Below are positions 1 to 64,000 of a stretch of 64,000 nucleotides of DNA, piece by piece. This DNA comes from Bacteroidales bacterium (GTDB lineage Bacteria; Bacteroidota; Bacteroidia; Bacteroidales; UBA932): positions 1 through 64,000 of the forward strand of contig JAFRPW010000033.1 of NCBI GenBank assembly GCA_017428945.1, read 5' to 3'. The position numbers and the translations under genes are program-made. The notes beneath the pieces were generated by a model. That model made no database searches, was not told where the DNA came from, and saw only the letters and a list, made by a program, of their open reading frames with translations. Position 1 is the stretch's first letter; the number at the start of each line of letters is the position of its first letter.

Positions 1-77
1 ATTCCCGCCCTAAGGGAGGACCTAAGGGCAGAAGAAGACATGTAAAAAATTGCTTTCCTAACCATCACTTTGGACAT
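1..77 (-). CDS. Possible 5' end of a gene running off the left edge
   Basis: A minus-strand frame opens with ATG at 77 and stays open to the window edge (25 codons, starting MSKVMVRKAIFYM). I do not recognise it. The only support is a good -7 box six bases upstream. It could be a real partial gene or chance, and the palindrome at 7-29 lies inside it. Confidence 0.25.
   Translation of the reverse strand, partial: MSKVMVRKAIFYMSSSALRSSLRAG
7..29. repeat. Small palindrome at the left edge
   Basis: GCCCT and AGGGC arms flank a short loop, and the block CTAAGGG occurs twice inside it. It has no adjacent T tract, so its role is unclear. Confidence 0.3.
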
Positions 78-83
78 GAGTCA

Positions 84-91
84 CAAAGATA
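84..91 (-). promoter_or_regulatory. Bacteroidota -7 promoter box (TATCTTTG)
   Basis: Minus-strand TATCTTTG matches the TAnnTTTG consensus and points at the left-edge open frame. The rest of 1-260 is A+T-rich with no recognisable gene. Confidence 0.45.
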
Positions 92-261
92 GTCTTTCTT
101 TAATTGGAAAGCAATAGAAAAACTAAAGTTTTTTATAAAAGTTTTGAAAAGTTGTGACGGTTGTCAGCGCCAGACCCTGCACTAACAACTATTCACCCCA
201 GGAGAACTCCTCCTCCCCTGTGGCATTGTCGGTCATCAATACAATTCCTTTTCAGAAGTGC

Positions 262-296
262 AAAAAAGACCCGCACAGCGAAAACCGTGCGGGCCT
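262..296 (-). terminator. Rho-independent terminator of the rpsF-rpsR-rplI operon
   Basis: On the minus strand an eight-base-pair stem (GCCCGCAC with GTGCGGGT) is followed directly by TTTTTT, about 20 bases past the rplI stop. This is a textbook intrinsic terminator ending the ribosomal-protein operon. Confidence 0.88.
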
Positions 297-316
297 TTAG
301 TGCGTATGCAGCCGAA

Positions 317-763
317 TTACTCAGCAACAACGTTGAACTTGAAGTTGGCCTTGATCTGCTTGTAAACCTTAACAGAAGCCTCGTACTCACCAAGCTCCTT
401 AACCTCAGCGGCGAGGATGGTGATGTCCTTCTTGTCAACATTCAGGCCCTTGGCGGCGAGAGCGGCCTCGAGGTCCATTGTGGTAACGGAACCATAGAGC
501 TTGCCGGCCTCGGAAACCTTGGCCTTGATTTCAAGCACCTGAGCGCCCAGAGTGGCAGCGAGAGCCTGTGCATCGGCAACAAGCTTGGCTTCCTTGTGGG
601 CACGCTGACGCAGGGTCTCTGCGTGCTGCTTCTTTACGGACTCGGTAGCCACGGTGGCGAAACCCTGGGGCACCAGATAGTTCATAGCATAACCGGCCTT
701 TACTTTGACAATTTCACCGGCGTAGCCAAGATTGGCCACATCTTTCTTAAGCAAAATTTCCAT
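317..763 (-). CDS. rplI: 50S ribosomal protein L9
   Basis: L9 binds domain V of 23S rRNA at the base of the L1 stalk and helps keep reading frame. The 148 residues are the family's usual length. The N-terminal signature around residues 12-36 (LGYAGEIVKVKAGYAMNYLVP) differs from the common form only in having Met at position 27, where Arg is usual. A long central helix and a C-terminal domain follow. It is the last gene of rpsF-rpsR-rplI, nine bases after rpsR, and is closed by the terminator at 262-296. Confidence 0.97.
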   Translation of the reverse strand: MEILLKKDVANLGYAGEIVKVKAGYAMNYLVPQGFATVATESVKKQHAETLRQRAHKEAKLVADAQALAATLGAQVLEIKAKVSEAGKLYGSVTTMDLEAALAAKGLNVDKKDITILAAEVKELGEYEASVKVYKQIKANFKFNVVAE

Positions 764-771
764 AAGGCAGA

Positions 772-1041
772 TTATTTAAGAAGGTCAGTAACATAAGGAA
801 GAAGAGCAAGGGAACGTGCACGCTTGATAGCCTGTGCAACCTTGCGCTGGAACTTCAGGGAAGTACCGGTGATGCGGCGGGGAAGAATCTTGCCCTGCTC
901 GTTCAGGAACTTCTTGAGGAACTCAGGATCCTTGTAATCTACATACTTGATACCAGCTTTCTTGAAGCGGCAGTATTTCTTCTTGCGAACCTCCACGGTA
1001 GGGGGATTCAGATAGCGGATTTCTTTGTTTTCGTTTGCCAT
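772..1041 (-). CDS. rpsR: 30S ribosomal protein S18
   Basis: S18 forms a heterodimer with S6 on the small-subunit platform. The 89 residues carry the family core: the [11 protein letters not shown] stretch, then [16 protein letters not shown], then the [13 protein letters not shown] tail. It lies between rpsF (16 bases upstream) and rplI (nine bases downstream) and is clearly cotranscribed with both. Confidence 0.97.
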
Positions 1042-1057
1042 AGTTTTGTCCTCCTAA

Positions 1058-1429
1058 TTATTCAGCAGCGGGTGCTTCGGTGGCGGCAGCAGCCTTTGCA
1101 GCCTTGTTGGCGCGGCGCTTTTCTGCGTATGCAACTGCATCCTTGTCGAGAGCGACGGTGAGGAAGCGGATGATGCGCTCGTCACGGTGATACTGGGTTT
1201 CGAGGGTGGCAACGAACTGAGAGTCGGCCTTGAACTCGATCAGGTAATAAAAACCTGTGGTCTTGTGCTGGATGGGATAAGCGAGCTGACGCAGGCCCCA
1301 ATCCTCCTGGTACACAACCTCACCTCCGTTGTCGGTGATGAGCTTGACGTACTTGGCAACCGCTTCCTTCATCTGGGTGTCAGACAAAACGGGAGTTGCA
1401 ATGAAAACGGTTTCGTACTGGTTAACCAT
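1058..1429 (-). CDS. rpsF: 30S ribosomal protein S6
   Basis: S6 partners S18 in the 30S subunit. The protein has 123 residues, beginning [17 protein letters not shown] and carrying the family segment [18 protein letters not shown] near residue 46. The last 20 residues are a low-complexity Ala/Lys/Glu tail. It is the first gene of its operon; the promoter at 1499-1506 gives a leader of about 60 bases that contains a hairpin. Confidence 0.96.
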
Positions 1430-1470
1430 TGTTTGTTAATTAATTGTTTATAAATACTTTAACTCTTCCG

Positions 1471-1487
1471 GGGCAAAAAGCTTGCCC
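1471..1487 (-). promoter_or_regulatory. Hairpin in the rpsF leader
   Basis: GGGCAA and TTGCCC form a perfect six-base-pair stem within the rpsF 5' leader, with CCG just 3' of it on the mRNA. Leaders of rpsF are often bound by the S6:S18 dimer for autogenous control. This may be such a site, but I cannot match the published motif with certainty. Confidence 0.4.
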
Positions 1488-1498
1488 GAAAAGGACTG

Positions 1499-1506
1499 CA
1501 AAGATA
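1499..1506 (-). promoter_or_regulatory. -7 promoter box (TATCTTTG) for rpsF operon
   Basis: Minus-strand TATCTTTG matches the Bacteroidota TAnnTTTG consensus about 70 bases upstream of the rpsF start. Confidence 0.7.
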
Positions 1507-1647
1507 GACATTATTCCCCTAAAAACCAAATGTTTGCAGCTACTCCCCTTCACTTTTTTGACTTTTGTTTTCAACTCCCTGAAATGCAGCCATTTGGAAC
1601 GCAAATAAAAATGTGTCCCGAAATGTAGAACTGCTCTCGTCCATATC

Positions 1648-1746
1648 TAACTTTGCAGTGCAATCATCCGTCGTTCGAATCTGATCGATCGCCATCCCCC
1701 AATGACTGCAGAATGCCGCCGGAAACCCTCCCGACGGCATTCTTTA
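1648..1746 (+). ncRNA. Candidate small RNA between rpsF and pepD
   Basis: A perfect -7 box (TAACTTTG, 1648-1655) is followed by about 50 bases without a sensible reading frame. A strong hairpin with GAATGCC/GGCATTC arms (1711-1742) and a T-rich run (TCTTTATTCTG) come next. A transcript of roughly 85 bases starting near 1662 would result. The hairpin could equally serve as the pepD terminator from the other side. No -33 TTTG was found at the ideal distance, so independent transcription is an inference. Confidence 0.4.
1711..1742. terminator. Hairpin terminator, possibly bidirectional
   Basis: A long GAATGCCG-type stem with a purine-rich loop lies 40 bases past the pepD stop on the minus strand. 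T-rich sequence follows it on the plus strand. It could end pepD transcription and the candidate small RNA. Confidence 0.65.
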
Positions 1747-1781
1747 TTCTGTTGTTATGTTGTAGCTGTTCCGCTCCTCTG

Positions 1782-3242
1782 TTATTTCTTTACAGGAACA
1801 TTTGCCAGCACGGCCTTCAGATACTCCCAGGTGCGCTCCACGGAGGCGATGTTCACCTTCTCGTCGGGGCTGTGGGGATACCTGATGGTGGGGCCTACGG
1901 AGACCATCTCCCAGTTGGGATACTTGGCGCCCATGATAGCGCATTCAAGGCCGCCGTGGGTGGCCATTATCTTCATGGGCTTGCCATATACCTTCTGGTA
2001 CTGCTCCATCATGACCTTGTTCATGGGGGTGTCAAGCTTGGGAGTCCAGCCGGAGTAACCGCCGGCAAACTTTATCTCGTTGGCGCCGGCAAGCTCGAAG
2101 ACGCAGCGGACGCGCTCTGCAAGGTCTGCCTTGGCGGTGTCTACGGCGCTTCTCATGAGGCTGTGGACGGTGATGCGGCCCTTTTCAGTGCGGACTATTG
2201 CCATATTGATGGAGGTCTCTGTGAGACCGGGCATGGTCTGACTCATGCGGATAACTCCCGAAGGGCAGGCTATCATGGCCTTGACGGCGCGGAGCATCAC
2301 GCTGGTGGGAATGTAGTAAGAGGCAGGCTTCTGGTCCTTGACAAAGAGGACTGCAGAGGGATCGGAATCGGCAAATTCCGCCTTGACCTCGGCGAAGATG
2401 TTGTCTATCATCTTCTTTGCAGCGGCGGTGTTCTCTTCCGGGAGAAGGATCTGGGCATCGGCCTCGAAAGGAATGGCGTTACGGAGGCTGCCGCCGGTGA
2501 AGTTCACGACCTTTGCGCCCAGGATTTCCATAAGGGGAAGGAGAATCCTGGCCATGACCTTGTTGGCATTTGCCCTGTAGAGGGAGATGTCCATGCCGGA
2601 GTGGCCGCCCTGAAGTCCCTTGACGGTAATTTCAAGGCCCTTGTGGGCTGCAGGGGCCGCATACTTGCGGTATTTGAAGGAGGCCGATACGTCAAGGCCG
2701 CCGGCGCAGCCCACGCAGAGCTCGCCCTCGTCCTCGGAGTCAAGGTTTATGAGGATGTCGCCCTTCAGGACGCCGGGCTTAAGGCAGTTGGCTCCGGTCA
2801 TTCCGGTTTCCTCGTCGTATGTTACAAGAACCTCCACGGGACCGTGCTTCACGCTCTTGTCTTCCAGCACGGAAAGGCCCATGGCCACGCCTATTCCGTT
2901 ATCTGCACCCAGGGTTGTGCGGTCTGCGGTGACCCACTCGCCGTCAACGTATGCATTGATGGGATCGGTGAGGAAGTTGTGGGGGGAATCCGAGGTCTTC
3001 TGCGGAACCATATCCATGTGGCCCTGCAGGATTACTCCCCTCATGTTCTCGCACCCGGGTGTGGCGGGAACGCGGATTATGATGTTTCCGGTGTCGTCCT
3101 TGATGGTTTCAAAACCGTGGGAAACGCCCCAGTTGTAAAGATACTCTATTACCTTGGCCTCGTGCTTGGAAGGACGGGGAATCTGCGTTAACTGGTAAAA
3201 GTTGTTCCAGACAACCTGGGGTTTAAGATCTTTGATGCTCAT
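1782..3242 (-). CDS. pepD: Aminoacyl-histidine dipeptidase (peptidase M20, PepD-like)
   Basis: A cytosolic di-zinc aminopeptidase that hydrolyses Xaa-His and other dipeptides. The 486 residues match the PepD family length. Visible metal and catalytic motifs are GHMDM (H75, D77), TTLGADNG (D114, the bridging Asp) and DEETGMTGA (E144 general base, E145). A dimerisation domain lies between the two halves of the catalytic domain. It is the third gene of an acyltransferase-DUF4831-pepD operon, 17 bases after DUF4831, and ends at the hairpin at 1711-1742. Confidence 0.95.
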   Translation of the reverse strand: MSIKDLKPQVVWNNFYQLTQIPRPSKHEAKVIEYLYNWGVSHGFETIKDDTGNIIIRVPATPGCENMRGVILQGHMDMVPQKTSDSPHNFLTDPINAYVDGEWVTADRTTLGADNGIGVAMGLSVLEDKSVKHGPVEVLVTYDEETGMTGANCLKPGVLKGDILINLDSEDEGELCVGCAGGLDVSASFKYRKYAAPAAHKGLEITVKGLQGGHSGMDISLYRANANKVMARILLPLMEILGAKVVNFTGGSLRNAIPFEADAQILLPEENTAAAKKMIDNIFAEVKAEFADSDPSAVLFVKDQKPASYYIPTSVMLRAVKAMIACPSGVIRMSQTMPGLTETSINMAIVRTEKGRITVHSLMRSAVDTAKADLAERVRCVFELAGANEIKFAGGYSGWTPKLDTPMNKVMMEQYQKVYGKPMKIMATHGGLECAIMGAKYPNWEMVSVGPTIRYPHSPDEKVNIASVERTWEYLKAVLANVPVKK

Positions 3243-3259
3243 GACTGGTTATTTGTTAA

Positions 3260-4291
3260 TTATTGGTTTATAGGCATTTCGGCTTCGCGGCCAAGCTGGT
3301 ATACGGGGACTCTCTGTTCCAGGACGGGGTTTCCGTTCTCCAGGAGGCGGAGGCGGCATATCGCGGGAATCCGGTAATGGATGGAGCCAAGTTTCTCAGG
3401 CTTTTTCCTTGCGTCCGCGGGGGCTGCATCGGTCTTTACGTCAGGAACGGAAACGGGGGTGAACTCAAGCTCGTAGGGCTTTGACCGGGGCCTGTTCTCC
3501 CTGCCGATGTAACCGTCTTCCGCCATATAGAATGCAGTATACCTGTGCGTGCGTGCGGTAGCCGAAGGCATTACCTCGAAACTGGCGCTGAATTCACGGG
3601 TGACGCTGTATCCGGTGAAAAGGAGAAGATACTCCTCCTCAATCTTTGTAAGTTCCGCAAGGGCGGCGGCCATGGATTCCCCGCTGTAGTTGGCGTCGGT
3701 ATTGCCGATGGCTATGTTATGCCTGTCTTTCCTTGCCTGGAGGATGGCATCGGCGGCCTCACCGGCCTTGTCCTCGACGGTCTTTGCCATGGAGACGCTG
3801 TGCTCTACGGGATAGCGGATCTCCCCTTCCTCCGTGTGCTCTACCTTATATTCTATCTGGTTTACAAGCTTCATGGGACCGGTTATGCCGGAGGCTCCGA
3901 AAGAAGGAGCGTCCACCGGCTGGAAACGCCACCGGAGGTCTTTGCCTTCAATTCCGTCACCGAATGCGATGAGCCCCTGCGCGCTCATGGCAAGGAGGGA
4001 GCTGTTCCCGGCGGGGGCTGTGAAGCGCTGGGCCCAGGGATCGGCCTCCAGGTGAGGGACTATGCGGATTTCCTTTATCCAGGTCTTTTTGGTGTCCGAT
4101 GCCGGGACGTTAAGGTTCAGAAGGTCCTTGGCATACGGAGAATACGGTCCCGCATGGTGAATCTCTTCCACGGCATGGACCTCTACCGTAAACGTGGTAA
4201 AGGGAAGGGCGTAGGTGACGTCCTGCGCCAGGGCATACAGCGGAAGCAGCAGGGAGGCTGCGACGGCGGCTATTTTTTTCATCATTTCCAT
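3260..4291 (-). CDS. DUF4831 family secreted protein
   Basis: A 343-residue protein with a signal peptide (MKKIAAVAASLLLPLYALAQ) and no catalytic motif I recognise. It belongs by appearance to DUF4831, a Bacteroidota-restricted family of periplasmic or outer-membrane-associated proteins of unknown function. The start is ambiguous: ATG codons at 4291, 4285 and 4282 are all in frame. The one at 4285 makes an ATGA overlap with the stop of the upstream acyltransferase gene, and the one at 4282 gives the most typical signal peptide. The overlap indicates translational coupling. Confidence 0.75.
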   Translation of the reverse strand: MEMMKKIAAVAASLLLPLYALAQDVTYALPFTTFTVEVHAVEEIHHAGPYSPYAKDLLNLNVPASDTKKTWIKEIRIVPHLEADPWAQRFTAPAGNSSLLAMSAQGLIAFGDGIEGKDLRWRFQPVDAPSFGASGITGPMKLVNQIEYKVEHTEEGEIRYPVEHSVSMAKTVEDKAGEAADAILQARKDRHNIAIGNTDANYSGESMAAALAELTKIEEEYLLLFTGYSVTREFSASFEVMPSATARTHRYTAFYMAEDGYIGRENRPRSKPYELEFTPVSVPDVKTDAAPADARKKPEKLGSIHYRIPAICRLRLLENGNPVLEQRVPVYQLGREAEMPINQ

Positions 4292-5127
4292 CTTTTATGT
4301 GTCCAGAGGTAGTTCCAGGGCTGCTGCCTGAGGTCTTCCTCCAGAAGTGTGTAGTAAGTCTTCATTATCTCAAGGGGGTCCATTCCCTTTGCGTGCTCCG
4401 CAATGGGGACGAAGGTAATTGTGTAGCCGCCATCTTCCCTCTCCAGGAAGCGCATGTACACCACGGACATGTCCATCTTTACGGCCAGGCCGGCTGCGGC
4501 GGTCATGGTCTTGGTGTCCAGTCCCATGAACTCCACGTGCTCTGCCGGCACCTTGTGGTTGTACGGAGACTGGTCCGTGATAAAGACGTATGCCTTTTTC
4601 TTGTCCTTGTTCTCCAGAACATATCTCAGGATATGGCGGGAATCGACATATCCGTCAAACCTGGAGTCCGATATCGGGGCAATGCGGTTACGGGCCACAA
4701 AGCGGTCCCAGAACTTGCTTGTAAGCGGTGCGTACGCCACGCCAAGCTGCTCCGGAAGGATATCTATGGGCTCCGAGTAAGAGTACTGGCGGTACCCGGC
4801 GATGAGTTCCCAGTTGCCCGCATGCGTCTGCAGGATCATCATCTGCGGAGCTCCGGCAAACAGGCGGTTGAGTTCCCCGGGATTTGTAATCTCCACTATA
4901 TGGCTTTTGTGAAGGCGCTTCCTTCCCCTTTCTCCCCTGCAGGTTCCAAACCAGAGCATTTCCCGGAAAATGCGGGCAAGGTGGCGGTAGAACTGCTTCC
5001 GGATCCTTTTTATCTCACCATAAGGCTTTTCCGGGAAGCAGCGGGCAAGATTGGTGTATACCACGTTTTCGCGGTAGTGGAAGACATCGCCCAGAAGCCA
5101 TGCCAATATTGAAACTTTCTTTGCCAT
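4282..5127 (-). CDS. Lipid A-type lysophospholipid acyltransferase (LpxL/HtrB family)
   Basis: A membrane-associated acyltransferase, likely adding a secondary acyl chain to lipid A. The HX4E catalytic motif is present as HAGNWE, and the family segment NLARCFPEK follows the N-terminus. The frame is open upstream to 5244, but that extension crosses the -7 box at 5136-5143, so I place the start at 5127 (MAKKVSILAW, 281 residues). The family's usual N-terminal membrane helix is short here. It leads the operon with DUF4831 and pepD and is divergent from the peptide transporter gene. Confidence 0.85.
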   Translation of the reverse strand: MAKKVSILAWLLGDVFHYRENVVYTNLARCFPEKPYGEIKRIRKQFYRHLARIFREMLWFGTCRGERGRKRLHKSHIVEITNPGELNRLFAGAPQMMILQTHAGNWELIAGYRQYSYSEPIDILPEQLGVAYAPLTSKFWDRFVARNRIAPISDSRFDGYVDSRHILRYVLENKDKKKAYVFITDQSPYNHKVPAEHVEFMGLDTKTMTAAAGLAVKMDMSVVYMRFLEREDGGYTITFVPIAEHAKGMDPLEIMKTYYTLLEEDLRQQPWNYLWTHKRWK

Positions 5128-5135
5128 CAGACTTA

Positions 5136-5143
5136 CAAATATA
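5136..5143 (-). promoter_or_regulatory. -7 box (TATATTTG) for the acyltransferase operon
   Basis: Minus-strand TATATTTG is only eight bases upstream of the start codon at 5127, giving a nearly leaderless mRNA. It overlaps the expected -33 region of the divergent promoter at 5155. Confidence 0.65.
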
Positions 5144-5154
5144 AACAAAATTAT

Positions 5155-5162
5155 TATCTTTG
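5155..5162 (+). promoter_or_regulatory. -7 box (TATCTTTG) for the POT transporter operon
   Basis: TATCTTTG lies 32 bases upstream of the transporter start, back to back with the acyltransferase promoter. Confidence 0.65.
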
Positions 5163-5194
5163 TAAGAATCGAATACACTAAAAGTATCTCAAAT

Positions 5195-6718
5195 ATGTTT
5201 AAAGGACAACCTAAAGGACTGTTTGCTCTGGCACTTGCCAACACCGGCGAGCGCTTCGGCTACTACACCATGATTGCCGTGTTCGCCCTGTTCCTGAGGG
5301 CAAACTTCGGCCTCTCGGCAGGTACTGCCGGAACCATTTACAGCTCATTCCTCATGCTGGTCTATTTCTTCCCCCTCATCGGCGGTATCCTCGCCGATAA
5401 GTTCGGTTTCGGGAAAATGGTCACAACCGGCATCATCGTCATGTTCCTGGGCTACCTCCTGCTCTCCGTTCCCCTTGGAGGCGGCACAGTGGCACTGGTG
5501 GGAATGCTGGCCGCACTTGTTCTCATAGGCTTCGGCACGGGTCTTTTCAAAGGTAACCTCCAGGTTATGGTAGGTGACCTTTACAACGACCCCCAGTACG
5601 CCTCCAAGCGCGACTCCGGCTTCTCCCTCTTCTACATGGCAATAAACATCGGCGCCCTGTTCGCCCCTACCGCTGCAATCAAGATCAGGGAATGGGCGAT
5701 AGGCCTTGGCTTTGACGGCAACGCAGCTTACCATTTCTCCTTTGCAGTGGCCTGCGTATCCCTCATCGTTTCAATAGCTATCTACTACATCTTCCGCAGC
5801 TGGTTCAAGCACGTCGAAGGCGGCCACGCCAAGGGAGAGAAAGCCCAGGTTGTGGACACCCTCACCCCTGAGCAGACCAAAAAACGCATGGTGGCCCTGT
5901 TCCTGGTGTTCGCGGTTGTCATCTTCTTCTGGATGAGCTTCCACCAGAACGGCCTCACACTCACCTATTTTGCCGATGAATTCACGGAGCGCAGCTCTTC
6001 CGGCATAGCATCGATGCCCTTCAACGTTTTCAACCTTGTGGCAGTGATTGCAATAGTGTACGCCCTCTTCTCCATCTTTGACAAGGAGGCCAGCAAGAGG
6101 GGCAAATGGATAGGCGTGGGCGTAGTTGTGCTCGCATGTGCATACCTTGTATGGCAGTACACCCGCCTCAGCGGCTCCATTGCCATCAGCGCTCCCATCT
6201 TCCAGCACTTCAATCCTTTCTATGTGGTTGCCCTGACACCTGTGTCAATGGCCATCTTCGGTGCACTGGCAGCCAAGGGCAAGGAGCCTTCCGCACCCAG
6301 AAAGATTGCCTACGGAATGCTTGTAGCCGCAGTTGCATTCGGCCTCATGGCCTTTGCCTCCATAGGCCTCAATACTCCCGACGTACAGGCTGCTGCACGC
6401 GAGGCCGGAATGCCGGAAACCCTGGTATCCCCGTACTGGCTCATCAGCGTCTACCTCATCCTCACCTTTGGAGAGCTTCTCCTGAGCCCCATGGGCATTT
6501 CCTTCGTATCCAAGGTTGCTCCTCCCAAGTACAAGGGTATGATGATGGGTATGTGGTTCGTGGCAACGGCCCTCGGAAACTTCCTGGTCCAGGTTGGCGG
6601 TCACCTCTGGGGCAGCCTTCCCCTGTGGGTTGTGTGGGCGGTATTCCTTGGCGTATGCGTCATCTCCGCCATCTTCATGTTCGCAATGATGAAAAAGCTT
6701 GAGGCTGCAACCGAATAA
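5195..6718 (+). CDS. POT family proton-dependent oligopeptide transporter
   Basis: An inner-membrane symporter for di- and tripeptides (major facilitator superfamily, PTR2/POT). The 507 residues form about 14 hydrophobic segments. The signature near residues 16-24 reads NTGERFGYY; the family's ExxERFxYY has Asn instead of the first Glu here, a variant I associate with Bacteroidota members. A further conserved stretch is GELLLSPMG near residue 425. It is first in an operon with a zeta-like kinase, tldD, tldE and a glycosyltransferase; the next start codon (GTG) directly abuts its stop. Confidence 0.92.
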   Translation: MFKGQPKGLFALALANTGERFGYYTMIAVFALFLRANFGLSAGTAGTIYSSFLMLVYFFPLIGGILADKFGFGKMVTTGIIVMFLGYLLLSVPLGGGTVALVGMLAALVLIGFGTGLFKGNLQVMVGDLYNDPQYASKRDSGFSLFYMAINIGALFAPTAAIKIREWAIGLGFDGNAAYHFSFAVACVSLIVSIAIYYIFRSWFKHVEGGHAKGEKAQVVDTLTPEQTKKRMVALFLVFAVVIFFWMSFHQNGLTLTYFADEFTERSSSGIASMPFNVFNLVAVIAIVYALFSIFDKEASKRGKWIGVGVVVLACAYLVWQYTRLSGSIAISAPIFQHFNPFYVVALTPVSMAIFGALAAKGKEPSAPRKIAYGMLVAAVAFGLMAFASIGLNTPDVQAAAREAGMPETLVSPYWLISVYLILTFGELLLSPMGISFVSKVAPPKYKGMMMGMWFVATALGNFLVQVGGHLWGSLPLWVVWAVFLGVCVISAIFMFAMMKKLEAATE

Positions 6719-7417
6719 GTGCCACGGCTTTACATCATATCTGGCTGCAACGGCTCCGGGAAAACCACAGCATCATATGCGCTCCTCCCGGAGCTGCTTG
6801 ATTGCAGCGAGTTCGTAAACTCAGACGAGTTTGCAAAGCATATTTCACCGTTTGCACCGGAGGGAGCGTCCATCACGGCCAGCCGCCTCATGCTCCGCAA
6901 GGTCAAATACCTGTTCGAGCGAAGGGAAGATTTCTGCATAGAAACCACCCTGGCCACACGCTCCCTCCTGAAGATGGTGCGTTCCGCACAGCAGAACGGC
7001 TACTACGTGACAGTATTGTATTTCTGGCTCAATTCTCCGGACCTCGCCGTGGAAAGAGTCGCCTCCAGGGTTCTCGCCGGCGGTCACGACATCCCTGAAG
7101 AAACCATACGCCGGCGCTACACCGTGGGGCTCAACTACCTTTTCCACGACTACATGCAGGAATGCGACAAGTGGATATTGGCGGACAACTCCGAGCCCCC
7201 GTTCCAGATAATCGCCGAAGGCACCAAGAAAGGCCTCATGATCCGTGACATGGACAAATACAAAATGGTCAGAAACCTTGTCTCCAATATGCCGGAGGCC
7301 ATTCCTCAGCGCCCCCTGGAAAGCGTGACGGAATCCATCGTCAAGGAAATGGCAAAGGCTCCCCTGGCGCACGACGGCGTTCCCTTCGCCCCCGAAAACG
7401 GCAATGATATACAGTAA
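6719..7417 (+). CDS. Zeta-toxin-like P-loop ATPase/kinase
   Basis: A 232-residue P-loop protein with Walker A ISGCNGSGKTT (residues 7-17), a VNSDEF segment and an ETTLATRS region, as in zeta-toxin-type kinases (COG4185). Zeta toxins phosphorylate UDP-N-acetylglucosamine; chromosomal homologues without antitoxin are common and their substrates are unknown. It starts with GTG right at the transporter stop and overlaps tldD by 14 bases. No epsilon-type antitoxin lies next to it, so a toxin role is not supported by context. Confidence 0.8.
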   Translation: MPRLYIISGCNGSGKTTASYALLPELLDCSEFVNSDEFAKHISPFAPEGASITASRLMLRKVKYLFERREDFCIETTLATRSLLKMVRSAQQNGYYVTVLYFWLNSPDLAVERVASRVLAGGHDIPEETIRRRYTVGLNYLFHDYMQECDKWILADNSEPPFQIIAEGTKKGLMIRDMDKYKMVRNLVSNMPEAIPQRPLESVTESIVKEMAKAPLAHDGVPFAPENGNDIQ

Positions 7418-8840
7418 AGATTACTATCTTGGTTTATTCAATGTAGATTTCCCATCCCTGGACCGCCTTGTTCAGACAGGCCTTTCCCAGGGAGGCAGCT
7501 ACTGCGACCTCTTCTTCGAAAACACCACCTACGGAAGCCTCCTCCTCAGGGACGGAGCCGTCACTTCCGGAGGTTCACACATAGATTTCGGCGTGGGAAT
7601 CCGCGTACTCTGCGGGGAAAAGACCGGCTACGCATATTCGGAGAGCACCGCTTCCCAGGACATGCTTGCATGCGCCCGCTCCGCCGCCCAGATTGCAGAT
7701 TCTTCATCGCCCGTAAGCGTTTACGGCACTCCCAATCCCAGCCGCGGGGAGCCCAATCCCCTGGCGGACAGGTATCCCATGCAAATGCCGTGGCGGGAAT
7801 GCTCAATGAAGGGATTTCTCCCCTTCCTCACCCTGCTTGAAACCAAAGTGAGGGCAAAGGACCCGAGGGTTGTAAAGGTAATGGCATCCCTGGCCTTCCA
7901 GGTCACCGACGTCCTTATGTACAATTCCTCCCGGGAACTCAAATGGGACACCCGCCCCATGGGCAGCGTCTCCGTAACCGCCGTTTTCTCCCAGAGCGGA
8001 AAGACAGAGAATAAATCCACATCCCGCAGTTTCCGAACCGGCGCGGAAATGCTCACAGAGGCCCTGGCGGAGGAAATATCGGCCGACGTTGTCTCCGGCA
8101 TCGACGCCCGCTTCGAGGCCATCCGTCCCAAGGGCGGCAAGATGCCCGTAGTCATGGGCGCAGGCGCCTCCGGAATCCTTCTCCACGAGGCCATGGGCCA
8201 CTCCTTCGAGGCAGATTTCAACCGTAAGGGCACCTCCATCTTTGCCGATAAAATGGGCCTCCGGATATGCCCCAAGGGTATAAACATCATAGACGACGGC
8301 ACCCTCCCCGGCAACCGCGGGTCCCTGAATTTTGACGATGAGGGCGTTCCCGGGCAGAAGACTTATATGGTAGAGGACGGCGTCCTTACATCGTACCTCC
8401 ACGACCGCATCTCCGCCGCACACTACGGGGTAAAACCCACCGGAAACGGACGCCGGGAAAGCTTCCGCTATGCCCCTATCCCCCGCATGAGGGCAACCTA
8501 TATGGAAAGCGGCAGCGCCAAGGCTCCGGACCTCATTGCATCGGTCCAAAAAGGCATTTTCGTGGACGAGTTCTCCAACGGACAGGTGAAGATTGGGGAA
8601 GGCGACTTTACCTTCTTCGTAAAGTCCGGCTTCCTCATTGAGGACGGCCGCCTCACCGCCCCGGTAAAGGATATCAACATAATCGGAAACGGCCCCCAGG
8701 CACTTGCAGACATGGTTGGCGTTGCCGATGACCTTAAGATAGACCCCGGCGCCTGGACCTGCGGAAAGGAGCAGAGCGCCCCGGTATCCTGCGGCATCCC
8801 CACCGTACTCATAAAAGAACTGACAGTAGGAGGAGAATAG
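7404..8840 (+). CDS. tldD: TldD metalloprotease subunit
   Basis: The catalytic half of the TldD/TldE heterodimer, a cytosolic zinc protease that degrades unfolded peptides and trims leader peptides of some modified peptides (known from E. coli microcin B17 maturation). The zinc motif HEAMGH is at residues 261-266, and 478 residues is the family size. It overlaps the preceding kinase gene by 14 bases and is followed one base later by tldE, the expected partner. Confidence 0.94.
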   Translation: MIYSKDYYLGLFNVDFPSLDRLVQTGLSQGGSYCDLFFENTTYGSLLLRDGAVTSGGSHIDFGVGIRVLCGEKTGYAYSESTASQDMLACARSAAQIADSSSPVSVYGTPNPSRGEPNPLADRYPMQMPWRECSMKGFLPFLTLLETKVRAKDPRVVKVMASLAFQVTDVLMYNSSRELKWDTRPMGSVSVTAVFSQSGKTENKSTSRSFRTGAEMLTEALAEEISADVVSGIDARFEAIRPKGGKMPVVMGAGASGILLHEAMGHSFEADFNRKGTSIFADKMGLRICPKGINIIDDGTLPGNRGSLNFDDEGVPGQKTYMVEDGVLTSYLHDRISAAHYGVKPTGNGRRESFRYAPIPRMRATYMESGSAKAPDLIASVQKGIFVDEFSNGQVKIGEGDFTFFVKSGFLIEDGRLTAPVKDINIIGNGPQALADMVGVADDLKIDPGAWTCGKEQSAPVSCGIPTVLIKELTVGGE

Positions 8841-8841
8841 G

Positions 8842-10185
8842 ATGAGACTGGATTCAAAAGAGATAGAACTTGCAAGGCACTGCCTGGATTATGCGCTTGA
8901 AAATGGTGCGGACAAGGTAAGGATCACGCTCACAAAGAGCCTCCTTAACCTTGTGGGCGTTCTGAACGGAGAGGTGGACAAGACTTCCCACGCCCTGGAC
9001 CGCAGCCTGCAGCTTAACATCTTTGCCGACGGCCGCTACGGCACCTTCTCCTCCAACCGCCTGGAACGGGAAGGCCTGGAACAGTTTATCCGTGAAGCCA
9101 TCGTCACCGTCAAAATGCTGGAGAAGGACTCATTAAGGGATCTTCCTTCTCAGGAACGTACAGTAAAGGACGCTGCAGGTGGCAACGAGCTGGACCTGTA
9201 CGACCCTGAATACGTGAACATGAGTGCGGAAAAAAGACGTGATCTGGCACTCGGATCCATGTCCTGGCCGCTTAAGGACAAACTTGAGAAGGGTTTCACG
9301 CTTGTATCGGAAGAAGGCGAATACTCGGACAGCATATTTGACAGCGTCACAATAGATTCCAACGGCCTGTTTGCACGGCATACGGAGACATCGTTCGAGA
9401 TTGGATATGAGGTCACCGTAGAAGACGGAGAGGGCAATCTATACTCCGGATACTGGTGGGACGCCACGCCGCGCCTTGGGGACCTGAAGATTGCAGACTG
9501 CTCCGCAACGGCTATAGAAAGGGCAGCCGCCCAGATAGGGCCCAAAGGGATAAAGAGCGGAAAGTATACCGTGGTCATCGACAGTGAATGCGCTTCGAAG
9601 GTCCTTACCCCTGTTCTGAATGCCCTGGGAGGGTTCTCTCTGCAGCAGAAGAACTCTTTCATGGACGGGACCATCGGCAAAAAAGTATTCCCTGAAGGCC
9701 TTACCGTCATGGACCTCCCCCACTCCAGAGGGGAAACCGGATCACGCCTTTTTGACAGCGAGGGCGTTGCCACAAGGGACAGTGCAATAATAGAAAAAGG
9801 TGTGGTGAAGGAATACTTCCTTAACACCTACATTGCCGCCAAGATGGGCATGGAACCCACAATAGAAGACGCTACCAGGGTAAAGGTGATGCCCGTGGGC
9901 GGCTGCAGGACATGCAAAGATATACTTGAAAAAGTAAAGGACTGCATACTTGTAACAGGTTTCAACGGGGGCAATTCCAACAGCGCCACGGGCAATTTCT
10001 CCTACGGCATTGAAGGTTTTCTGGTAAAGGACGGCAAGATTGAGTACCCTGTAAAGGAAGCGCTTATGACCGGAGATTTCCTTACTCTGTGGAATAATCT
10101 TATCTTTGCAGCGGAAGATGCAAGGCTCTGCATGTCAAAGCTCATTCCAAGCATAGCTTTTGCAGGGGTCGATATAAGCGCATGA
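8842..10185 (+). CDS. tldE: TldE/PmbA protease partner subunit
   Basis: The non-catalytic half of the TldD/TldE protease. The protein has 447 residues, lacks the HExxxH motif of its partner, and has typical family stretches (DNA-gyrase-modulator fold; GGNSNSATGNFSYGIEG near residue 375). It lies one base after tldD and shares an ATGA stop/start with the glycosyltransferase gene downstream, so the three are translationally coupled. Confidence 0.93.
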   Translation: MRLDSKEIELARHCLDYALENGADKVRITLTKSLLNLVGVLNGEVDKTSHALDRSLQLNIFADGRYGTFSSNRLEREGLEQFIREAIVTVKMLEKDSLRDLPSQERTVKDAAGGNELDLYDPEYVNMSAEKRRDLALGSMSWPLKDKLEKGFTLVSEEGEYSDSIFDSVTIDSNGLFARHTETSFEIGYEVTVEDGEGNLYSGYWWDATPRLGDLKIADCSATAIERAAAQIGPKGIKSGKYTVVIDSECASKVLTPVLNALGGFSLQQKNSFMDGTIGKKVFPEGLTVMDLPHSRGETGSRLFDSEGVATRDSAIIEKGVVKEYFLNTYIAAKMGMEPTIEDATRVKVMPVGGCRTCKDILEKVKDCILVTGFNGGNSNSATGNFSYGIEGFLVKDGKIEYPVKEALMTGDFLTLWNNLIFAAEDARLCMSKLIPSIAFAGVDISA

Positions 10186-11180
10186 GAACCGCAGTCGTCA
10201 TACTCAATTACAACACAAAGGAATATCTGAGGAAGTTCCTTCCCGGCCTTGTTGCGTCTACGGAAGGCCTTGACGCCCAGGTAATTGTGGCAGACAACGC
10301 CTCCAAAGACGGCTCCGCGGAAATGATGAAGGAAGAGTTTCCGGACATCCCGCTGATGGTTCTTGAAGAGAACTACGGCTTTACGGGAGGCTACAACAGG
10401 GCCTTGAAAGGCCTTGAGGCGGAGTTCTATGTGCTTATAAACTCAGACATAGAAGTTCCCGGGGACTGGCTGAAGCCGCTTCTCTCCTGGATGGATTCCC
10501 ATCCGGAGTGCGGCGCCTGCGGGCCAAAGCTCATATCGTACAATGACCGCACATCATTTGAATATGCCGGAGCGGCGGGCGGATTTGTAGACCGGTACGG
10601 CTATCCTTTCTGCCGCGGAAGGGTGCTCCAAAAGCTTGAGAAGGACAATGGGCAGTACAACAATCCACTGAACGTCCTCTGGTGCAGCGGAGCGTGCCTT
10701 ATGGTCCGGAGCAGCGTCTGGAATGCCCTTGGAGGCCTTGACAGCAGGTTCTTTGCCCACATGGAAGAGATAGACCTATGCTGGAGGATGCAGCTTGCCG
10801 GCTGGAAGGTCACTAATGTCCCTGAATCTGTAGTGTACCATATTGGTGGCGGAACCCTTCCAAACGAGTCCCCTTTCAAGCTGAGGCTCAATTTCCGGAA
10901 CAACCTGCTACTTCTGGAGAACAATCTTCCGGCAACCTTCAAAGCCATGGGCTCAAAGCATCCACAATGCCGTACCCGCCGCAGAATCCTTGTGAGGATG
11001 CTTCTTGACGGCTGCTCGGCCCTGGTTTACCTATTAAAGGGCAAATGGAGTTTCTTCAAGGCCGTTGTAACCGCGCACAAAGAGTACCGGCAGCTCCGGA
11101 CTCCGGGTGTTATCCCAGATGCTCCAAAACTGCCGGAAGGTCTCTATAACGGCTGGATAGTGCCTAAAGGGCTGTTGTAG
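10182..11180 (+). CDS. Family 2 glycosyltransferase
   Basis: A GT-A fold transferase of 332 residues, probably working at the cytoplasmic membrane on cell-surface glycans. Motifs seen are VVILNYNTKEYL at the N-terminus, ADNAS (residues 40-44), the NSDIEVP metal-binding segment near 90 and EEIDLCWR near 196, all typical of rhamnosyltransferase-like GT2 enzymes. The acceptor cannot be told. It is last in its operon (ATGA overlap with tldE), and its 3' end overlaps the convergent M48 gene by 17 bases. Confidence 0.88.
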   Translation: MRTAVVILNYNTKEYLRKFLPGLVASTEGLDAQVIVADNASKDGSAEMMKEEFPDIPLMVLEENYGFTGGYNRALKGLEAEFYVLINSDIEVPGDWLKPLLSWMDSHPECGACGPKLISYNDRTSFEYAGAAGGFVDRYGYPFCRGRVLQKLEKDNGQYNNPLNVLWCSGACLMVRSSVWNALGGLDSRFFAHMEEIDLCWRMQLAGWKVTNVPESVVYHIGGGTLPNESPFKLRLNFRNNLLLLENNLPATFKAMGSKHPQCRTRRRILVRMLLDGCSALVYLLKGKWSFFKAVVTAHKEYRQLRTPGVIPDAPKLPEGLYNGWIVPKGLL

Positions 11181-11949
11181 GCCTTTCGAAGCCATCCCTT
11201 TCGCAAAGGGCGGTAATTCTCTTGATGCGGGTTGCGGTGTCCGGGTGGGTGGAGAAAAGGCTGCTCACAGGGCCCATGACAGCACCTGACGCGCCGCTTC
11301 CCTGCTGAAGCTTCTCAAAAGCCTGGACCATAGCCCAGGGATTGCGCTTTGCGGCTACAAGGAATTCATAGCTGAACTCATCGGCCTCGCTTTCCTGCTT
11401 CTTGGAGAAGTGGTTGGAAATGAGCGTCTGGCCGATTACGCCAAGCTGGGAGTCCGTAAGGACTGCAACCTTGTCCGACGTTGCGGCTACGCCCTCGAAC
11501 GCAGCGCTGGTGAGCATGCTGTTGCGCATCTGCTTGTAAGTGTGCTGAAGGGCTACGTGGCCTATCTCGTGGGCAATGACGGAGAGGAGCTCGGCATCGT
11601 CCATGAGGTCCATGATGCCGGTATATACCCTCACGGAGCCGTCTGCGCAGGCAAAGGCGTTGACCTCGTTATTCTGGTACACTTTGTAGTTGAGGGGGAC
11701 ATCTCCTACCTGCGTGAGCCTCTGGGTAAGGTTCCTGAGGCGCTTTGTATAAGCATTGGTTTCCGGGAGCACGGGGCTCTGGGCGTCCAGCTGGGTAATG
11801 TACTGCTGGACATATGCAATTACCTCCGATTCCGGGAGCATAAGGGCCTGGGAGGCATATGCGGCGCCCTGCATGAGGCGTGCTGTATTGATGCTTCCGC
11901 AGGAAGCGAGCAGCACGGTGGCTGCAACAAGTGACAGAATGCGTTTCAT
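11164..11949 (-). CDS. M48 family metalloprotease, lipoprotein
   Basis: A 261-residue periplasmic, lipid-anchored zinc protease resembling the LoiP/BepA-type M48 group that handles outer-membrane protein quality control. The lipobox is LLASC (Cys17). The zinc motif HEIGH is at 127-131, with the third ligand in ESEADEF near residue 187. It is monocistronic, preceded by a TATATTTG box 17 bases upstream, and ends inside the 3' end of the glycosyltransferase gene on the other strand. Confidence 0.92.
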   Translation of the reverse strand: MKRILSLVAATVLLASCGSINTARLMQGAAYASQALMLPESEVIAYVQQYITQLDAQSPVLPETNAYTKRLRNLTQRLTQVGDVPLNYKVYQNNEVNAFACADGSVRVYTGIMDLMDDAELLSVIAHEIGHVALQHTYKQMRNSMLTSAAFEGVAATSDKVAVLTDSQLGVIGQTLISNHFSKKQESEADEFSYEFLVAAKRNPWAMVQAFEKLQQGSGASGAVMGPVSSLFSTHPDTATRIKRITALCERDGFERPTTAL

Positions 11950-11966
11950 CTTGGTCAGAATTTTCC

Positions 11967-11974
11967 CAAATATA
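11967..11974 (-). promoter_or_regulatory. -7 box (TATATTTG) for the M48 gene
   Basis: Minus-strand TATATTTG with a TTTG (11997-12000) 22 bases further upstream, close to the Bacteroidota -33/-7 arrangement. Confidence 0.65.
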
Positions 11975-12017
11975 CAAATTATTTCGTATATTGTGACAAA
12001 TTATGAAATGAACTTTT

Positions 12018-14306
12018 ATGCGTACAAGAAATCTTGCCCTTCTGGTCGCGCTCCTTCTGGCGCTTCCTCTGCAGGCAGCCAAACTAATTGGTGTCAAAGT
12101 ACTTGACAAAGATTATATAGTACTTCAGTTCCGTGACGGAGAGGTCCGCTACAGAGATACCGGTAAGGGCCAGAGCGCCTTCCTGGGGCATACCTTCGTA
12201 GATGGCGACGACACCCTTAAAACCTTCCTCCCCCGCTTTTTCACGGGCACTTCGGCCGGCGAATGGTTCATATCGTCAAAGGACGACAGGCGCCACAACA
12301 AGGTCACGGCCATCTACCGTAAGTCCAAGCCCATGAACACGGACCACACCCTCACAAGCGAGCTGGACCACTGGGTCTTCCTCCGGCTGGAAAGCCCCAT
12401 GAAGCAGGGGTGCACATACACTGTGAGCATTCCTTCCAGGAGCGGATCGGACAAAGCATCGGCCGAGGTTGTATTCGACATCTGGAATTCCCAGTCTGAG
12501 GCCGTCCACGTAAATATCCTTGGCTATTCCACCCAGGAAAAGACCAAGGCCGCAGATCTTTATTACTGGCTGGGAGACGGCGGACAGAGGGACTACAAGG
12601 CCTTCGAGGGCAACAAGGTGTGGCTCTATAATGTTAAAAGCGGAGCCAGGCAGCTGGTTGGAAAGGTAAAGCTCTGGAAAAGGGCCTCTGACTGCAGTAA
12701 GGAAGCCGGCGAGAAGAACCTGACGGGAAGCGATGTCTGGAACATAGATTTCAAGAATGCAGTCCCTGGAACATACCGTCTTGTTGTTGACGGAGTTGGC
12801 TGCAGCATGGACTTCCAGGTAAAGCCGGACCTTTATCTGGATCCTTATAAGTACAGCGTCCTGGGCTATTACTACATGCGCCTTGGAGAGCGCATCAAAG
12901 ACGGTTTCACCCCGCGCCAGCCGCTGTTCATACCTGAAGAAGACCCCAACGGCTTCACTGTCTACAAGACAGACCTGCATCCCTGGCACCCGGACTGGCA
13001 GAAACTCCCCGGCGACGTCTGGGACGAACCCCATTTCAAGAATCTCCGGGAATCGGCCTTCTGGCAGCACCGCCTTCCCGGAAATCCCGTCAACATTGAG
13101 GTGAAGGGCGGCCACTCGGACGCCATGGACTGGGACCGCCACCTCGCCCACGTGAGCAATATTTACGACATGCTCCTCCCCTACATCCTCTCCGGAGGCC
13201 GCCTGGGCGAGGACAACCTTGGAATTCCTGAAAGCGGCAACGGCATCCCGGACCTCATTGACGAGGCCAGGAACGAGGTCGATTTCTTCCTCAGCATCCG
13301 CGACGGAGAAGCCTACTCACAGGGCGTCACCAACCCGGACCGTAACTGGAGCGTGATGTTCCAGGCCGGCTGCACCACCATGGCAGCATGGGCAAATGCC
13401 GCCAACTGCGCAATGATAGGATATGCCTTCCGCCTTGCCGGCAACAAAGAACTTGAGAACTACTATAAGGATGAGGCCGTAAAGGCCTTCAACTTCGCCG
13501 CCCGCCAGGACAACCTTCAGCTTGACGATCTCCAGGGAATAGGCCTTGAGGGCATGCGAGGTCGTGATTTCAAGCAGATGGCCGCAGCTTTCCTCTACAA
13601 CCTTACCGGAGACACCATGTGGGAAGACATAGCGGAAGAGGAAAGCGTGATAAAGGGGGCCGATGACGACCGCGTCCTTCTCCGCGGCCGTAACGGCCAC
13701 TGCCAGATATGGGGCGTCGCCGCATATCTTACCTGCCCCTGGGAGCGCCATTTCCCGGTGCTGTATTCCAATATGGTCAAGGCCCTCACCCGCGAGGTCA
13801 GGGAAGACCACCTATCCCCTTCACTTGAAAGGCCTTCCAGGCGCGCGGCAGACGACGTCCGCTGGATGACATCGGAAAACCTCCAGAGGGCAATCATGCT
13901 GCATTATTGCACAAAGGACAAGGCCCTGAAGCAGCAGCTGGAAACTGCTTTGTACACGGAAGCAAGCTGGTGCCTTGGCCGCAACCCCGGCAACGTCGTT
14001 GAGATGACAGGCCTTGGCCAGAGGCATATCACGGACTGCTATTCCACTGGCCGGAACGACGGCCTGCCTGGCACCCATCCCGGCCAGACGCCCTTCAACG
14101 GCACTGAAACCTGGTCCCCCGGCGACGGAGGCGATGCCCGCATCATACTCCGCTACTGCTATCCTGACTGGTGGAACGGCGGCTGGCCCCGACAGGAGTC
14201 ATACTTCAACCAGCGCTACTTCTGGGTAAACGGAGAGTTTACCCCTCGTGAGACCATGAGAGGTAAACTTGCGCTTGTGGCTTATCTTTATGGAATAAGG
14301 CCCTAG
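12018..14306 (+). CDS. Glycoside hydrolase family 9 (endoglucanase-type)
   Basis: A secreted beta-glucanase of 762 residues. It has a signal peptide (cut near A20), an N-terminal Ig-like domain as in CelD-type GH9 enzymes (about 160-270), and the (alpha/alpha)6 catalytic domain. The catalytic Asp pair is in GGHSDAMDW (D368/D371). The C-terminal FWVNGEF segment may hold the acid Glu. The usual His-His-Arg substrate loop is replaced by [13 protein letters not shown], suggesting a divergent subgroup. It ends in a four-base interlocked stop with the convergent GH94 gene; the two would act in sequence on cellulose-type glucans. Confidence 0.88.
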
Positions 14307-16708
14307 AGCTCTACGCTGAGTTTTTGTATACCCGGCTTGTAAGGGATGTAATATCCTCCCTTCTTGCCGGTGTATTTTATGTCAAGATGGTACTCCGCAT
14401 CACGGAACTTCCTGAGAACGTGATAAGTACCGTGCTGCAGAGGGATGCAGGGCTCTATGAGCAGGCCGTCAAACTGCGGCTTGATGCCAAGGATGGACTC
14501 GCTCACGGCTTTCCATGTCCATGCGGCCGTGCCGGTGAGCCAGCTGTTCTTGCCCTCTCCGGGCTTTGCGGCGTCCTTTCCGGCAACCATCTGGCAGAAC
14601 ACGTAAGGTTCCACTTTACGAAGAGTCTGGTCCTTGGTAAAAGCGGGGGTGATCTTGCAGTAGTGGCGCCAGGCATCGTCCCTTCGGCCGGCCATGGCTT
14701 CGCCTATTATCACCCACGGGTTATTGTGGCAGAAGATGCCGGCGTTCTCCTTGTAACCTTCGGGATATGAGCTTATTTCCCCGTATTCGCAGATATATCT
14801 GGAGTAGGCGGGGGTGTTGAGGACTATGCCCTGCTCGCACTCCAGGTACTTAACGGTAGAGTCAAGCGCCTTGTCGCAGAGGCCTTCATCGGCGCCGATC
14901 CTGGCCATTGTGCACCAGCCTTGGCTCTCGATGAAGATCTTGCCTTCCTCACATTCCTTGGAGCCAATCTTGTTGCCATAGTAGTCATATGCCCTGAGGA
15001 ACCACTCGCCGTCCCATCCATGCTGCTTCACAGCGCTTTCCATGGCCTTAACGGCCTCTTTCACGCCTTCTGCGTCCTTGTCCCCTATCCTTTCCAGAAG
15101 TTCTGCGAAATCCCGTCCTTCGGCAACGAAGAGGCCGGCTATCATGAGGGATTCCGCCTTTGTACCCTCAGTCTTGTTTTCCGTAGTCTGGAAGGAATCG
15201 TCCGGATTCCAGGAGAAGCAGTTGAGGTTGAGGCAGTCGTTCCAGTCGGCACGGCCTATGAGGGGCAGTCCGTGAGGGCCAAGATTATCGGTAACGTGCC
15301 TGAAGCTTATCTTAAGGTGCTCCAGCAGAGTCACTTCCGTCCCGGGCTTGTTGTCAAACGGGACCATCTGGTCCAGGATGCCGAAGTCTCCGGTTTCACG
15401 GATATAGGCCACGGTTCCGAAGATGAGCCAGAGGGGATCGTCGTTGAAACCGCCGCCGATGTCGTTGTTGCCGCGCTTTGTGAGGGGCTGGTACTGGTGG
15501 TAGCAGCCGCCGTCCGGGAACTGCGTGGATGCAATGTCTATGATGCGCTGGCGGGCACGGTCCGGAATCATGTGGACTATGCCTGCAAGGTCCTGGTTGG
15601 AATCCCTGAAGCCCATTCCGCGGCCGATTCCGCTCTCAAAGTAGCTGGCGCTCCGGCTGAAGAAGAAGGTTATCATGCACTGGTACTGGTTCCAGATGTT
15701 TACGGTACGGTCCAGTTCCGGAACGTCCGAAGACACATTGAACCGGCCCAGCAGGTTGTCCCAGAAAGCCTTCAGCTGCGCAAATTCGGCATCCGCCTTC
15801 TCTACCGTAGAGAATGCCTCCAGCATCTCCAGCGCCCGTTTTTTATTGATCACCTGCCCGTCATTCCCGACCTGATCGGGAATCTCAAACTTCTCCTCCT
15901 GCGGATTCTCCACATATCCCAGCACAAACACCAGTTCCGTGGATTCTCCGGCCTCGAGTTCCAGGTCGAAGCGGTGCGACGCAATGGGGCTCCAGCCATG
16001 CGCCCGGGTATTTCCGGAAGTGCCTGCAAGCACCTGCTGCGGGGCATCGAAGCCGTTGTACATGCCTATGAACGTTTCCCTGTCCGTGTCAAAACCGTCT
16101 GCGTGACGGTTCACTCCAAAGAAGGCGTAATGGTTCCTGCGCTCGCGGTATTCTGTCTTATGGTAAATGGCAGAGCCTTCTATCTCCACCTCTCCGGTAG
16201 AGAGGTTGCGCTGGAAGTTCTCCATGTCCGTTGAGGCGTTCCAGAGGCACCACTCGGCAAAGGAGTACAGTTTGAACCGTTTTTTCTCCTTGCCGCTGTT
16301 GGTGAGCCTTACCTTGTGCACTTCGCACCTGTGGCCGATAGGGACAAAGAACGTTACCTCCGCCTTGAGGCCGTTTTTCTGGCCGATAAGTTTGGTGTAG
16401 CCCATGCCGTGACGGCACTCGTAGAAGTCCAGGGCGGTCTTGCAGGGCTTCCAGCCGGGATTCCAGACCGTATCGCCGTCCTTTATATAATAATACCGGC
16501 CACCTGCGTCCATGGGAACGCCGTTGTAGCGGTAGCGGAGGATCCTCCGGAACTTTGCATCCCGGCAGAAGCAGTAGCCTCCGGCCGTATTGGAAATGAG
16601 CGAGAAGAAATCTTCCGTTCCCATGTAGTTTATCCAGGGCCACGGGGTGTCCGGGCGGGTAACCACATACTCGCGGGACCTATCGTCAAAATGTCCGAAA
16701 CTGTTCAT
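14303..16708 (-). CDS. Cellobiose phosphorylase (GH94)
   Basis: A cytosolic enzyme that phosphorolyses cellobiose to glucose 1-phosphate and glucose. It closely resembles clostridial cellobiose phosphorylases across its whole length of 801 residues: the N-terminal [12 protein letters not shown] and YRYNGVP segments, [20 protein letters not shown], and the catalytic-domain [14 protein letters not shown] (D488/D491, the acid region). Residues 276-284 (IPDQVGNDG) form an in-frame insertion encoded by a palindromic repeat. It lies one base after a GH3 gene and is translated with it, which fits oligosaccharide processing. Confidence 0.93.
15857..15883 (-). repeat. Palindromic repeat inserted in frame in the GH94 gene
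   Basis: ATTCCCGA and TCGGGAAT make a perfect eight-base inverted repeat around CCTGA (15863-15883), extended by a GTC flank. It encodes the peptide IPDQVGNDG within the enzyme. The peptide is familiar as the translation of a repeat widespread in bacterial genomes (often seen as PDQVRHDG). It falls in a loop just before VINKK, a place where related phosphorylases are shorter. Confidence 0.7.
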
Positions 16709-16709
16709 C

Positions 16710-18800
16710 CTAATACTTGTATACTGTTGATTCTACTGAGGCCGATGAGCCGCCAACCATAAGCTCCCACTCCCCTTCCATGGGCACCATGTCCTGCTTT
16801 TCCTCGCTCCAGGAGAGGAATACCTCCGGGGTAAGGCGGAAGGATACCTTCACGGTTTCTCCGGCCGGGATGGCAACTCGCTTAAAGCCGCGGAGGGACT
16901 TACGCGGGCCTTCCGTATCGGCAAGGTTACGGGTATAGAGCTGTACCACCTCCAGGGCTTCACGGTCCCCGGTATTGGTGATGCTTACGCTGAGCCTGCG
17001 GCCCCTGACATGGGGTTTTCCGTATTCAAGAGTGGTATATCCAAGGCCGAATCCGAAGGGGAAAAGAGGCTCGCCCTGGAAGTAGCGGTAGGTGCGGCCT
17101 TTCATGGAATAATCCTCAAAATCCGGCAGCTGTTCCACTGATTTGTAGAAGGTAATGGGGAGTTTTCCGGAAGGGACAACATCTCCCAGGAGAACATCGG
17201 CAATGGCATTTCCGCCTTCCTCTCCGGGATACCAGGCCTGGAGTATAGCCTCGCAGCTCTGCGTCTCCGGTTCAAGGCCGATGGCGCTTCCCGAGAAGTT
17301 CACAAGGATCACCTTCTTGCCGGCGGCGTGAAGGGCCTGGAGCAGTTCTCGCTGAACCTCCGGCAGTTCTATGGACGTTCTGTCCCCGCCTTTGAAGCCG
17401 GGGATTTCCACCTTCATTTCCTCTCCCTCAAGACGGGGAGAGATGCCGCCGGCAAATATCACGGTTTCAATGCCTTCAAGCTTTTCAAGGATAGCTTCCA
17501 CGGGCTCTCCTGGGGCAACTATGCCGCCTCCGGGGATAATCTTGAGGCCTGGGATGCGCTCCCGGAGGGCATCGGCAAGGGTGACGGTGAACTCCGGAAT
17601 GGGGTTGTAGTTACCCCATAGCATCTCACGGTCATCGGCATTGGGGCCCATGAGGGCTATGCCTTCAGTCCCCTCCAGAGGGAGGATTCCGTTCTTGTTC
17701 TGAAGCAGCACCAGCGATTCCTGCGCCATTTTCCTTGCAAGGGAAAGGTGCTCCGGGCCTTCGACTATGCTGTCCGGAAGGTCTGCCCAGGGGCCAAGGT
17801 CTCCGTCCAGTTCTCCAAGGCGGATGCGGGCGGCAAGGATGCGCCGGAGGGAGCGGTCTACATCGGCCTCATCCAGAAGGCCCTGGGCTACTGCTTCCGG
17901 GATTCGGTCATAGAGGGAACCGCATTCCAGGTCTGTTCCGTTGTGGACGGCGGCGGCTACGGCGTGCTCCCCGTCCTGGACGTAATTATGATACTGCGGA
18001 CCCACAAAGTCTTTCACGGCCCAGCAGTCGCTTACAACCAAACCCTTGTAGCCCCATTCTCCCCGGAGGATTGTGTTTACAAGGTAATCGTTTGCACCGC
18101 AGGGAACGCCCCTGAAGCGGTTGTAGGCAATCATTACCTCCTGTACTCCGGCCTTGGTAACAAGATCCTTGAAGGCGGGAAGATAGGTCTCGCGAAGGTC
18201 ACGCTCGCTTACCTCTGCATCGAACTGATGGCGGTTCCACTCCGGGCCTGAATGCACTGCAAAGTGCTTTGCGCAGGCGTGGGCCTTGAGGACGGGAGCA
18301 TCCATCGGCCCCTGGAGACCGCGTACCACGGCCATGCCCATCTGCCCTGTGAGATACGGGTCTTCACCGTAAGTCTCCATTCCCCTTCCCCAGCGGGGAT
18401 CGCGGAATATATTGATGTTGGGCGTCCAGAAAGTGAGTCCCTGATACCAGCCTGACACTCCGCTCTGAAGGGCCTGGCGGTTCTTTACGCGGGCCTCGTC
18501 ACTGGTAGCCGTAAACACCTGTTCAAGAAGCTCTTTATCAAAGGATGCCGCCATGCCTATGGGCTGGGGGAAGGTAGTTGCCTTTCCGTTTCTGGCTACG
18601 CCGTGGAGGGCCTCGTTCCACCAGTTATAGGCCGGAATTCCAAGGGCCTCTACAGGCGCCGATGTATACCACATCAGGGAGGCCTTCTCCTCCAGGTTCA
18701 TTTTGGAGATAAGGCTCTGAGCCCTTTCTTCCGGGGTCTGGGGCTTTGGGGCACAGGCCGCCGCAGCAAGCAGGATGGTCATAACAAAGGTTTTACGCAT
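16710..18800 (-). CDS. Glycoside hydrolase family 3, lipoprotein (beta-xylosidase/glucosidase type)
   Basis: A 696-residue exo-hydrolase with lipobox LAAAAC (Cys16), so probably anchored on the periplasmic side of a membrane. The GH3 barrel holds the nucleophile in VVSDCWA (D258), KHF near 178-180 and GEDPYLTG near 145. The second sandwich domain and a C-terminal fibronectin-III-like domain follow. The SDC form of the nucleophile motif and the [12 protein letters not shown] stretch are usual in xylosidase-like GH3 enzymes, but substrate cannot be fixed from sequence. It is first in a two-gene operon with the GH94 gene. Confidence 0.9.
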
Positions 18801-18819
18801 ACACGTTCTGTTTAATGTA

Positions 18820-18827
18820 CAAATATA
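18820..18827 (-). promoter_or_regulatory. -7 box (TATATTTG) for the GH3-GH94 operon
   Basis: Minus-strand TATATTTG lies 19 bases upstream of the GH3 start codon. Confidence 0.6.
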
Positions 18828-18861
18828 TATAAAAATGATTAAATTTGCATATAGCTTTTTG

Positions 18862-18946
18862 CCGTGGAAGTAAATTATTTATTATCAATACTTTAACCCT
18901 CCGTCCCTGGTCCTTTTACCCCAGGGACAAACACTTAATTGCATGA
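18862..18946 (+). repeat. REP-like repeat, copy A (partial)
   Basis: It shares CCGTG, then TATTATCAATA-CTTTAAC, then a hairpin GTCCCTGG/CCAGGGAC (18903-18926) with copies B (20375) and C (22741). The right arm is missing; the repeat tail runs into ATTGCATG, whose ATG is the start codon of the carboxylesterase gene. Confidence 0.65.
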
Positions 18947-20337
18947 AACACAATTCTTTATCCCCACGCCTCCTTATCATTGGAGCCCTCTTCCTGGCAT
19001 CTTGCAGCCATAACCCCACCGTGAAAGTTGAAGGCGGGCAGATTCAGGGAACTGTAACCGATGGCATTGCCGTCTACAAAGGCATCCCCTATGCCGCCCC
19101 GCCTGTTGGAGAACTTCGCTGGAAGGCACCGCAGCCGGTAGTCCCTTGGGAGGGCGTGCGTGTCTGCGACTCGTTCGGCGCTCCTTCCATCCAGCCTCAC
19201 CATGTAGACAGCGACGCCTACAAGCACGAGTTCTTCTTTGACGGAGATCCTGAATACAGCGAGGACTGCCTGTATCTTAACGTCTGGGCACCCGCAAAGG
19301 GCAAGAACCTGCCTGTTACGCTGTGGATCCACGGCGGAGCCTTCTCCTACGGCTGGGGTTTCGAGCCGGAGATGGACGGCGAGGAGTGGGCAAAGCACGG
19401 CGGCATCCTTGTAAGCATCAACTACCGACTTGGCATACTCGGCTTCCTCACCCATCCCCTCCTCAGCGAAGAGAATCCTGACGGCATTTCCGGCAACTAC
19501 GGCGTCCTGGACCAGATTGCCGCACTCAAATGGGTTAAGAACAATATAGCCGCATTCGGCGGTGATCCCAATAAGATTACTATAATGGGCCAGAGCGCCG
19601 GTGCCGGCAGTGTAAAGAACATGGTAACTTCTCCCCTTTCCAAGGACATCATGGCAGGTGCTATAATCCAGAGCGGCGGAGGCATATCCGAAAGGAGCAT
19701 ACTTGGCGGAAGCCCCCTGGCAGAGTCAGAGCAGCGCTGGAAAGACATGATGGACTGGGCCGGATACACTACGCTTGACGAGATGCGCGCAATAGACCCC
19801 CTGGAGTTCCTGGACATGGCAAGCGAGTATTCTGCAGCCACGGGCAAGTTCCTTGGCTGGCCCGCCCCTGTTGTAGACGGCAAGGTGCTCCCGGAGACCT
19901 TCGACAGCGCCGCCCTGGCAGGCAGAATTGCCGATATCCCCTACATGATTGGCTATACTCTGGACGATATGGGCGGTCTCACAGGCGGCATAGAGCACTT
20001 CTGCGCAGTACGTGAGCAGGCCGGAAAGCCCGCCTACGCCTACCAGTTTGCCCGCCGCCTCCCGGACGACGGCCGTCCCGGTATCCTTCACGGCGCCTTC
20101 CACTCCTCGGAGCTCTGGTATATGTTCAAGAGCCTCCGCCTCAGCTGGCGCCCCTTCACCGAGGGCGATTATGTCCTTGCGGAAGAGATGATATCGGCCT
20201 GGACAAACTTCGCGGCAACCGGCAAGCCCGGCGGCTCCTGGACACCATGTACTGCCTCAGATCCCTCTTTCATGGTCTTCAAACTGGGAGAAGACGACAA
20301 GCCTGCTTCCGGAATGGGCACTCCGCTGGCCAAGTAA
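18943..20337 (+). CDS. Type B carboxylesterase, lipoprotein
   Basis: An alpha/beta hydrolase of the carboxylesterase/lipase family, exported and lipid-anchored (lipobox LASC, Cys21). The oxyanion stretch WIHGGAF lies near residue 128 and the nucleophile elbow is GQSAGAGS (Ser218). The FHSSELWY segment near residue 388 carries the catalytic His. At 464 residues it is somewhat shorter than common members. In this setting it could deacylate plant polysaccharides. Its start codon lies at the tail of REP-like copy A. Confidence 0.88.
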   Translation: MKHNSLSPRLLIIGALFLASCSHNPTVKVEGGQIQGTVTDGIAVYKGIPYAAPPVGELRWKAPQPVVPWEGVRVCDSFGAPSIQPHHVDSDAYKHEFFFDGDPEYSEDCLYLNVWAPAKGKNLPVTLWIHGGAFSYGWGFEPEMDGEEWAKHGGILVSINYRLGILGFLTHPLLSEENPDGISGNYGVLDQIAALKWVKNNIAAFGGDPNKITIMGQSAGAGSVKNMVTSPLSKDIMAGAIIQSGGGISERSILGGSPLAESEQRWKDMMDWAGYTTLDEMRAIDPLEFLDMASEYSAATGKFLGWPAPVVDGKVLPETFDSAALAGRIADIPYMIGYTLDDMGGLTGGIEHFCAVREQAGKPAYAYQFARRLPDDGRPGILHGAFHSSELWYMFKSLRLSWRPFTEGDYVLAEEMISAWTNFAATGKPGGSWTPCTASDPSFMVFKLGEDDKPASGMGTPLAK

Positions 20338-20355
20338 ACCATGGGCCGCCTATCT

Positions 20356-20383
20356 CCCGTGACGCCCGTGACACCCGTGACAC
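20356..20383 (+). repeat. Three tandem nine-base units
   Basis: CCCGTGACG followed by two CCCGTGACA units, directly at the left edge of REP-like copy B. It looks like duplication of the repeat's terminal block. Confidence 0.6.
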
Positions 20384-20483
20384 CAACCTGCTGATTATCA
20401 ATATTTTGACTTATCGTCCCCGGGTATTATTGCCTAGGGACGATTGTTTAATATGCTGGTAATCAACGCTTTATTATCACGGG
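20375..20483 (+). repeat. REP-like repeat, copy B, at the transposase 3' end
   Basis: About 109 bases: left block CCGTGACACCAACCTGCTGA, TTATCAATATTTTGAC, hairpin GTCCCCGG/CCTAGGGAC, then AATCAACG and TTATTATCACGGG. The ends CCCGTGA and TCACGGG are inverted. The right 20 bases encode the last six codons and stop of the RAYT-like gene. It aligns along its whole length with copy C. Confidence 0.8.
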
Positions 20484-21395
20484 TAGATGCAAGAAGGCGG
20501 CAATTTGAACAGTAGGAGCGCTTGTTTCCCTGCGCAACAGCTGAAACAGTTTCTCTTTTTTGTCATTGCCCATGCGAAGAATGTCGTGAATGTCTTTGAC
20601 AATGCCATGATTCATGATTATTGAAGAAAAGCGCGAATACCACCTGTCATCTTTCCCCACGAATGATTCCTGAATATCATACTCGCTTCCGGTATTTGAC
20701 GCTGCAGCCAGGATCTCATTCTCAAATGAGCCAAATAACCCGATGGAGAATGAGTGGTCAATGACCGAATAAGTATTCACGATATAATCTGCAAGCTGGT
20801 CCTTCTCCTGAATTGAAGGGAGTGAATCAAACAATTTAGTCATAACCCTGTATGTAATGTACTGTCCGCTGTCATGTAAGCCCCTGACTAGCTTGAGAGC
20901 ACGCCTTAGCTGCAAGGATGCATACCTAAGACGGATACTATCCGAAAAAGGGTTTTCACTTTGAGCATATGCCATATAGTTCCATTGGTATTGCTCCGCC
21001 CTGGCAACAAGCTTACGTTCAACAGGGTTGTTGTCAAGGTATAACATATTGGTCCTCATTACTTTATTACCATGCTTTGGCGCACTTCCGAAAGGAGAAT
21101 CAAAAACTGGCCCGTGAAGGCCGAAGGCAGAGTTATTCTCCCTTGCAAATATAGAGGTATAATCTCTTTGAAAGCACGATAACCTGTAGGCGCTTGCCGT
21201 CATGGATGCATGGTGGACATGGTCTGGCATCTGAACCAGTTTTACCACCCTGATATCATAACGGTCAGCCATAGTGCAGAAGACAGTAAAAAAGACCAGA
21301 TGATCCCTTATGTTGTAAAACAGTACACCTCTGTCTACTGTTCTTTGGTAGCAGTGGTTTATCTCACTTACAGTTACTTTTCTTTTTTTCTTCAT
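20463..21395 (-). CDS. RAYT-like transposase (REP-associated tyrosine transposase, Y1/HUH family)
   Basis: A 310-residue relative of IS200-type Y1 transposases. Visible signatures are QMPDHVHH (the HUH His pair), RDYTSIF with the presumed catalytic Tyr, and YLDNNPVERKLV plus QWNYMAY, the usual RAYT 'YI-NPV' and 'Y-WS' blocks. A C-terminal domain of about 130 residues is unfamiliar. RAYTs are single domesticated genes that act on REP hairpins rather than mobile elements with their own ends. Here REP-like copies lie at its 3' end and within 2.3 kb on both sides. Codons are more A+T-rich than in neighbouring genes, suggesting transfer. Confidence 0.82.
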   Translation of the reverse strand: MKKKRKVTVSEINHCYQRTVDRGVLFYNIRDHLVFFTVFCTMADRYDIRVVKLVQMPDHVHHASMTASAYRLSCFQRDYTSIFARENNSAFGLHGPVFDSPFGSAPKHGNKVMRTNMLYLDNNPVERKLVARAEQYQWNYMAYAQSENPFSDSIRLRYASLQLRRALKLVRGLHDSGQYITYRVMTKLFDSLPSIQEKDQLADYIVNTYSVIDHSFSIGLFGSFENEILAAASNTGSEYDIQESFVGKDDRWYSRFSSIIMNHGIVKDIHDILRMGNDKKEKLFQLLRRETSAPTVQIAAFLHLPVIIKR

Positions 21396-21497
21396 AACCG
21401 AATAATATGACCAATTGCGAAGTTGGCAATTTATCCGTCACATTATCAGCATGATACGAGTTTTTTCATAACAAGCTAACCGCTTTGGGATCAATCA

Positions 21498-21529
21498 TTT
21501 GCGTAAAAAAGTCAAAAATCTTATATTTG
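21498..21529 (+). promoter_or_regulatory. Complete -33/-7 promoter (TTTG, 20 bases, TATATTTG)
   Basis: TTTG (21498-21501), a 20-base spacer and TATATTTG (21522-21529) match the Bacteroidota consensus exactly. The M64 start codon begins only four bases after the -7 box, so the mRNA should be leaderless. Confidence 0.8.
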
Positions 21530-21533
21530 CTTT

Positions 21534-22760
21534 ATGAAAACGGTTCCTTTTATTATAGCCATTTTTCTCTCTGCGACGCTGAGTGCGCAGTCGTTTCAAG
21601 CTCACTTTACGGATTCTACGCTACGGCTGGATTATGTTTTCTGCGGGAACGCTTCACATAGTGCGATATTCTTCAGAGAGGCGTCTGTATTCAGTGGCTG
21701 GGCAGGGCGGAAGCATAATCTGGGCGAGCCGGCTCTGAGGGGCAACGGTCAGATAAGGGTAAAGGACCCCAGCAGCGGGGAGACCCTTTATGTAAACAGT
21801 TTCTCCTCCCTGTTTCAGGAATGGCAATCCACAGAAGAGGCGCAGAAACTGGACAAGGCCTTCGAGAACACATTCCTGGTGCCTTGTCCCAGGCATCCTG
21901 TTCGCATAGAAGTTGTGCTATTTGACAATCGTGCCAGGCAGAGCTGCATCATTGCCCACACAATTGACCCCAGGGACATCCTCATACGAAGCGTAGCTCC
22001 TACAGAATCAACGGTCCTGAAGGATTCCGGGAAAGACGCCATAGACATAGTCATCGTCTCTGAAGGATACACCGCCAGGGAGAAAAGCAAGTTTTATGAC
22101 GATGCCCTCAGGGCAGTTCAGGCCCTGTTTTCCCACGAGCCCTTTACATCGGTCAGGGACAAGTTCAGTGTACGTGCGGTTTTCTCAACTTCGGAGCACA
22201 GCGGAGTAAGCGTTCCAGGCAAAGGTGAATGGAAAAACACCACCCTCCATTCCAACTTCGACACCTTCTACAGCAGCCGCTACTTGACAACATCTTATAT
22301 TTGGGGACTTTACGATATCATCGGCACAACTCCGGCGGAGCATGTCATCGTCATCGCCAATACACCACAATACGGAGGAGGAGGAATCTTCAACAACATA
22401 ACTCTTGTAACCAGTGACCATCCCACCTTCGCCCGCGTGCTTGTGCATGAATTCGGCCACGCCTTTGCAGGTCTTGCCGATGAATATGCATACGACGAGA
22501 TGGCTGAAACCGTTTACCCCGCCGACACCGAGCCCTGGGAGCCCAACATCACTACACAGGCAGACTTCGCCTCCAAATGGGCCGATATGCTTAAGGACGG
22601 CACTGTTGGCCTGTACGAAGGCGGCGGCAACCAGACAAAAGGAGTATGGCGCCCCGTCCCGGACTGTCGCATGCGAACCAACACGTATCCGGACTTCTGC
22701 CCGGTCTGCACACGAGCCATACTCAGAACCGTAGAGTACTCCGTGACGCCAACCTACTGA
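21534..22760 (+). CDS. Peptidase M64 (IgA-peptidase-like), secreted
   Basis: A 408-residue exported zinc protease. The signal peptide is MKTVPFIIAIFLSATLSAQ. An N-terminal beta domain precedes the metalloprotease domain, whose zinc motif HEFGHAFAGLADEY is at 305-318. The family is named for a Clostridium ramosum IgA protease and is common in gut Bacteroidota; actual substrates are mostly unknown. The C-terminus after CPVCTRAILRTVEY reads SVTPTY and stop, and these last codons come from REP-like copy C. It has its own promoter. Confidence 0.88.
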   Translation: MKTVPFIIAIFLSATLSAQSFQAHFTDSTLRLDYVFCGNASHSAIFFREASVFSGWAGRKHNLGEPALRGNGQIRVKDPSSGETLYVNSFSSLFQEWQSTEEAQKLDKAFENTFLVPCPRHPVRIEVVLFDNRARQSCIIAHTIDPRDILIRSVAPTESTVLKDSGKDAIDIVIVSEGYTAREKSKFYDDALRAVQALFSHEPFTSVRDKFSVRAVFSTSEHSGVSVPGKGEWKNTTLHSNFDTFYSSRYLTTSYIWGLYDIIGTTPAEHVIVIANTPQYGGGGIFNNITLVTSDHPTFARVLVHEFGHAFAGLADEYAYDEMAETVYPADTEPWEPNITTQADFASKWADMLKDGTVGLYEGGGNQTKGVWRPVPDCRMRTNTYPDFCPVCTRAILRTVEYSVTPTY

Positions 22761-22850
22761 CTATCAATGTTTTAACACATTGTCCCTAGGTGCATTTACC
22801 CAGGGACAACTATTTATAGCATTGATTATCAACGACTTATTATCACGGGC
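22741..22850 (+). repeat. REP-like repeat, copy C
   Basis: About 110 bases: left block CCGTGACGCCAACCTACTGA, CTATCAATGTTTTAAC, hairpin GTCCCTAGG/CCCAGGGAC (22782-22807), GATTATCAACG and TTATTATCACGGG. It is homologous to copy B over its full length and overlaps the last 20 bases of the M64 gene. Confidence 0.8.
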
Positions 22851-22953
22851 GCATTGCGGCATCCCTGCACCTGAATGCGGCGTCACTGTCCTATATACAA
22901 GTATATTGCCATCATCCATTGGTTATTACGCAAAAAAAGAGTAAATTAGTAGC

Positions 22954-24159
22954 ATGAAACGCATTATAACACTACTTTTCATGGCAATTGCTTTTTCTGC
23001 AAATGCACAGCAGGCGCTCTGGAGCGGTCCTGCACCCGAATCCCCCGTTATCAACGAAGACGGTACTGTTACCTTCCGCTATCGTGCCCCAAAGGCCATC
23101 AAGGTGGAGGTGACAGGCGATTTCCTGCCCACACAGAAGATGGAAGTGGAATGGGAAGGCCAGAAGAGGACCTTTGACGTTCCTGGAGCACGTGAACTCA
23201 AGGAAGGAAAGGGCGGAGTATGGGAGTACACTACGGAATTCGCAGTTGCCCCTGATCTGTACAACTACACCTTCCGAGTGGACGGAGATACTGTCATAGA
23301 CCCTCACAACATGTGGGTGAACCGTGACGTTTCCACCCTTACAAGCGTCCTTCTTGTTCCAAAGGAAGGATACAGGAGTGACCTTTACGCCATCCACAAA
23401 GTCCCTCACGGCACGGTGTCAAAGGTCTGGTATCACAGCGACATGGCCGGTTTTGACCGCAGGCTCACAGTATACACTCCTGCCGGTTATGAGACTTCAA
23501 AGGCAAAGTATCCCGTCCTGTATGTTCTCCACGGCGTAGGCGGAGATGAAGACGCATGGGTAACTCAGGGCCGTGCAACGCAGATTCTGGACAACCTCAT
23601 CGCACGCGGAGAGGCAAAGCCGATGATTGTAGTTTTCACAAACGGCAACATCTCCCAGGAAGCCGCCCCGCTGGAGAACTCAAACGGCTATGTGAATCCC
23701 ACAATGCAGCTTCCCCAGACCATGGAGGGAACTTTCGAGACCGCTTTCCCGGAAATAATAAAGTTCATCGACGGACGTTACCGTACAATTGCCAAAAAGC
23801 AGAGCCGCGCAGTCTGCGGCCTTTCCATGGGCGGTTACCACACTCTTTACCTGAGCATCAACTACCCCCAGCTGTTCAATTACAGCGGTATGTTCTCTGC
23901 AGCTGTGGTAGCAAGGGATTCCGTGAGCCCCATATACAAGGATTTCGACGCAAAACTCAAAAAGTACTATGCCGGCAAACCCGCCCTCCTCTGGATTGGC
24001 TGCGGCAAGACAGATTTCCTTTACCAGGCCAACAAGGACTTCATGAAAAAGCTTGACGACAACGGCTTCAAGTACACCTACATGGAAACCGAAGGCGGCC
24101 ATATCTGGAGAAACTGGAGGATATACTTCACGGAGTTTGTTCCCCTGCTTTTCAAATAG
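22954..24159 (+). CDS. Secreted esterase with N-terminal E-set (CBM48-like) domain, feruloyl/acetyl esterase type
   Basis: A 401-residue exported esterase. A signal peptide (MKRIITLLFMAIAFSANAQ) precedes a CBM48-like Ig fold (about 25-125). An esterase-D-type alpha/beta hydrolase domain follows, with YPVLYVLHGVGGDEDAW near 186, nucleophile GLSMGG (Ser291) and the C-terminal EGGHIWRNWR catalytic His. This architecture is common in xylan-debranching feruloyl and acetyl esterases of Bacteroidota. It lies 22 bases upstream of a GH3 gene and likely acts with it. A weak promoter-like TAAATTAG sits at 22942. Confidence 0.87.
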   Translation: MKRIITLLFMAIAFSANAQQALWSGPAPESPVINEDGTVTFRYRAPKAIKVEVTGDFLPTQKMEVEWEGQKRTFDVPGARELKEGKGGVWEYTTEFAVAPDLYNYTFRVDGDTVIDPHNMWVNRDVSTLTSVLLVPKEGYRSDLYAIHKVPHGTVSKVWYHSDMAGFDRRLTVYTPAGYETSKAKYPVLYVLHGVGGDEDAWVTQGRATQILDNLIARGEAKPMIVVFTNGNISQEAAPLENSNGYVNPTMQLPQTMEGTFETAFPEIIKFIDGRYRTIAKKQSRAVCGLSMGGYHTLYLSINYPQLFNYSGMFSAAVVARDSVSPIYKDFDAKLKKYYAGKPALLWIGCGKTDFLYQANKDFMKKLDDNGFKYTYMETEGGHIWRNWRIYFTEFVPLLFK

Positions 24160-24181
24160 CCACATAACCAATTGAACAATA

Positions 24182-26509
24182 ATGAGAAAAGTCATTCTTT
24201 CTGCAGCAGCAGTTCTCTGCACTATCACAATGGTTGCACAGCCCAAACTCACCAAGGACAATATAGACGATGTCCTCAGGGCCATGACCCTTGAGGAAAA
24301 GGCCACCCTCTGCGTGGGCGGCGGCTGGGGCTCCATGACCGCGGGCTCGCTCACCGCATCGGACGCATCCCTGGTCTCTGGCGCAGCAGGTACTACCCGC
24401 GCAATCCCCCGCCTGGGTATTCCCAGCACAGTTTTGGCCGATGGTCCTGCCGGCCTCCGCATAAATCCTACCCGTCCCGGAACAGCCCAGACCTTCTACT
24501 GCACCGGTTTCCCGGTAGGAACAGTCCTGGCCTCCACCTGGAACACGGAACTTGTGGAACAGCTCACCACCGCCATGGGTGAGGAAGTAAAGGAATACGG
24601 AGTGGATGTCCTCCTTGCTCCCGGCCAGAACCTTCACCGCAATCCCCTCTGCGGCCGCAATTTCGAGTATTTCTCCGAGGATCCCCTCCTCACCGGAAAG
24701 ATGTCCGCAGCATACGTAAAGGGCATCCAGAGCAACGGCGTAGGTGTCTCCGTCAAGCATTTTGCAGCCAACAACCAGGAGGTTAACCGTTTGCATAACG
24801 ACTCCCGCCTCAACGCCCGCACGCTCCGCGAACTCTATCTCAAGGGCTTTGAAATTGCCGTCAAGGAATCCGCTCCCTGGACCGTCATGAGCTCCTACAA
24901 CAAGATAAACGGTGAATTCTCCCAGCAGAGCCACGGTCTCCTTACCACAATCCTCCGCGACGAGTGGGGCTTCGGCGGCATCGTCATGACCGACTGGGGC
25001 AACAAGGAAGGCACAGTCGCAGCAGTCCACGCCGGAAACGACCTCATGGAACCCGGCATGCAGAACGAGATAGACCGCATAGTAGCCGCCGTAAAGGACG
25101 GCAGCCTTGACGTGGCAGACCTGGACCGCAACGTCCGCCGTCTCCTTGAATACATCGTCCGCACTCCCCGCTTTGCCGGTTACAAGTTCAGCAACAAGCC
25201 CGACCTCTCCGGCCACGCCAAGCTTGTACGCAAGGCCACCCCGGAAGGCCTGGTCCTCCTGGAGAACAACGGAGTACTTCCACTTAAGGATATCAAGACC
25301 GTTGCACTCTACGGCACCGGCTCATATGACTTCATCGCAGGCGGCACAGGTTCCGGAAACGTCAACAAGGCCTATGTCCGCAACATTGCCGAAGGTCTCC
25401 GCGTAAACGGCCTGGAAGTGGACAAGGACATTGAAACCTGGTACAGACAGTACATCGACCTCACCAAGACAAGCCTCCGCAACAATACTTCCGGAAACGG
25501 CTTCGGAATTCTCCTGGGAGATCCCGTAGTGCCCGAGATGGAAGTAAGCCGCAGCTTCATGGAGCGCAAGCTTCGCGAATCCGACATAGCCGTCCTCACC
25601 ATTTCCCGCAATGCCGGCGAAGGTGACGACCGCAAGAACGCCGACGGCGACTGGACCCTCACCGGCAACGAGCGCCAGATGATCCAGACCCTGGCAGACC
25701 TCTATCATGCAGCCGGAAAGAAGTTTGTGGTTGTGCTGAACATAGGCGGCGTCATCGAGACCGCTTCCTGGAAGCACATTCCGGATGCCATTCTCCTTGC
25801 CTGGACTCCCGGACAGGAAGGCGGATATGCCGTCGCAGATGTACTCTGCGGTGCAGCCAACCCTTCCGGAAAGCTTCCCATGACCTTCCCTGTAGCTTAC
25901 TTCGACATTCCTTCATCGGCAAACTTCCCTGCAAACTACAGCGGCGGCAACTCCATCGACCTGTCCTCGCTTCTTGGCGGCGGCAAGGCCCCCAAGGTTC
26001 TCAGGAAGGACATAGACTACACCAACTACGAAGAGGGTCTGAACGTCGGCTACCGCTACTTCACAACCGCAGGAAAGGGTGTCTCCTATCCCTTCGGTTA
26101 CGGCCTCAGCTATACCACCTTCCAGTACAGCAAGCCTTCCGTGAAGGTTGCAAAGGACGGCACGGTGACGGCAAGCATCACCGTAAAGAACACCGGCTCA
26201 GCAGCAGGCAAGGAAGCAGTACAGCTTTATGTGAGCGCACCTTCCGGCGGCCTGGAGAAACCCGCATGCGAACTCAAGGCCTTCGCCAAGACCCGTGAGC
26301 TCAAACCCGGAGAGGCCCAGACCCTCACAATGGTAATCGATCCTTATACCCTTGCATCATTCAACGAGGGTACAAGCGCATGGGAAACCGCTTCAGGCGC
26401 ATACAAAGCCCACTTTGGAGCATCCGTGGCCGATATCCGCGCCACCGCCTCGTTCAAGATAGGCAAAGCCCTCTCATGGCCGGCAAACGCCGTATGCCTC
26501 CCTGAATAA
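24182..26509 (+). CDS. Glycoside hydrolase family 3 beta-glucosidase type
   Basis: A 775-residue exported exo-hydrolase with signal peptide MRKVILSAAAVLCTITMVAQ. The GH3 barrel carries VKHFAANNQE (191-200), RELYLKGFE and the nucleophile in IVMTDWG (D271). The second domain has the usual GEGDDRKN stretch, and a fibronectin-III-like domain ends the protein (SVKVAKDGTVTASITVKNTG onward). The arrangement resembles bacterial beta-glucosidase/glucocerebrosidase-like GH3 proteins. It is cotranscribed with the upstream esterase and ends at the terminator at 26531-26563. Confidence 0.92.
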   Translation: MRKVILSAAAVLCTITMVAQPKLTKDNIDDVLRAMTLEEKATLCVGGGWGSMTAGSLTASDASLVSGAAGTTRAIPRLGIPSTVLADGPAGLRINPTRPGTAQTFYCTGFPVGTVLASTWNTELVEQLTTAMGEEVKEYGVDVLLAPGQNLHRNPLCGRNFEYFSEDPLLTGKMSAAYVKGIQSNGVGVSVKHFAANNQEVNRLHNDSRLNARTLRELYLKGFEIAVKESAPWTVMSSYNKINGEFSQQSHGLLTTILRDEWGFGGIVMTDWGNKEGTVAAVHAGNDLMEPGMQNEIDRIVAAVKDGSLDVADLDRNVRRLLEYIVRTPRFAGYKFSNKPDLSGHAKLVRKATPEGLVLLENNGVLPLKDIKTVALYGTGSYDFIAGGTGSGNVNKAYVRNIAEGLRVNGLEVDKDIETWYRQYIDLTKTSLRNNTSGNGFGILLGDPVVPEMEVSRSFMERKLRESDIAVLTISRNAGEGDDRKNADGDWTLTGNERQMIQTLADLYHAAGKKFVVVLNIGGVIETASWKHIPDAILLAWTPGQEGGYAVADVLCGAANPSGKLPMTFPVAYFDIPSSANFPANYSGGNSIDLSSLLGGGKAPKVLRKDIDYTNYEEGLNVGYRYFTTAGKGVSYPFGYGLSYTTFQYSKPSVKVAKDGTVTASITVKNTGSAAGKEAVQLYVSAPSGGLEKPACELKAFAKTRELKPGEAQTLTMVIDPYTLASFNEGTSAWETASGAYKAHFGASVADIRATASFKIGKALSWPANAVCLPE

Positions 26510-26530
26510 AGGTCAAGTCATAAATCAATT

Positions 26531-26563
26531 ATACCCCCGGTCTTCATAAAAGGCTGGGGGTTA
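26531..26563 (+). terminator. Intrinsic terminator after the esterase-GH3 operon
   Basis: ACCCCC with GGGGGT arms and an inner CTT/AAG extension, followed by TTAATCTTATT. Confidence 0.75.
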
Positions 26564-26585
26564 ATCTTATTAAAAAATATTTTAT

Positions 26586-26593
26586 TATATTTG
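26586..26593 (+). promoter_or_regulatory. -7 box (TATATTTG) for trkA and the decarboxylase operon
   Basis: TATATTTG lies 20 bases upstream of the trkA start codon, after the terminator at 26531. Confidence 0.7.
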
Positions 26594-26613
26594 TAAGTTA
26601 AAAGAACTGGGCT

Positions 26614-27981
26614 ATGAAAATAGTAATCGAAGGCGCAGGCCAGGTAGGTTCACACCTTGCAAAAATGCTTTCCGCAGAGGGCAGCGAGGTCAGTGTCATT
26701 GACGACGATCCCGCCCGCATCAGTGCGCTTGCCTCATCGGCCGACGTTAATACCGTACTTGGTCTCACTTCGTCCATCAGGAGTCTGAGGGACGCCGGCT
26801 GCGCCACGGCAGACCTTTTCATAGCCGTTAATCCCCTCAAGTCCCAGAGTTCCAACATCGTCAGCGCCCTTCTTGCAAAGAAGCTGGGCACAGAGCGCGT
26901 TATCGCCAGAATTGACGACGAGGATTTCCTTTCCCCGGAAAACAAGATACTGTTCAAGGACATGGGCCTTGACATGATGTTCTTCCCGGAAAAGAGCGCA
27001 AGCGACGAAATAGTGGACATGCTGCGCCACAGCGCCTCCAACGAGTCCATGGACTTTGCCCGCGGAAAGCTCCAGATGTCGGTTTTCAAACTGGACGACG
27101 ACTCCCCCCTCCTGGACATGAGGGTTGCAGACTTTGCCAAAGCCGTCGCGGAGCACAGCTCGGAGGCGGAATTCCGCATTGTCGCCCTTCAGAGGGAAGG
27201 AAAAACCATTATTCCAAAGTTCGACACCCCCTTCAAGTTCGGAGACTACCTTTACATAATCTCCTGCCGTGAAGGCATGCCCGCCCTCCTGAAATTCCTG
27301 GGGAAAGACCGCATAGTAATCCGAAAGGTAATGATCCTGGGCGGCTCGGAAATAGCCCAGATGGTGGCGGAAAAGCTCTCCGGGGACAACCTGGAAGACA
27401 TCAAGATTATAGAATCCAACCCCGTACGCTGCAGAAACCTCTCCCAGGAGCTTCCCAGCTACGTCAACGTCGTTCAGGGCGATGCCCGAAACACGGATTT
27501 CCTCATTGAGGAAGACATCATGGGGTTCCAGGCCGTCCTTGCCGTAACGGGCAACGACGAGCTCAACATCCTCTCCTGCGTGGCCGCCAAGAAGCTTGGA
27601 GTACCCAGGGTAATCGCCCAGGTAGAGAACCTGGAGTACATCCATCTTGCGGAAGAGATGGGCGTAGACTCCGTCATAAACAAGAAACTCATCACTGCAG
27701 GCCGCATCTTCAAGTTCACCCTTTCGGACAAAGTAAGGTCCGTCAGGTACATGAGCGGCATGGATGCAGAGGTTCTGGAATACACGGCAGCTCCGGGTTC
27801 AAGGATTACAAAAGCCCCGCTAAAGGACCTGACTTTCCCCGCAAATGCCATCATAGGCGGCGTAATACGCGGAGGAGAAGGCTTCATAGCCGTTGGTACA
27901 ACCCACATAGAGGCATACGACCGAGTTGCGGTATTCGCCCTTCCGGATGCCGTTAAGGAAATAGACAAATTATTCAGATAA
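26614..27981 (+). CDS. trkA: Trk potassium uptake regulatory subunit TrkA
   Basis: A cytosolic NAD(H)-binding regulator of the TrkH/TrkG potassium channel. The 455 residues contain two tandem RCK modules: N-terminal Rossmann motif [13 protein letters not shown] (8-20), then a second Rossmann unit ([16 protein letters not shown]) from about 240, each followed by a TrkA-C domain. The channel gene trkH is not next to it; only a C-terminal trkH remnant occurs in this window, at 50.9 kb. The gene is four bases upstream of the decarboxylase genes and probably shares their transcript. Confidence 0.94.
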
Positions 27982-27985
27982 ACAT

Positions 27986-29542
27986 ATGAGCATTCAGTCA
28001 GAAAACATTGAAAAATTGGTCGAAAGACGCGCCAAAGCCCGCCTGGGCGGTGGTGAAAAGCGTATCGATGCCCAGCATGCAAAAGGCAAGAAAACGGCAA
28101 GAGAACGCCTTGCCCTGCTTCTGGACCCCGGTTCCTTCGAGGAGTACGACATGTTCATGCAGCACCGCTGCACCAATTTCGGGATGGAGAAAAGCCACCC
28201 GGACGGTGACGGCGTTGTAACCGGCTGCGGCACAATCGGCGGCCGCCTTGTCTACGTCTTCGCACAGGATTTCACCGTGAGCGGCGGTTCCCTGTCAAAG
28301 ACCATGAGCGAGAAGATTACCAAGATCCAGGACATGGCCCTCAGAAACGGCGCCCCCTGCATCGGCCTTAACGATTCAGGCGGAGCCCGCATCCAGGAAG
28401 GAATAGACGCCCTTGCCGGCTATGGAGAAATCTTCGAGAGGAATATCCTTGCCTCCGGTGTAGTTCCCCAGATCAGCGGTATCTTCGGTCCCTGCGCAGG
28501 CGGTGCGGTATATTCCCCCGCCCTTACGGACTTCACCCTCATGGTCAAGAACACCTCCTACATGTTCCTGACCGGCCCTGCAGTGGTAAAGAGCGTCACC
28601 GGAGAGGTGGTTTCGCAGGAGGAACTTGGCGGAGCATCCGTCCACGCCTCAAAGAGCGGTGTAGCCCACTTTGCGGCAGAAAGCGAGGAAGAAGGCATCG
28701 AGACCATAAAGAAGCTCCTGAGCTACATCCCCCAGAACAATATGGAGACCGCCCCGGAAAAGCCCACTTCAGACCCTCTCAGCAGGGTTGACGATGCTCT
28801 CAATTCCATAGTCCCGGACAACCCCAACAAGGCATACGACATGTACGCCGTAATTTCCAGCATAGTTGACGACGGAGATTTCTTCGAGATCCACAAAGAG
28901 TTCGCAAAGAACATCATCGTCGGCTTTGCCCATATGAACGGCAAGAGCGTAGGCATCGTGGCCAACCAGCCCAATGTGCTGGCAGGCGTTCTGGACATCA
29001 ACGCTTCCCGCAAGGCCGCACGCTTCGTGCGCTTCTGCGACGCCTTCAACATCCCTCTGGTAACTCTGGTCGATGTCCCCGGCTTCCTTCCCGGAACACA
29101 GCAGGAGTACGGCGCCATCATAACCAACGGTGCTAAGCTCCTCTATGCCTATGGCGAAGCCACCGTTCCCAAGGTCACCGTCACCCTCCGCAAGGGCTAC
29201 GGCGGAGCCCACATCGTCATGAGCTGCAAGCAGCTCCGCGGCGACGTCAACTACGCATGGCCTTCCGCACAGATTGCCGTGATGGGTGCCGACGGCGCCG
29301 TCAACGTCCTCTATGCCAAGGAAATGAAGGAAGACCCTGAGAATGCAGCCAAGATATTCGATGAGAAGAAAGCCGAATACGAGGAGCTCTTCTCAAATCC
29401 CTACCAGGCCGCACAGAAGGGCTATATAGAAGATGTCATTGAACCCCGCAACACGCGTTTCCGCGTGATTCGCGCCCTTGAATCACTCGCCGGAAAGCGT
29501 CAGGAAATACCCGCAAAGAAACATGACAACCTTCCTCTATAG
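27986..29542 (+). CDS. Acyl-CoA carboxyltransferase subunit (methylmalonyl-CoA decarboxylase alpha / propionyl-CoA carboxylase beta)
   Basis: A 518-residue carboxyltransferase of the crotonase-like biotin-enzyme family. It moves CO2 between (S)-methylmalonyl-CoA and biotin in the carrier protein. Typical segments are [20 protein letters not shown], the acyl-CoA oxyanion stretch GGARIQEG near 132 and the second-half [11 protein letters not shown]. The neighbours (OadG-like, biotin carrier, OadB-like) show it works as a Na+-pumping methylmalonyl-CoA decarboxylase rather than an ATP-dependent carboxylase: no biotin carboxylase gene is present. The C-terminus overlaps the next gene. Confidence 0.93.
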
Positions 29543-29930
29543 CTTCATTCTCACCGCAGGCGGTGAAAGGATGGCCCAGACGGACCCTCACGGCTGGACG
29601 CTCACCCTCATAAGCGTGAGCACGGTCTTCGCGGCACTTATCGTCCTGTATTTCATCTACGATTTCACCGGAAACATCTTTTCCGGAAAGTACAAGCGCA
29701 AACCCAAGGCCAAAAAGGTGAAAGGCACGCCCGATGCAGAGGTTGCGGCCGCCATCGCCCTTGCCCTGGACATGCAGGACGACGGTGACGTATACGCCGC
29801 CATTGCAACTGCCGTGAACCTGTATCTCACAGAGTGCGCACACGACGCGGAGCCTGGCATCGTCACAATTGTTCCCCATACCTCCGCATGGAATAACAAG
29901 TCCCTCAGTTTCAGAAAATTACCAAGATAG
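29523..29930 (+). CDS. OadG-like small membrane subunit of Na+-pumping decarboxylase
   Basis: A 135-residue protein with one clear membrane helix ([21 protein letters not shown]), a basic stretch and a polar C-terminal domain. OadG/MmdD-type subunits assemble the decarboxylase and contact the beta subunit. ATG at 29523 overlaps the carboxyltransferase gene by 20 bases and gives a weak signal-like N-terminus; ATG at 29571 (MAQTDPHGW) is the alternative. Identification rests on topology and gene order. Confidence 0.75.
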
Positions 29931-29932
29931 AT

Positions 29933-30349
29933 ATGAAAGAGTACAAATTCAAGATCAACGGGAAAGAGTACAACGTGACCATCGGCGAGGCCGACGGAAA
30001 GAACCTTTCCGTAAATGTAAATGGCGCAGATTATCAGGTAGAGCTTGAAAACGCTCCTGCCGCAGCCGCTCCCGTGGCAGCTCCCGCAGCGGCCGCTCCT
30101 GCAGCAGCTCCCGCAGCCCCCAAGGCTGCCGGCGCCGGCGTAACCGTCAAGAGCCCCCTCCCCGGCATCATCATCAGCGTGGACGTCAAGGAAGGCCAGG
30201 CCGTGAAGCGCGGTCAGAAGGTTGCCGTCATCGAGGCCATGAAGATGGAGAACGACATCCTTGCCGAGGCCGACGGAACCATCACGGCCATACACACCCG
30301 TAAGGGAGATTCAGTACTTGAAGGTGCAGATATAGTAACCATCGCCTAA
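29933..30349 (+). CDS. Biotin carboxyl carrier protein of the decarboxylase
   Basis: A 138-residue biotin protein. A short N-terminal beta domain is followed by an Ala/Pro-rich flexible linker (about 40-68) and the biotinyl domain with EAMKMEND; K104 is the biotinylated lysine. It swings carboxybiotin between the carboxyltransferase and the membrane beta subunit. It starts two bases after the OadG-like gene, and its stop shares a base with the next start (TAATG). Confidence 0.95.
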   Translation: MKEYKFKINGKEYNVTIGEADGKNLSVNVNGADYQVELENAPAAAAPVAAPAAAAPAAAPAAPKAAGAGVTVKSPLPGIIISVDVKEGQAVKRGQKVAVIEAMKMENDILAEADGTITAIHTRKGDSVLEGADIVTIA

Positions 30350-31509
30350 TGGAAACAGTAATAGACAGTCTGCAGCAGTTCTGGCAGTTCACGGGATTCG
30401 CGAACTGCACCTGGCAGCATCTGGTGATGATACTCATAGGTCTGGTTTTCATCACCCTGGGTATCGTCAAGCACTGGGAGCCGCTCCTGCTGGTGCCTAT
30501 CGGTTTCGGAATGATCATCGGAAACATTCCGCTGTTCTTCGATCCGGAGACCGGCATGGGCCTGAAGATCGGCCTGTACGAGGAAGGTTCCGTCCTGAAC
30601 ATCCTGTACCATGGTGTGAAGAACGGCTGGTATCCGCCTCTCATATTCCTTGGCATAGGTGCAATGACGGACTTCAGCGCCCTCATTTCCCAGCCGCGCC
30701 TTATACTTATAGGCGCAGCTGCGCAGCTTGGTATCTTCGGTGCTTACCTGCTGGCCCTCACCATGGGCTTCCTGCCCAACGAGGCCGGTGCTATCGGTAT
30801 CATCGGCGGTGCAGACGGCCCTACGGCCATCTTCCTCAGCTCCAAGCTGGCGCCGGAACTGATGGGTGCTATTGCCGTGTCGGCATACTCGTACATGGCA
30901 CTGGTACCCGTTATCCAGAAGCCTATAATGCTGCTTCTCACCACCAAGAAAGAGCGCCTTATACGCATGAACAAGCCCCGCGTCGTGAGCCAGAGGGAAA
31001 AGATCATCTTCCCTATCGTTGGATTCATCTGCACGGCATTCATCGTCCCCAGCGGCCTTCCGCTCCTGGGAATGCTCTTCTTCGGCAACCTCCTCAAGGA
31101 AAGCGGCGTTACCAAGAGGCTTGCAGCCACCGCGGGCGGTCCGCTCATCGACGTGGTGACCACCCTCATCGGCCTCACCGTGGGCGCATCCACCCAGGCC
31201 GATGTTTTCCTGACCGGACGTTCCGTCCTCATCTTCGGCCTTGGCCTTGCATCCTTCGTGATTGCAACCACCTTCGGCGTGGGCTTCGTGAAATTCATGA
31301 ACCTGTTCCTGCCGGAAGGAAAGAAGATCAATCCGCTCATCGGCAATGCCGGAGTATCCGCCGTGCCAGATGCTGCCCGCGTGTCGGAAACCGTTGGTCT
31401 GGAGCAGGATCCTTCCAACCACCTGCTTACACACGCAATGGCCCCGAACGTTGCCGGGGTCATCGGTTCTGCCGTAGCGGCAGGTATTCTGCTGGGATTC
31501 CTGGGTTAG
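30349..31509 (+). CDS. Na+-translocating decarboxylase beta subunit (OadB/MmdB family)
   Basis: The integral-membrane subunit that decarboxylates carboxybiotin and pumps Na+ outward. The 386 residues have about nine to eleven hydrophobic segments and the highly conserved blocks GAMTDFSALISQP (103-115), GIIGGADGPTAIF (145-157) and GNAGVSAVPDAARV near 342. With methylmalonyl-CoA as substrate this conserves energy at the propionate-forming step. It is the last gene of the operon; its stop interlocks with the convergent CoA hydrolase stop (TTAG). Confidence 0.94.
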   Translation: METVIDSLQQFWQFTGFANCTWQHLVMILIGLVFITLGIVKHWEPLLLVPIGFGMIIGNIPLFFDPETGMGLKIGLYEEGSVLNILYHGVKNGWYPPLIFLGIGAMTDFSALISQPRLILIGAAAQLGIFGAYLLALTMGFLPNEAGAIGIIGGADGPTAIFLSSKLAPELMGAIAVSAYSYMALVPVIQKPIMLLLTTKKERLIRMNKPRVVSQREKIIFPIVGFICTAFIVPSGLPLLGMLFFGNLLKESGVTKRLAATAGGPLIDVVTTLIGLTVGASTQADVFLTGRSVLIFGLGLASFVIATTFGVGFVKFMNLFLPEGKKINPLIGNAGVSAVPDAARVSETVGLEQDPSNHLLTHAMAPNVAGVIGSAVAAGILLGFLG

Positions 31510-32801
31510 GCCTTGAGCCTCAGGAAACTGTAGCCGAAGCGCTTGCACGCGGCTTTCTCAAGCTCCTCCCGGTCATCGGGATGGGCAATGGAAATAAGGA
31601 GCTTGGCCCTTTCGGCCAGGCTCTTTCCGCGTAGATACACTATGCCGTGCTCCGTTGCCACATACTGAGTCTGGAAACGGGTTGTGACTACGCCTGCGCC
31701 CGGAGTGAGATTGGCAACAATCTTTCCCTTGCCCTTTGCCGTACGGGAAGGAAGGGCTATGAAGGTGCGTCCGCCCTCGGAAAGTGCGCAGCCGTACATG
31801 AAGTCGTGCTGGCCGCCCACGCTGGAGAAGATCTTCTCCCCTATCGAATCGGCACAGATCTGACCGGTAAGGTCAACTTCAATTGCGGAATTGATTGCAC
31901 AGGCGCGGGGGTTCTGGGCAATGAGGAAAGGGTCGTTGGTGTAGGCCACGTCAAAGAACTCCATGCTCTTGTTGTGGTCTATGTAGTCGTACATGGGGGC
32001 CGATCCTATGGCAAGCGCCGCCACGCTGATTCCGGGCTTCACCTTCTTGAGGGAATTGTCTATGACGCCTTCTTTTATGAGGCGGATCACGCCGTCGGTC
32101 ATGGCCTCGGTGTGAAGGCCAAGGTGCTGATGGTGCTTGATGCCGTTCAGGACTGCATTGGGAATGCCTCCTACGCCAATCTGCAGGCACGCTCCGTCAG
32201 GAATCTGGGATGCCACATTGGCGCCGATTGCGGCCTCGATGGGAGTTGGTTCACCGAAGACCATGGCAACAGGTGCCACATCGCAGTGGACGGCGGCAGT
32301 TATCTTGCTCTCATGGATGAAGCAGTCGCCGTACAGATAAGGTATATTGGGACTTACCTCGGCAATGACCACCCTGGCCACTTCCACCGCGGAGACGGCG
32401 ATATCGGCCGATATACCAAAGCTGCAGTAACCGTTCTCATCGGGCTCTGAGCACACTATGAATGCCACATCCACGGGGAATTCCCCACGGCGGAACATGC
32501 CGGGGACCTCTCCAAGGAAAGCGGGGGTCATGCTTCCGTAGCCATCGGCCACGTGGGCTCTCTGGTCCGCACTGATGAAGATGCTGTTCACCAGGAATGA
32601 GTCCTTGTACTCGGGTTTGCAGAAAGGAGCGGGGTCCTTATGCACGTTGAATCCGGAGGTGATGGTGACGTCACGGAGCTCTGCATGGCGGCGGGCAAGG
32701 GCCTCCTGCAGCAGGACGGGAACGCTGGCGCCGCCCTGGCAGCACACGGTGTCACCGCTCCTGACCAGTTTTACGGCTTCATCGGCAGATACGTATTTCA
32801 T
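31506..32801 (-). CDS. Acetyl-CoA hydrolase/CoA-transferase family protein
   Basis: A 431-residue enzyme of the acetyl-CoA hydrolase/4-hydroxybutyrate CoA-transferase family, which exchanges or releases CoA from short acyl-CoAs. Family segments are QIGVGGIPNAVLNGI, then LGLHTEAMTDG with the probable catalytic Glu, and TEHGIVYLRGKSLAER near the C-terminus. The frame is open further upstream (to 32897), but ATG at 32801 makes an ATGA overlap with the aminotransferase stop and starts at the homologous MKYVSADEAV. It would convert the acyl-CoA formed from keto acids to the free acid. Confidence 0.9.
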   Translation of the reverse strand: MKYVSADEAVKLVRSGDTVCCQGGASVPVLLQEALARRHAELRDVTITSGFNVHKDPAPFCKPEYKDSFLVNSIFISADQRAHVADGYGSMTPAFLGEVPGMFRRGEFPVDVAFIVCSEPDENGYCSFGISADIAVSAVEVARVVIAEVSPNIPYLYGDCFIHESKITAAVHCDVAPVAMVFGEPTPIEAAIGANVASQIPDGACLQIGVGGIPNAVLNGIKHHQHLGLHTEAMTDGVIRLIKEGVIDNSLKKVKPGISVAALAIGSAPMYDYIDHNKSMEFFDVAYTNDPFLIAQNPRACAINSAIEVDLTGQICADSIGEKIFSSVGGQHDFMYGCALSEGGRTFIALPSRTAKGKGKIVANLTPGAGVVTTRFQTQYVATEHGIVYLRGKSLAERAKLLISIAHPDDREELEKAACKRFGYSFLRLKA

Positions 32802-34114
32802 TGGCCTACAAGATTTACAAACAGTTTCAGATGGTTTTCCAGGAGGGTGAAGTCCTCGTCCGACAGAAGACGCGACACGCATACGCGTATGCCGCACTGT
32901 CCGCTTCCCGTAGTGTTGAGAGGTATGGCGGTGATACCGCAGCGCATAAGGGCGGCAAGGAGGTCTCCGTTACTCATATCCTTGTATTCCACGGTATAGA
33001 AGAAGCCGTCGGAGATTGTCTGCTCCATATCCTTGTCATATACAAGGTGGAAGCCGTAACGCTCGAAAAGTTCCTTTGAACGGTGGGCGCGGAAGCCGTA
33101 GTTCCTGAGTTCCTTCACAAAGTCGTATCTTCCTTCAACCGATGCCTCCAGCATTGCGGAGAAGGCGTACTGGGCGGAGTGGGACGCTCCGGAGGTGTTG
33201 ATGTACAGATAGTTAAGTATAAAGTTATCTCCAAACCGGGCTATTCCCCACTTTCTCTTGAGTTCCGGATACTCTCGGTTGTAGAGCTTATCGGAGATAC
33301 ATACCATTGCAATGCGCTCTCCGGCATAGCTGAATATCTTGGATGCGGAAAGGAGCATTACGTAGTTGTCCGTATACTTTGCCACAGTGCTCTGGAAGGG
33401 AGGCTGGAAGGGAACGGACATATCCTTTCGGAAGTCCATGCAAAGGTATGCCATGTCTTCCAGGACAATCACATCGTACTTTGTGGCAAGCTCGCCTATT
33501 ATCTGCAGTTCCTCCTCCGTGAGGCATATCCATGCCGGATTGTTGGGGTTGGAGTACAGGATGGCGGCCATGTTGCCCTGCTTGAAATAGGACTCAAGCT
33601 TGTCGCGGAGCTTGTCGGCCCTGTAATCGTAGATATCGAAAAAGATATTCTTGATACCCAGGATGTCCGGCTGACGGCCGTGGGCGGAGAAACCGGGACA
33701 TACGTACAGGATGGTGTCTTTCCCGGGCTGGAGCTGGGAGCATTCCAGGATGCTGGTGAGGCTGCCCTGCATGGAGCCCACAGTGGGCACTATTCCTTTG
33801 GGGTCGATGTCCACGTCGATAAAGGCCTTCACAAAACGGGAGCCGTTCTTCTTTAGCTCCGGAAGTCCCTGCACAGAAGGATAAATGGAGCATTTGCCCT
33901 CGTCCAGCGCCCTTTTCTGGGCTTCTATGCCGATGGGACAGGCCGGGATGCCGGGGACGCCGAACTCCAGATGGGAGAACTTCTCTCCGGATTCCTGTTC
34001 CAGGGCACCGCCTATCATGGCGCACTGGCGGATGGTGGTACGGGAGATATCTTCTATGCCAAGGTCGCTCAGGACATCGTCAAGAAGCTTTTTTGATAAG
34101 GGCTTTTTCATCAT
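32798..34114 (-). CDS. PLP-dependent aminotransferase, class I/II
   Basis: A 438-residue fold-type I aminotransferase. The PLP lysine lies in LLSASKIFSYAGERI, the Asn/Asp pair in YSNPNNPAW and EDMAYLCMD, and the C-terminal Arg in GIRVCVSR. It likely supplies keto acids (aromatic or branched) to the adjacent indolepyruvate oxidoreductase, or runs in the opposite sense. ATGA overlaps join it both to iorB upstream and to the CoA hydrolase/transferase downstream, so all are coupled. Confidence 0.88.
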   Translation of the reverse strand: MMKKPLSKKLLDDVLSDLGIEDISRTTIRQCAMIGGALEQESGEKFSHLEFGVPGIPACPIGIEAQKRALDEGKCSIYPSVQGLPELKKNGSRFVKAFIDVDIDPKGIVPTVGSMQGSLTSILECSQLQPGKDTILYVCPGFSAHGRQPDILGIKNIFFDIYDYRADKLRDKLESYFKQGNMAAILYSNPNNPAWICLTEEELQIIGELATKYDVIVLEDMAYLCMDFRKDMSVPFQPPFQSTVAKYTDNYVMLLSASKIFSYAGERIAMVCISDKLYNREYPELKRKWGIARFGDNFILNYLYINTSGASHSAQYAFSAMLEASVEGRYDFVKELRNYGFRAHRSKELFERYGFHLVYDKDMEQTISDGFFYTVEYKDMSNGDLLAALMRCGITAIPLNTTGSGQCGIRVCVSRLLSDEDFTLLENHLKLFVNLVGQ

Positions 34115-34695
34115 TTGTTCTTCTGAGAGAATTCAAGTCCGGCGTCAAACGCCTTGATATTGCTTTCCACCACGGCTTCTCCCTTGCGGCCGAAAATGCG
34201 GCGTATACCCTCACGGAGTTTCTCCGGCTCAAGGATATGGAGCACAGCGGACATTGCGCCAAGAAGCACCATGTTTGCACCCCTGGGGCTGCCCAGGTCC
34301 TTGGCAATTGCATCAACGTCAAGGGCCACCACGCGCGGCTGGCGGTTAAGCTCTGCCATTACCTTGTCCATCTCCGGATAGTCCGGGATGTTCACAAAGG
34401 GGGCGGTATTGGTAATGATCCAGCCGTCCTTAGATAAATAAGGAAGGTAACGCAGGGCCTCCATGGGCTCAAGGGAGACTATGAGGTCTGCACCGCCCTT
34501 GGGAATGAGGTCGCTGTGGATGGGGTCCGATGAAAGACGGAGGTTGGACTGGACGTCGCCGCCCCTCTGGCTCATTCCATGAACTTCTGCCTGCTTGAGG
34601 TAAAGCCCCTGCTGGAGAGCTGCTGAACCAATAACTGTTGCGATGGAGAGGATACCCTGTCCTCCCACACCTGCCAAAATGATATCTTGCTTCAT
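34111..34695 (-). CDS. iorB: Indolepyruvate:ferredoxin oxidoreductase beta subunit
   Basis: A 194-residue gamma-type domain of the 2-oxoacid:acceptor oxidoreductase family, starting with GVGGQGILS (residues 8-16) and followed by the EVHGMSQRGGDVQSNLR segment that is diagnostic of IorB. With IorA it oxidises arylpyruvates to aryl-acetyl-CoA with reduced ferredoxin. It lies four bases after iorA and overlaps the aminotransferase start. Confidence 0.93.
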   Translation of the reverse strand: MKQDIILAGVGGQGILSIATVIGSAALQQGLYLKQAEVHGMSQRGGDVQSNLRLSSDPIHSDLIPKGGADLIVSLEPMEALRYLPYLSKDGWIITNTAPFVNIPDYPEMDKVMAELNRQPRVVALDVDAIAKDLGSPRGANMVLLGAMSAVLHILEPEKLREGIRRIFGRKGEAVVESNIKAFDAGLEFSQKNK

Positions 34696-34699
34696 GATC

Positions 34700-36295
34700 T
34701 TACTTTTTTGCGGCGTGACGTTTAAGGGTCTGGATGCACTCGCGGCGGCTGATGATTACTGAAACGCCGTGATACTCGACTTCTTCGCGGATAACCTTTT
34801 CCATGTCCGGATAGTTCTTGGGAAGAGGGACGATAGTGCGAATGTGAGCTGGATCTACGCCAAGTCCGGCGCAGATGGCCTCAAGTTTGCCCGTACCTGC
34901 GGAATCCTGGCCGCCGGTCATACCGGTGGTGAGGTTGTCCGATATGCAGACAACCACATCGGCATTCTCATTGATGCAGTCCAGAAGGCCTGTCATGCCG
35001 CTGTGGGTGAAGGTGGAGTCTCCTATTACGGCAACTGCCGGCCATGTGCCACTGTATGCGGCGCCGTTAGCCATGGTTACGGAAGCGCCCATCTCCACGC
35101 ATGTATGCAGGGAATGGAAAGGAGGCATCCAGCCAAGGGTATAACAGCCGATATCGCCGAATACGCGGGCGCCTTCATAGTCCTTCAGAACATTGTTGAG
35201 TGCGGTGAAGAAATCCCTGTGTCCGCAGCCCTGGCAGAGTGCCGGCGGACGGGGGGCAACAACCTCCGAGGCCTCGTATGCCGGCAGTTTGGGAAGGCCC
35301 AGTGCCGCACGGACGGCGTCCGGAGTGAGTTCTCCGTCGCGGGGAACGGTGTTGTCGATTCGTCCCTTAATGGTGTATCCGGTCTCGAATACACCTCTGA
35401 GGCGCTCTTCCACAAGCGGCTGGCCTTCTTCAAGGACCAGAATGGTCTTTACCATTGAAGCAAGTTCAAGGGCGAGCTTTCTGGGGAAAGGATACTGGGA
35501 TACCTTGAGTACGGGATAAGGGCAGCCGTCCGGGAAGTTCTCCATCAGATAGTTGTATGCTATGCCGCAGGCGATGATGCCAAGGGAGTTGTCCGCCCCT
35601 TTCCTGAGCCAGTTGAACTTGGATTCCACAGCATCTTCCTCGAAGGTGGCATAATCCTTTATAAGCTGGCGGTTGCGTACGCGTGCGTTAACAGGAAGGG
35701 TAACCCACTGGCGCGGATTTGCAGGATAGTGAAGAGAGTTCTGCCGGCGGATATCTCCCCAGCTCTCCACCACAGCACGGGAGTGGGACATGCGGGTTGT
35801 GAGGCGCATGAGTACGGGAATGCCGCGCTTTTCCGAGTAGTCGAATGCGGCGCGTGCCATGTCGTAGGCTTCCTGCTGGTTTGAAGGCTCAAAAACCGGC
35901 ATCATGGCAAAGGCGCCGTAGAAGCGGGAGTCCTGCTCGTTCTGGGAGCTGTGCATGGAAGGATCGTCGCAGGAGGCTATTACAAGTCCGCCGTTGGCTC
36001 CTGTCATGGCAGAGCCCATGAACGGGTCTGCGCAGACGTTGAGGCCTACGTGCTTGAAGCACACCAGGGCGCGCTTTCCGGCATAGGACATGCCAAGGGC
36101 GCCTTCCATTGCGGTTTTTTCATTGGTGGTCCAGTGGGAATGTACATTCCCCTCTTTTGTGAGCGGATGCAACTGGATATATTCCGTTATTTCGGTAGAC
36201 GGAGTGCCGGGATAGGCATATACGCCGGACAGTCCGGCATGGAGGGCTCCCAGTGCCAGAGCCTCATCTCCAAGTAACAGGTTTTTTTCTGACAT
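34700..36295 (-). CDS. iorA: Indolepyruvate:ferredoxin oxidoreductase alpha subunit (no ferredoxin domain)
   Basis: The thiamine-diphosphate subunit of IorAB. The 531 residues begin with LLLGDEALALGALHAG and carry the TPP site GDSTFTHSG with NLTTGMTGGQ in the second half. Classical IorA proteins end in a two-[4Fe-4S] ferredoxin domain of about 60 residues. Here the protein stops after RRECIQTLKRH, and no CxxCxxC clusters are present. Short IorA forms exist in Bacteroidota, so another electron carrier must dock. It is first in its operon, divergent from the V-ATPase genes. Confidence 0.93.
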   Translation of the reverse strand: MSEKNLLLGDEALALGALHAGLSGVYAYPGTPSTEITEYIQLHPLTKEGNVHSHWTTNEKTAMEGALGMSYAGKRALVCFKHVGLNVCADPFMGSAMTGANGGLVIASCDDPSMHSSQNEQDSRFYGAFAMMPVFEPSNQQEAYDMARAAFDYSEKRGIPVLMRLTTRMSHSRAVVESWGDIRRQNSLHYPANPRQWVTLPVNARVRNRQLIKDYATFEEDAVESKFNWLRKGADNSLGIIACGIAYNYLMENFPDGCPYPVLKVSQYPFPRKLALELASMVKTILVLEEGQPLVEERLRGVFETGYTIKGRIDNTVPRDGELTPDAVRAALGLPKLPAYEASEVVAPRPPALCQGCGHRDFFTALNNVLKDYEGARVFGDIGCYTLGWMPPFHSLHTCVEMGASVTMANGAAYSGTWPAVAVIGDSTFTHSGMTGLLDCINENADVVVCISDNLTTGMTGGQDSAGTGKLEAICAGLGVDPAHIRTIVPLPKNYPDMEKVIREEVEYHGVSVIISRRECIQTLKRHAAKK

Positions 36296-36439
36296 AGCGT
36301 TATCAAATCATGTGGCTACAATATTAACAATTTTTATCTAAAATTCCTATTATTAGTTTAACTTTTTAAAAATTTGGCAGGAATTTGTTTAGTTTATGTA
36401 TTATTATTGCTTGGCATTGCGTGTTGTGTGTTTTTTTAT

Positions 36440-36447
36440 TATATTTG
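36440..36447 (+). promoter_or_regulatory. -7 box (TATATTTG) for the V/A-ATPase operon
   Basis: TATATTTG with a TTG (36417-36419) 20 bases upstream, 33 bases before the first start codon. The surrounding 185-base iorA/ATPase gap is A+T-rich and holds nothing else recognisable. Confidence 0.7.
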
Positions 36448-36480
36448 CCATAATAACCGCAAAACTAATATTTACAATAT

Positions 36481-37086
36481 ATGGACAAACTCCAGGAACT
36501 CACCCAGAAACTCTACCAGGAAGGCCTCTCCAAAGGAAAGGAAGAAGGTCAGGCAATAGTGGAGGCAGCAAAGAAAGAGGCGGAAGCCATAGTGAAAAAG
36601 GCAAAAGAAGATGCCCAGGCTATCCTTGACAAAGCCGCAAAGGATGCAGAAAGCCACCGCGTGAAGGTGGAGGGAGACCTCAAGCTCGCATCCCAGGAAG
36701 CCCTTCAGGCAACCCGCTCCGCAATTGAGAATCTGGTAGTGGCGTCGGCCGTGGACAAACCCGTCAAGGACGCCCTGTCGGAAGAGAAGTTCGTAAAGGA
36801 GGTCATCTCCGCCGTAGCTGCAAAGTTCTCCGCCCAGGAGAGCGCAGACCTTTCCCTTATCCTTCCGGAAAGCCTTAAGGCCGCACTTGAGCCCTTTGTG
36901 AAGGGAGAGCTTTCCAAACTTGTAGGAAAGGGCGTGGAAGCCACCTTCTCCAAGAAAATCGGCGCCGGCTTCAAGATCGGCCCCAAGGACGGCAGCTACT
37001 TCATCTCCCTCACTGACGAAGCCTTCACCGCACTCATCGGGGAATACCTCAGGCCTGCAACCAAAGCCCTGCTGTTTGGAGAATGA
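36481..37086 (+). CDS. V/A-type ATPase subunit E
   Basis: A peripheral stator stalk subunit of 201 residues. The N-terminal 85 residues form a long charged helix rich in Lys/Glu/Ala (KEEGQAIVEAAKKEAEAI), as expected for the coiled stalk, before a globular C-terminal domain. It is first of seven ATPase genes; its stop overlaps the next start (ATGA). Confidence 0.85.
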   Translation: MDKLQELTQKLYQEGLSKGKEEGQAIVEAAKKEAEAIVKKAKEDAQAILDKAAKDAESHRVKVEGDLKLASQEALQATRSAIENLVVASAVDKPVKDALSEEKFVKEVISAVAAKFSAQESADLSLILPESLKAALEPFVKGELSKLVGKGVEATFSKKIGAGFKIGPKDGSYFISLTDEAFTALIGEYLRPATKALLFGE

Positions 37087-37733
37087 GCAATTTCGAGTAT
37101 ATAATCTCCAGCCTCCCCTGGCTCACGGCAGACTACAAGTATGCCGGCGGGCAGGGCTTCCCGGACGTCATCGGGGAGATAAAGGAGAATCTTGGAGAAA
37201 AGGATACCGCCATCCTGGACTTCCTCCTGAAGGGATTCCAGGGGGAAAACCTGGACCAGGCCTTCTATGCGGAAGCCCTTTCCCACCCCTGCAAGTACAT
37301 CCGGGAATACTTCCGCTTCGACCTCAATCTCCGTAACGCCAAGGTCCGCTACCTTAACCGCCAGCTTGGCCGCGCCCCTGAGACGGACATCCTCACCGGC
37401 AAGGCATCGGCGGAGACCGAGTCCAGGGCCGATATCGACGGATTCCTTTTCCAGGGCGGAGAATTCGAGGAAGCCATCCAGGTAGATTCCGTGCTTGAAG
37501 GCACAGACCTCATAGACCGGGAAAAGGGTCTTGACGATATAGTCTGGAAAAAGACGGACGCCCTGTCCACCTTCCACTATTTCGACATTACGGCCGTCCT
37601 GGCCTATGTCTCCAAACTCCACATCGTGGACCGCTGGCTTGCCCTGGATGAGCAGCAGGGACGCGAACTCTTCCGCAAGCTTGTGCAGGAAGTACGCGGT
37701 ACTTATAAAGGTGTAAAATATCAAGAACAGTAA
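37083..37733 (+). CDS. DUF2764 protein of the V/A-ATPase operon
   Basis: A 216-residue soluble protein of DUF2764, a family found inside V/A-ATPase operons of Bacteroidota and some spirochaetes. It lies where archaeal and enterococcal operons have subunit C, which is otherwise missing here. A role as a subunit-C substitute linking the rotor shaft to the membrane ring is an attractive inference. No enzyme motif is visible. It is translationally coupled to subunit E by ATGA and is one base from subunit A. Confidence 0.8.
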   Translation: MSNFEYIISSLPWLTADYKYAGGQGFPDVIGEIKENLGEKDTAILDFLLKGFQGENLDQAFYAEALSHPCKYIREYFRFDLNLRNAKVRYLNRQLGRAPETDILTGKASAETESRADIDGFLFQGGEFEEAIQVDSVLEGTDLIDREKGLDDIVWKKTDALSTFHYFDITAVLAYVSKLHIVDRWLALDEQQGRELFRKLVQEVRGTYKGVKYQEQ

Positions 37734-37734
37734 T

Positions 37735-39477
37735 ATGAAAACCAAAGGAAAAGTAACCGGCATCGTCTCCAACCTCGTCACTGTTGAGGTTGACGGTCCT
37801 GTGGCGGAAAACGAAATCTGCTACATAGACCTTCAGGGAGTAAAGATGATGGCGGAAGTTATCAAGGTCAACGGCAGGAACGCCTCCGTGCAGGTGTTTG
37901 AGAGCACCCGCGGGCTCAAGGGCGGAGACCAGGTGGAATTCGAGGGCAGGATGCTCGAGGTTACCCTTGGCCCCGGCCTTCTCTCCAGTGTGTACGACGG
38001 CCTACAGAACAACCTTGCCACCATGCAGGACGTCTTCCTTCAGAGAGGTGAATACACAGATCCCCTGGATCACGAAAAACTGTGGGACTTCACTCCCCTG
38101 GCAAAGCCCGGGGACAGGGTCTTTGCCGGAGACTGGCTTGGAGAGGTCAAGGAAGGCTGGCTGCCCCACAAGATCATGGTACCTTTCTCGTTTGAGGGAG
38201 AGTTCCTTGTAAAAGACATAAAGGAAGCAGGCCAGTACAATATAGACACCGTCATTGCCACTCTTACCAACGATGAAGGTGAGCCGGTTCCCGTTACCAT
38301 GACCCAGAAGTGGCCCGTAAAGGTTGCCGTCAGGTGCTATAAGGAAAAACCCAGGCCGGACCGCATCATGGAAACCGGAGTCCGCGTCATCGACACCCTG
38401 AATCCCATAGCAGAAGGCGGTACGGGCTTCATTCCCGGCCCGTTCGGCTGCGGCAAAACCGTACTCCAGCACGCAATTGCAAAGCAGGGAGACGCAGACG
38501 TCATAGTGATGGCCGCCTGTGGAGAGCGCGCCAACGAGGTCGTGGAAATCTTCACGGAGTTCCCGGAACTCATAGACCCCCACACCGGCCGCCACCTCAT
38601 GGAGCGTACCACTATTATATGTAATACGTCAAACATGCCCGTAGCCGCCCGTGAAGCATCCGTATATACCGCAATGACCATATGCGAGTATTACCGCGCC
38701 ATGGGCCTCAAGTGCCTCCTTCTGGCAGACTCCACGTCCCGCTGGGCACAGGCGCTTCGTGAAATGAGTAACCGTATGGAGGAACTGCCCGGTGCAGATG
38801 CCTTCCCGGTAGACCTGTCGGCCATCATTTCCAACTTCTACGCCCGTGCGGGCATGGTCATCCTCAATAACGGAGAGCGCGGAGCGGTTACATTCATCGG
38901 CACCGTATCCCCTGCCGGCGGTAACCTCAAGGAGCCCGTCACGGAATCTACCAAGAAGGCCGCCCGCTGCTTCTACGCCCTTGAGCAGGGCCGTGCAGAC
39001 CAGAAGCGCTATCCCGCCGTGGGCCCGCTGGAGTCTTACTCCAAGTATCTGGACTATCCGGAAATAATTGATTATCTGGACAAAACTGTGGAAAAGGGAT
39101 GGGTAGACAAGGTGCTCCAGGCAAAGAACATAATCCGCCGCGGCAAAGAGGCCGCAGAGCAGATAAATATCCTTGGTGACGACGGCGTTCCCATGAGCTA
39201 CCACGTCAGCTTCTGGAAGAGCGAACTCGTAGACTTCGTCATCCTTCAGCAGGATGCCTTCGACGCCATCGACGCCCTTTGCCCCCTCGAGCGCCAGAGA
39301 TTCATGCTGGACCTGGTGCTGGGCATCTGCGAGAAAGACTTCGACTTCGAAGACTTCGAGAAATGCCGTGAGTTCTTCAAGAACCTCATCAACGAACTCC
39401 GCCAGATGAACTACTCCGCCTACGAGAGCGAGCAGTTCTGGGCATACAACGAAACCGTTAAGAAAATGACTGCATAG
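37735..39477 (+). CDS. V/A-type ATPase catalytic subunit A
   Basis: The nucleotide-hydrolysing/synthesising subunit, 580 residues. It has the N-terminal beta barrel and the non-homologous insert typical of A subunits (about 115-200). Walker A is GPFGCGKTV (235-243), followed by the catalytic Glu in ACGERANEVVE and the LADSTSRWAQALRE segment. It forms an A3B3 ring with the next gene product. It lies two bases upstream of subunit B. Confidence 0.96.
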   Translation: MKTKGKVTGIVSNLVTVEVDGPVAENEICYIDLQGVKMMAEVIKVNGRNASVQVFESTRGLKGGDQVEFEGRMLEVTLGPGLLSSVYDGLQNNLATMQDVFLQRGEYTDPLDHEKLWDFTPLAKPGDRVFAGDWLGEVKEGWLPHKIMVPFSFEGEFLVKDIKEAGQYNIDTVIATLTNDEGEPVPVTMTQKWPVKVAVRCYKEKPRPDRIMETGVRVIDTLNPIAEGGTGFIPGPFGCGKTVLQHAIAKQGDADVIVMAACGERANEVVEIFTEFPELIDPHTGRHLMERTTIICNTSNMPVAAREASVYTAMTICEYYRAMGLKCLLLADSTSRWAQALREMSNRMEELPGADAFPVDLSAIISNFYARAGMVILNNGERGAVTFIGTVSPAGGNLKEPVTESTKKAARCFYALEQGRADQKRYPAVGPLESYSKYLDYPEIIDYLDKTVEKGWVDKVLQAKNIIRRGKEAAEQINILGDDGVPMSYHVSFWKSELVDFVILQQDAFDAIDALCPLERQRFMLDLVLGICEKDFDFEDFEKCREFFKNLINELRQMNYSAYESEQFWAYNETVKKMTA

Positions 39478-39479
39478 CC

Positions 39480-40793
39480 ATGAAAGCATATCAGAAAATA
39501 TATACCAAACTGGAAGGCATCACCAAAGCCACGGTGTCGCTGCGCGCAGACGGCGTTTCCAATGACGAGCTTGCCATCGTAGGCGGCAAACTGGCCCAGG
39601 TAGTGCGAATCAAAGGTAACCTGGTAACCCTTCAGATATTCTCCGGAACGGAAGGCATTCCCACCAACGCGGAAGTCACCTTCCTGGGTGAGCCTCCGGT
39701 GCTTAAGGTGGGCGAGCAGCTTGCAGGCCGGTTCTTCGACGCCTACGGCCACCCCATCGACGGCGGCCCTGAAATCGACGGTGAGCCCCGCCAGATCGGC
39801 GGTCCTTCCGTAAACCCGTACAAGAGGCGCCAGCCATCGCAGCTCATTCCTACCGGAATCGCGGGCATCGACCTTAACAACACCCTGGTCTCCGGCCAGA
39901 AGATCCCCTTCTTCGCCGACCCTGACCAGCCCTACAACCAGGTCATGGCCGATGTTGCCATCCGCGCTGACGTAGACAAGATCATCCTCGGCGGCATGGG
40001 CCTTTCCAACGACGACTACCTTTACTTCAAGGGACGTTTCGAGGCCGCAGGTGCCCTGGACAAGATAATCTGCTTCATCAACACCACGGAGAATCCTCCC
40101 GTAGAGCGTCTCCTGGTGCCGGACATGGCCCTCACCGCGGCCGAATACTTTGCCGTAGACAGGAACGAGAAGGTGCTTGTCCTCCTCACGGACATGACCC
40201 TTTATGCCGATGCCCTGTCCATCGTCTCCAACCGTATGGACCAGATTCCGTCCAAGGATTCCATGCCGGGTTCCCTGTACAGCGACCTCGCAAAGATCTA
40301 CGAGAAAGCCGTGCAGCTGCCCACGGAGGGCTCCATCACCATCATCGCGGTCACTACCCTGAACGACGGTGACATCACCCACGCCATCCCGGACAACACC
40401 GGCTACATCACCGAAGGCCAGCTGTACCTGAAGGCCGATACAGACACCGGAAAGGTCATCATAGACCCGTTCCGCAGCCTGTCCCGTCTGAAACAGCTTG
40501 TCCAGAACAAGAAAACCCGCGAAGACCACTCCCAGGTGATGAATGCCTCCGTGCGTCTATATGCAGATGCCCAGAACGCAAAGACCAAACTGGAGAACGG
40601 CTTCGACCTCTCCGACTACGACCACCGCTGCCTGTCCTACGCCAAGGACTACGCACGTGAACTCCTTGCAATTGACGTGAACATTACCATAACCCAGATG
40701 CTGGATACCGCATGGAAGCTCTTCGCAAAGTACTTCTCCCCCGCGGAAACCGGTATCAAACAGGCACTTATAGATAAGTACTGGGTCAAATAA
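39480..40793 (+). CDS. V/A-type ATPase subunit B
   Basis: The non-catalytic partner of subunit A, 437 residues, lacking a Walker A loop as usual. Family blocks are LVSGQKIPFFADPDQPYNQ, LVPDMALTAAEYFAVD and MPGSLYSDLAKIYEKA near residue 263. Its stop shares one base with the subunit D start (TAATG). Confidence 0.96.
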   Translation: MKAYQKIYTKLEGITKATVSLRADGVSNDELAIVGGKLAQVVRIKGNLVTLQIFSGTEGIPTNAEVTFLGEPPVLKVGEQLAGRFFDAYGHPIDGGPEIDGEPRQIGGPSVNPYKRRQPSQLIPTGIAGIDLNNTLVSGQKIPFFADPDQPYNQVMADVAIRADVDKIILGGMGLSNDDYLYFKGRFEAAGALDKIICFINTTENPPVERLLVPDMALTAAEYFAVDRNEKVLVLLTDMTLYADALSIVSNRMDQIPSKDSMPGSLYSDLAKIYEKAVQLPTEGSITIIAVTTLNDGDITHAIPDNTGYITEGQLYLKADTDTGKVIIDPFRSLSRLKQLVQNKKTREDHSQVMNASVRLYADAQNAKTKLENGFDLSDYDHRCLSYAKDYARELLAIDVNITITQMLDTAWKLFAKYFSPAETGIKQALIDKYWVK

Positions 40794-41397
40794 TGGCTAT
40801 AAAATTTCAATATAACAAAACGTCGCTGACGGAAATGGGCAAGCAGCTCAAGGTCCGGCAGAGGGCTCTCCCTACGCTTCAGAACAAGGAGAGCGCCCTC
40901 CGTCTGGAAGTGCGCAAAGCCAAAAACGACAGCGAACGCCTTGTACAGGAACTGGAAGACGCACTTAAGAGATACGACTACCTTGCCGCTCTCTGGAACG
41001 AGTTCGAGCCAGGCCTCATCGCCATAACGGATGTGGATCTTTACACCAAGAAAGTGGCAGGTGTGAAGACTCCCGCCCTTGGTGAGATCAAGTACGAGAT
41101 AAAGCCTTTCAACGCCTTCACCAAACCCGCGTGGTACGCAGACGGCGTTGCAATCCTCAAGGAACTCTCCCGCCTGGGAATAGAGTCCGAGGTCTATGTA
41201 GAAAAGGCCAGGATACTGGACTACAACCGACGCAAGACCACCCAGAAGGTGAATCTGTATGAAAAAGTGCAGATACCCGGCTACAAGGAGGCCATACGCA
41301 AGATCAAGCGCTACATGGAAGACGAGGAAAACCTTTCCAAGGCATCGTCCAAGATAGTCAAGAAACGCCACGCAGAGGAAGAGGAGGCCTCAGAGGT

Positions 41398-41401
<4 letters not shown>
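40793..41401 (+). CDS. V/A-type ATPase subunit D
   Basis: The central rotor shaft, 202 residues. Long N- and C-terminal helices form the expected antiparallel coiled coil; the family segments are YNKTSLTEMGKQLKVRQRAL at the start and RRKTTQKVNLYEKVQIPGY near the end. ATGA overlap with subunit I. Confidence 0.9.
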
Positions 41402-44369
<2,968 letters not shown>

Positions 44370-44373
<4 letters not shown>

Positions 44374-44984
44374 AACTTAACGGAAAAAGATACTACAGGT
44401 ACGTTATACGGTGCCGGGACGTATGAAATATTCAGCACTTCCCTCTCCCGGGGCAGCAGCCAGTAACCAATGCAGGCACTCAGTATGCCGAATCCCGCAC
44501 CGGCAAGGACGTCTCCCGTCCAGTGCCAGTTGTTATAGATACGCAGAAAACCGGTAACAGCGGCCGATGAATACGCCGCCAGACCCCACCAGGGGCCATA
44601 TTCACGACGTACAAGCTCCGCCCCCATAAACGCCATTGCAGTATGCGCCGACGGGAACGAATACTTATTCTTTCCATTAGGCCTTTCTACGCCCGTTATC
44701 CATTTGAGCCCATGCGTAAGGGCCATCATGGAAGCAAAGGAAGTTCCAAGGACGCAGCATCTTTCCTGCCATGAGTAATCTCCACCGCCAAAAGGGATTG
44801 CTATGGCATAAGCAAGTGCAGGGGCAAACTGGAGATAATTGTCCAGCGGGAACTGCTTGCCTCCGCTAAGGGACTGCGACCAGTCGCGGACAGCATAGTT
44901 GACATCCCAAATAAAGCCTTGTTGCGCACCTGAAGGGTACGCAACAAGAATAAGGGATATAACTGCAACCGCTATTCTTTTCAT
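44370..44984 (-). CDS. PAP2 family phosphatase
   Basis: A membrane phosphatase of 204 residues, likely acting on lipid phosphates such as undecaprenyl diphosphate or lipid A phosphates. The three PAP2 motifs are present: KWITGVERP (KX6RP), PSAH, and RIYNNWHWTGD (RX5HX3D). It has an N-terminal signal or anchor and several hydrophobic segments. It overlaps yggS by ATGA and shares one base with yidC. Confidence 0.92.
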
Positions 44985-46858
44985 TACCTGCGGTTTTTCT
45001 TCTGCTGCTCCTGCTGCATCTGGCGCTGCATCTTCTGGGCTTCTTCAAGCCTCTGCTGCCATTTGCTCTTAGGTGCCGGCTTGTTCTCGGCCGCCTTTAC
45101 CTTTGCAACAATCTCATCGGGCTTTACAATCCACTTGCGGATAATCCAGGTTTCCAGCATTGTGATGAGGTTACTCAGCAGGTAGTAGTAGCTGAGGCCG
45201 GAACTGAGGTTGTTACAGATGAAGAACATCATGATGGGCATCATGTACAGGCTCATGGCCCTCATCATCTTGGCATTGGGATCGTCTCCGGTGTTCTGGC
45301 TCTGCATGGTGGCCTTGGAATAGAAGAACATGGAAACAGCCATCAGGAGTGCGAAAATGGAGATATGGTCCATGCCCAGGATGCTTGTGCCCCAGTGGAT
45401 GACATCGTCATAGGCGCTGAGGTCCTCGGCCCACAGGAAAGGCTGCTGGCGCAGCTCTATGGACGCCGGGAAGAAGCGGAACATCGCCCAAAGAATAGGC
45501 AGCTGGAGCAGCATGGGGAGACAGCCTCCCATCATGTTCACCCCGGCCTTCCTGTATAGCTCCATGGTCTCCTGCTGCTTCTTCATGGCATCTTCCTGCT
45601 TGGGATACTTGGCGTTGATCTTGTCAAGGAAAGGCTTCAGGGCCTGCATCTTTGCACTGGAAGCATAGCTCTTGTATGCCAGAGGCAGAACCACTATCTT
45701 GATGATTATGGTCATCAGAAGAATGATGATACCAAAGTTGGTGATGCCCTTGTGCAGCCAGTCAAACATAGGTATGATAATCCACTTGGTGAAATAGCCG
45801 ATTATCTTACCGCCCAGAGGGATTACCTTCTCATAAGCATGACCGTACGCCTTGAGTCCCTTGTAATTGTTGGGGCCGAAGTAGAACTCGAAGTTGGCAC
45901 GGCCGTTGCCGCCATCCAGCTTGAGGTCTGCCTGCATCTTGGCACTGCAGTTCATGAGGTCATGTGAAGGGCTGTCCTTGGGGACGAAGTCAATGGCGAA
46001 CTCTCCGTAGTTGAAGTTCTCCGGGGCACGCATTATGGCGCTGAAGAACTGCTGCTGGAATGCAAACCACTCTATGTTATTGTTGAAACGCTTGCTTCCC
46101 TTGCGGCCGTTGCCTATATTTTCCGGCTTGTTGTCGTCCGGGAAATAGTAGTTGAGGCGGGAGTACTGGGTCTCGTTCTTGTATCCCTTCTCCATGCGGG
46201 GAAGAGTGGCCTGGAAGTCAACTGAGATGCTCCTGGAACGGTTTGCATCCAGGTTCATGCCCACGAAAGTGAGCTCCTCGTTCAAGGAGTAGGAATCCTC
46301 CAAAAGCGTATACTTCTGCTGGATGTAGCCTTCCCCTACAGGAAGACGCATTACCACAGTGCTGCTGTTGGACTCTTCCGGCACATACTGGAAAGTGAAC
46401 TTCCTTGTGTCGATGGCCGTAGGAGCATAAACCGTATAGCCGAGCTCCGATTTACCTTCCTTGATGATATAAAGGTCGCTCTTGTCGTAGTTGGTGTAGT
46501 CCTTTACCCGTACGGAAAGAGGCTGGGCACCGCGGGTTGTGAAGGCAACCTCCAGCTTGGAGTTCTCCAGCGTGAAGGTCTGGGCCTCTGCCTGTGCGGC
46601 GGCATTGAGCTGAGCATCTGAATACTGAGGAGCAGCCGATGCGGTGGGGGCCGATGCCTCCTGAGCGGCTGCCAGTTCCGGATGCTCCGCCTTGTAAGCG
46701 CTGTCCAGCTGCCACTGGGCGTATTCCTCAGCAATCCTTGCAGAATCCAGCTGAGCCTGAATCTCCTGCTGCTTTTTCACCTGGCGGCTCTGGTAACCCA
46801 TGAAGCCAAACAGGATAAGGGCGATTAATACAAAGCCGATAATTGAATTCTTGTCCAT
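44984..46858 (-). CDS. yidC: Membrane protein insertase YidC
   Basis: Inserts and folds inner-membrane proteins with or without SecYEG. The 624 residues show the Gram-negative layout: an N-terminal membrane helix (SIIGFVLIALILFGFMGY), a large periplasmic beta domain (about 90-350), then five membrane helices with the family segments KWIIIPMFDWLH and MGGCLPMLLQLPILWAMFRFFP. It ends in a basic tail (QQQKKNRR) that can contact the ribosome. It lies between DUF349 and PAP2 genes, nine bases after the former. Confidence 0.96.
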   Translation of the reverse strand: MDKNSIIGFVLIALILFGFMGYQSRQVKKQQEIQAQLDSARIAEEYAQWQLDSAYKAEHPELAAAQEASAPTASAAPQYSDAQLNAAAQAEAQTFTLENSKLEVAFTTRGAQPLSVRVKDYTNYDKSDLYIIKEGKSELGYTVYAPTAIDTRKFTFQYVPEESNSSTVVMRLPVGEGYIQQKYTLLEDSYSLNEELTFVGMNLDANRSRSISVDFQATLPRMEKGYKNETQYSRLNYYFPDDNKPENIGNGRKGSKRFNNNIEWFAFQQQFFSAIMRAPENFNYGEFAIDFVPKDSPSHDLMNCSAKMQADLKLDGGNGRANFEFYFGPNNYKGLKAYGHAYEKVIPLGGKIIGYFTKWIIIPMFDWLHKGITNFGIIILLMTIIIKIVVLPLAYKSYASSAKMQALKPFLDKINAKYPKQEDAMKKQQETMELYRKAGVNMMGGCLPMLLQLPILWAMFRFFPASIELRQQPFLWAEDLSAYDDVIHWGTSILGMDHISIFALLMAVSMFFYSKATMQSQNTGDDPNAKMMRAMSLYMMPIMMFFICNNLSSGLSYYYLLSNLITMLETWIIRKWIVKPDEIVAKVKAAENKPAPKSKWQQRLEEAQKMQRQMQQEQQKKNRR

Positions 46859-46867
46859 CTCTCTCTC

Positions 46868-48670
46868 CTACTCCTCTGTTTCAATGCTGCGGATCTTTGC
46901 CTTGAGCTCTTCCAGGCGCGCTTTTGCCGCATCTATCTTTTCCTGCATCTGGGCCTTGAGTTTCTCTGCACCCTTGGAAAGACCAAAGAAGCCGATGTTG
47001 TTCTCATAGGTCTGGATCTCCTGCTGCAGGGTGTTGAACTGCTCCTTGAGGCGGTCTTTCTCAGTTACAGGCTTACGCTCTGCACCGGGACGGCTGCCAC
47101 CGCCCTGCCTGCGAGTTCCCCTGCCGCCGAAGCCGGGGAACTTTTCTGCCATGGCCTCACGGTATGCGGCGTTGATTGCATCCTTTTCCTTGAACGGGAC
47201 AAAACCGATTGCATTCCATTTCTCCTGGAATGCAGCTGCGCCTGATTCGTCGCCTTCATAGGCCTTGATTTCTTCGATGAGGGCCTTTTTGGCCTCCAGG
47301 TTTGCTCCTACGTTGCCGGGGCCGGCAGGACGGTTGTCACGGGCGGTGAAGAACTCGTCACAGGCGGCGCGGAAGCGCTTCCAGATCTGTTCGCTCTTCT
47401 TGCGGGGCACTGCGCCGATTTCCTTCCACTGCTTCTGGAGCTCTATGAGGCGGTCTCCGGTGGCCTTCCAGTCAGTGCTGGTCTTGAGGGATTCGGCCTC
47501 CTCTATGATAGCCATCTTCTTCTCAAGATTGGCGTTCATGCTGTCCTTGAACTCTGTAAGGGAAGCGCGCTTGCGGGTATAGAACTTGTCACATGCGGCA
47601 CGGAAACGGTCGTAGATCTTCTGGTTCTCCTTGCGGGTGGCAAAACCGATGGCCCTCCACTTGGTCTGGATCTCTTCGATTTCCTTGCTGAGGGTGTTCC
47701 ACTGGGTGGAAGATGTTATTTCTTTCTCTGCGATGGCTTCTACCTGCTCGCACAGGAGGGTCTTTTCTTCCAGATTCTTTACCTGCTGCTCCTTGAGGCC
47801 TTCGAAATGTGCCTGATAGCGCTTGTTAATGACGGAAGTTGCGGCGCGGAAACGCTCCCAGATGGCATCCCTGTACTCCTTGGCAACGGGGCCAAGGTCT
47901 TTCCACTGTTCATGCAGTTTCTGGAGTTCCTTGAATGCTTCTACGATATTCTCATCCTCGGCAAGGGCTTCGGCCTGCTCGCAATAGGCGGTTTTCTGCT
48001 CCAGGTTTTTCTTGAAATCCAGGTCACGGAGTTCGCGGTTGATATCTACCAGATCATAGAACTTGGTGACATAGAGCTGATAGGTGTCATTGACGTCACG
48101 AAAGCTCTGCTGAGGAACAGGGCCGGTATCCCTCCAGCGGTTCTGGATGTCGCGGAATTTGGGGAAAGCGTCCTTCATCTCTCCGGGCTCTTCCACAAGG
48201 GCCTTGAGCTCCTCAATGATGGCCTGCTTCTTTGCAAGGTTCTCCTCGCGGAGGGCGTCCTGCTCCTTATTATAAGCAGCACGCTCTTTCTTATAATCGT
48301 TGTAAAGGGACTTGAAACCGGCCTCTATAGCGGCAAAGGGGCTCACGGGAGCACTCTGCATGGGGACGGTTGCCTCCTCTACGGGCGTATTTTCATCGGG
48401 TTCCTCGACGGCGGCGTCTTCGCCGGCATCGGCTTTCTCCTTGGAAAGCTTCTTGTAAAATGCGGACTTTATGGCTTCCGCTTCCTTGGACCGTTTCATG
48501 CGGTCAGCACTGTCCAGAAGCTCCTGAAACAGGGAGGAAAGCTCCGCGAGGGTCTTTTCTCCGAAGTTTACAACAGTTTCCTTGACTTCTTCCTTAACTT
48601 CCTGGACAAGGTTTTCCACTACATCTGGGGTTTTCTCATTGGTAACCTCAGGCTTCAGTTCTTCGCTCAT
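46868..48670 (-). CDS. DUF349 repeat protein
   Basis: A 600-residue, highly charged, helical cytosolic protein with about five DUF349 repeats. Each has a pattern like W-(K/R)-x-IG-x-(V/A)-(P/T)-(R/K)-K and FR-A-A-CD-(E/K)-F, seen near residues 220-520. The family is common in Bacteroidota and unstudied in most; distant relatives have been linked to RNA binding. An acidic, disordered N-terminus precedes the repeats. It is first in the operon with yidC, which suggests a link to membrane-protein synthesis. Confidence 0.88.
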   Translation of the reverse strand: MSEELKPEVTNEKTPDVVENLVQEVKEEVKETVVNFGEKTLAELSSLFQELLDSADRMKRSKEAEAIKSAFYKKLSKEKADAGEDAAVEEPDENTPVEEATVPMQSAPVSPFAAIEAGFKSLYNDYKKERAAYNKEQDALREENLAKKQAIIEELKALVEEPGEMKDAFPKFRDIQNRWRDTGPVPQQSFRDVNDTYQLYVTKFYDLVDINRELRDLDFKKNLEQKTAYCEQAEALAEDENIVEAFKELQKLHEQWKDLGPVAKEYRDAIWERFRAATSVINKRYQAHFEGLKEQQVKNLEEKTLLCEQVEAIAEKEITSSTQWNTLSKEIEEIQTKWRAIGFATRKENQKIYDRFRAACDKFYTRKRASLTEFKDSMNANLEKKMAIIEEAESLKTSTDWKATGDRLIELQKQWKEIGAVPRKKSEQIWKRFRAACDEFFTARDNRPAGPGNVGANLEAKKALIEEIKAYEGDESGAAAFQEKWNAIGFVPFKEKDAINAAYREAMAEKFPGFGGRGTRRQGGGSRPGAERKPVTEKDRLKEQFNTLQQEIQTYENNIGFFGLSKGAEKLKAQMQEKIDAAKARLEELKAKIRSIETEE

Positions 48671-48707
48671 AATAACAATGTTAAGAGTTATACATTTATA
48701 TAGACTA

Positions 48708-48715
48708 CAAATATA
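48708..48715 (-). promoter_or_regulatory. -7 box (TATATTTG) for the DUF349-yidC operon
   Basis: Minus-strand TATATTTG 37 bases upstream of the DUF349 start, divergent from the trmD promoter. Confidence 0.65.
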
Positions 48716-48737
48716 GAAATAATTCGCGAAAAAACAC

Positions 48738-48745
48738 TATTTTTG
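48738..48745 (+). promoter_or_regulatory. -7 box (TATTTTTG) for trmD
   Basis: TATTTTTG lies 19 bases upstream of the trmD start codon. Confidence 0.65.
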
Positions 48746-48764
48746 TAGGACCAAACAGAATCCC

Positions 48765-49442
48765 ATGCTCAGAATAGATATCCTCACAGTAGTCCCGGAG
48801 CTTCTGGACTCACCGCTCAGCCACTCCATCCCCGGAAGAGCTGTCAAAAAAGGCCTTGCAGAGATCCATATACATAATCTCCGCAAGTACGGCCTGGGCC
48901 CCCGCCTCACCGTAGATGACTACTCCTACGGCGGAGACGCCGGCATGGTAATGATGGTGGAACCCGTATTCAGATATATAGAGGAGCTTACATCGGAGCG
49001 CCATTACGATGAGATTATCTACATGGCCCCGGACGGAGAGATCTTCGACCAGGGAATGGCCAACGAGCTTTCCCTCAAGGAGAACATAATCATCCTCTGC
49101 GGCCACTACAAGGGCATTGACGAGCGCATCCGCGAGCACCTCATAACCCGTGAGATAAGTGTAGGAAACTTCGTTGTGAGCGGAGGTGAAATCCCCGCCG
49201 CCATAGTTGCCGATGCAATAATCCGCCTCCTTCCCGGTGCCCTCACTGACGAGACCTCGGCCCTCAGCGATTCCTTCCAGGACGGCCTTGTCTCCCCTCC
49301 TGTGTACACCCGCCCGGCAGAGTTTAACGGCTGGAAAGTCCCGGATGTCCTCCTTTCCGGCAACCCCAAGCTCATCCGCGCCTGGCAGGACGAGCAGTCC
49401 ATCGCCCGCACCCGCGAGCGTCGCCCCGAAATGCTGAAATAG
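48765..49442 (+). CDS. trmD: tRNA (guanine-N1-)-methyltransferase TrmD
   Basis: Methylates G37 of tRNAs and prevents +1 frameshifting. The 225 residues show the SPOUT trefoil-knot signatures: [30 protein letters not shown] (83-ish to 120) and [14 protein letters not shown] around 130. In many bacteria trmD sits with rpsP and rplS; here it stands alone, followed by the 50-base repeats. Confidence 0.96.
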
Positions 49443-49456
49443 CCCCCCACTCCTCC

Positions 49457-49606
49457 GGGTTTATCCACCGATTTGGCCGTTTTGGTGGATAAGTTGGCGT
49501 TTTGCCGGGTTTGTCCACGGATTTGGCGTTTTTGGTGGATAAGTTAGCGTTTTTGCCAGTTTGTCCACGGATTTGGCCGTTTTTGGTGGATGATGTAAGG
49601 CGCCGG
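49457..49606 (+). repeat. Three tandem 50-base hairpin repeats
   Basis: Three direct units at exact 50-base spacing (starts 49457, 49507, 49557), each with TTATCCACC or TTGTCCACG, GATTTGGC and GGTGGATAA arms forming a hairpin, joined by AGTTGGCGTTTTGCC. An inverted fourth unit lies beyond the permease gene at 50869. Unit 3 lacks the end. Confidence 0.85.
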
Positions 49607-49621
49607 ACAAAATTTTTTCAG

Positions 49622-49629
49622 TATCTTTG
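49622..49629 (+). promoter_or_regulatory. -7 box (TATCTTTG) for the permease
   Basis: TATCTTTG 17 bases upstream of the permease start and just after the tandem repeats. Confidence 0.65.
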
Positions 49630-49646
49630 TGTAGAAATACCGAGAT

Positions 49647-50867
49647 ATGCGTTCGTACCTTATATCACTGTTGAACGTTGTGTGCGAAATGGCACCTTAC
49701 CTGCTGCTGGGCTTTCTGATAGCGGGAATTCTGCACGTGTTTGTTCCCAACAGGTTCTATACCAGGTATCTGTCCCGGGACAACAAGTGGGCTGTACTGT
49801 GGGCTGCGCTTCTTGGCGTGCCTCTGCCGCTTTGCTCATGCGGGGTTATCCCTACGGCTATAGGTCTGAGGAATGAGAAGGCGTCAAAGGGCGCCGTGGC
49901 ATCGTTCCTTATAGCTACGCCTCAGACCGGTATAGATTCCATACTGGCAACGTTTTCCCTTCTGGGACTGGGTTTTGCCATTATCCGTCCGGTAGCTGCA
50001 CTTGTCACGGGTGTATGTGGCGGACTCCTGGTGAATCGCCTCGTCAAGGAGGATGATGACGCGGTATCGTCGGCCGCTTCCTGTGAGGTAGAGACCGGAA
50101 ACCGGTTCTGGAGAGTCCTGAAGTATGCTTTTTACAAGATGATCAGGGATATCGGCGGACGTCTGGTAATTGGCCTTCTTGTGGCAGCACTCATACAGGT
50201 GGCCATTCCGGACGAGTTCTTTCTTACCTTCGGAAACCGGCCACTGCTTCAGATGCTGGTGATTCTGGTGGTTGCCGTGCCCATGTACATATGCTCCACC
50301 GGCAGCATTCCCGTAGCGGCGGCGCTAATCATGAAGGGATTGTCTCCTGGCGCCGCTCTGGTTATGCTCATGGCCGGCCCGGCAGTGAACCTGGCATCCA
50401 TCCTTGTGGTCAGGAAGGCCCTGGGAAGGCAGTTTACGTGTATTTACCTGATGGTCATCGTTGGGTTCTCCATACTCTTTGGCCTTTTGGTCAATGCCAT
50501 CGGCCTGAGTGTTTCGCCCAGGATTGCCGATGCCTGCTGCGCAGACAAGGCCGCTCTTCCCGGCACCTTCAAGCTAATCTGCGCATCGGTTCTGACGTTA
50601 CTTTTATTATTTGCACTTACCATGAAACTTTTCGATCGTTTCAAACACAAACCCGCAGATCCGGACACCGTCGTATACAAGGTTGAAGGCATGCACTGCA
50701 GCCACTGCGAAGCCGCCGTGTGCCGCGCCGTGGAGGACATCCCCGGAGTGGAATCGGCCAGGGCAAACGCTTCCGGCAAGACACTCACAATCAAAGGTCC
50801 TGCCCCGGAAGAAGCCATCCGCGCAGCCGTGGAGAAAGCCGGCTATACCTTCAAAGGGAAGAAGTAA
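49647..50867 (+). CDS. Permease with C-terminal HMA domain (SO_0444-type Cu/Zn efflux family)
   Basis: A 406-residue integral-membrane protein of the DUF318/permease family. About ten helices include PLPLCSCGVIPTAIGLRNE (69-87) and ATPQTGIDSILATFSLLG, which are strongly conserved in the SO_0444 Cu/Zn efflux group. The last 64 residues are a heavy-metal-associated domain with metal site MHCSHC (C351, C354). Export of Cu or Zn is inferred from the family. It stands alone between hairpin repeats. Confidence 0.85.
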   Translation: MRSYLISLLNVVCEMAPYLLLGFLIAGILHVFVPNRFYTRYLSRDNKWAVLWAALLGVPLPLCSCGVIPTAIGLRNEKASKGAVASFLIATPQTGIDSILATFSLLGLGFAIIRPVAALVTGVCGGLLVNRLVKEDDDAVSSAASCEVETGNRFWRVLKYAFYKMIRDIGGRLVIGLLVAALIQVAIPDEFFLTFGNRPLLQMLVILVVAVPMYICSTGSIPVAAALIMKGLSPGAALVMLMAGPAVNLASILVVRKALGRQFTCIYLMVIVGFSILFGLLVNAIGLSVSPRIADACCADKAALPGTFKLICASVLTLLLLFALTMKLFDRFKHKPADPDTVVYKVEGMHCSHCEAAVCRAVEDIPGVESARANASGKTLTIKGPAPEEAIRAAVEKAGYTFKGKK

Positions 50868-50868
50868 C

Positions 50869-50922
50869 GCCAACTTATCCACCAAAAACGCCAAATCGGT
50901 GGACAAACCTGCCAAAACGCCA
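50869..50922 (-). repeat. Fourth, inverted copy of the 50-base hairpin repeat
   Basis: Begins right after the permease stop: CGCCAACTTATCCACC, AAAAACGCCAAATC, GGTGGACAAACC. Reverse complement matches the units at 49457-49606. It ends against the trkH remnant. Confidence 0.85.
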
Positions 50923-50923
50923 A

Positions 50924-51034
50924 CTACTTGCTTATGGACCTGAAGAGGTAGAGGATAGGGAAAATCTCAAGACGGCCTATAAGCATTTCCAGCATTCCGG
51001 ATACCTTCAGAAGTGACTGGAAGGCGGCATAACA
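50924..51034 (-). pseudogene. C-terminal remnant of a TrkH/KtrB-type potassium channel gene
   Basis: Reading the minus strand, the last codons translate as YAAFQSLLKVSGMLEMLIG, then RLEIFPILYLFRSISK and stop at 50924. The MLxGRLEIFxxLxLF pattern is the C-terminal membrane segment of TrkH channels. No upstream part of the gene exists: the sequence runs into an oxyR-like remnant on the other strand near 51017-51034. It is a 5'-truncated gene and cannot function. Confidence 0.72.
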
Positions 51035-51190
51035 ATTGTCGATCCGGTTCCGCAAAGGACTATTTCGCTGGTGATTCGTAAAGATTTCATACATGAGTCA
51101 AAGATGAATGCCGTCGTGGATGCGATCAGGCACATAATACCCGGGACGCTGCTTGAGAACGCCGTCAGGAGGGGGCGGCTGAGACTCTGA
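51017..51190 (+). pseudogene. C-terminal remnant of an OxyR-like LysR regulator
   Basis: Fifty-seven codons with no start: GGITIVDPVPQRTISLVIRK followed by DFIHESKMNAVVDAIRHIIP and a basic tail to the stop at 51188-51190. The PVPxRTISLVxRxDF pattern is the end of the effector domain of Bacteroidota OxyR proteins. An in-frame TGA stop at 51014 marks the upstream limit. The DNA-binding domain is absent. Confidence 0.62.
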
Positions 51191-51212
51191 AACCTCTACC
51201 GGAACTCTACAC

Positions 51213-51248
51213 AAGAAAACCGCTCACAGTCACTGCGAGCGGTTTCTT
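51213..51248. terminator. Bidirectional intrinsic terminator
   Basis: AAGAAAACCGCTC pairs with GAGCGGTTTCTT around a nine-base loop. It has T-rich arms on both strands, serving the TonB receptor gene from one side and the oxyR remnant from the other. The following 51249-51383 is A+T-rich with nothing recognisable. Confidence 0.75.
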
Positions 51249-51383
51249 GGTTAGTTAGTAGTGTATTCTTACCTTATAGAAGGTTAATTATTTGGTTAGA
51301 AGAAGCGTTTTACTATGACAAAGTTAAGAATACTTTTTCAATTACCAAATTTTTTTAAACTTTTCTCTCGTTAATAAAATATT

Positions 51384-53588
51384 TTAAAAACTCAGACTGG
51401 TCTTGAACATGAAATTCACAGGCGGCTGAGGATATACTCCCATACCGGAATAAACCGTATCTGAGGCCGGATCGTAGCTCTCCCACCTCCATCCTGAGGC
51501 GTAGTAGAGGTTATTCAAAAGATTATTGACATAGGCAGAAACAGTGAGCACAGACCTGCCTATTTCAAAAGCCTTGCTTGCCGAGAGATTGACCGTCGCA
51601 TAGGCCGGTATTGCCATCTCTTCCCTCATGGAGTTATCCACGAACTGCTTCCCCACATACTTTACATCGGCAGCAATCACGGCTCCTGCACACGGCACAA
51701 CGGACAGTCTTGCCATACCAACCACGGATGGAGACAGAAGCATCGTGGTCTTTCCGTAATGTACGGGATGCGTATCGGAATAGTCCTCGAAAGGCACGTA
51801 AGCGGTATAATCGGCAATCTGGTTAAGGGAGAGGGTGGCGTTGGCATCGGCGGTGAGCCACGGCAGGGCCTTCCAGGAAAGCGAGGCCTCCAGTCCCCTT
51901 CTCCACGCACGGGGCACATTCTCCTTTATCGCGTATCCGGACGATGACAGCCTTCCCGTCTCCAGCAGCATATCCCAGTATTCCATCAGATAGAGGTTGG
52001 AAGTGGCGGAGAAGGCCTTCCCTTCGTAGGACCATCCAAGCTCCAGGTCCAGCATCTTTTCCGGGACGATGTCTGCCCCTTCGCCCTTTATGTTCTCCTT
52101 GATGTCGCCACGTCCGGGTTCGCGGTGACCGAAGGCCAGGGAAAGGTAGGTCTTCCAGGGGCCGGAAGCAACCGTGACGCCGGCACGGGGGTTGAAAAAG
52201 TTCCAGAAGCGGCTGTAGTCAAAAATATCGGCAGGATTTGAACCATACTCAAGCCAGTCGTCGTCCTTTCCGGAAAGCGTGTATTTAACGCCTCTGTACT
52301 GGAGGTCCGCATATGCTGTGAGCCACGCCAGAGGTGAGTACTCGGCCCTTACGAAAGAGCCGATATCGTATTTGAGGCCGTCGGCGCGATACCAGTCGTC
52401 CTGGCCATAACCGGGCTGCTGGTCACCGAATGCCTTTACCCAGAGGACCTCTCCCCAGTGGCCGCCGCGGTGACGGGAGATGTTGACCCCGCCCGTGATA
52501 TTCAGCGCATCGGTCCTGTACCTGAGGTCGGAGTTAAGGACCAAGAGGTCGTTGTCCATGAGCTTGCGGTAAGTGAGGTCGCTCTTTGCCGGAGCGGTAC
52601 CGGAAGGATCGCTTATGCCATAGTTCTTCAGCTTCTTGTTCCGCTTGTAATACTCGTCATAGCCGTCCCCGCGCGTATAGTTGAGCGTGGTAGCCCAGGC
52701 AAGGTTCCCACTTAAGGCACGGGTGTAGTTGAGCTGAAGATGGTGCTGGGCGTAATTGTCCGTCTGGTTGGGATAATAATAGGTATTGCCAAGGTCGTCA
52801 TAGTACTCTCCGGCTCCGTTGTAGGTGCGGTCCTTATTGTATTGTTCCAAGTCTATTCCGTCCCAGGTGATGCCGCTTCGCTGCTTTCCCATAAGGTATG
52901 TAAACCTGAGGGACTGTCCGTTTCCAAGCCACCCAAGAGCCATGAAAGCGCTCTGAGACTGGACGAAGGCATTGCGGATATATCCGTCCGTAGTGCCCCT
53001 GGAATAGGCCACGGAAGCATACAGTCCCTTGTCGCTGAGCCCGGAAGAGCCGGAGACCGTAGATATAAAAGTATCGTACGACCCCATACTCAGCTCGGCT
53101 CTGGCCCAAGGGTCGGGTGAGACGAATGCGGTATTCATGTTGATGCTTGCGCCAAAGGCACCTGCTCCGTTTGCACTGGTTCCAAGGCCTCTCTGAACCT
53201 GGACGCTGGAAATGAGCGCCGTGAGCGAGGGAATGTTCACCCAGAAGACTTCCTGGGACTCGGCATCGTTGAGGGTGATGCCGTTCAGGGTCACATTTAT
53301 CTGTGAGCCTTTGCTGCCGCGGATAGTCATGGCGGAGTTGCCAAGGCCGGTTCCGCCTTCGTTGTACGTAACCACGGACGGCAGCAGGTTCAGCGCCATG
53401 GGCAGCGACGCCTGTGGATCGGCCGCCCTCAGGGCATCCTTGCCGACATTAGTGTAAGTAACCGGGGTTTTCTTGCCCGCCCTTGAAGCGGAAACAACAA
53501 CTGAATCAAGGCGTTCCACTTTTTCCTGCTGCGCGAACGCCAGCGCAGACACGGCAGCGCACGCTGCCACAAGCAATAGTCTTTTCAT
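51384..53588 (-). CDS. TonB-dependent outer-membrane receptor, probably for thiamine
   Basis: A 734-residue receptor with signal peptide (MKRLLLVAACAAVSALAFAQ), a TonB-box-like segment (EKVERLDSVVVSASR), plug domain (about 45-160, with SAMTIRGSKGSQINVTLNGI) and a 22-strand barrel ending in Phe (FMFKTSLSF). It lacks the SusC-type N-terminal carboxypeptidase-like domain and resembles BtuB-like receptors. The TPP riboswitch directly before the start codon indicates that it imports thiamine or a precursor. No other thiamine gene is adjacent. Confidence 0.92.
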   Translation of the reverse strand: MKRLLLVAACAAVSALAFAQQEKVERLDSVVVSASRAGKKTPVTYTNVGKDALRAADPQASLPMALNLLPSVVTYNEGGTGLGNSAMTIRGSKGSQINVTLNGITLNDAESQEVFWVNIPSLTALISSVQVQRGLGTSANGAGAFGASINMNTAFVSPDPWARAELSMGSYDTFISTVSGSSGLSDKGLYASVAYSRGTTDGYIRNAFVQSQSAFMALGWLGNGQSLRFTYLMGKQRSGITWDGIDLEQYNKDRTYNGAGEYYDDLGNTYYYPNQTDNYAQHHLQLNYTRALSGNLAWATTLNYTRGDGYDEYYKRNKKLKNYGISDPSGTAPAKSDLTYRKLMDNDLLVLNSDLRYRTDALNITGGVNISRHRGGHWGEVLWVKAFGDQQPGYGQDDWYRADGLKYDIGSFVRAEYSPLAWLTAYADLQYRGVKYTLSGKDDDWLEYGSNPADIFDYSRFWNFFNPRAGVTVASGPWKTYLSLAFGHREPGRGDIKENIKGEGADIVPEKMLDLELGWSYEGKAFSATSNLYLMEYWDMLLETGRLSSSGYAIKENVPRAWRRGLEASLSWKALPWLTADANATLSLNQIADYTAYVPFEDYSDTHPVHYGKTTMLLSPSVVGMARLSVVPCAGAVIAADVKYVGKQFVDNSMREEMAIPAYATVNLSASKAFEIGRSVLTVSAYVNNLLNNLYYASGWRWESYDPASDTVYSGMGVYPQPPVNFMFKTSLSF

Positions 53589-53589
53589 G

Positions 53590-53662
53590 TTCCTTACGAC
53601 GGTATGAACCGTATCAAGTTATGAGGGTATATTCTCAATCAGGTATTTCCTGATACCCCTGT
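53590..53662 (-). promoter_or_regulatory. TPP (thiamine pyrophosphate) riboswitch
   Basis: On the minus strand the leader reads GGGGTATC, a short arm, CTGATTGAGA, TACCC, then CTTGATACGGTTCATACCGT and CGTAAGGAA. These correspond to the conserved TPP aptamer parts: P2 and the CUGAGA pyrimidine-sensor loop, then the ACCTGATC and GCGTAGGGA pyrophosphate arm. The final AAGGAA is also the only ribosome-binding sequence, immediately before the TonB receptor ATG. Ligand binding would therefore block translation directly. Confidence 0.88.
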
Positions 53663-53665
53663 ATT

Positions 53666-54421
53666 TCATTTCTTCTTTTTTTCTAATTCTATTTTGTACA
53701 ATCTGGGCCAATACTTACCAGTAATATAAATATTGCCTTTATCGTCTGCGGCAATGCCGTTGAGGACGTCTGTGTCGGGCTTTTTCAATTCTTCCGGGAG
53801 GATGCCGGAGCAGTCTATTGTGGCTTCTACCTTGCCTGAGGAGGGATTAATGATGGCAATGATGTCATAGGTGTAGACGTTTGCCCAGATCTTGCCGTCT
53901 ATCCACTCAAGCTCGTTTAGATAGCGGAGGGGGCGGTCTTTAAGGGTGACCCTGAGGCGCTTTGTAACCTTCAGGTCCTTGTCCAGGAAATAGAGCATGG
54001 AACTGCCGTCGCTGGCTATGAGCTGTCGGCCGTCCGTGGTGAGCCCCCAGCCCTCGCGAGGGTAGCCGATGGAGCCTTTGTACTCGAGGGTACGGGCATC
54101 GTAGCGGAAAGCAACCTTGTTTGTCCAGGTGAGGATGTAAAGGTCATCGTCCAGAACTACCGAGCCCTCTCCAAAGTACTTTGAAGACAATTTCTTGGAA
54201 ACGATGGGCTTTCCGGTCTCAAGGTCTACGGTGCGGATGCTGCTCTCTCCCCACTGGCCGGTGGTCTCATAGAGAGTGCCGTCATGGAAGAAAAGCCCCT
54301 GGGTGTATGCACGGACATCGTGCGGGTACTCCCCCACTACCTTTGCCTTGTACTCCTTCACCTGCGCGCTGGAGCATGCAGAAAGGCAGAAGAAGGCAAG
54401 TATGAGCAATCGAAATCGCAT
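53666..54421 (-). CDS. Glutaminyl-peptide cyclotransferase, lipoprotein
   Basis: A beta-propeller glutamine cyclotransferase of the plant/bacterial type, 251 residues, which turns N-terminal Gln of peptides into pyroglutamate. Lipobox LSAC (Cys near 18) puts it in the periplasm. Family segments are YTQGLFFHDGTLYETTGQWG, NELEWIDGKIWANVY and LNGIAADDKGNIYITGKYWP. The frame is open to 54613, but that extension is antisense to RNase P RNA; ATG at 54421 gives the signal peptide and sits eight bases from a -7 box. Confidence 0.9.
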   Translation of the reverse strand: MRFRLLILAFFCLSACSSAQVKEYKAKVVGEYPHDVRAYTQGLFFHDGTLYETTGQWGESSIRTVDLETGKPIVSKKLSSKYFGEGSVVLDDDLYILTWTNKVAFRYDARTLEYKGSIGYPREGWGLTTDGRQLIASDGSSMLYFLDKDLKVTKRLRVTLKDRPLRYLNELEWIDGKIWANVYTYDIIAIINPSSGKVEATIDCSGILPEELKKPDTDVLNGIAADDKGNIYITGKYWPRLYKIELEKKKK

Positions 54422-54428
54422 TATGATA

Positions 54429-54436
54429 CAAAGGTA
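54429..54436 (-). promoter_or_regulatory. -7 box (TACCTTTG) for the cyclotransferase
   Basis: Minus-strand TACCTTTG seven bases before the start codon, divergent from the rnpB promoter 12 bases away. Confidence 0.6.
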
Positions 54437-54448
54437 AGAATTTTTGCG

Positions 54449-54456
54449 TAAATTTG
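54449..54456 (+). promoter_or_regulatory. -7 box (TAAATTTG) for rnpB
   Basis: TAAATTTG ends seven bases before the first paired base of RNase P RNA, the expected distance to the transcript start. Confidence 0.7.
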
Positions 54457-54462
54457 CAGCCA

Positions 54463-54813
54463 CAAAATGGTGGGACGATCTGTCGCGGCGTCGTGTTCCA
54501 GGGCCCCCGTCATATCCGGAACACTTCGCTGAGGAAAGTCCGCACAGGACAGGGCACCCGTCTGCGGAAAGCGCAGCAGGGAGTAATCTTTGGCAAGCGG
54601 TAACAGAAAACAACCGCCCGAAAGGGTAAGGGTGAAAACGCGAGGCAAGAGCTCACGACTGTTTGTGGCAACACACTCAGGGTACCGCCCACGGGCCTGC
54701 AAGACCAAATATACCGGTAGATTCAGGGCTGCCCGCTCTTTGCCGGGGGGTAGGTTGCGAAGATAAATGTCAGATTTAAAAACAGAAAGCGGCTTACGGC
54801 CCCACCATTTTTT
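54463..54813 (+). ncRNA. rnpB: RNase P RNA
   Basis: The catalytic RNA that matures tRNA 5' ends. The universal core GAGGAAAGTCCG is at 54531-54542; ACAGAAA, the GGCAAGAGCTCACG segment (about 54640) and the 3' AACAGAAAGCGGCTTAC (54781-54797) are also present, as in bacterial type A RNAs. P1 closes by pairing AAAATGGTGGG at the start with CCCACCATTTT at the end. A T run (CCATTTTTTATA) ends transcription. Its length of about 350 bases is normal. Confidence 0.95.
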
Positions 54814-54827
54814 ATAACACCCACTAA

Positions 54828-54928
54828 ATGTAAAAGGTTCGGTTTTTTATGCCGAACCTTTTACATCATATAGCCTACAGGGCGGTTTTATGTAAATGGT
54901 TCGGTCATTTTTTCCGAACCTTTTACAT
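54828..54928 (+). repeat. Double-hairpin repeat, copy 1 (101 bases)
   Basis: Two hairpins, each AAAAGGTTCGG or AAATGGTTCGG against CCGAACCTTTT, joined by TATAGCCTACAGGGCGG. It lies between the 3' ends of rnpB and pgi. The reverse complement of the block at 58485-58585 differs at only about seven positions by eye. It can serve as a bidirectional terminator. Confidence 0.9.
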
Positions 54929-54936
54929 TTGCGGCC

Positions 54937-56274
54937 TTATAGCCTTGCCTGAATTGCCTTTGTGGCCTCTTCGTAGCCAGGCTTCTCAAGCAGGGCGAAC
55001 ATGTTCTTCTTGTAGGCCTCGACACCGGGCTGGTTGAAAGGGTTCACGCCAAGGGTGTAGGCGCTGATGCCACAGGCAAACTCAAAGAAGTAAAGGAGTG
55101 CGCCGAGGTTGAAGGCGTCCACCTTCTCGAATGCCACCTGGAGCTGCGGAACGCCGCCGTCGATGTGGGCCAGGACGGTTCCAAGCTCTGCCATGTGGTT
55201 GCAGTGCTCCACGTGCTTGCCGGCAAGGAAGTTGAGCTGGTCAAGGTTCTGGTCATCGGCCTCGATGACAACGGAGCGCTGTGCTTTCTCCACGTGGAGG
55301 ACGGTCTCAAACATGACCCTGGAGCCTTCCTGGATGAACTGGCCCATGGAGTGGAGGTCTGCGGTGTTGTTTACGCTGGCGGGGAAGATGCCCTTGCCGT
55401 CCTTGCCCTCGGACTCTCCGTATAGCTGCTTCCACCACTCTGCCACGTAGGTAAGCTTGGGATTGTAGTTCACAAGGATTTCCGTGCTCTTTCCATACTC
55501 TGTGTGAAGGAGGTTACGCATTGCGGCATAGACAATTGCAGGGTTGTCGGAATACTTCTTTGCAAGGGCTTTCTCTGCTTCTTTTGCACCTTCCAGCAGG
55601 GCTTTTACGTCCAGGCCGGCGGCGGCAATGGGAAGAAGGCCCACGGGAGTGAGCACGCTGAAGCGGCCGCCCACGTTGTCCGGAACCACGAAGGTCTTGT
55701 AGCCTTCCTGGGTGCTCAGGGTCTTGAGTGCACCCTTCTTTGCATCCGTGATGGCCACGATGCGGATGGCGGCCTCCGCCTTTCCGTAACGCTCCTCTAT
55801 GTACTGCTTCACGATGCGGAAAGCAACGGCCGGCTCTGTTGTGGTGCCGGATTTGGAAATGACGATGCAGGCCACGTTGCGCTCTGCGGCAAGGTCCATA
55901 AGTTCTGCAAGGTATTCCTCAGAGAGGTTGTTTCCTGCAAAGACAACCTCGGGGGCATCCTTTTTCTTGAGCTGCTTAGCAAAATTGTGGCTCAGGGCCT
56001 CGATGACGCACTTTGCTCCAAGATAGCTGCCGCCGATGCCTATTGCTATCACAAGGTCAACACCCTTGGTGTTCCACTGCTTGCAGATATCGTCTATGTC
56101 CTTGAGCATGGAGGCGGGAACCTCAGAGGGGAGGTGCTTCCAGCCAAGGAAGTCGTTACCTGCACCTTTCTCGCTTTCAAGGACATCGAATGCGTCCAGG
56201 GCCTTCTTTACATAAGCATCATACTTGGCGGCATCCACAAAGGAAGCGCAGCCTTTCACGTCAACTTTTACCAT
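54937..56274 (-). CDS. pgi: Glucose-6-phosphate isomerase
   Basis: A cytosolic glycolytic enzyme interconverting glucose 6-phosphate and fructose 6-phosphate. The 445 residues fit the shorter bacterial form. Visible are IGIGGSYLGAKCVIEAL (78-94), the phosphate-binding VISKSGTTTEPA (137-148), the EYGKSTEILVNYN region and the C-terminal GVEAYKKNMFALL with the catalytic Lys. It would receive glucose released by the GH3/GH94 enzymes. It is monocistronic, with a promoter just upstream. Confidence 0.96.
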   Translation of the reverse strand: MVKVDVKGCASFVDAAKYDAYVKKALDAFDVLESEKGAGNDFLGWKHLPSEVPASMLKDIDDICKQWNTKGVDLVIAIGIGGSYLGAKCVIEALSHNFAKQLKKKDAPEVVFAGNNLSEEYLAELMDLAAERNVACIVISKSGTTTEPAVAFRIVKQYIEERYGKAEAAIRIVAITDAKKGALKTLSTQEGYKTFVVPDNVGGRFSVLTPVGLLPIAAAGLDVKALLEGAKEAEKALAKKYSDNPAIVYAAMRNLLHTEYGKSTEILVNYNPKLTYVAEWWKQLYGESEGKDGKGIFPASVNNTADLHSMGQFIQEGSRVMFETVLHVEKAQRSVVIEADDQNLDQLNFLAGKHVEHCNHMAELGTVLAHIDGGVPQLQVAFEKVDAFNLGALLYFFEFACGISAYTLGVNPFNQPGVEAYKKNMFALLEKPGYEEATKAIQARL

Positions 56275-56311
56275 AATGATTTATAGAGTTTATTATTTTG
56301 TTCAAATCATA

Positions 56312-56319
56312 CAAATATA
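56312..56319 (-). promoter_or_regulatory. -7 box (TATATTTG) for pgi
   Basis: Minus-strand TATATTTG 37 bases before the pgi start, directly after the stop of the radical SAM gene. Confidence 0.65.
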
Positions 56320-56320
56320 A

Positions 56321-57391
56321 TCATTTTTTGGATTCATTGGCACAGAGAGTCTTGTGATAATGGCACTGGAGCAGTTCTGCGTGCTCTCCGTGATGGTTGT
56401 GCATGCCGTTGCCAAGGCAGTTCTTCCACTCCTTACACTCCGCGCAGATGCCTGTCCGAGCCCAGCTGCGGTCACGGAAAGGCTGGAAACGTTTTTCCCA
56501 GACCTCGTAGAAATTGTCCTGATAGATATTCCCCTGTGAGAACCTGTCCCTGTCTATGTTGGGGCAGGCGCATATTCTGCCGTCGATGAGAATTGATGCG
56601 ATGTTCACTCCCGCATGGCAGAAAAACCGCACCTGGCGCACCTTCTCCTCATACTTGCCAAGGTATCCTTCGCAGCTGAAAGTAACGGTCATGGGACCGC
56701 CCTGCTCACGTTTGGCCTTTATGAATTCCATCAGCGTAACAAACTCCTGGTCTAGAAGATGCATGTCCGGATCAGATGCCGCGCGGCCAATGGGAATAAT
56801 TGTGAAAAGGCGCCACTGCTTTACTCCCATCCCGGAAAGTAGGCTGTAGATGCTTTCCAGCTGGGAAAGGTTGCGTTTGTTCACGCAGGTGACAACATCG
56901 TAAAGAAGACGGGGATCGGCAGCAATGATGCCGATGGCCCTGACCGCCCTACGGAAGCTCCCGGGAATGCCGCGCATCCAGTCGTGGCTGTCTTCAAGGC
57001 CGTCCAGGCTAACCGTAACGGCCCCCATTCCCGCTTCCATAAGCTTCCTGTGCATGGCCTCATCGTAAAACCAGCCGTTTGTTACCATGCCCCAGCTGAA
57101 TCCGCGGCGGAGTATCTCACGTCCGGCCTCAGCGATGTCCGGCCTCATGAGGGGTTCTCCGCCGGTGAGGACCACGTTGAAATCTCCCGGCTTTTTCACT
57201 TTGGGAATGGTGTCAAGGGCCCGCAGGAAGTCCTCCAGCGGCATGTCCTTTTCCTTTACTGCCATTCCGCAGTCGCTCCCGCAGTGGCGGCAGCGGAAAT
57301 TACAGCGTGTGGTGCATTCCCAGAAGAGGTAATTCAGTTCGTGGACTTTGGTTTCATAGTCCCTGAACATGCGGAACAGCAGAGGATTCAT
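56321..57391 (-). CDS. Radical SAM/SPASM enzyme of the rSAM/lipoprotein system (TIGR04133-like)
   Basis: A 356-residue radical S-adenosylmethionine enzyme. The [4Fe-4S] motif CNFRCRHC is at residues 30-37; a GGEPLMRPD block follows near 77. The C-terminal part has the clustered cysteines of a SPASM domain (CACPNID, ICAECKEWKNC, LLQCHYHK), which binds extra iron-sulfur clusters in peptide-modifying enzymes. The neighbour on the opposite strand encodes the lipoprotein of the same two-gene system known from Bacteroidota. Substrate and reaction are unknown; modification of the lipoprotein is an inference. Confidence 0.85.
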   Translation of the reverse strand: MNPLLFRMFRDYETKVHELNYLFWECTTRCNFRCRHCGSDCGMAVKEKDMPLEDFLRALDTIPKVKKPGDFNVVLTGGEPLMRPDIAEAGREILRRGFSWGMVTNGWFYDEAMHRKLMEAGMGAVTVSLDGLEDSHDWMRGIPGSFRRAVRAIGIIAADPRLLYDVVTCVNKRNLSQLESIYSLLSGMGVKQWRLFTIIPIGRAASDPDMHLLDQEFVTLMEFIKAKREQGGPMTVTFSCEGYLGKYEEKVRQVRFFCHAGVNIASILIDGRICACPNIDRDRFSQGNIYQDNFYEVWEKRFQPFRDRSWARTGICAECKEWKNCLGNGMHNHHGEHAELLQCHYHKTLCANESKK

Positions 57392-57401
57392 TATTTTTTT
57401 C

Positions 57402-57409
57402 TATTTTTG
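57402..57409 (+). promoter_or_regulatory. -7 box (TATTTTTG) for the lipoprotein gene
   Basis: TATTTTTG in the 64-base gap between the divergent radical SAM and lipoprotein genes, 46 bases before the latter's start. Confidence 0.6.
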
Positions 57410-57455
57410 TGCAAGATAATAAAAAAAAGGGATTCTAAAGGTAAAAGTCACGGCT

Positions 57456-57842
57456 ATGAAATTCTTGCATAACATTCTCAAAGGCATTTCGCTCACTGGC
57501 GTCCTGTTTGTCTTTCAAGCCTGCTACGGAGAGCCGTACGACCCTCTCCTTCGTGAAGGCGGAATGGCGCCAATGTCTTTTACCCTTGTCTCTCACGCAG
57601 ACGGCAAGCCCATCGAGGGCGTAAAAATCTCTGCAAGTGCCTGGAAGACAGATGACGGCAAGCAGGTTATCGGCACCACCGGCGCCGACGGCAAATGCAC
57701 CGTTAACATCCCTTACCTCAGGAACAACGAAGGCCCGTACATCCGTTTTGAGGACCAGGACAAGAAATTCGCCGTAAAGGACACCACCCTTGCAGACCTC
57801 AGGGAACGCGATATCCTGGTGAAAATGGACCCCAAGTTATGA
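57456..57842 (+). CDS. Radical SAM-associated putative lipoprotein (TIGR04134-like)
   Basis: A 128-residue exported protein. An N-terminal hydrophobic segment ends at VFQAC (Cys23), and CYGEPYDP follows, the Cys-Tyr-Gly-x-Pro block that marks these lipoproteins. The rest resembles a small carboxypeptidase-regulatory-like beta domain (FTLVSHADGKPIEGVKISAS), possibly the modified substrate. The gene is divergent from the radical SAM gene and coupled by ATGA to the next gene. Confidence 0.78.
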   Translation: MKFLHNILKGISLTGVLFVFQACYGEPYDPLLREGGMAPMSFTLVSHADGKPIEGVKISASAWKTDDGKQVIGTTGADGKCTVNIPYLRNNEGPYIRFEDQDKKFAVKDTTLADLRERDILVKMDPKL

Positions 57843-58474
57843 GAGCGCGTTTTCTGATTATAACCTGCCTGTGCCTTGCATCTGCCTTTTCTGCCGGCGC
57901 CCAGCAGGAGCAGTCGGCATATCCTCAGTTCCAGAAGTCATATTCCATAGAACTGGGCACCGGTATCCAGCCTTTTTATATGAATTCATGGACCGCTCCC
58001 TCCGGTTTGGTAAAGGACAGATTAGCCGCCAAAGGCCAGAGACCTGCATCGCCTTATTATTATCCTGTGCTAAGTCTTACGGGAGTCATGAGAATATCCC
58101 GCAGGAGCGAGCACATCCTTACTTTTGGCTCTACATGGTGTCATCATCAGGTGATGCAGTATGCAGAGTCCGGGGGAGTTGACCCAGAGGGTAAGCCTCG
58201 TTACAATACAGCAGAGAAGGGTACGCTTGTGGGCTGGATGGACTCGTCACCGCAATTCTCCCTTACCTGGCAGTGGCGTCACCTCTGGACTCCCGAAAGG
58301 AAAGTGGTCCTTTATACCGGAGTGGGCCTGGGGCTATGTATGGAGTTCGTACCCATTCCTGACGTGACGCCTGTCGGACTGCGTTTTGGCGGAACTCACC
58401 TTTACGGCTTTGCAGAACTCACATTAGGCCCTGTTGCCACTCTGGCCCACGGAGGGCTGGGATGGCGGTTCTGA
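57839..58474 (+). CDS. Hypothetical exported protein, likely small outer-membrane barrel
   Basis: A 211-residue protein of unknown function, not recognised as a named family. It has a signal peptide (MRARFLIITCLCLASAFSAGA), then alternating amphipathic strands (SYSIELGTGIQPFY, VVLYTGVGLGLCMEF, LYGFAELTLGPVA), and ends GGLGWRF with a C-terminal aromatic residue, as barrel proteins do. An ATGA overlap couples it to the lipoprotein gene, so it may be a third member of the radical SAM locus. It ends 10 bases before the copy 2 repeat. Confidence 0.7.
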   Translation: MRARFLIITCLCLASAFSAGAQQEQSAYPQFQKSYSIELGTGIQPFYMNSWTAPSGLVKDRLAAKGQRPASPYYYPVLSLTGVMRISRRSEHILTFGSTWCHHQVMQYAESGGVDPEGKPRYNTAEKGTLVGWMDSSPQFSLTWQWRHLWTPERKVVLYTGVGLGLCMEFVPIPDVTPVGLRFGGTHLYGFAELTLGPVATLAHGGLGWRF

Positions 58475-58484
58475 AGTCCTATCA

Positions 58485-58585
58485 ATGTGAAAGGTTCGGA
58501 AAAAATGACCGAACCTTTTACATAAAACGGCACTGTAGGCCATATAACGTAAAAGGTTCGGCATAAAAAACCGAACCTTTTACAT
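58485..58585 (-). repeat. Double-hairpin repeat, copy 2 (101 bases, inverted relative to copy 1)
   Basis: Same two hairpins as 54828-54928 in reverse orientation and of identical length. It lies between the convergent 3' ends of the barrel-like gene and recX and probably terminates both. Confidence 0.9.
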
Positions 58586-58587
58586 TT

Positions 58588-59052
58588 TCAGACTTCGGAG
58601 CCGGCAATGATGGAGTCAACTACCGGGGCTACATGGTCATACTCATACCCACGGGATAGGACGTACTTGAGAAGCTTCAATTTGCACTGGGGGTCCCCTG
58701 CCAGTACCTTATACTTATCTTCCACAAGGCGGCGGAGCTTGGCGTCTGCCTTGGGCGCCTCAATTTCCGCAAGCCCGGCGGCAATGTCATCGTCAGAAAT
58801 GCCTTTAGCGCGCAGCTGGAAGCGTATCTTCACCGGGCCCCAGCCCTGCAGGGAAGACTTTTCGTGGGCGAAGGCTGAGGCGTAGCGGGCGTCGTCAACG
58901 TACTTGTCCGCCTTCAGTGCGGCAACTACACGTGCGGCCGCGGAAGAGTCCCCTTCCAGGTCCTTCAGGGCCTTGCGGTACATGTCCGAGGCACAGTACT
59001 CTGCACGTGAGCAGAGGCGCTGCAGGCGGGAAAGGCAGGCGGCGTATTCCAT
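58588..59052 (-). CDS. recX: Regulatory protein RecX
   Basis: Inhibits RecA filaments and recombinase activity. The 154 residues are all-helical with RecX repeats: LSRLQRLCSRAEYCASDM at the start, VDDARYASAFAHEKSSLQGWG near 55 and the IRFQLRAKGIS helix. Usually recX is next to recA; here it ends the rlmN-patatin-recX operon, whose promoter is back to back with that of recA 3.5 kb away. It lies four bases after the patatin gene. Confidence 0.9.
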   Translation of the reverse strand: MEYAACLSRLQRLCSRAEYCASDMYRKALKDLEGDSSAAARVVAALKADKYVDDARYASAFAHEKSSLQGWGPVKIRFQLRAKGISDDDIAAGLAEIEAPKADAKLRRLVEDKYKVLAGDPQCKLKLLKYVLSRGYEYDHVAPVVDSIIAGSEV

Positions 59053-59056
59053 AAGC

Positions 59057-61447
59057 CTAGAAGTTGAATCCTATTGCGAGGTACGCCCCAAGTCCCTTTG
59101 TTATGGAGGAATAATGAAGCATGAACTTGATGGGACCCACGGGGGTATTGTATGCATATGAGCCGCCAAGGCCCCAGTTTATTTCTCCGTAACGGATCTG
59201 ACGGAAATTGAAGAAGTCGTAGGAGGCATTGCCGGAAAGGGTCACATAGCTGTTGCCAATCCTGTACCTTAAATCCAGTCCTCCTATTCCCAGGTAGTTA
59301 CGACGGAAAGTGGCATTGTTGATACCTACAAACGGCATCTGCTGCTCTGCATATCGTCCTGCGATGTCCCCGCCCATGATGTTGGCATAGAAAAGAGGAA
59401 TCTGGTCACCGAAGAGGAAACGTATGCGCGCCTTTGGAATGGCGGCAAACCTGCCAACGGACAGGGGCGCAAGGAAATCGGCATCCAGGATGCCGAAGGT
59501 GCTCTCTCCGCCGTTTCGGATGAGGCTTGAGACTACATCGGCACGAACGCCCATATTTACGCCGTACTCCGGGAAGTAGCCGCTGTCCGTGGTATTCATC
59601 CTGAGGCCGGCAAAGGCGCCCTGGAAGCTCAGGGGATCGGAATCAGGATCATAGTCACCAATCACCGTGGTTCCCATTATGCGGCGAATCTTGTGATAGT
59701 CGCTGTATATGCCGGCAGTGAGTTCGCTGTCCAGGAATCGGATATCGCTCAAGGACAATTCCTCCTTTATGTCATAGAAGGAAACGTTGAAGTAATTGTC
59801 TCCGTAAAGGACCGAATTGCGGTCCGTGAGGCGGGCTACGGCCTTGGCGTTGAAGGTGGGTCCCTTGGCCGGAACATACCTGAAATGCAGCCCCGCGTAT
59901 GGATTGGCGCTTATCCTTGCGGTGAGGTCAAGGGAACTGCCCTGGAGGGCGTTGGTGTTGAGCCCAAGGTTCAGCAGGGCCGCAATAATCTCTTCGGTAT
60001 CAAGGCGGAAGCCCACTCCAAAGCGGTGCACGGGGCCTTTCTGGCCGCGGAAACGGAGTTTGTACGGCTCTTCCTTTCCAAGCAGTTCATAGGTCACATA
60101 GTCAAATGAGCCGCCGCCGAAGATGCGGGCAACCTCGTCCTCAAGCACGCGGGCGTTCACGAAGGAACTGTCCTTGATATAAAGGCGGGAGCGTATGTAC
60201 TGGGCATCCTTCTCCCCCACACCGGCTATATCGATGCTGTCTATAAGGACAGACCTTTCCCATACATCCACTGCCTTCCTGCGGGTGAGCCGCTGCCTTT
60301 CCGGGCCGATTACCCGGCGGAGAGAGTCCAGTTTTCCGGCCAGGGCCTCCGCCGCATGATATCCCCTCAGGAGCATGAATTCAACGGCATCCGAGCTGAA
60401 GCTGAGCATGTTGTATCCGGTAAGGTCCGGCTTTATGTGAAGGTCCAGGGCGGCTACGCTGCGCTCGTATGAATCGTTGGAGAACATGTCTATGCAGCGC
60501 ATCACAACGTCGGCAATGTTCCCTACCTTGTCCGCCGACATGTCGGGGTCGTCCGTGGTGAGGTCTATGCCTATCACTATATCGGCCCCGAGGTCCTTGG
60601 CGATATCCACCGGGAAGTTGTTGCGCATGCCGCCGTCAAGCATTACCAGGTTGTCCAGGCGCGCAGGCACGAACAGCGCGGGAATGGACATGGTGGAGCG
60701 CATGGCAAAGTTGATGCTGCCGGAATGCCACACCTTTGCCTTGCCGGAAACCAGGTCCGTGGACACGCAGGCAAAGGGTATGGGGAAGGAGAAAAAGTCC
60801 GTGGAGTCAGAGTAACCGACTGTCCTGGAGGAGAATATCTGGTTGATATTCTGCCCGTAGGCAAGGCCGGAAGGGAGGCTGCTCCGGAGGTTGTCAGTGA
60901 GTTTGCCGGTAGCGTTCTCCACCGCCGACGCACTTACGCTGAGCTTTCCCCCGGAAAAATCGGCAATATGGTCAAGGGCATCGTCGAATTCCGTATCCCT
61001 TCTGTAATAAAAAGGAAAGGAGAGGGCGAACTTGTCGTTGTAATCCTGCCTGCGCCTGGGGACGAAACGGGAATCCACCCGGTCCGACAGCACCAGGTCC
61101 CAGTCCATGTTACGGATGAGTTCCGTAAGGTAATCGGGGCTGTATCCCAGAGCATAGAAGCCGCCAAGAAGGCCTCCCACGCTGGTTCCAAGGACCATGT
61201 CTATGGGCAGCTCGTACTGCTCCATATATTTTAGGGCTCCAATTGTAGCCGCTCCTTTGGCACCGCCTCCGGACAGCACCAGCGCCACTACGGGACGATG
61301 CTGCCGTATGCTGTCGCTGCGGGCCCTCATCCAGGCCACTGCGGCATCGTCAGAAGGGTCCAGACCAAATCCTGATGAACTCTTAGCCTGCGCGCCTGCA
61401 CTGAGACAGACGGCCATGGCAGCCAATATGGAGATTAAGCGTTTCAT
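59057..61447 (-). CDS. Patatin-like phospholipase with outer-membrane barrel (PlpD/RssA-type)
   Basis: A 796-residue exported protein with signal peptide MKRLISILAAMAVCLSAGAQA. The patatin domain has SGGGAKGAA (oxyanion loop, near 60), the nucleophile in GTSVGGLLGG, and the catalytic Asp in MLDGGMRNNFPVD. A POTRA-like segment follows (about 400-480) and then a 16-strand BamA/Omp85-type barrel ending in AIGFNF. Proteins of this type are type Vd autotransporter-like lipases. It overlaps rlmN by ATGA. Confidence 0.92.
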   Translation of the reverse strand: MKRLISILAAMAVCLSAGAQAKSSSGFGLDPSDDAAVAWMRARSDSIRQHRPVVALVLSGGGAKGAATIGALKYMEQYELPIDMVLGTSVGGLLGGFYALGYSPDYLTELIRNMDWDLVLSDRVDSRFVPRRRQDYNDKFALSFPFYYRRDTEFDDALDHIADFSGGKLSVSASAVENATGKLTDNLRSSLPSGLAYGQNINQIFSSRTVGYSDSTDFFSFPIPFACVSTDLVSGKAKVWHSGSINFAMRSTMSIPALFVPARLDNLVMLDGGMRNNFPVDIAKDLGADIVIGIDLTTDDPDMSADKVGNIADVVMRCIDMFSNDSYERSVAALDLHIKPDLTGYNMLSFSSDAVEFMLLRGYHAAEALAGKLDSLRRVIGPERQRLTRRKAVDVWERSVLIDSIDIAGVGEKDAQYIRSRLYIKDSSFVNARVLEDEVARIFGGGSFDYVTYELLGKEEPYKLRFRGQKGPVHRFGVGFRLDTEEIIAALLNLGLNTNALQGSSLDLTARISANPYAGLHFRYVPAKGPTFNAKAVARLTDRNSVLYGDNYFNVSFYDIKEELSLSDIRFLDSELTAGIYSDYHKIRRIMGTTVIGDYDPDSDPLSFQGAFAGLRMNTTDSGYFPEYGVNMGVRADVVSSLIRNGGESTFGILDADFLAPLSVGRFAAIPKARIRFLFGDQIPLFYANIMGGDIAGRYAEQQMPFVGINNATFRRNYLGIGGLDLRYRIGNSYVTLSGNASYDFFNFRQIRYGEINWGLGGSYAYNTPVGPIKFMLHYSSITKGLGAYLAIGFNF

Positions 61448-62484
61448 TTCTGGTTATGTTTTCCCGCCAGAAGCCCGCAGGCGGCAAAGATGTCCTCTCC
61501 GCGTGAGGCACGAATGGTTGCCGTGAGCCCTCCCCTTTCCAGCATGTCACGGAAGTCTTCCATGGCGGTTTCCGGCGCTGTTCCGTAAGGGAAATCCGGA
61601 ATCTTGTGGAAACGGATAAGGTTCACGCGGCACTCGAGGCCACGGAGGAGCCTTACAAGCTCTTTTGCATGGCGGGGTGTATTATTCCATCCGTCAAAAA
61701 TGGTGTACTCGAAACTTACGCGCCTCTGGCCAGTGAAATCGTACTGTTTTATCAGATCTATCACGTCCCTGAGCGGCCAGGCTTTCTCTGCGGGCATCAT
61801 CTCCAGCCTTTCCTCCGTGAAGGGATTGTGGAGACTCACGGCAAGGTGGCAGCGGGACTCGTCCAGATACTTTTTAAGATTAGGGAGGACGCCTATAGTA
61901 CTGAGCGTAATGCGTTTGGGGCTCCATGCAAGGCCCCAGGGGGCGGTAAGGACCTCTATCACCTGCTTTACAGTATCCCAGTTATCCAAGGGCTCTCCCA
62001 TGCCCATGAAGACGGTATTAGTCAGTTCCTGGGACTCGTCAACGGCAAAGAACTGAGAGAGGATATCGGTAACGGAAAGGTTACCGTGGAAGCCCTGGCG
62101 GCCGGTCATGCAGAACTTGCAGGCCATCTTGCAGCCGGCCTGGGAGCTCACGCAGAGGGTTTTGCGGTCCTTGTCCGGAATCATCACCGCCTCTACGCAG
62201 GAATCGTCATGCCCGGCTCCGACCGGACATCTAACGGGGAACAGGTACTTGCGGGTTCCGTCAGCGGAAGTCTGTACGTCAATGGGCGAGGTGATTCCCA
62301 CGTCGTATTTCTGAGCCAGCTTTTCACGGAAGGCCTTGGAAATATTGGTCATCTCCTCTATGGAACGCACTTTCTTGCCGTAGATCCACTCCGACATCTG
62401 CTTCCCGGCAAAGCCCGGAAGCCCTTCCTGGAGAGCAATGTTTTTGAGCTCCTGAGGAGTTTTCCCCACAAGTAAAATTTTCAT
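61444..62484 (-). CDS. rlmN: 23S rRNA/tRNA adenine-C2 methyltransferase RlmN
   Basis: A radical SAM enzyme that methylates A2503 of 23S rRNA and A37 of some tRNAs. The 346 residues carry CKMACKFCMTG (CX3CX2C), the GMGEPLDN segment and two further cysteines that form the methyl-carrying thioether; the C-terminal Cys is in DIFAACGLL. It is first in its operon. A -7 box lies four bases upstream of the ATG, so the mRNA is probably leaderless. Confidence 0.96.
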   Translation of the reverse strand: MKILLVGKTPQELKNIALQEGLPGFAGKQMSEWIYGKKVRSIEEMTNISKAFREKLAQKYDVGITSPIDVQTSADGTRKYLFPVRCPVGAGHDDSCVEAVMIPDKDRKTLCVSSQAGCKMACKFCMTGRQGFHGNLSVTDILSQFFAVDESQELTNTVFMGMGEPLDNWDTVKQVIEVLTAPWGLAWSPKRITLSTIGVLPNLKKYLDESRCHLAVSLHNPFTEERLEMMPAEKAWPLRDVIDLIKQYDFTGQRRVSFEYTIFDGWNNTPRHAKELVRLLRGLECRVNLIRFHKIPDFPYGTAPETAMEDFRDMLERGGLTATIRASRGEDIFAACGLLAGKHNQK

Positions 62485-62488
62485 ACTG

Positions 62489-62496
62489 CAAAATTA
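62489..62496 (-). promoter_or_regulatory. -7 box (TAATTTTG) for rlmN operon
   Basis: Minus-strand TAATTTTG four bases before the rlmN start, divergent from the recA promoter. Confidence 0.65.
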
Positions 62497-62517
62497 CGAA
62501 TATTCGGGATATTTTCA

Positions 62518-62525
62518 TAACTTTG
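62518..62525 (+). promoter_or_regulatory. -7 box (TAACTTTG) for recA
   Basis: TAACTTTG lies so close to the ATG at 62527 that the transcript should start after it; this selects ATG 62578 as the recA start. Confidence 0.7.
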
Positions 62526-62577
62526 CATGAAGCGGTTTACAGACAGGATGCCCGCAACTTTTAATTTAACACAACTT

Positions 62578-63597
62578 ATGGCAAAAGCACCCGAAGAAAT
62601 GAACGCAGCCAAGCTCAAGGCACTCCAGGCTACGATTGACAAGATTGAGAAAGATTACGGAAAGGGTACCATCATGAAGCTGGGAGACCAGCCGGAGTGG
62701 GATTCCGCTCAGGTTATTCCCAGCGGCTCCATCGCTCTGGACCACGCCCTTGGCATAGGCGGATATCCCAAAGGCCGCATCATCGAGATTTACGGTCCGG
62801 AAAGTTCCGGTAAAACCACCCTGGCAATACACGCCATTGCGGAGGCCCAGAAGAGCGGCGGCATTGCCGCAATCATCGACGCGGAGCACGCCTTCGACCG
62901 CACCTACGCAAAGGCCCTCGGCGTAGACCTGGATACCCTCCTTATTTCCCAGCCGGACAATGGTGAGCAGGCCCTTGAGATTGCCGACAACCTTATCCGC
63001 AGCGGTGCCGTGGACATCGTGGTGATAGACTCCGTGGCAGCCCTCACTCCCAAGGCAGAAATCGAGGGAGAAATGGGAGACAACAAGGTTGGCCTCCAGG
63101 CACGCCTGATGAGCCAGGCCCTCCGCAAACTCACCGCAAACATCTCAAAGACAAATACCTGCTGCATCTTCATCAACCAGCTTCGAGAGAAGATCGGCAT
63201 CATGTTCGGCAACCCGGAAACCACCACCGGCGGCAACGCCCTCAAGTTCTACGCATCCGTACGCCTGGACATCCGCCGCACCACCCAGATCAAGGACGGT
63301 GAGGAAGCCCTTGGCAACCACGTCAAGGTAAAGGTGGTGAAAAACAAGATGGCCCCTCCTTTCAAGAAGGCGGAGTTCGACATCGTCTTCGGAGAAGGCA
63401 TATCCCGCAGCGGAGAAATCGTAGACCTGGGCGTAGAGCACGGAATCATAGTCAAGTCCGGCTCCTGGTTCAGCTACAACGACACCAAACTTGCACAGGG
63501 CCGCGAAGCCGTCAAGAAAGTCATCCTTGACAACCCTGAACTTGCAGAAGAAATAGAGTCCCGCATCCGCGAGGCCATGAAAAAGGTAGACGACTAG
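62578..63597 (+). CDS. recA: Recombinase RecA
   Basis: Strand-exchange and SOS-coprotease protein. From ATG 62578 ([16 protein letters not shown]) it has 339 residues, the normal size. Walker [10 protein letters not shown] is at about 73-81 and Walker [10 protein letters not shown] near 150; the MAW-motif region and loop L2 ([20 protein letters not shown]) are also present. An earlier in-frame ATG (62527) is rejected because it lies at the promoter. The acidic C-terminal tail is short (KKVDD). No SOS box is evident in the short leader. Confidence 0.97.
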
Positions 63598-63599
63598 AA

Positions 63600-63962
63600 A
63601 TGAAGAAGCTAATCCTTGCAATATCCCTTGTCGCAGCCGTACTGTTCTCCACAACCAGCTGTGACATAGACGTAAACGTCACAGTCAATGCATATGCGGA
63701 ACTCATGGACCTTGGCAGCGACGTCCCCGTACCCACGCAGACGCTCAGTTTCGGTCCGTTCACGCATACATACCTGTCAGAGCCGGAGGTAGAGTCCATT
63801 TTCCTCACACTCATCAAGAACAGCAGCAAGAATTTCACGGCTGCGGACCTTTTCCTCCAGTACGTAGACAATATTGTAGGGACAGAGCTCAAGATGGAGC
63901 ACTACGGAGTGGTGGTTCAGGGAGACGGCCGCTTCGAGTTCATGCTCCTGGATTCGCAATAG
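63600..63962 (+). CDS. Hypothetical small lipoprotein
   Basis: A 120-residue exported protein of unknown function. A signal peptide ends in lipobox STTSC (Cys21). The mature part has no motif I know. Its start is two bases after the recA stop, so it is probably cotranscribed with recA. The final 38 bases of the window after it show nothing recognisable. Confidence 0.7.
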   Translation: MKKLILAISLVAAVLFSTTSCDIDVNVTVNAYAELMDLGSDVPVPTQTLSFGPFTHTYLSEPEVESIFLTLIKNSSKNFTAADLFLQYVDNIVGTELKMEHYGVVVQGDGRFEFMLLDSQ

Positions 63963-64000
63963 CGCATCCTTCCAGCTTTTCCGCGTGAGATTCGGAAATC

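Follow-up and report, generated by a model that had tools for sequence, protein, structure and literature searches.

Gene organization of the locus

The window analyzed here is a stretch of 64,000 nucleotides (positions 1 to 64,000 of the forward strand) of contig JAFRPW010000033.1, assembly GCA_017428945.1, from a Bacteroidales bacterium (UBA932; gut bacterium). It contains an enzyme gene and a lipoprotein gene that are divergent and separated by 64 bp, followed by a third gene.

54826..54929, no strand assigned: dispersed double-hairpin repeat, left copy; outside the system
56321..57391, minus strand: radical SAM/SPASM enzyme gene (356 aa), TIGR04133, from the branch in which Tyr-Gly stands at the partner's lipobox Cys
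57456..57842, plus strand: prolipoprotein gene (128 aa), proposed substrate; leader MKFLHNILKGISLTGVLFVFQA, lipobox Cys23, then C-Y-G-E-P
57456..57842, plus strand (same gene): domain after the motif, transthyretin/CarboxypepD-reg-like (profile matches at E of about 1e-3)
57522..57536, plus strand: codons of Cys-Tyr-Gly-Glu-Pro (residues 23 to 27), proposed modification site
57839..58474, plus strand: third gene (211 aa), exported, probable small outer-membrane beta-barrel
57839..57842, plus strand: ATGA start/stop overlap of the lipoprotein gene and the third gene, read from the sequence
58484..58587, no strand assigned: right copy of the dispersed double-hairpin repeat, in inverted orientation to the left one; outside the system

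All three open reading frames named in a preliminary description of this DNA are present, and its other readings could be reproduced as well: CNFRCRHC and a Cys-rich C terminus in the radical SAM protein, a CYGxPY block in the lipoprotein (read as VFQA-C-YGEPY), and a third gene joined to the lipoprotein gene by ATGA. The same description placed the unit, together with pgi, between inverted 101-base repeats. The two repeats do enclose pgi and the three genes and are 93% complementary, but they do not form a boundary; each arm holds two hairpins, and this hairpin family is dispersed genome-wide, so that the repeats were rejected as the ends of an element. The half-site has 86 copies in the genome (at most one mismatch) compared with 3 for the pattern read backwards, the perfect hairpin has 19 copies in the source genome and none in 20 relatives, and the single-strand folding z values of the two copies are –10.9 and –8.8. 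Their inverted arrangement here is probably a coincidence. Four borderline Y1-type transposase matches are also found in the source genome.

Two structured RNAs lie further to the left. RNase P RNA class A occupies positions 54467 to 54812 of the plus strand (179.8 bits), and the open reading frame at 53666 to 54613 has a long N-terminal extension overlapping it, which is probably spurious. A TPP riboswitch (53574 to 53670, 62.9 bits) is located at the start of the gene at 51384 to 53588 on the minus strand; its 734-aa product is outer-membrane receptor-like and perhaps takes part in thiamine-related uptake.

Family assignment of the enzyme and the lipoprotein

The enzyme scores 479.4 bits against TIGR04133 (E = 5.7e-144; curated cut-off, 425), and it matches PF04055 (Radical_SAM, 76.3 bits) and PF13186 (SPASM, 32.6 bits), both above cut-off. 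Among 137 homologues, C30, C34, and C37 are kept in 135 or 136, and C41 and C240 in all. TIGR04133 enzymes do not have the usual last Cys of the CxxCx5CxxxC block, which reads CxxCx5CxGNG in the window's enzyme. Besides the window's enzyme, the source genome encodes one more that belongs to TIGR04133 (556 bits); it lies on a different contig, is flanked by two lipoproteins passing TIGR04134 (92.0 and 75.9 bits), and represents a classical pair. In the window's order, 86 of 393 sampled genomes have TIGR04133 above cut-off.

The preliminary description had assigned enzyme and lipoprotein to the TIGR04133/TIGR04134 system. The model search bore this out for the enzyme, and the lipoprotein is homologous, but the latter failed TIGR04134 itself (17.6 bits, E = 0.003; curated cut-off, 39.8). 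It adjoins the TIGR04133 gene and bears Tyr-Gly-x-Pro as CYGEPY (lipobox by eye), and its profile matches are transthyretin-like proteins and SusC-type chains (E of about 1e-3). The source genome has one close homologue of it (166.8 bits; next, 21.2), which adjoins the enzyme. The lipoprotein is a divergent relative and a distinct second substrate type, with Tyr-Gly right at the lipobox Cys.

TIGR04133 and TIGR04134 are listed in NCBIfam as hypoth_equivalog. The window's pair shares with them an enzyme that passes TIGR04133 and a partner lipoprotein with Tyr-Gly-x-Pro; it differs in that the partner falls below TIGR04134, that Tyr-Gly stands at the lipobox Cys and not mostly 6 to 16 residues on as in the classical pair, and that there are an F-x-F-Q-A-C leader and an additional outer-membrane gene. 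The window's system is thus a well-delimited branch of a known, uncharacterized pair. A full-text search by family and product names returned no paper on the pair (its scope did not extend to the articles by Scott in 2022, Morinaka in 2018, or Haft and Basu in 2011), and among the titles listed by a broader literature search none concerns TIGR04133 with a lipoprotein; the word "lipoprotein" does not occur in the accessible portion of PMC10352776.

A conserved Tyr-Gly motif and two types of pair

A survey of 199 genomes of the family yielded 110 TIGR04133 matches at E values up to 1e-80. Of these, 72 reach at least 510 bits, 35 (the window's included) lie at 431 to 480 bits, and 3 are under the cut-off. 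We inspected all 35 lower-band and 30 upper-band loci, together with 43 stretches with lower-scoring matches and 17 with stronger ones from the search of the order. From 137 different enzymes we computed a tree by a quick method with SH-aLRT as its sole support measure (one fragment was left out), and the surroundings of each enzyme were searched for a predicted lipobox Cys followed by Tyr-Gly at most 25 residues on; lipobox and signal peptide were assigned from the sequence by our own rules, and the tally gave preference to YGxP and to the first Tyr-Gly.

The automatic search found such a lipoprotein near 122 of the 137 enzymes. One pick is wrong (L059, at a contig end, where the residue X before Tyr-Gly is D), leaving 121, and two more Tyr-Gly lipoproteins, missed by the filter owing to Glu at –2, were recognized by eye (L083 and L088). 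Seven of the other 13 enzymes have less than 1.6 kb upstream; at the remaining six (L064, L068, L100, L106, L143, and L155), where the flanks are ample, no Tyr-Gly lipoprotein was found. YGxP after a predicted lipobox Cys occurs near 114 of the 137 enzymes, compared with 2 for the control pattern GYxP, 0 for PGxY, 1 for FGxP, 0 for YSxP, 1 for YAxP, and 7 for AGxP; plain YG gives 122 and eight other residue pairs give 3 to 41. The Pro is not absolute, being present in 63 of 70 partners picked by the text ACYG. Tyr-Gly is the conserved core of the motif, beyond chance.

Over the 122 picks, Tyr comes 1 residue after the Cys in 75, 2 to 4 residues after it in four, 6 to 16 in 42, and 20 in one. 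The residue X is Cys in 75 picks, Glu in 28, Met in 9, Ala in 6, and Lys in 3, and in the wrong pick it is Asp. When partners are labeled near or far with a cut at 4 residues, the label needs 2 changes on the 137-enzyme tree; the classical type, with Tyr-Gly mostly 6 to 16 residues on, is a separate enzyme clade. Position 280 of the enzyme tracks the type of pair: the window's enzyme has Asp280, and 50 of the 52 rows in its clade carry Asp at this site. Among the 44 rows that were scored far, 43 have Arg there, and the sole exception (L088) is a mis-scored member of the window's clade.

Outside Bacteroidota, the pair is also found in Treponema saccharophilum, on a plasmid of 424 kb (L161:2598-4074); the partner lipoprotein there carries CYGMP and, with 43.7 bits, passes TIGR04134.

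Leader conservation and minimal partners

The partners picked by the text ACYG allow leader and mature parts to be compared; A, C, Y, and G of this set are demanded by the search text itself. In the 61 full-length ones, mean identity is 46% in the signal peptide versus 29% in the mature domain, and in the 13 lipoproteins of the subclade with the third gene it is 70% versus 51%; the third protein shows no such leader excess (43% versus 46% in 15 sequences). Phe is found at –5 in 67 of 70 partners and at –3 in 59, and Gln at –2 in 63, in a column that the search text restricts to Q, E, T, or M. Nine of the 70 are minimal, consisting of the leader, CYGTP, and a short acidic tail without a folded domain, and measure 45 to 54 residues counted from the Cys. 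The common part of the partners is the leader plus Cys-Tyr-Gly. Given that conservation is higher in the leader than in the mature part and that nine partners are minimal, leader and X-Tyr-Gly are likely the substrate.

The third gene

The third protein has a signal-like N terminus and ends in HGGLGWRF; in 15 homologues GGLG is invariant and W and F are kept in at least 90%. By eye, H-G-G-L-G-W-R-F fits the beta-signal pattern of barrels, polar-x-Gly-x-x-aromatic-x-aromatic. Searches of NCBIfam and Pfam at E up to 1 gave no hit for the protein, and a PDB search with its profile gave no match; OMP_b-brl reaches E = 0.25 in one of the 15 homologues and 0.0056 in one of four distant ones, below its cut-off. 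The signal-like N terminus and the C-terminal pattern make it a probable small, exported outer-membrane beta-barrel, in agreement with the exported, barrel-like character first ascribed to it.

In all 15 named loci with close homologues, the third gene lies directly 3' of the lipoprotein gene; with the start codons chosen, the two overlap by 1 to 4 bases in 13 loci and are 2 to 4 bases apart in two. The enzyme is adjacent in 14, and the remaining locus ends at a contig edge. Ten of these loci are divergent, four run enzyme, lipoprotein, and third gene on one strand, and one lies at the contig end, so the divergence stressed in the preliminary description holds as a layout but not as a special feature. 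A profile of nine homologues, run against 198 family genomes, gave 11 strong matches (242 to 346 bits; a set overlapping the 15 named loci), every one directly 3' of a lipoprotein of the window's type. As a general partner of TIGR04133, however, the third gene was rejected: it adjoins 9 of the 35 lower-band enzymes and is absent beside 26. A survey of its homologues, suggested at the outset, thus spoke against an association with the family at large and for one within its own subclade, where the gene is nearly constant. It needs 3 changes on the 137-enzyme tree, all around one subclade of 18 rows (SH-aLRT 89), which fits about one gain with losses in L046 and L053; L070, the sister of L053, ends at a contig edge.

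This distribution leaves two readings. The third gene might encode an unrelated outer-membrane protein that merely shares a transcript, which we regard as rather unlikely; the 26 lower-band loci without it, the two losses within the subclade, and the lack of an enzyme or lipoprotein beside the 8 best of 37 weaker matches (46 to 90 bits) point that way, whereas the position directly 3' of the lipoprotein gene at every one of the 15 named loci, overlapping in 13, and the persistence of both genes together at L089 and L090, where the contig holds no enzyme, argue against it. A joint function of lipoprotein and barrel at the outer membrane, which we infer from the observed linkage, appears reasonably probable.

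In genome G102, the lipoprotein and the third gene share one short contig (L090:1554-2584) and the TIGR04133 enzyme lies on another (L064), where no nearby partner was found; this enzyme possibly acts in trans.

Resemblance to splicease cores

The family IPR026482 of PlpX corresponds to TIGR04103. PMC11002830 describes PlpX as a SPASM enzyme belonging to IPR026482 and working with the RRE protein PlpY, and PMC10533398 describes PlpXY as removing a tyramine equivalent at XYG, with MYG and LYG as natural sites and with GPIRPLYGLPI among the tags tried, which was unsuccessful in FtsZ. A Nostoc plasmid enzyme passing TIGR04103 (853 bits; about 48% identical to TIGR03913) adjoins a nif11 precursor whose core ends in ALYGLPPELF, thus X-Y-G-x-P. 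A Bacteroidales SPASM enzyme of intermediate score (L171:1468-3599; 218 bits to TIGR04103 and 178 bits to TIGR04133) adjoins a protein of 214 aa in which KYGYPC occurs five times and a sixth repeat, KYGYPG, lies close to the C terminus; this protein has no NCBIfam match at E up to 0.001 and looks like a multicore precursor with X-Tyr-Gly. Among 11 TIGR04103-like loci (L167 to L177, 1.5-kb flanks), a clear X-Tyr-Gly peptide is found at L167 and L171 only; L169 has YGTPP in a neighboring protein whose homologue in L168 does not have it, and the Agathobacter TIGR04103-like enzyme has no X-Tyr-Gly peptide alongside. In Tropicibacter (L165:1206-2177), a TIGR04103-like enzyme adjoins a protein annotated as phosphotransferase, the N-terminal part of which contains DFYGLPPG, recalling the Nostoc core YGLPP.

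Compared with PlpX/PlpY (nif11-class maturase 3, TIGR04103), the window's system likewise combines a SPASM enzyme with X-Tyr-Gly in an adjoining precursor (also Y-G-L-P in the former, Cys-Tyr-Gly-Glu-Pro here); the former has a Nif11-type leader, an RRE partner, and the full CxxCx5CxxxC block, whereas the window's precursor has a Sec signal peptide and the enzymes are distantly related (135 bits to TIGR04103, short of its curated cut-off of 725). No RRE protein was noticed beside the window's enzyme. The GDL-motif maturase TIGR03913 with its DUF1843 peptides is similar in that 4 of 7 neighboring peptides carry PYG or LYG near their start, but 2 of 7 carry Tyr-Ala and 1 neither, and those precursors are small and soluble. 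A 38-enzyme tree unites TIGR04133 with the TIGR04103/TIGR03913 group and four additional enzymes before the other SPASM enzymes (86/83); in it the joining branch is unstarred, the TIGR04133 stem is long (1.79), as are some other branches, and few other families are included. The NirJ2, AhbD, MftC, and TIGR04053 models score on TIGR04133 enzymes much like TIGR04103; because several SPASM families score alike, splicease chemistry was rejected as a conclusion from enzyme similarity alone, and the argument rests on the motif.

Proposed maturation and alternative readings

We propose that the lipoprotein is matured in a RiPP-like way before it is exported. The TIGR04133 enzyme would act in the cytoplasm, recognizing the prolipoprotein through its signal peptide serving as leader and excising tyramine at X-Tyr-Gly as PlpX-type spliceases do (loss of C8H9NO, –135.0757 Da), with the lipobox Cys in the place of X; processing by Sec, Lgt, and LspA would afterwards yield a lipoprotein with an electrophilic ketoamide on the anchoring residue. 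In the subclade with the third gene, this lipoprotein would work at the outer membrane with the small barrel from the overlapping gene. That the enzyme reads the signal peptide as leader and modifies Tyr-Gly after the lipobox Cys seems very probable from sequence conservation, and the modification site is well supported; the reaction we infer from the motif, tyramine excision being, by analogy, the most likely though unproven one. An altered lipobox Cys might hamper Lgt or LspA, a point against excision. Also counting against the proposal are the missing last Cys of the CxxCx5CxxxC block, the reliance of PlpX on an RRE protein, the small number of TIGR04103-like loci with a clear X-Tyr-Gly peptide, and the six amply flanked loci with no Tyr-Gly lipoprotein found. 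Taken as a whole, the proposal is tentative and stands somewhat below an even chance.

The main competitor keeps substrate and site and changes the chemistry: Tyr or Gly would be altered by epimerization, oxidation, or a Tyr cross-link, and the tyramine would stay. Many peptide reactions are known from SPASM enzymes; the comparable scores of several families besides TIGR04103 and a conserved core of just Tyr-Gly suit this reading, and we regard it as a serious possibility that nevertheless falls clearly short of even. Against it, the form X-Y-G-x-P agrees with cores that splicease-type enzymes process or have as genomic neighbors, and an enzyme of intermediate score adjoins the KYGYPC repeats. 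A three-residue, triceptide-like cyclophane from Tyr to the residue two on (Tyr-Gly-X3) is a known chemistry and would suit an aromatic-X-X motif with a SPASM enzyme; X3 varies, however, and is disfavored as a cross-link partner because it may be Gly (CYGGP in L034 to L036), which has no beta carbon, or Pro (CYGPV in L050), making this product very improbable. That the enzyme leaves the lipoprotein unmodified and both serve another shared process is also improbable, if a little less so: the six loci with ample flanks and no detectable Tyr-Gly partner would be expected under it, but leader and motif are retained in partners that otherwise share nothing, Tyr-Gly lipoproteins accompany 121 of 137 enzymes plus two by eye, and the pair is present on the Treponema plasmid too.

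Maturation by tyramine excision has an exact expected mass because of the splicease parallel, and with the conserved substrate shrunk to a leader and Tyr-Gly, and natural partners of 45 to 54 residues from the Cys, the chemistry is directly testable. The linked barrel gene, in turn, is a handle on function. To our knowledge, no such backbone reaction has been described at lipoprotein lipid anchors; if the proposal is true, protein backbones would be edited precisely there, and a backbone-edited lipid anchor, a prospect we consider doubtful at present, would be widespread among the lipoproteins of Bacteroidales.
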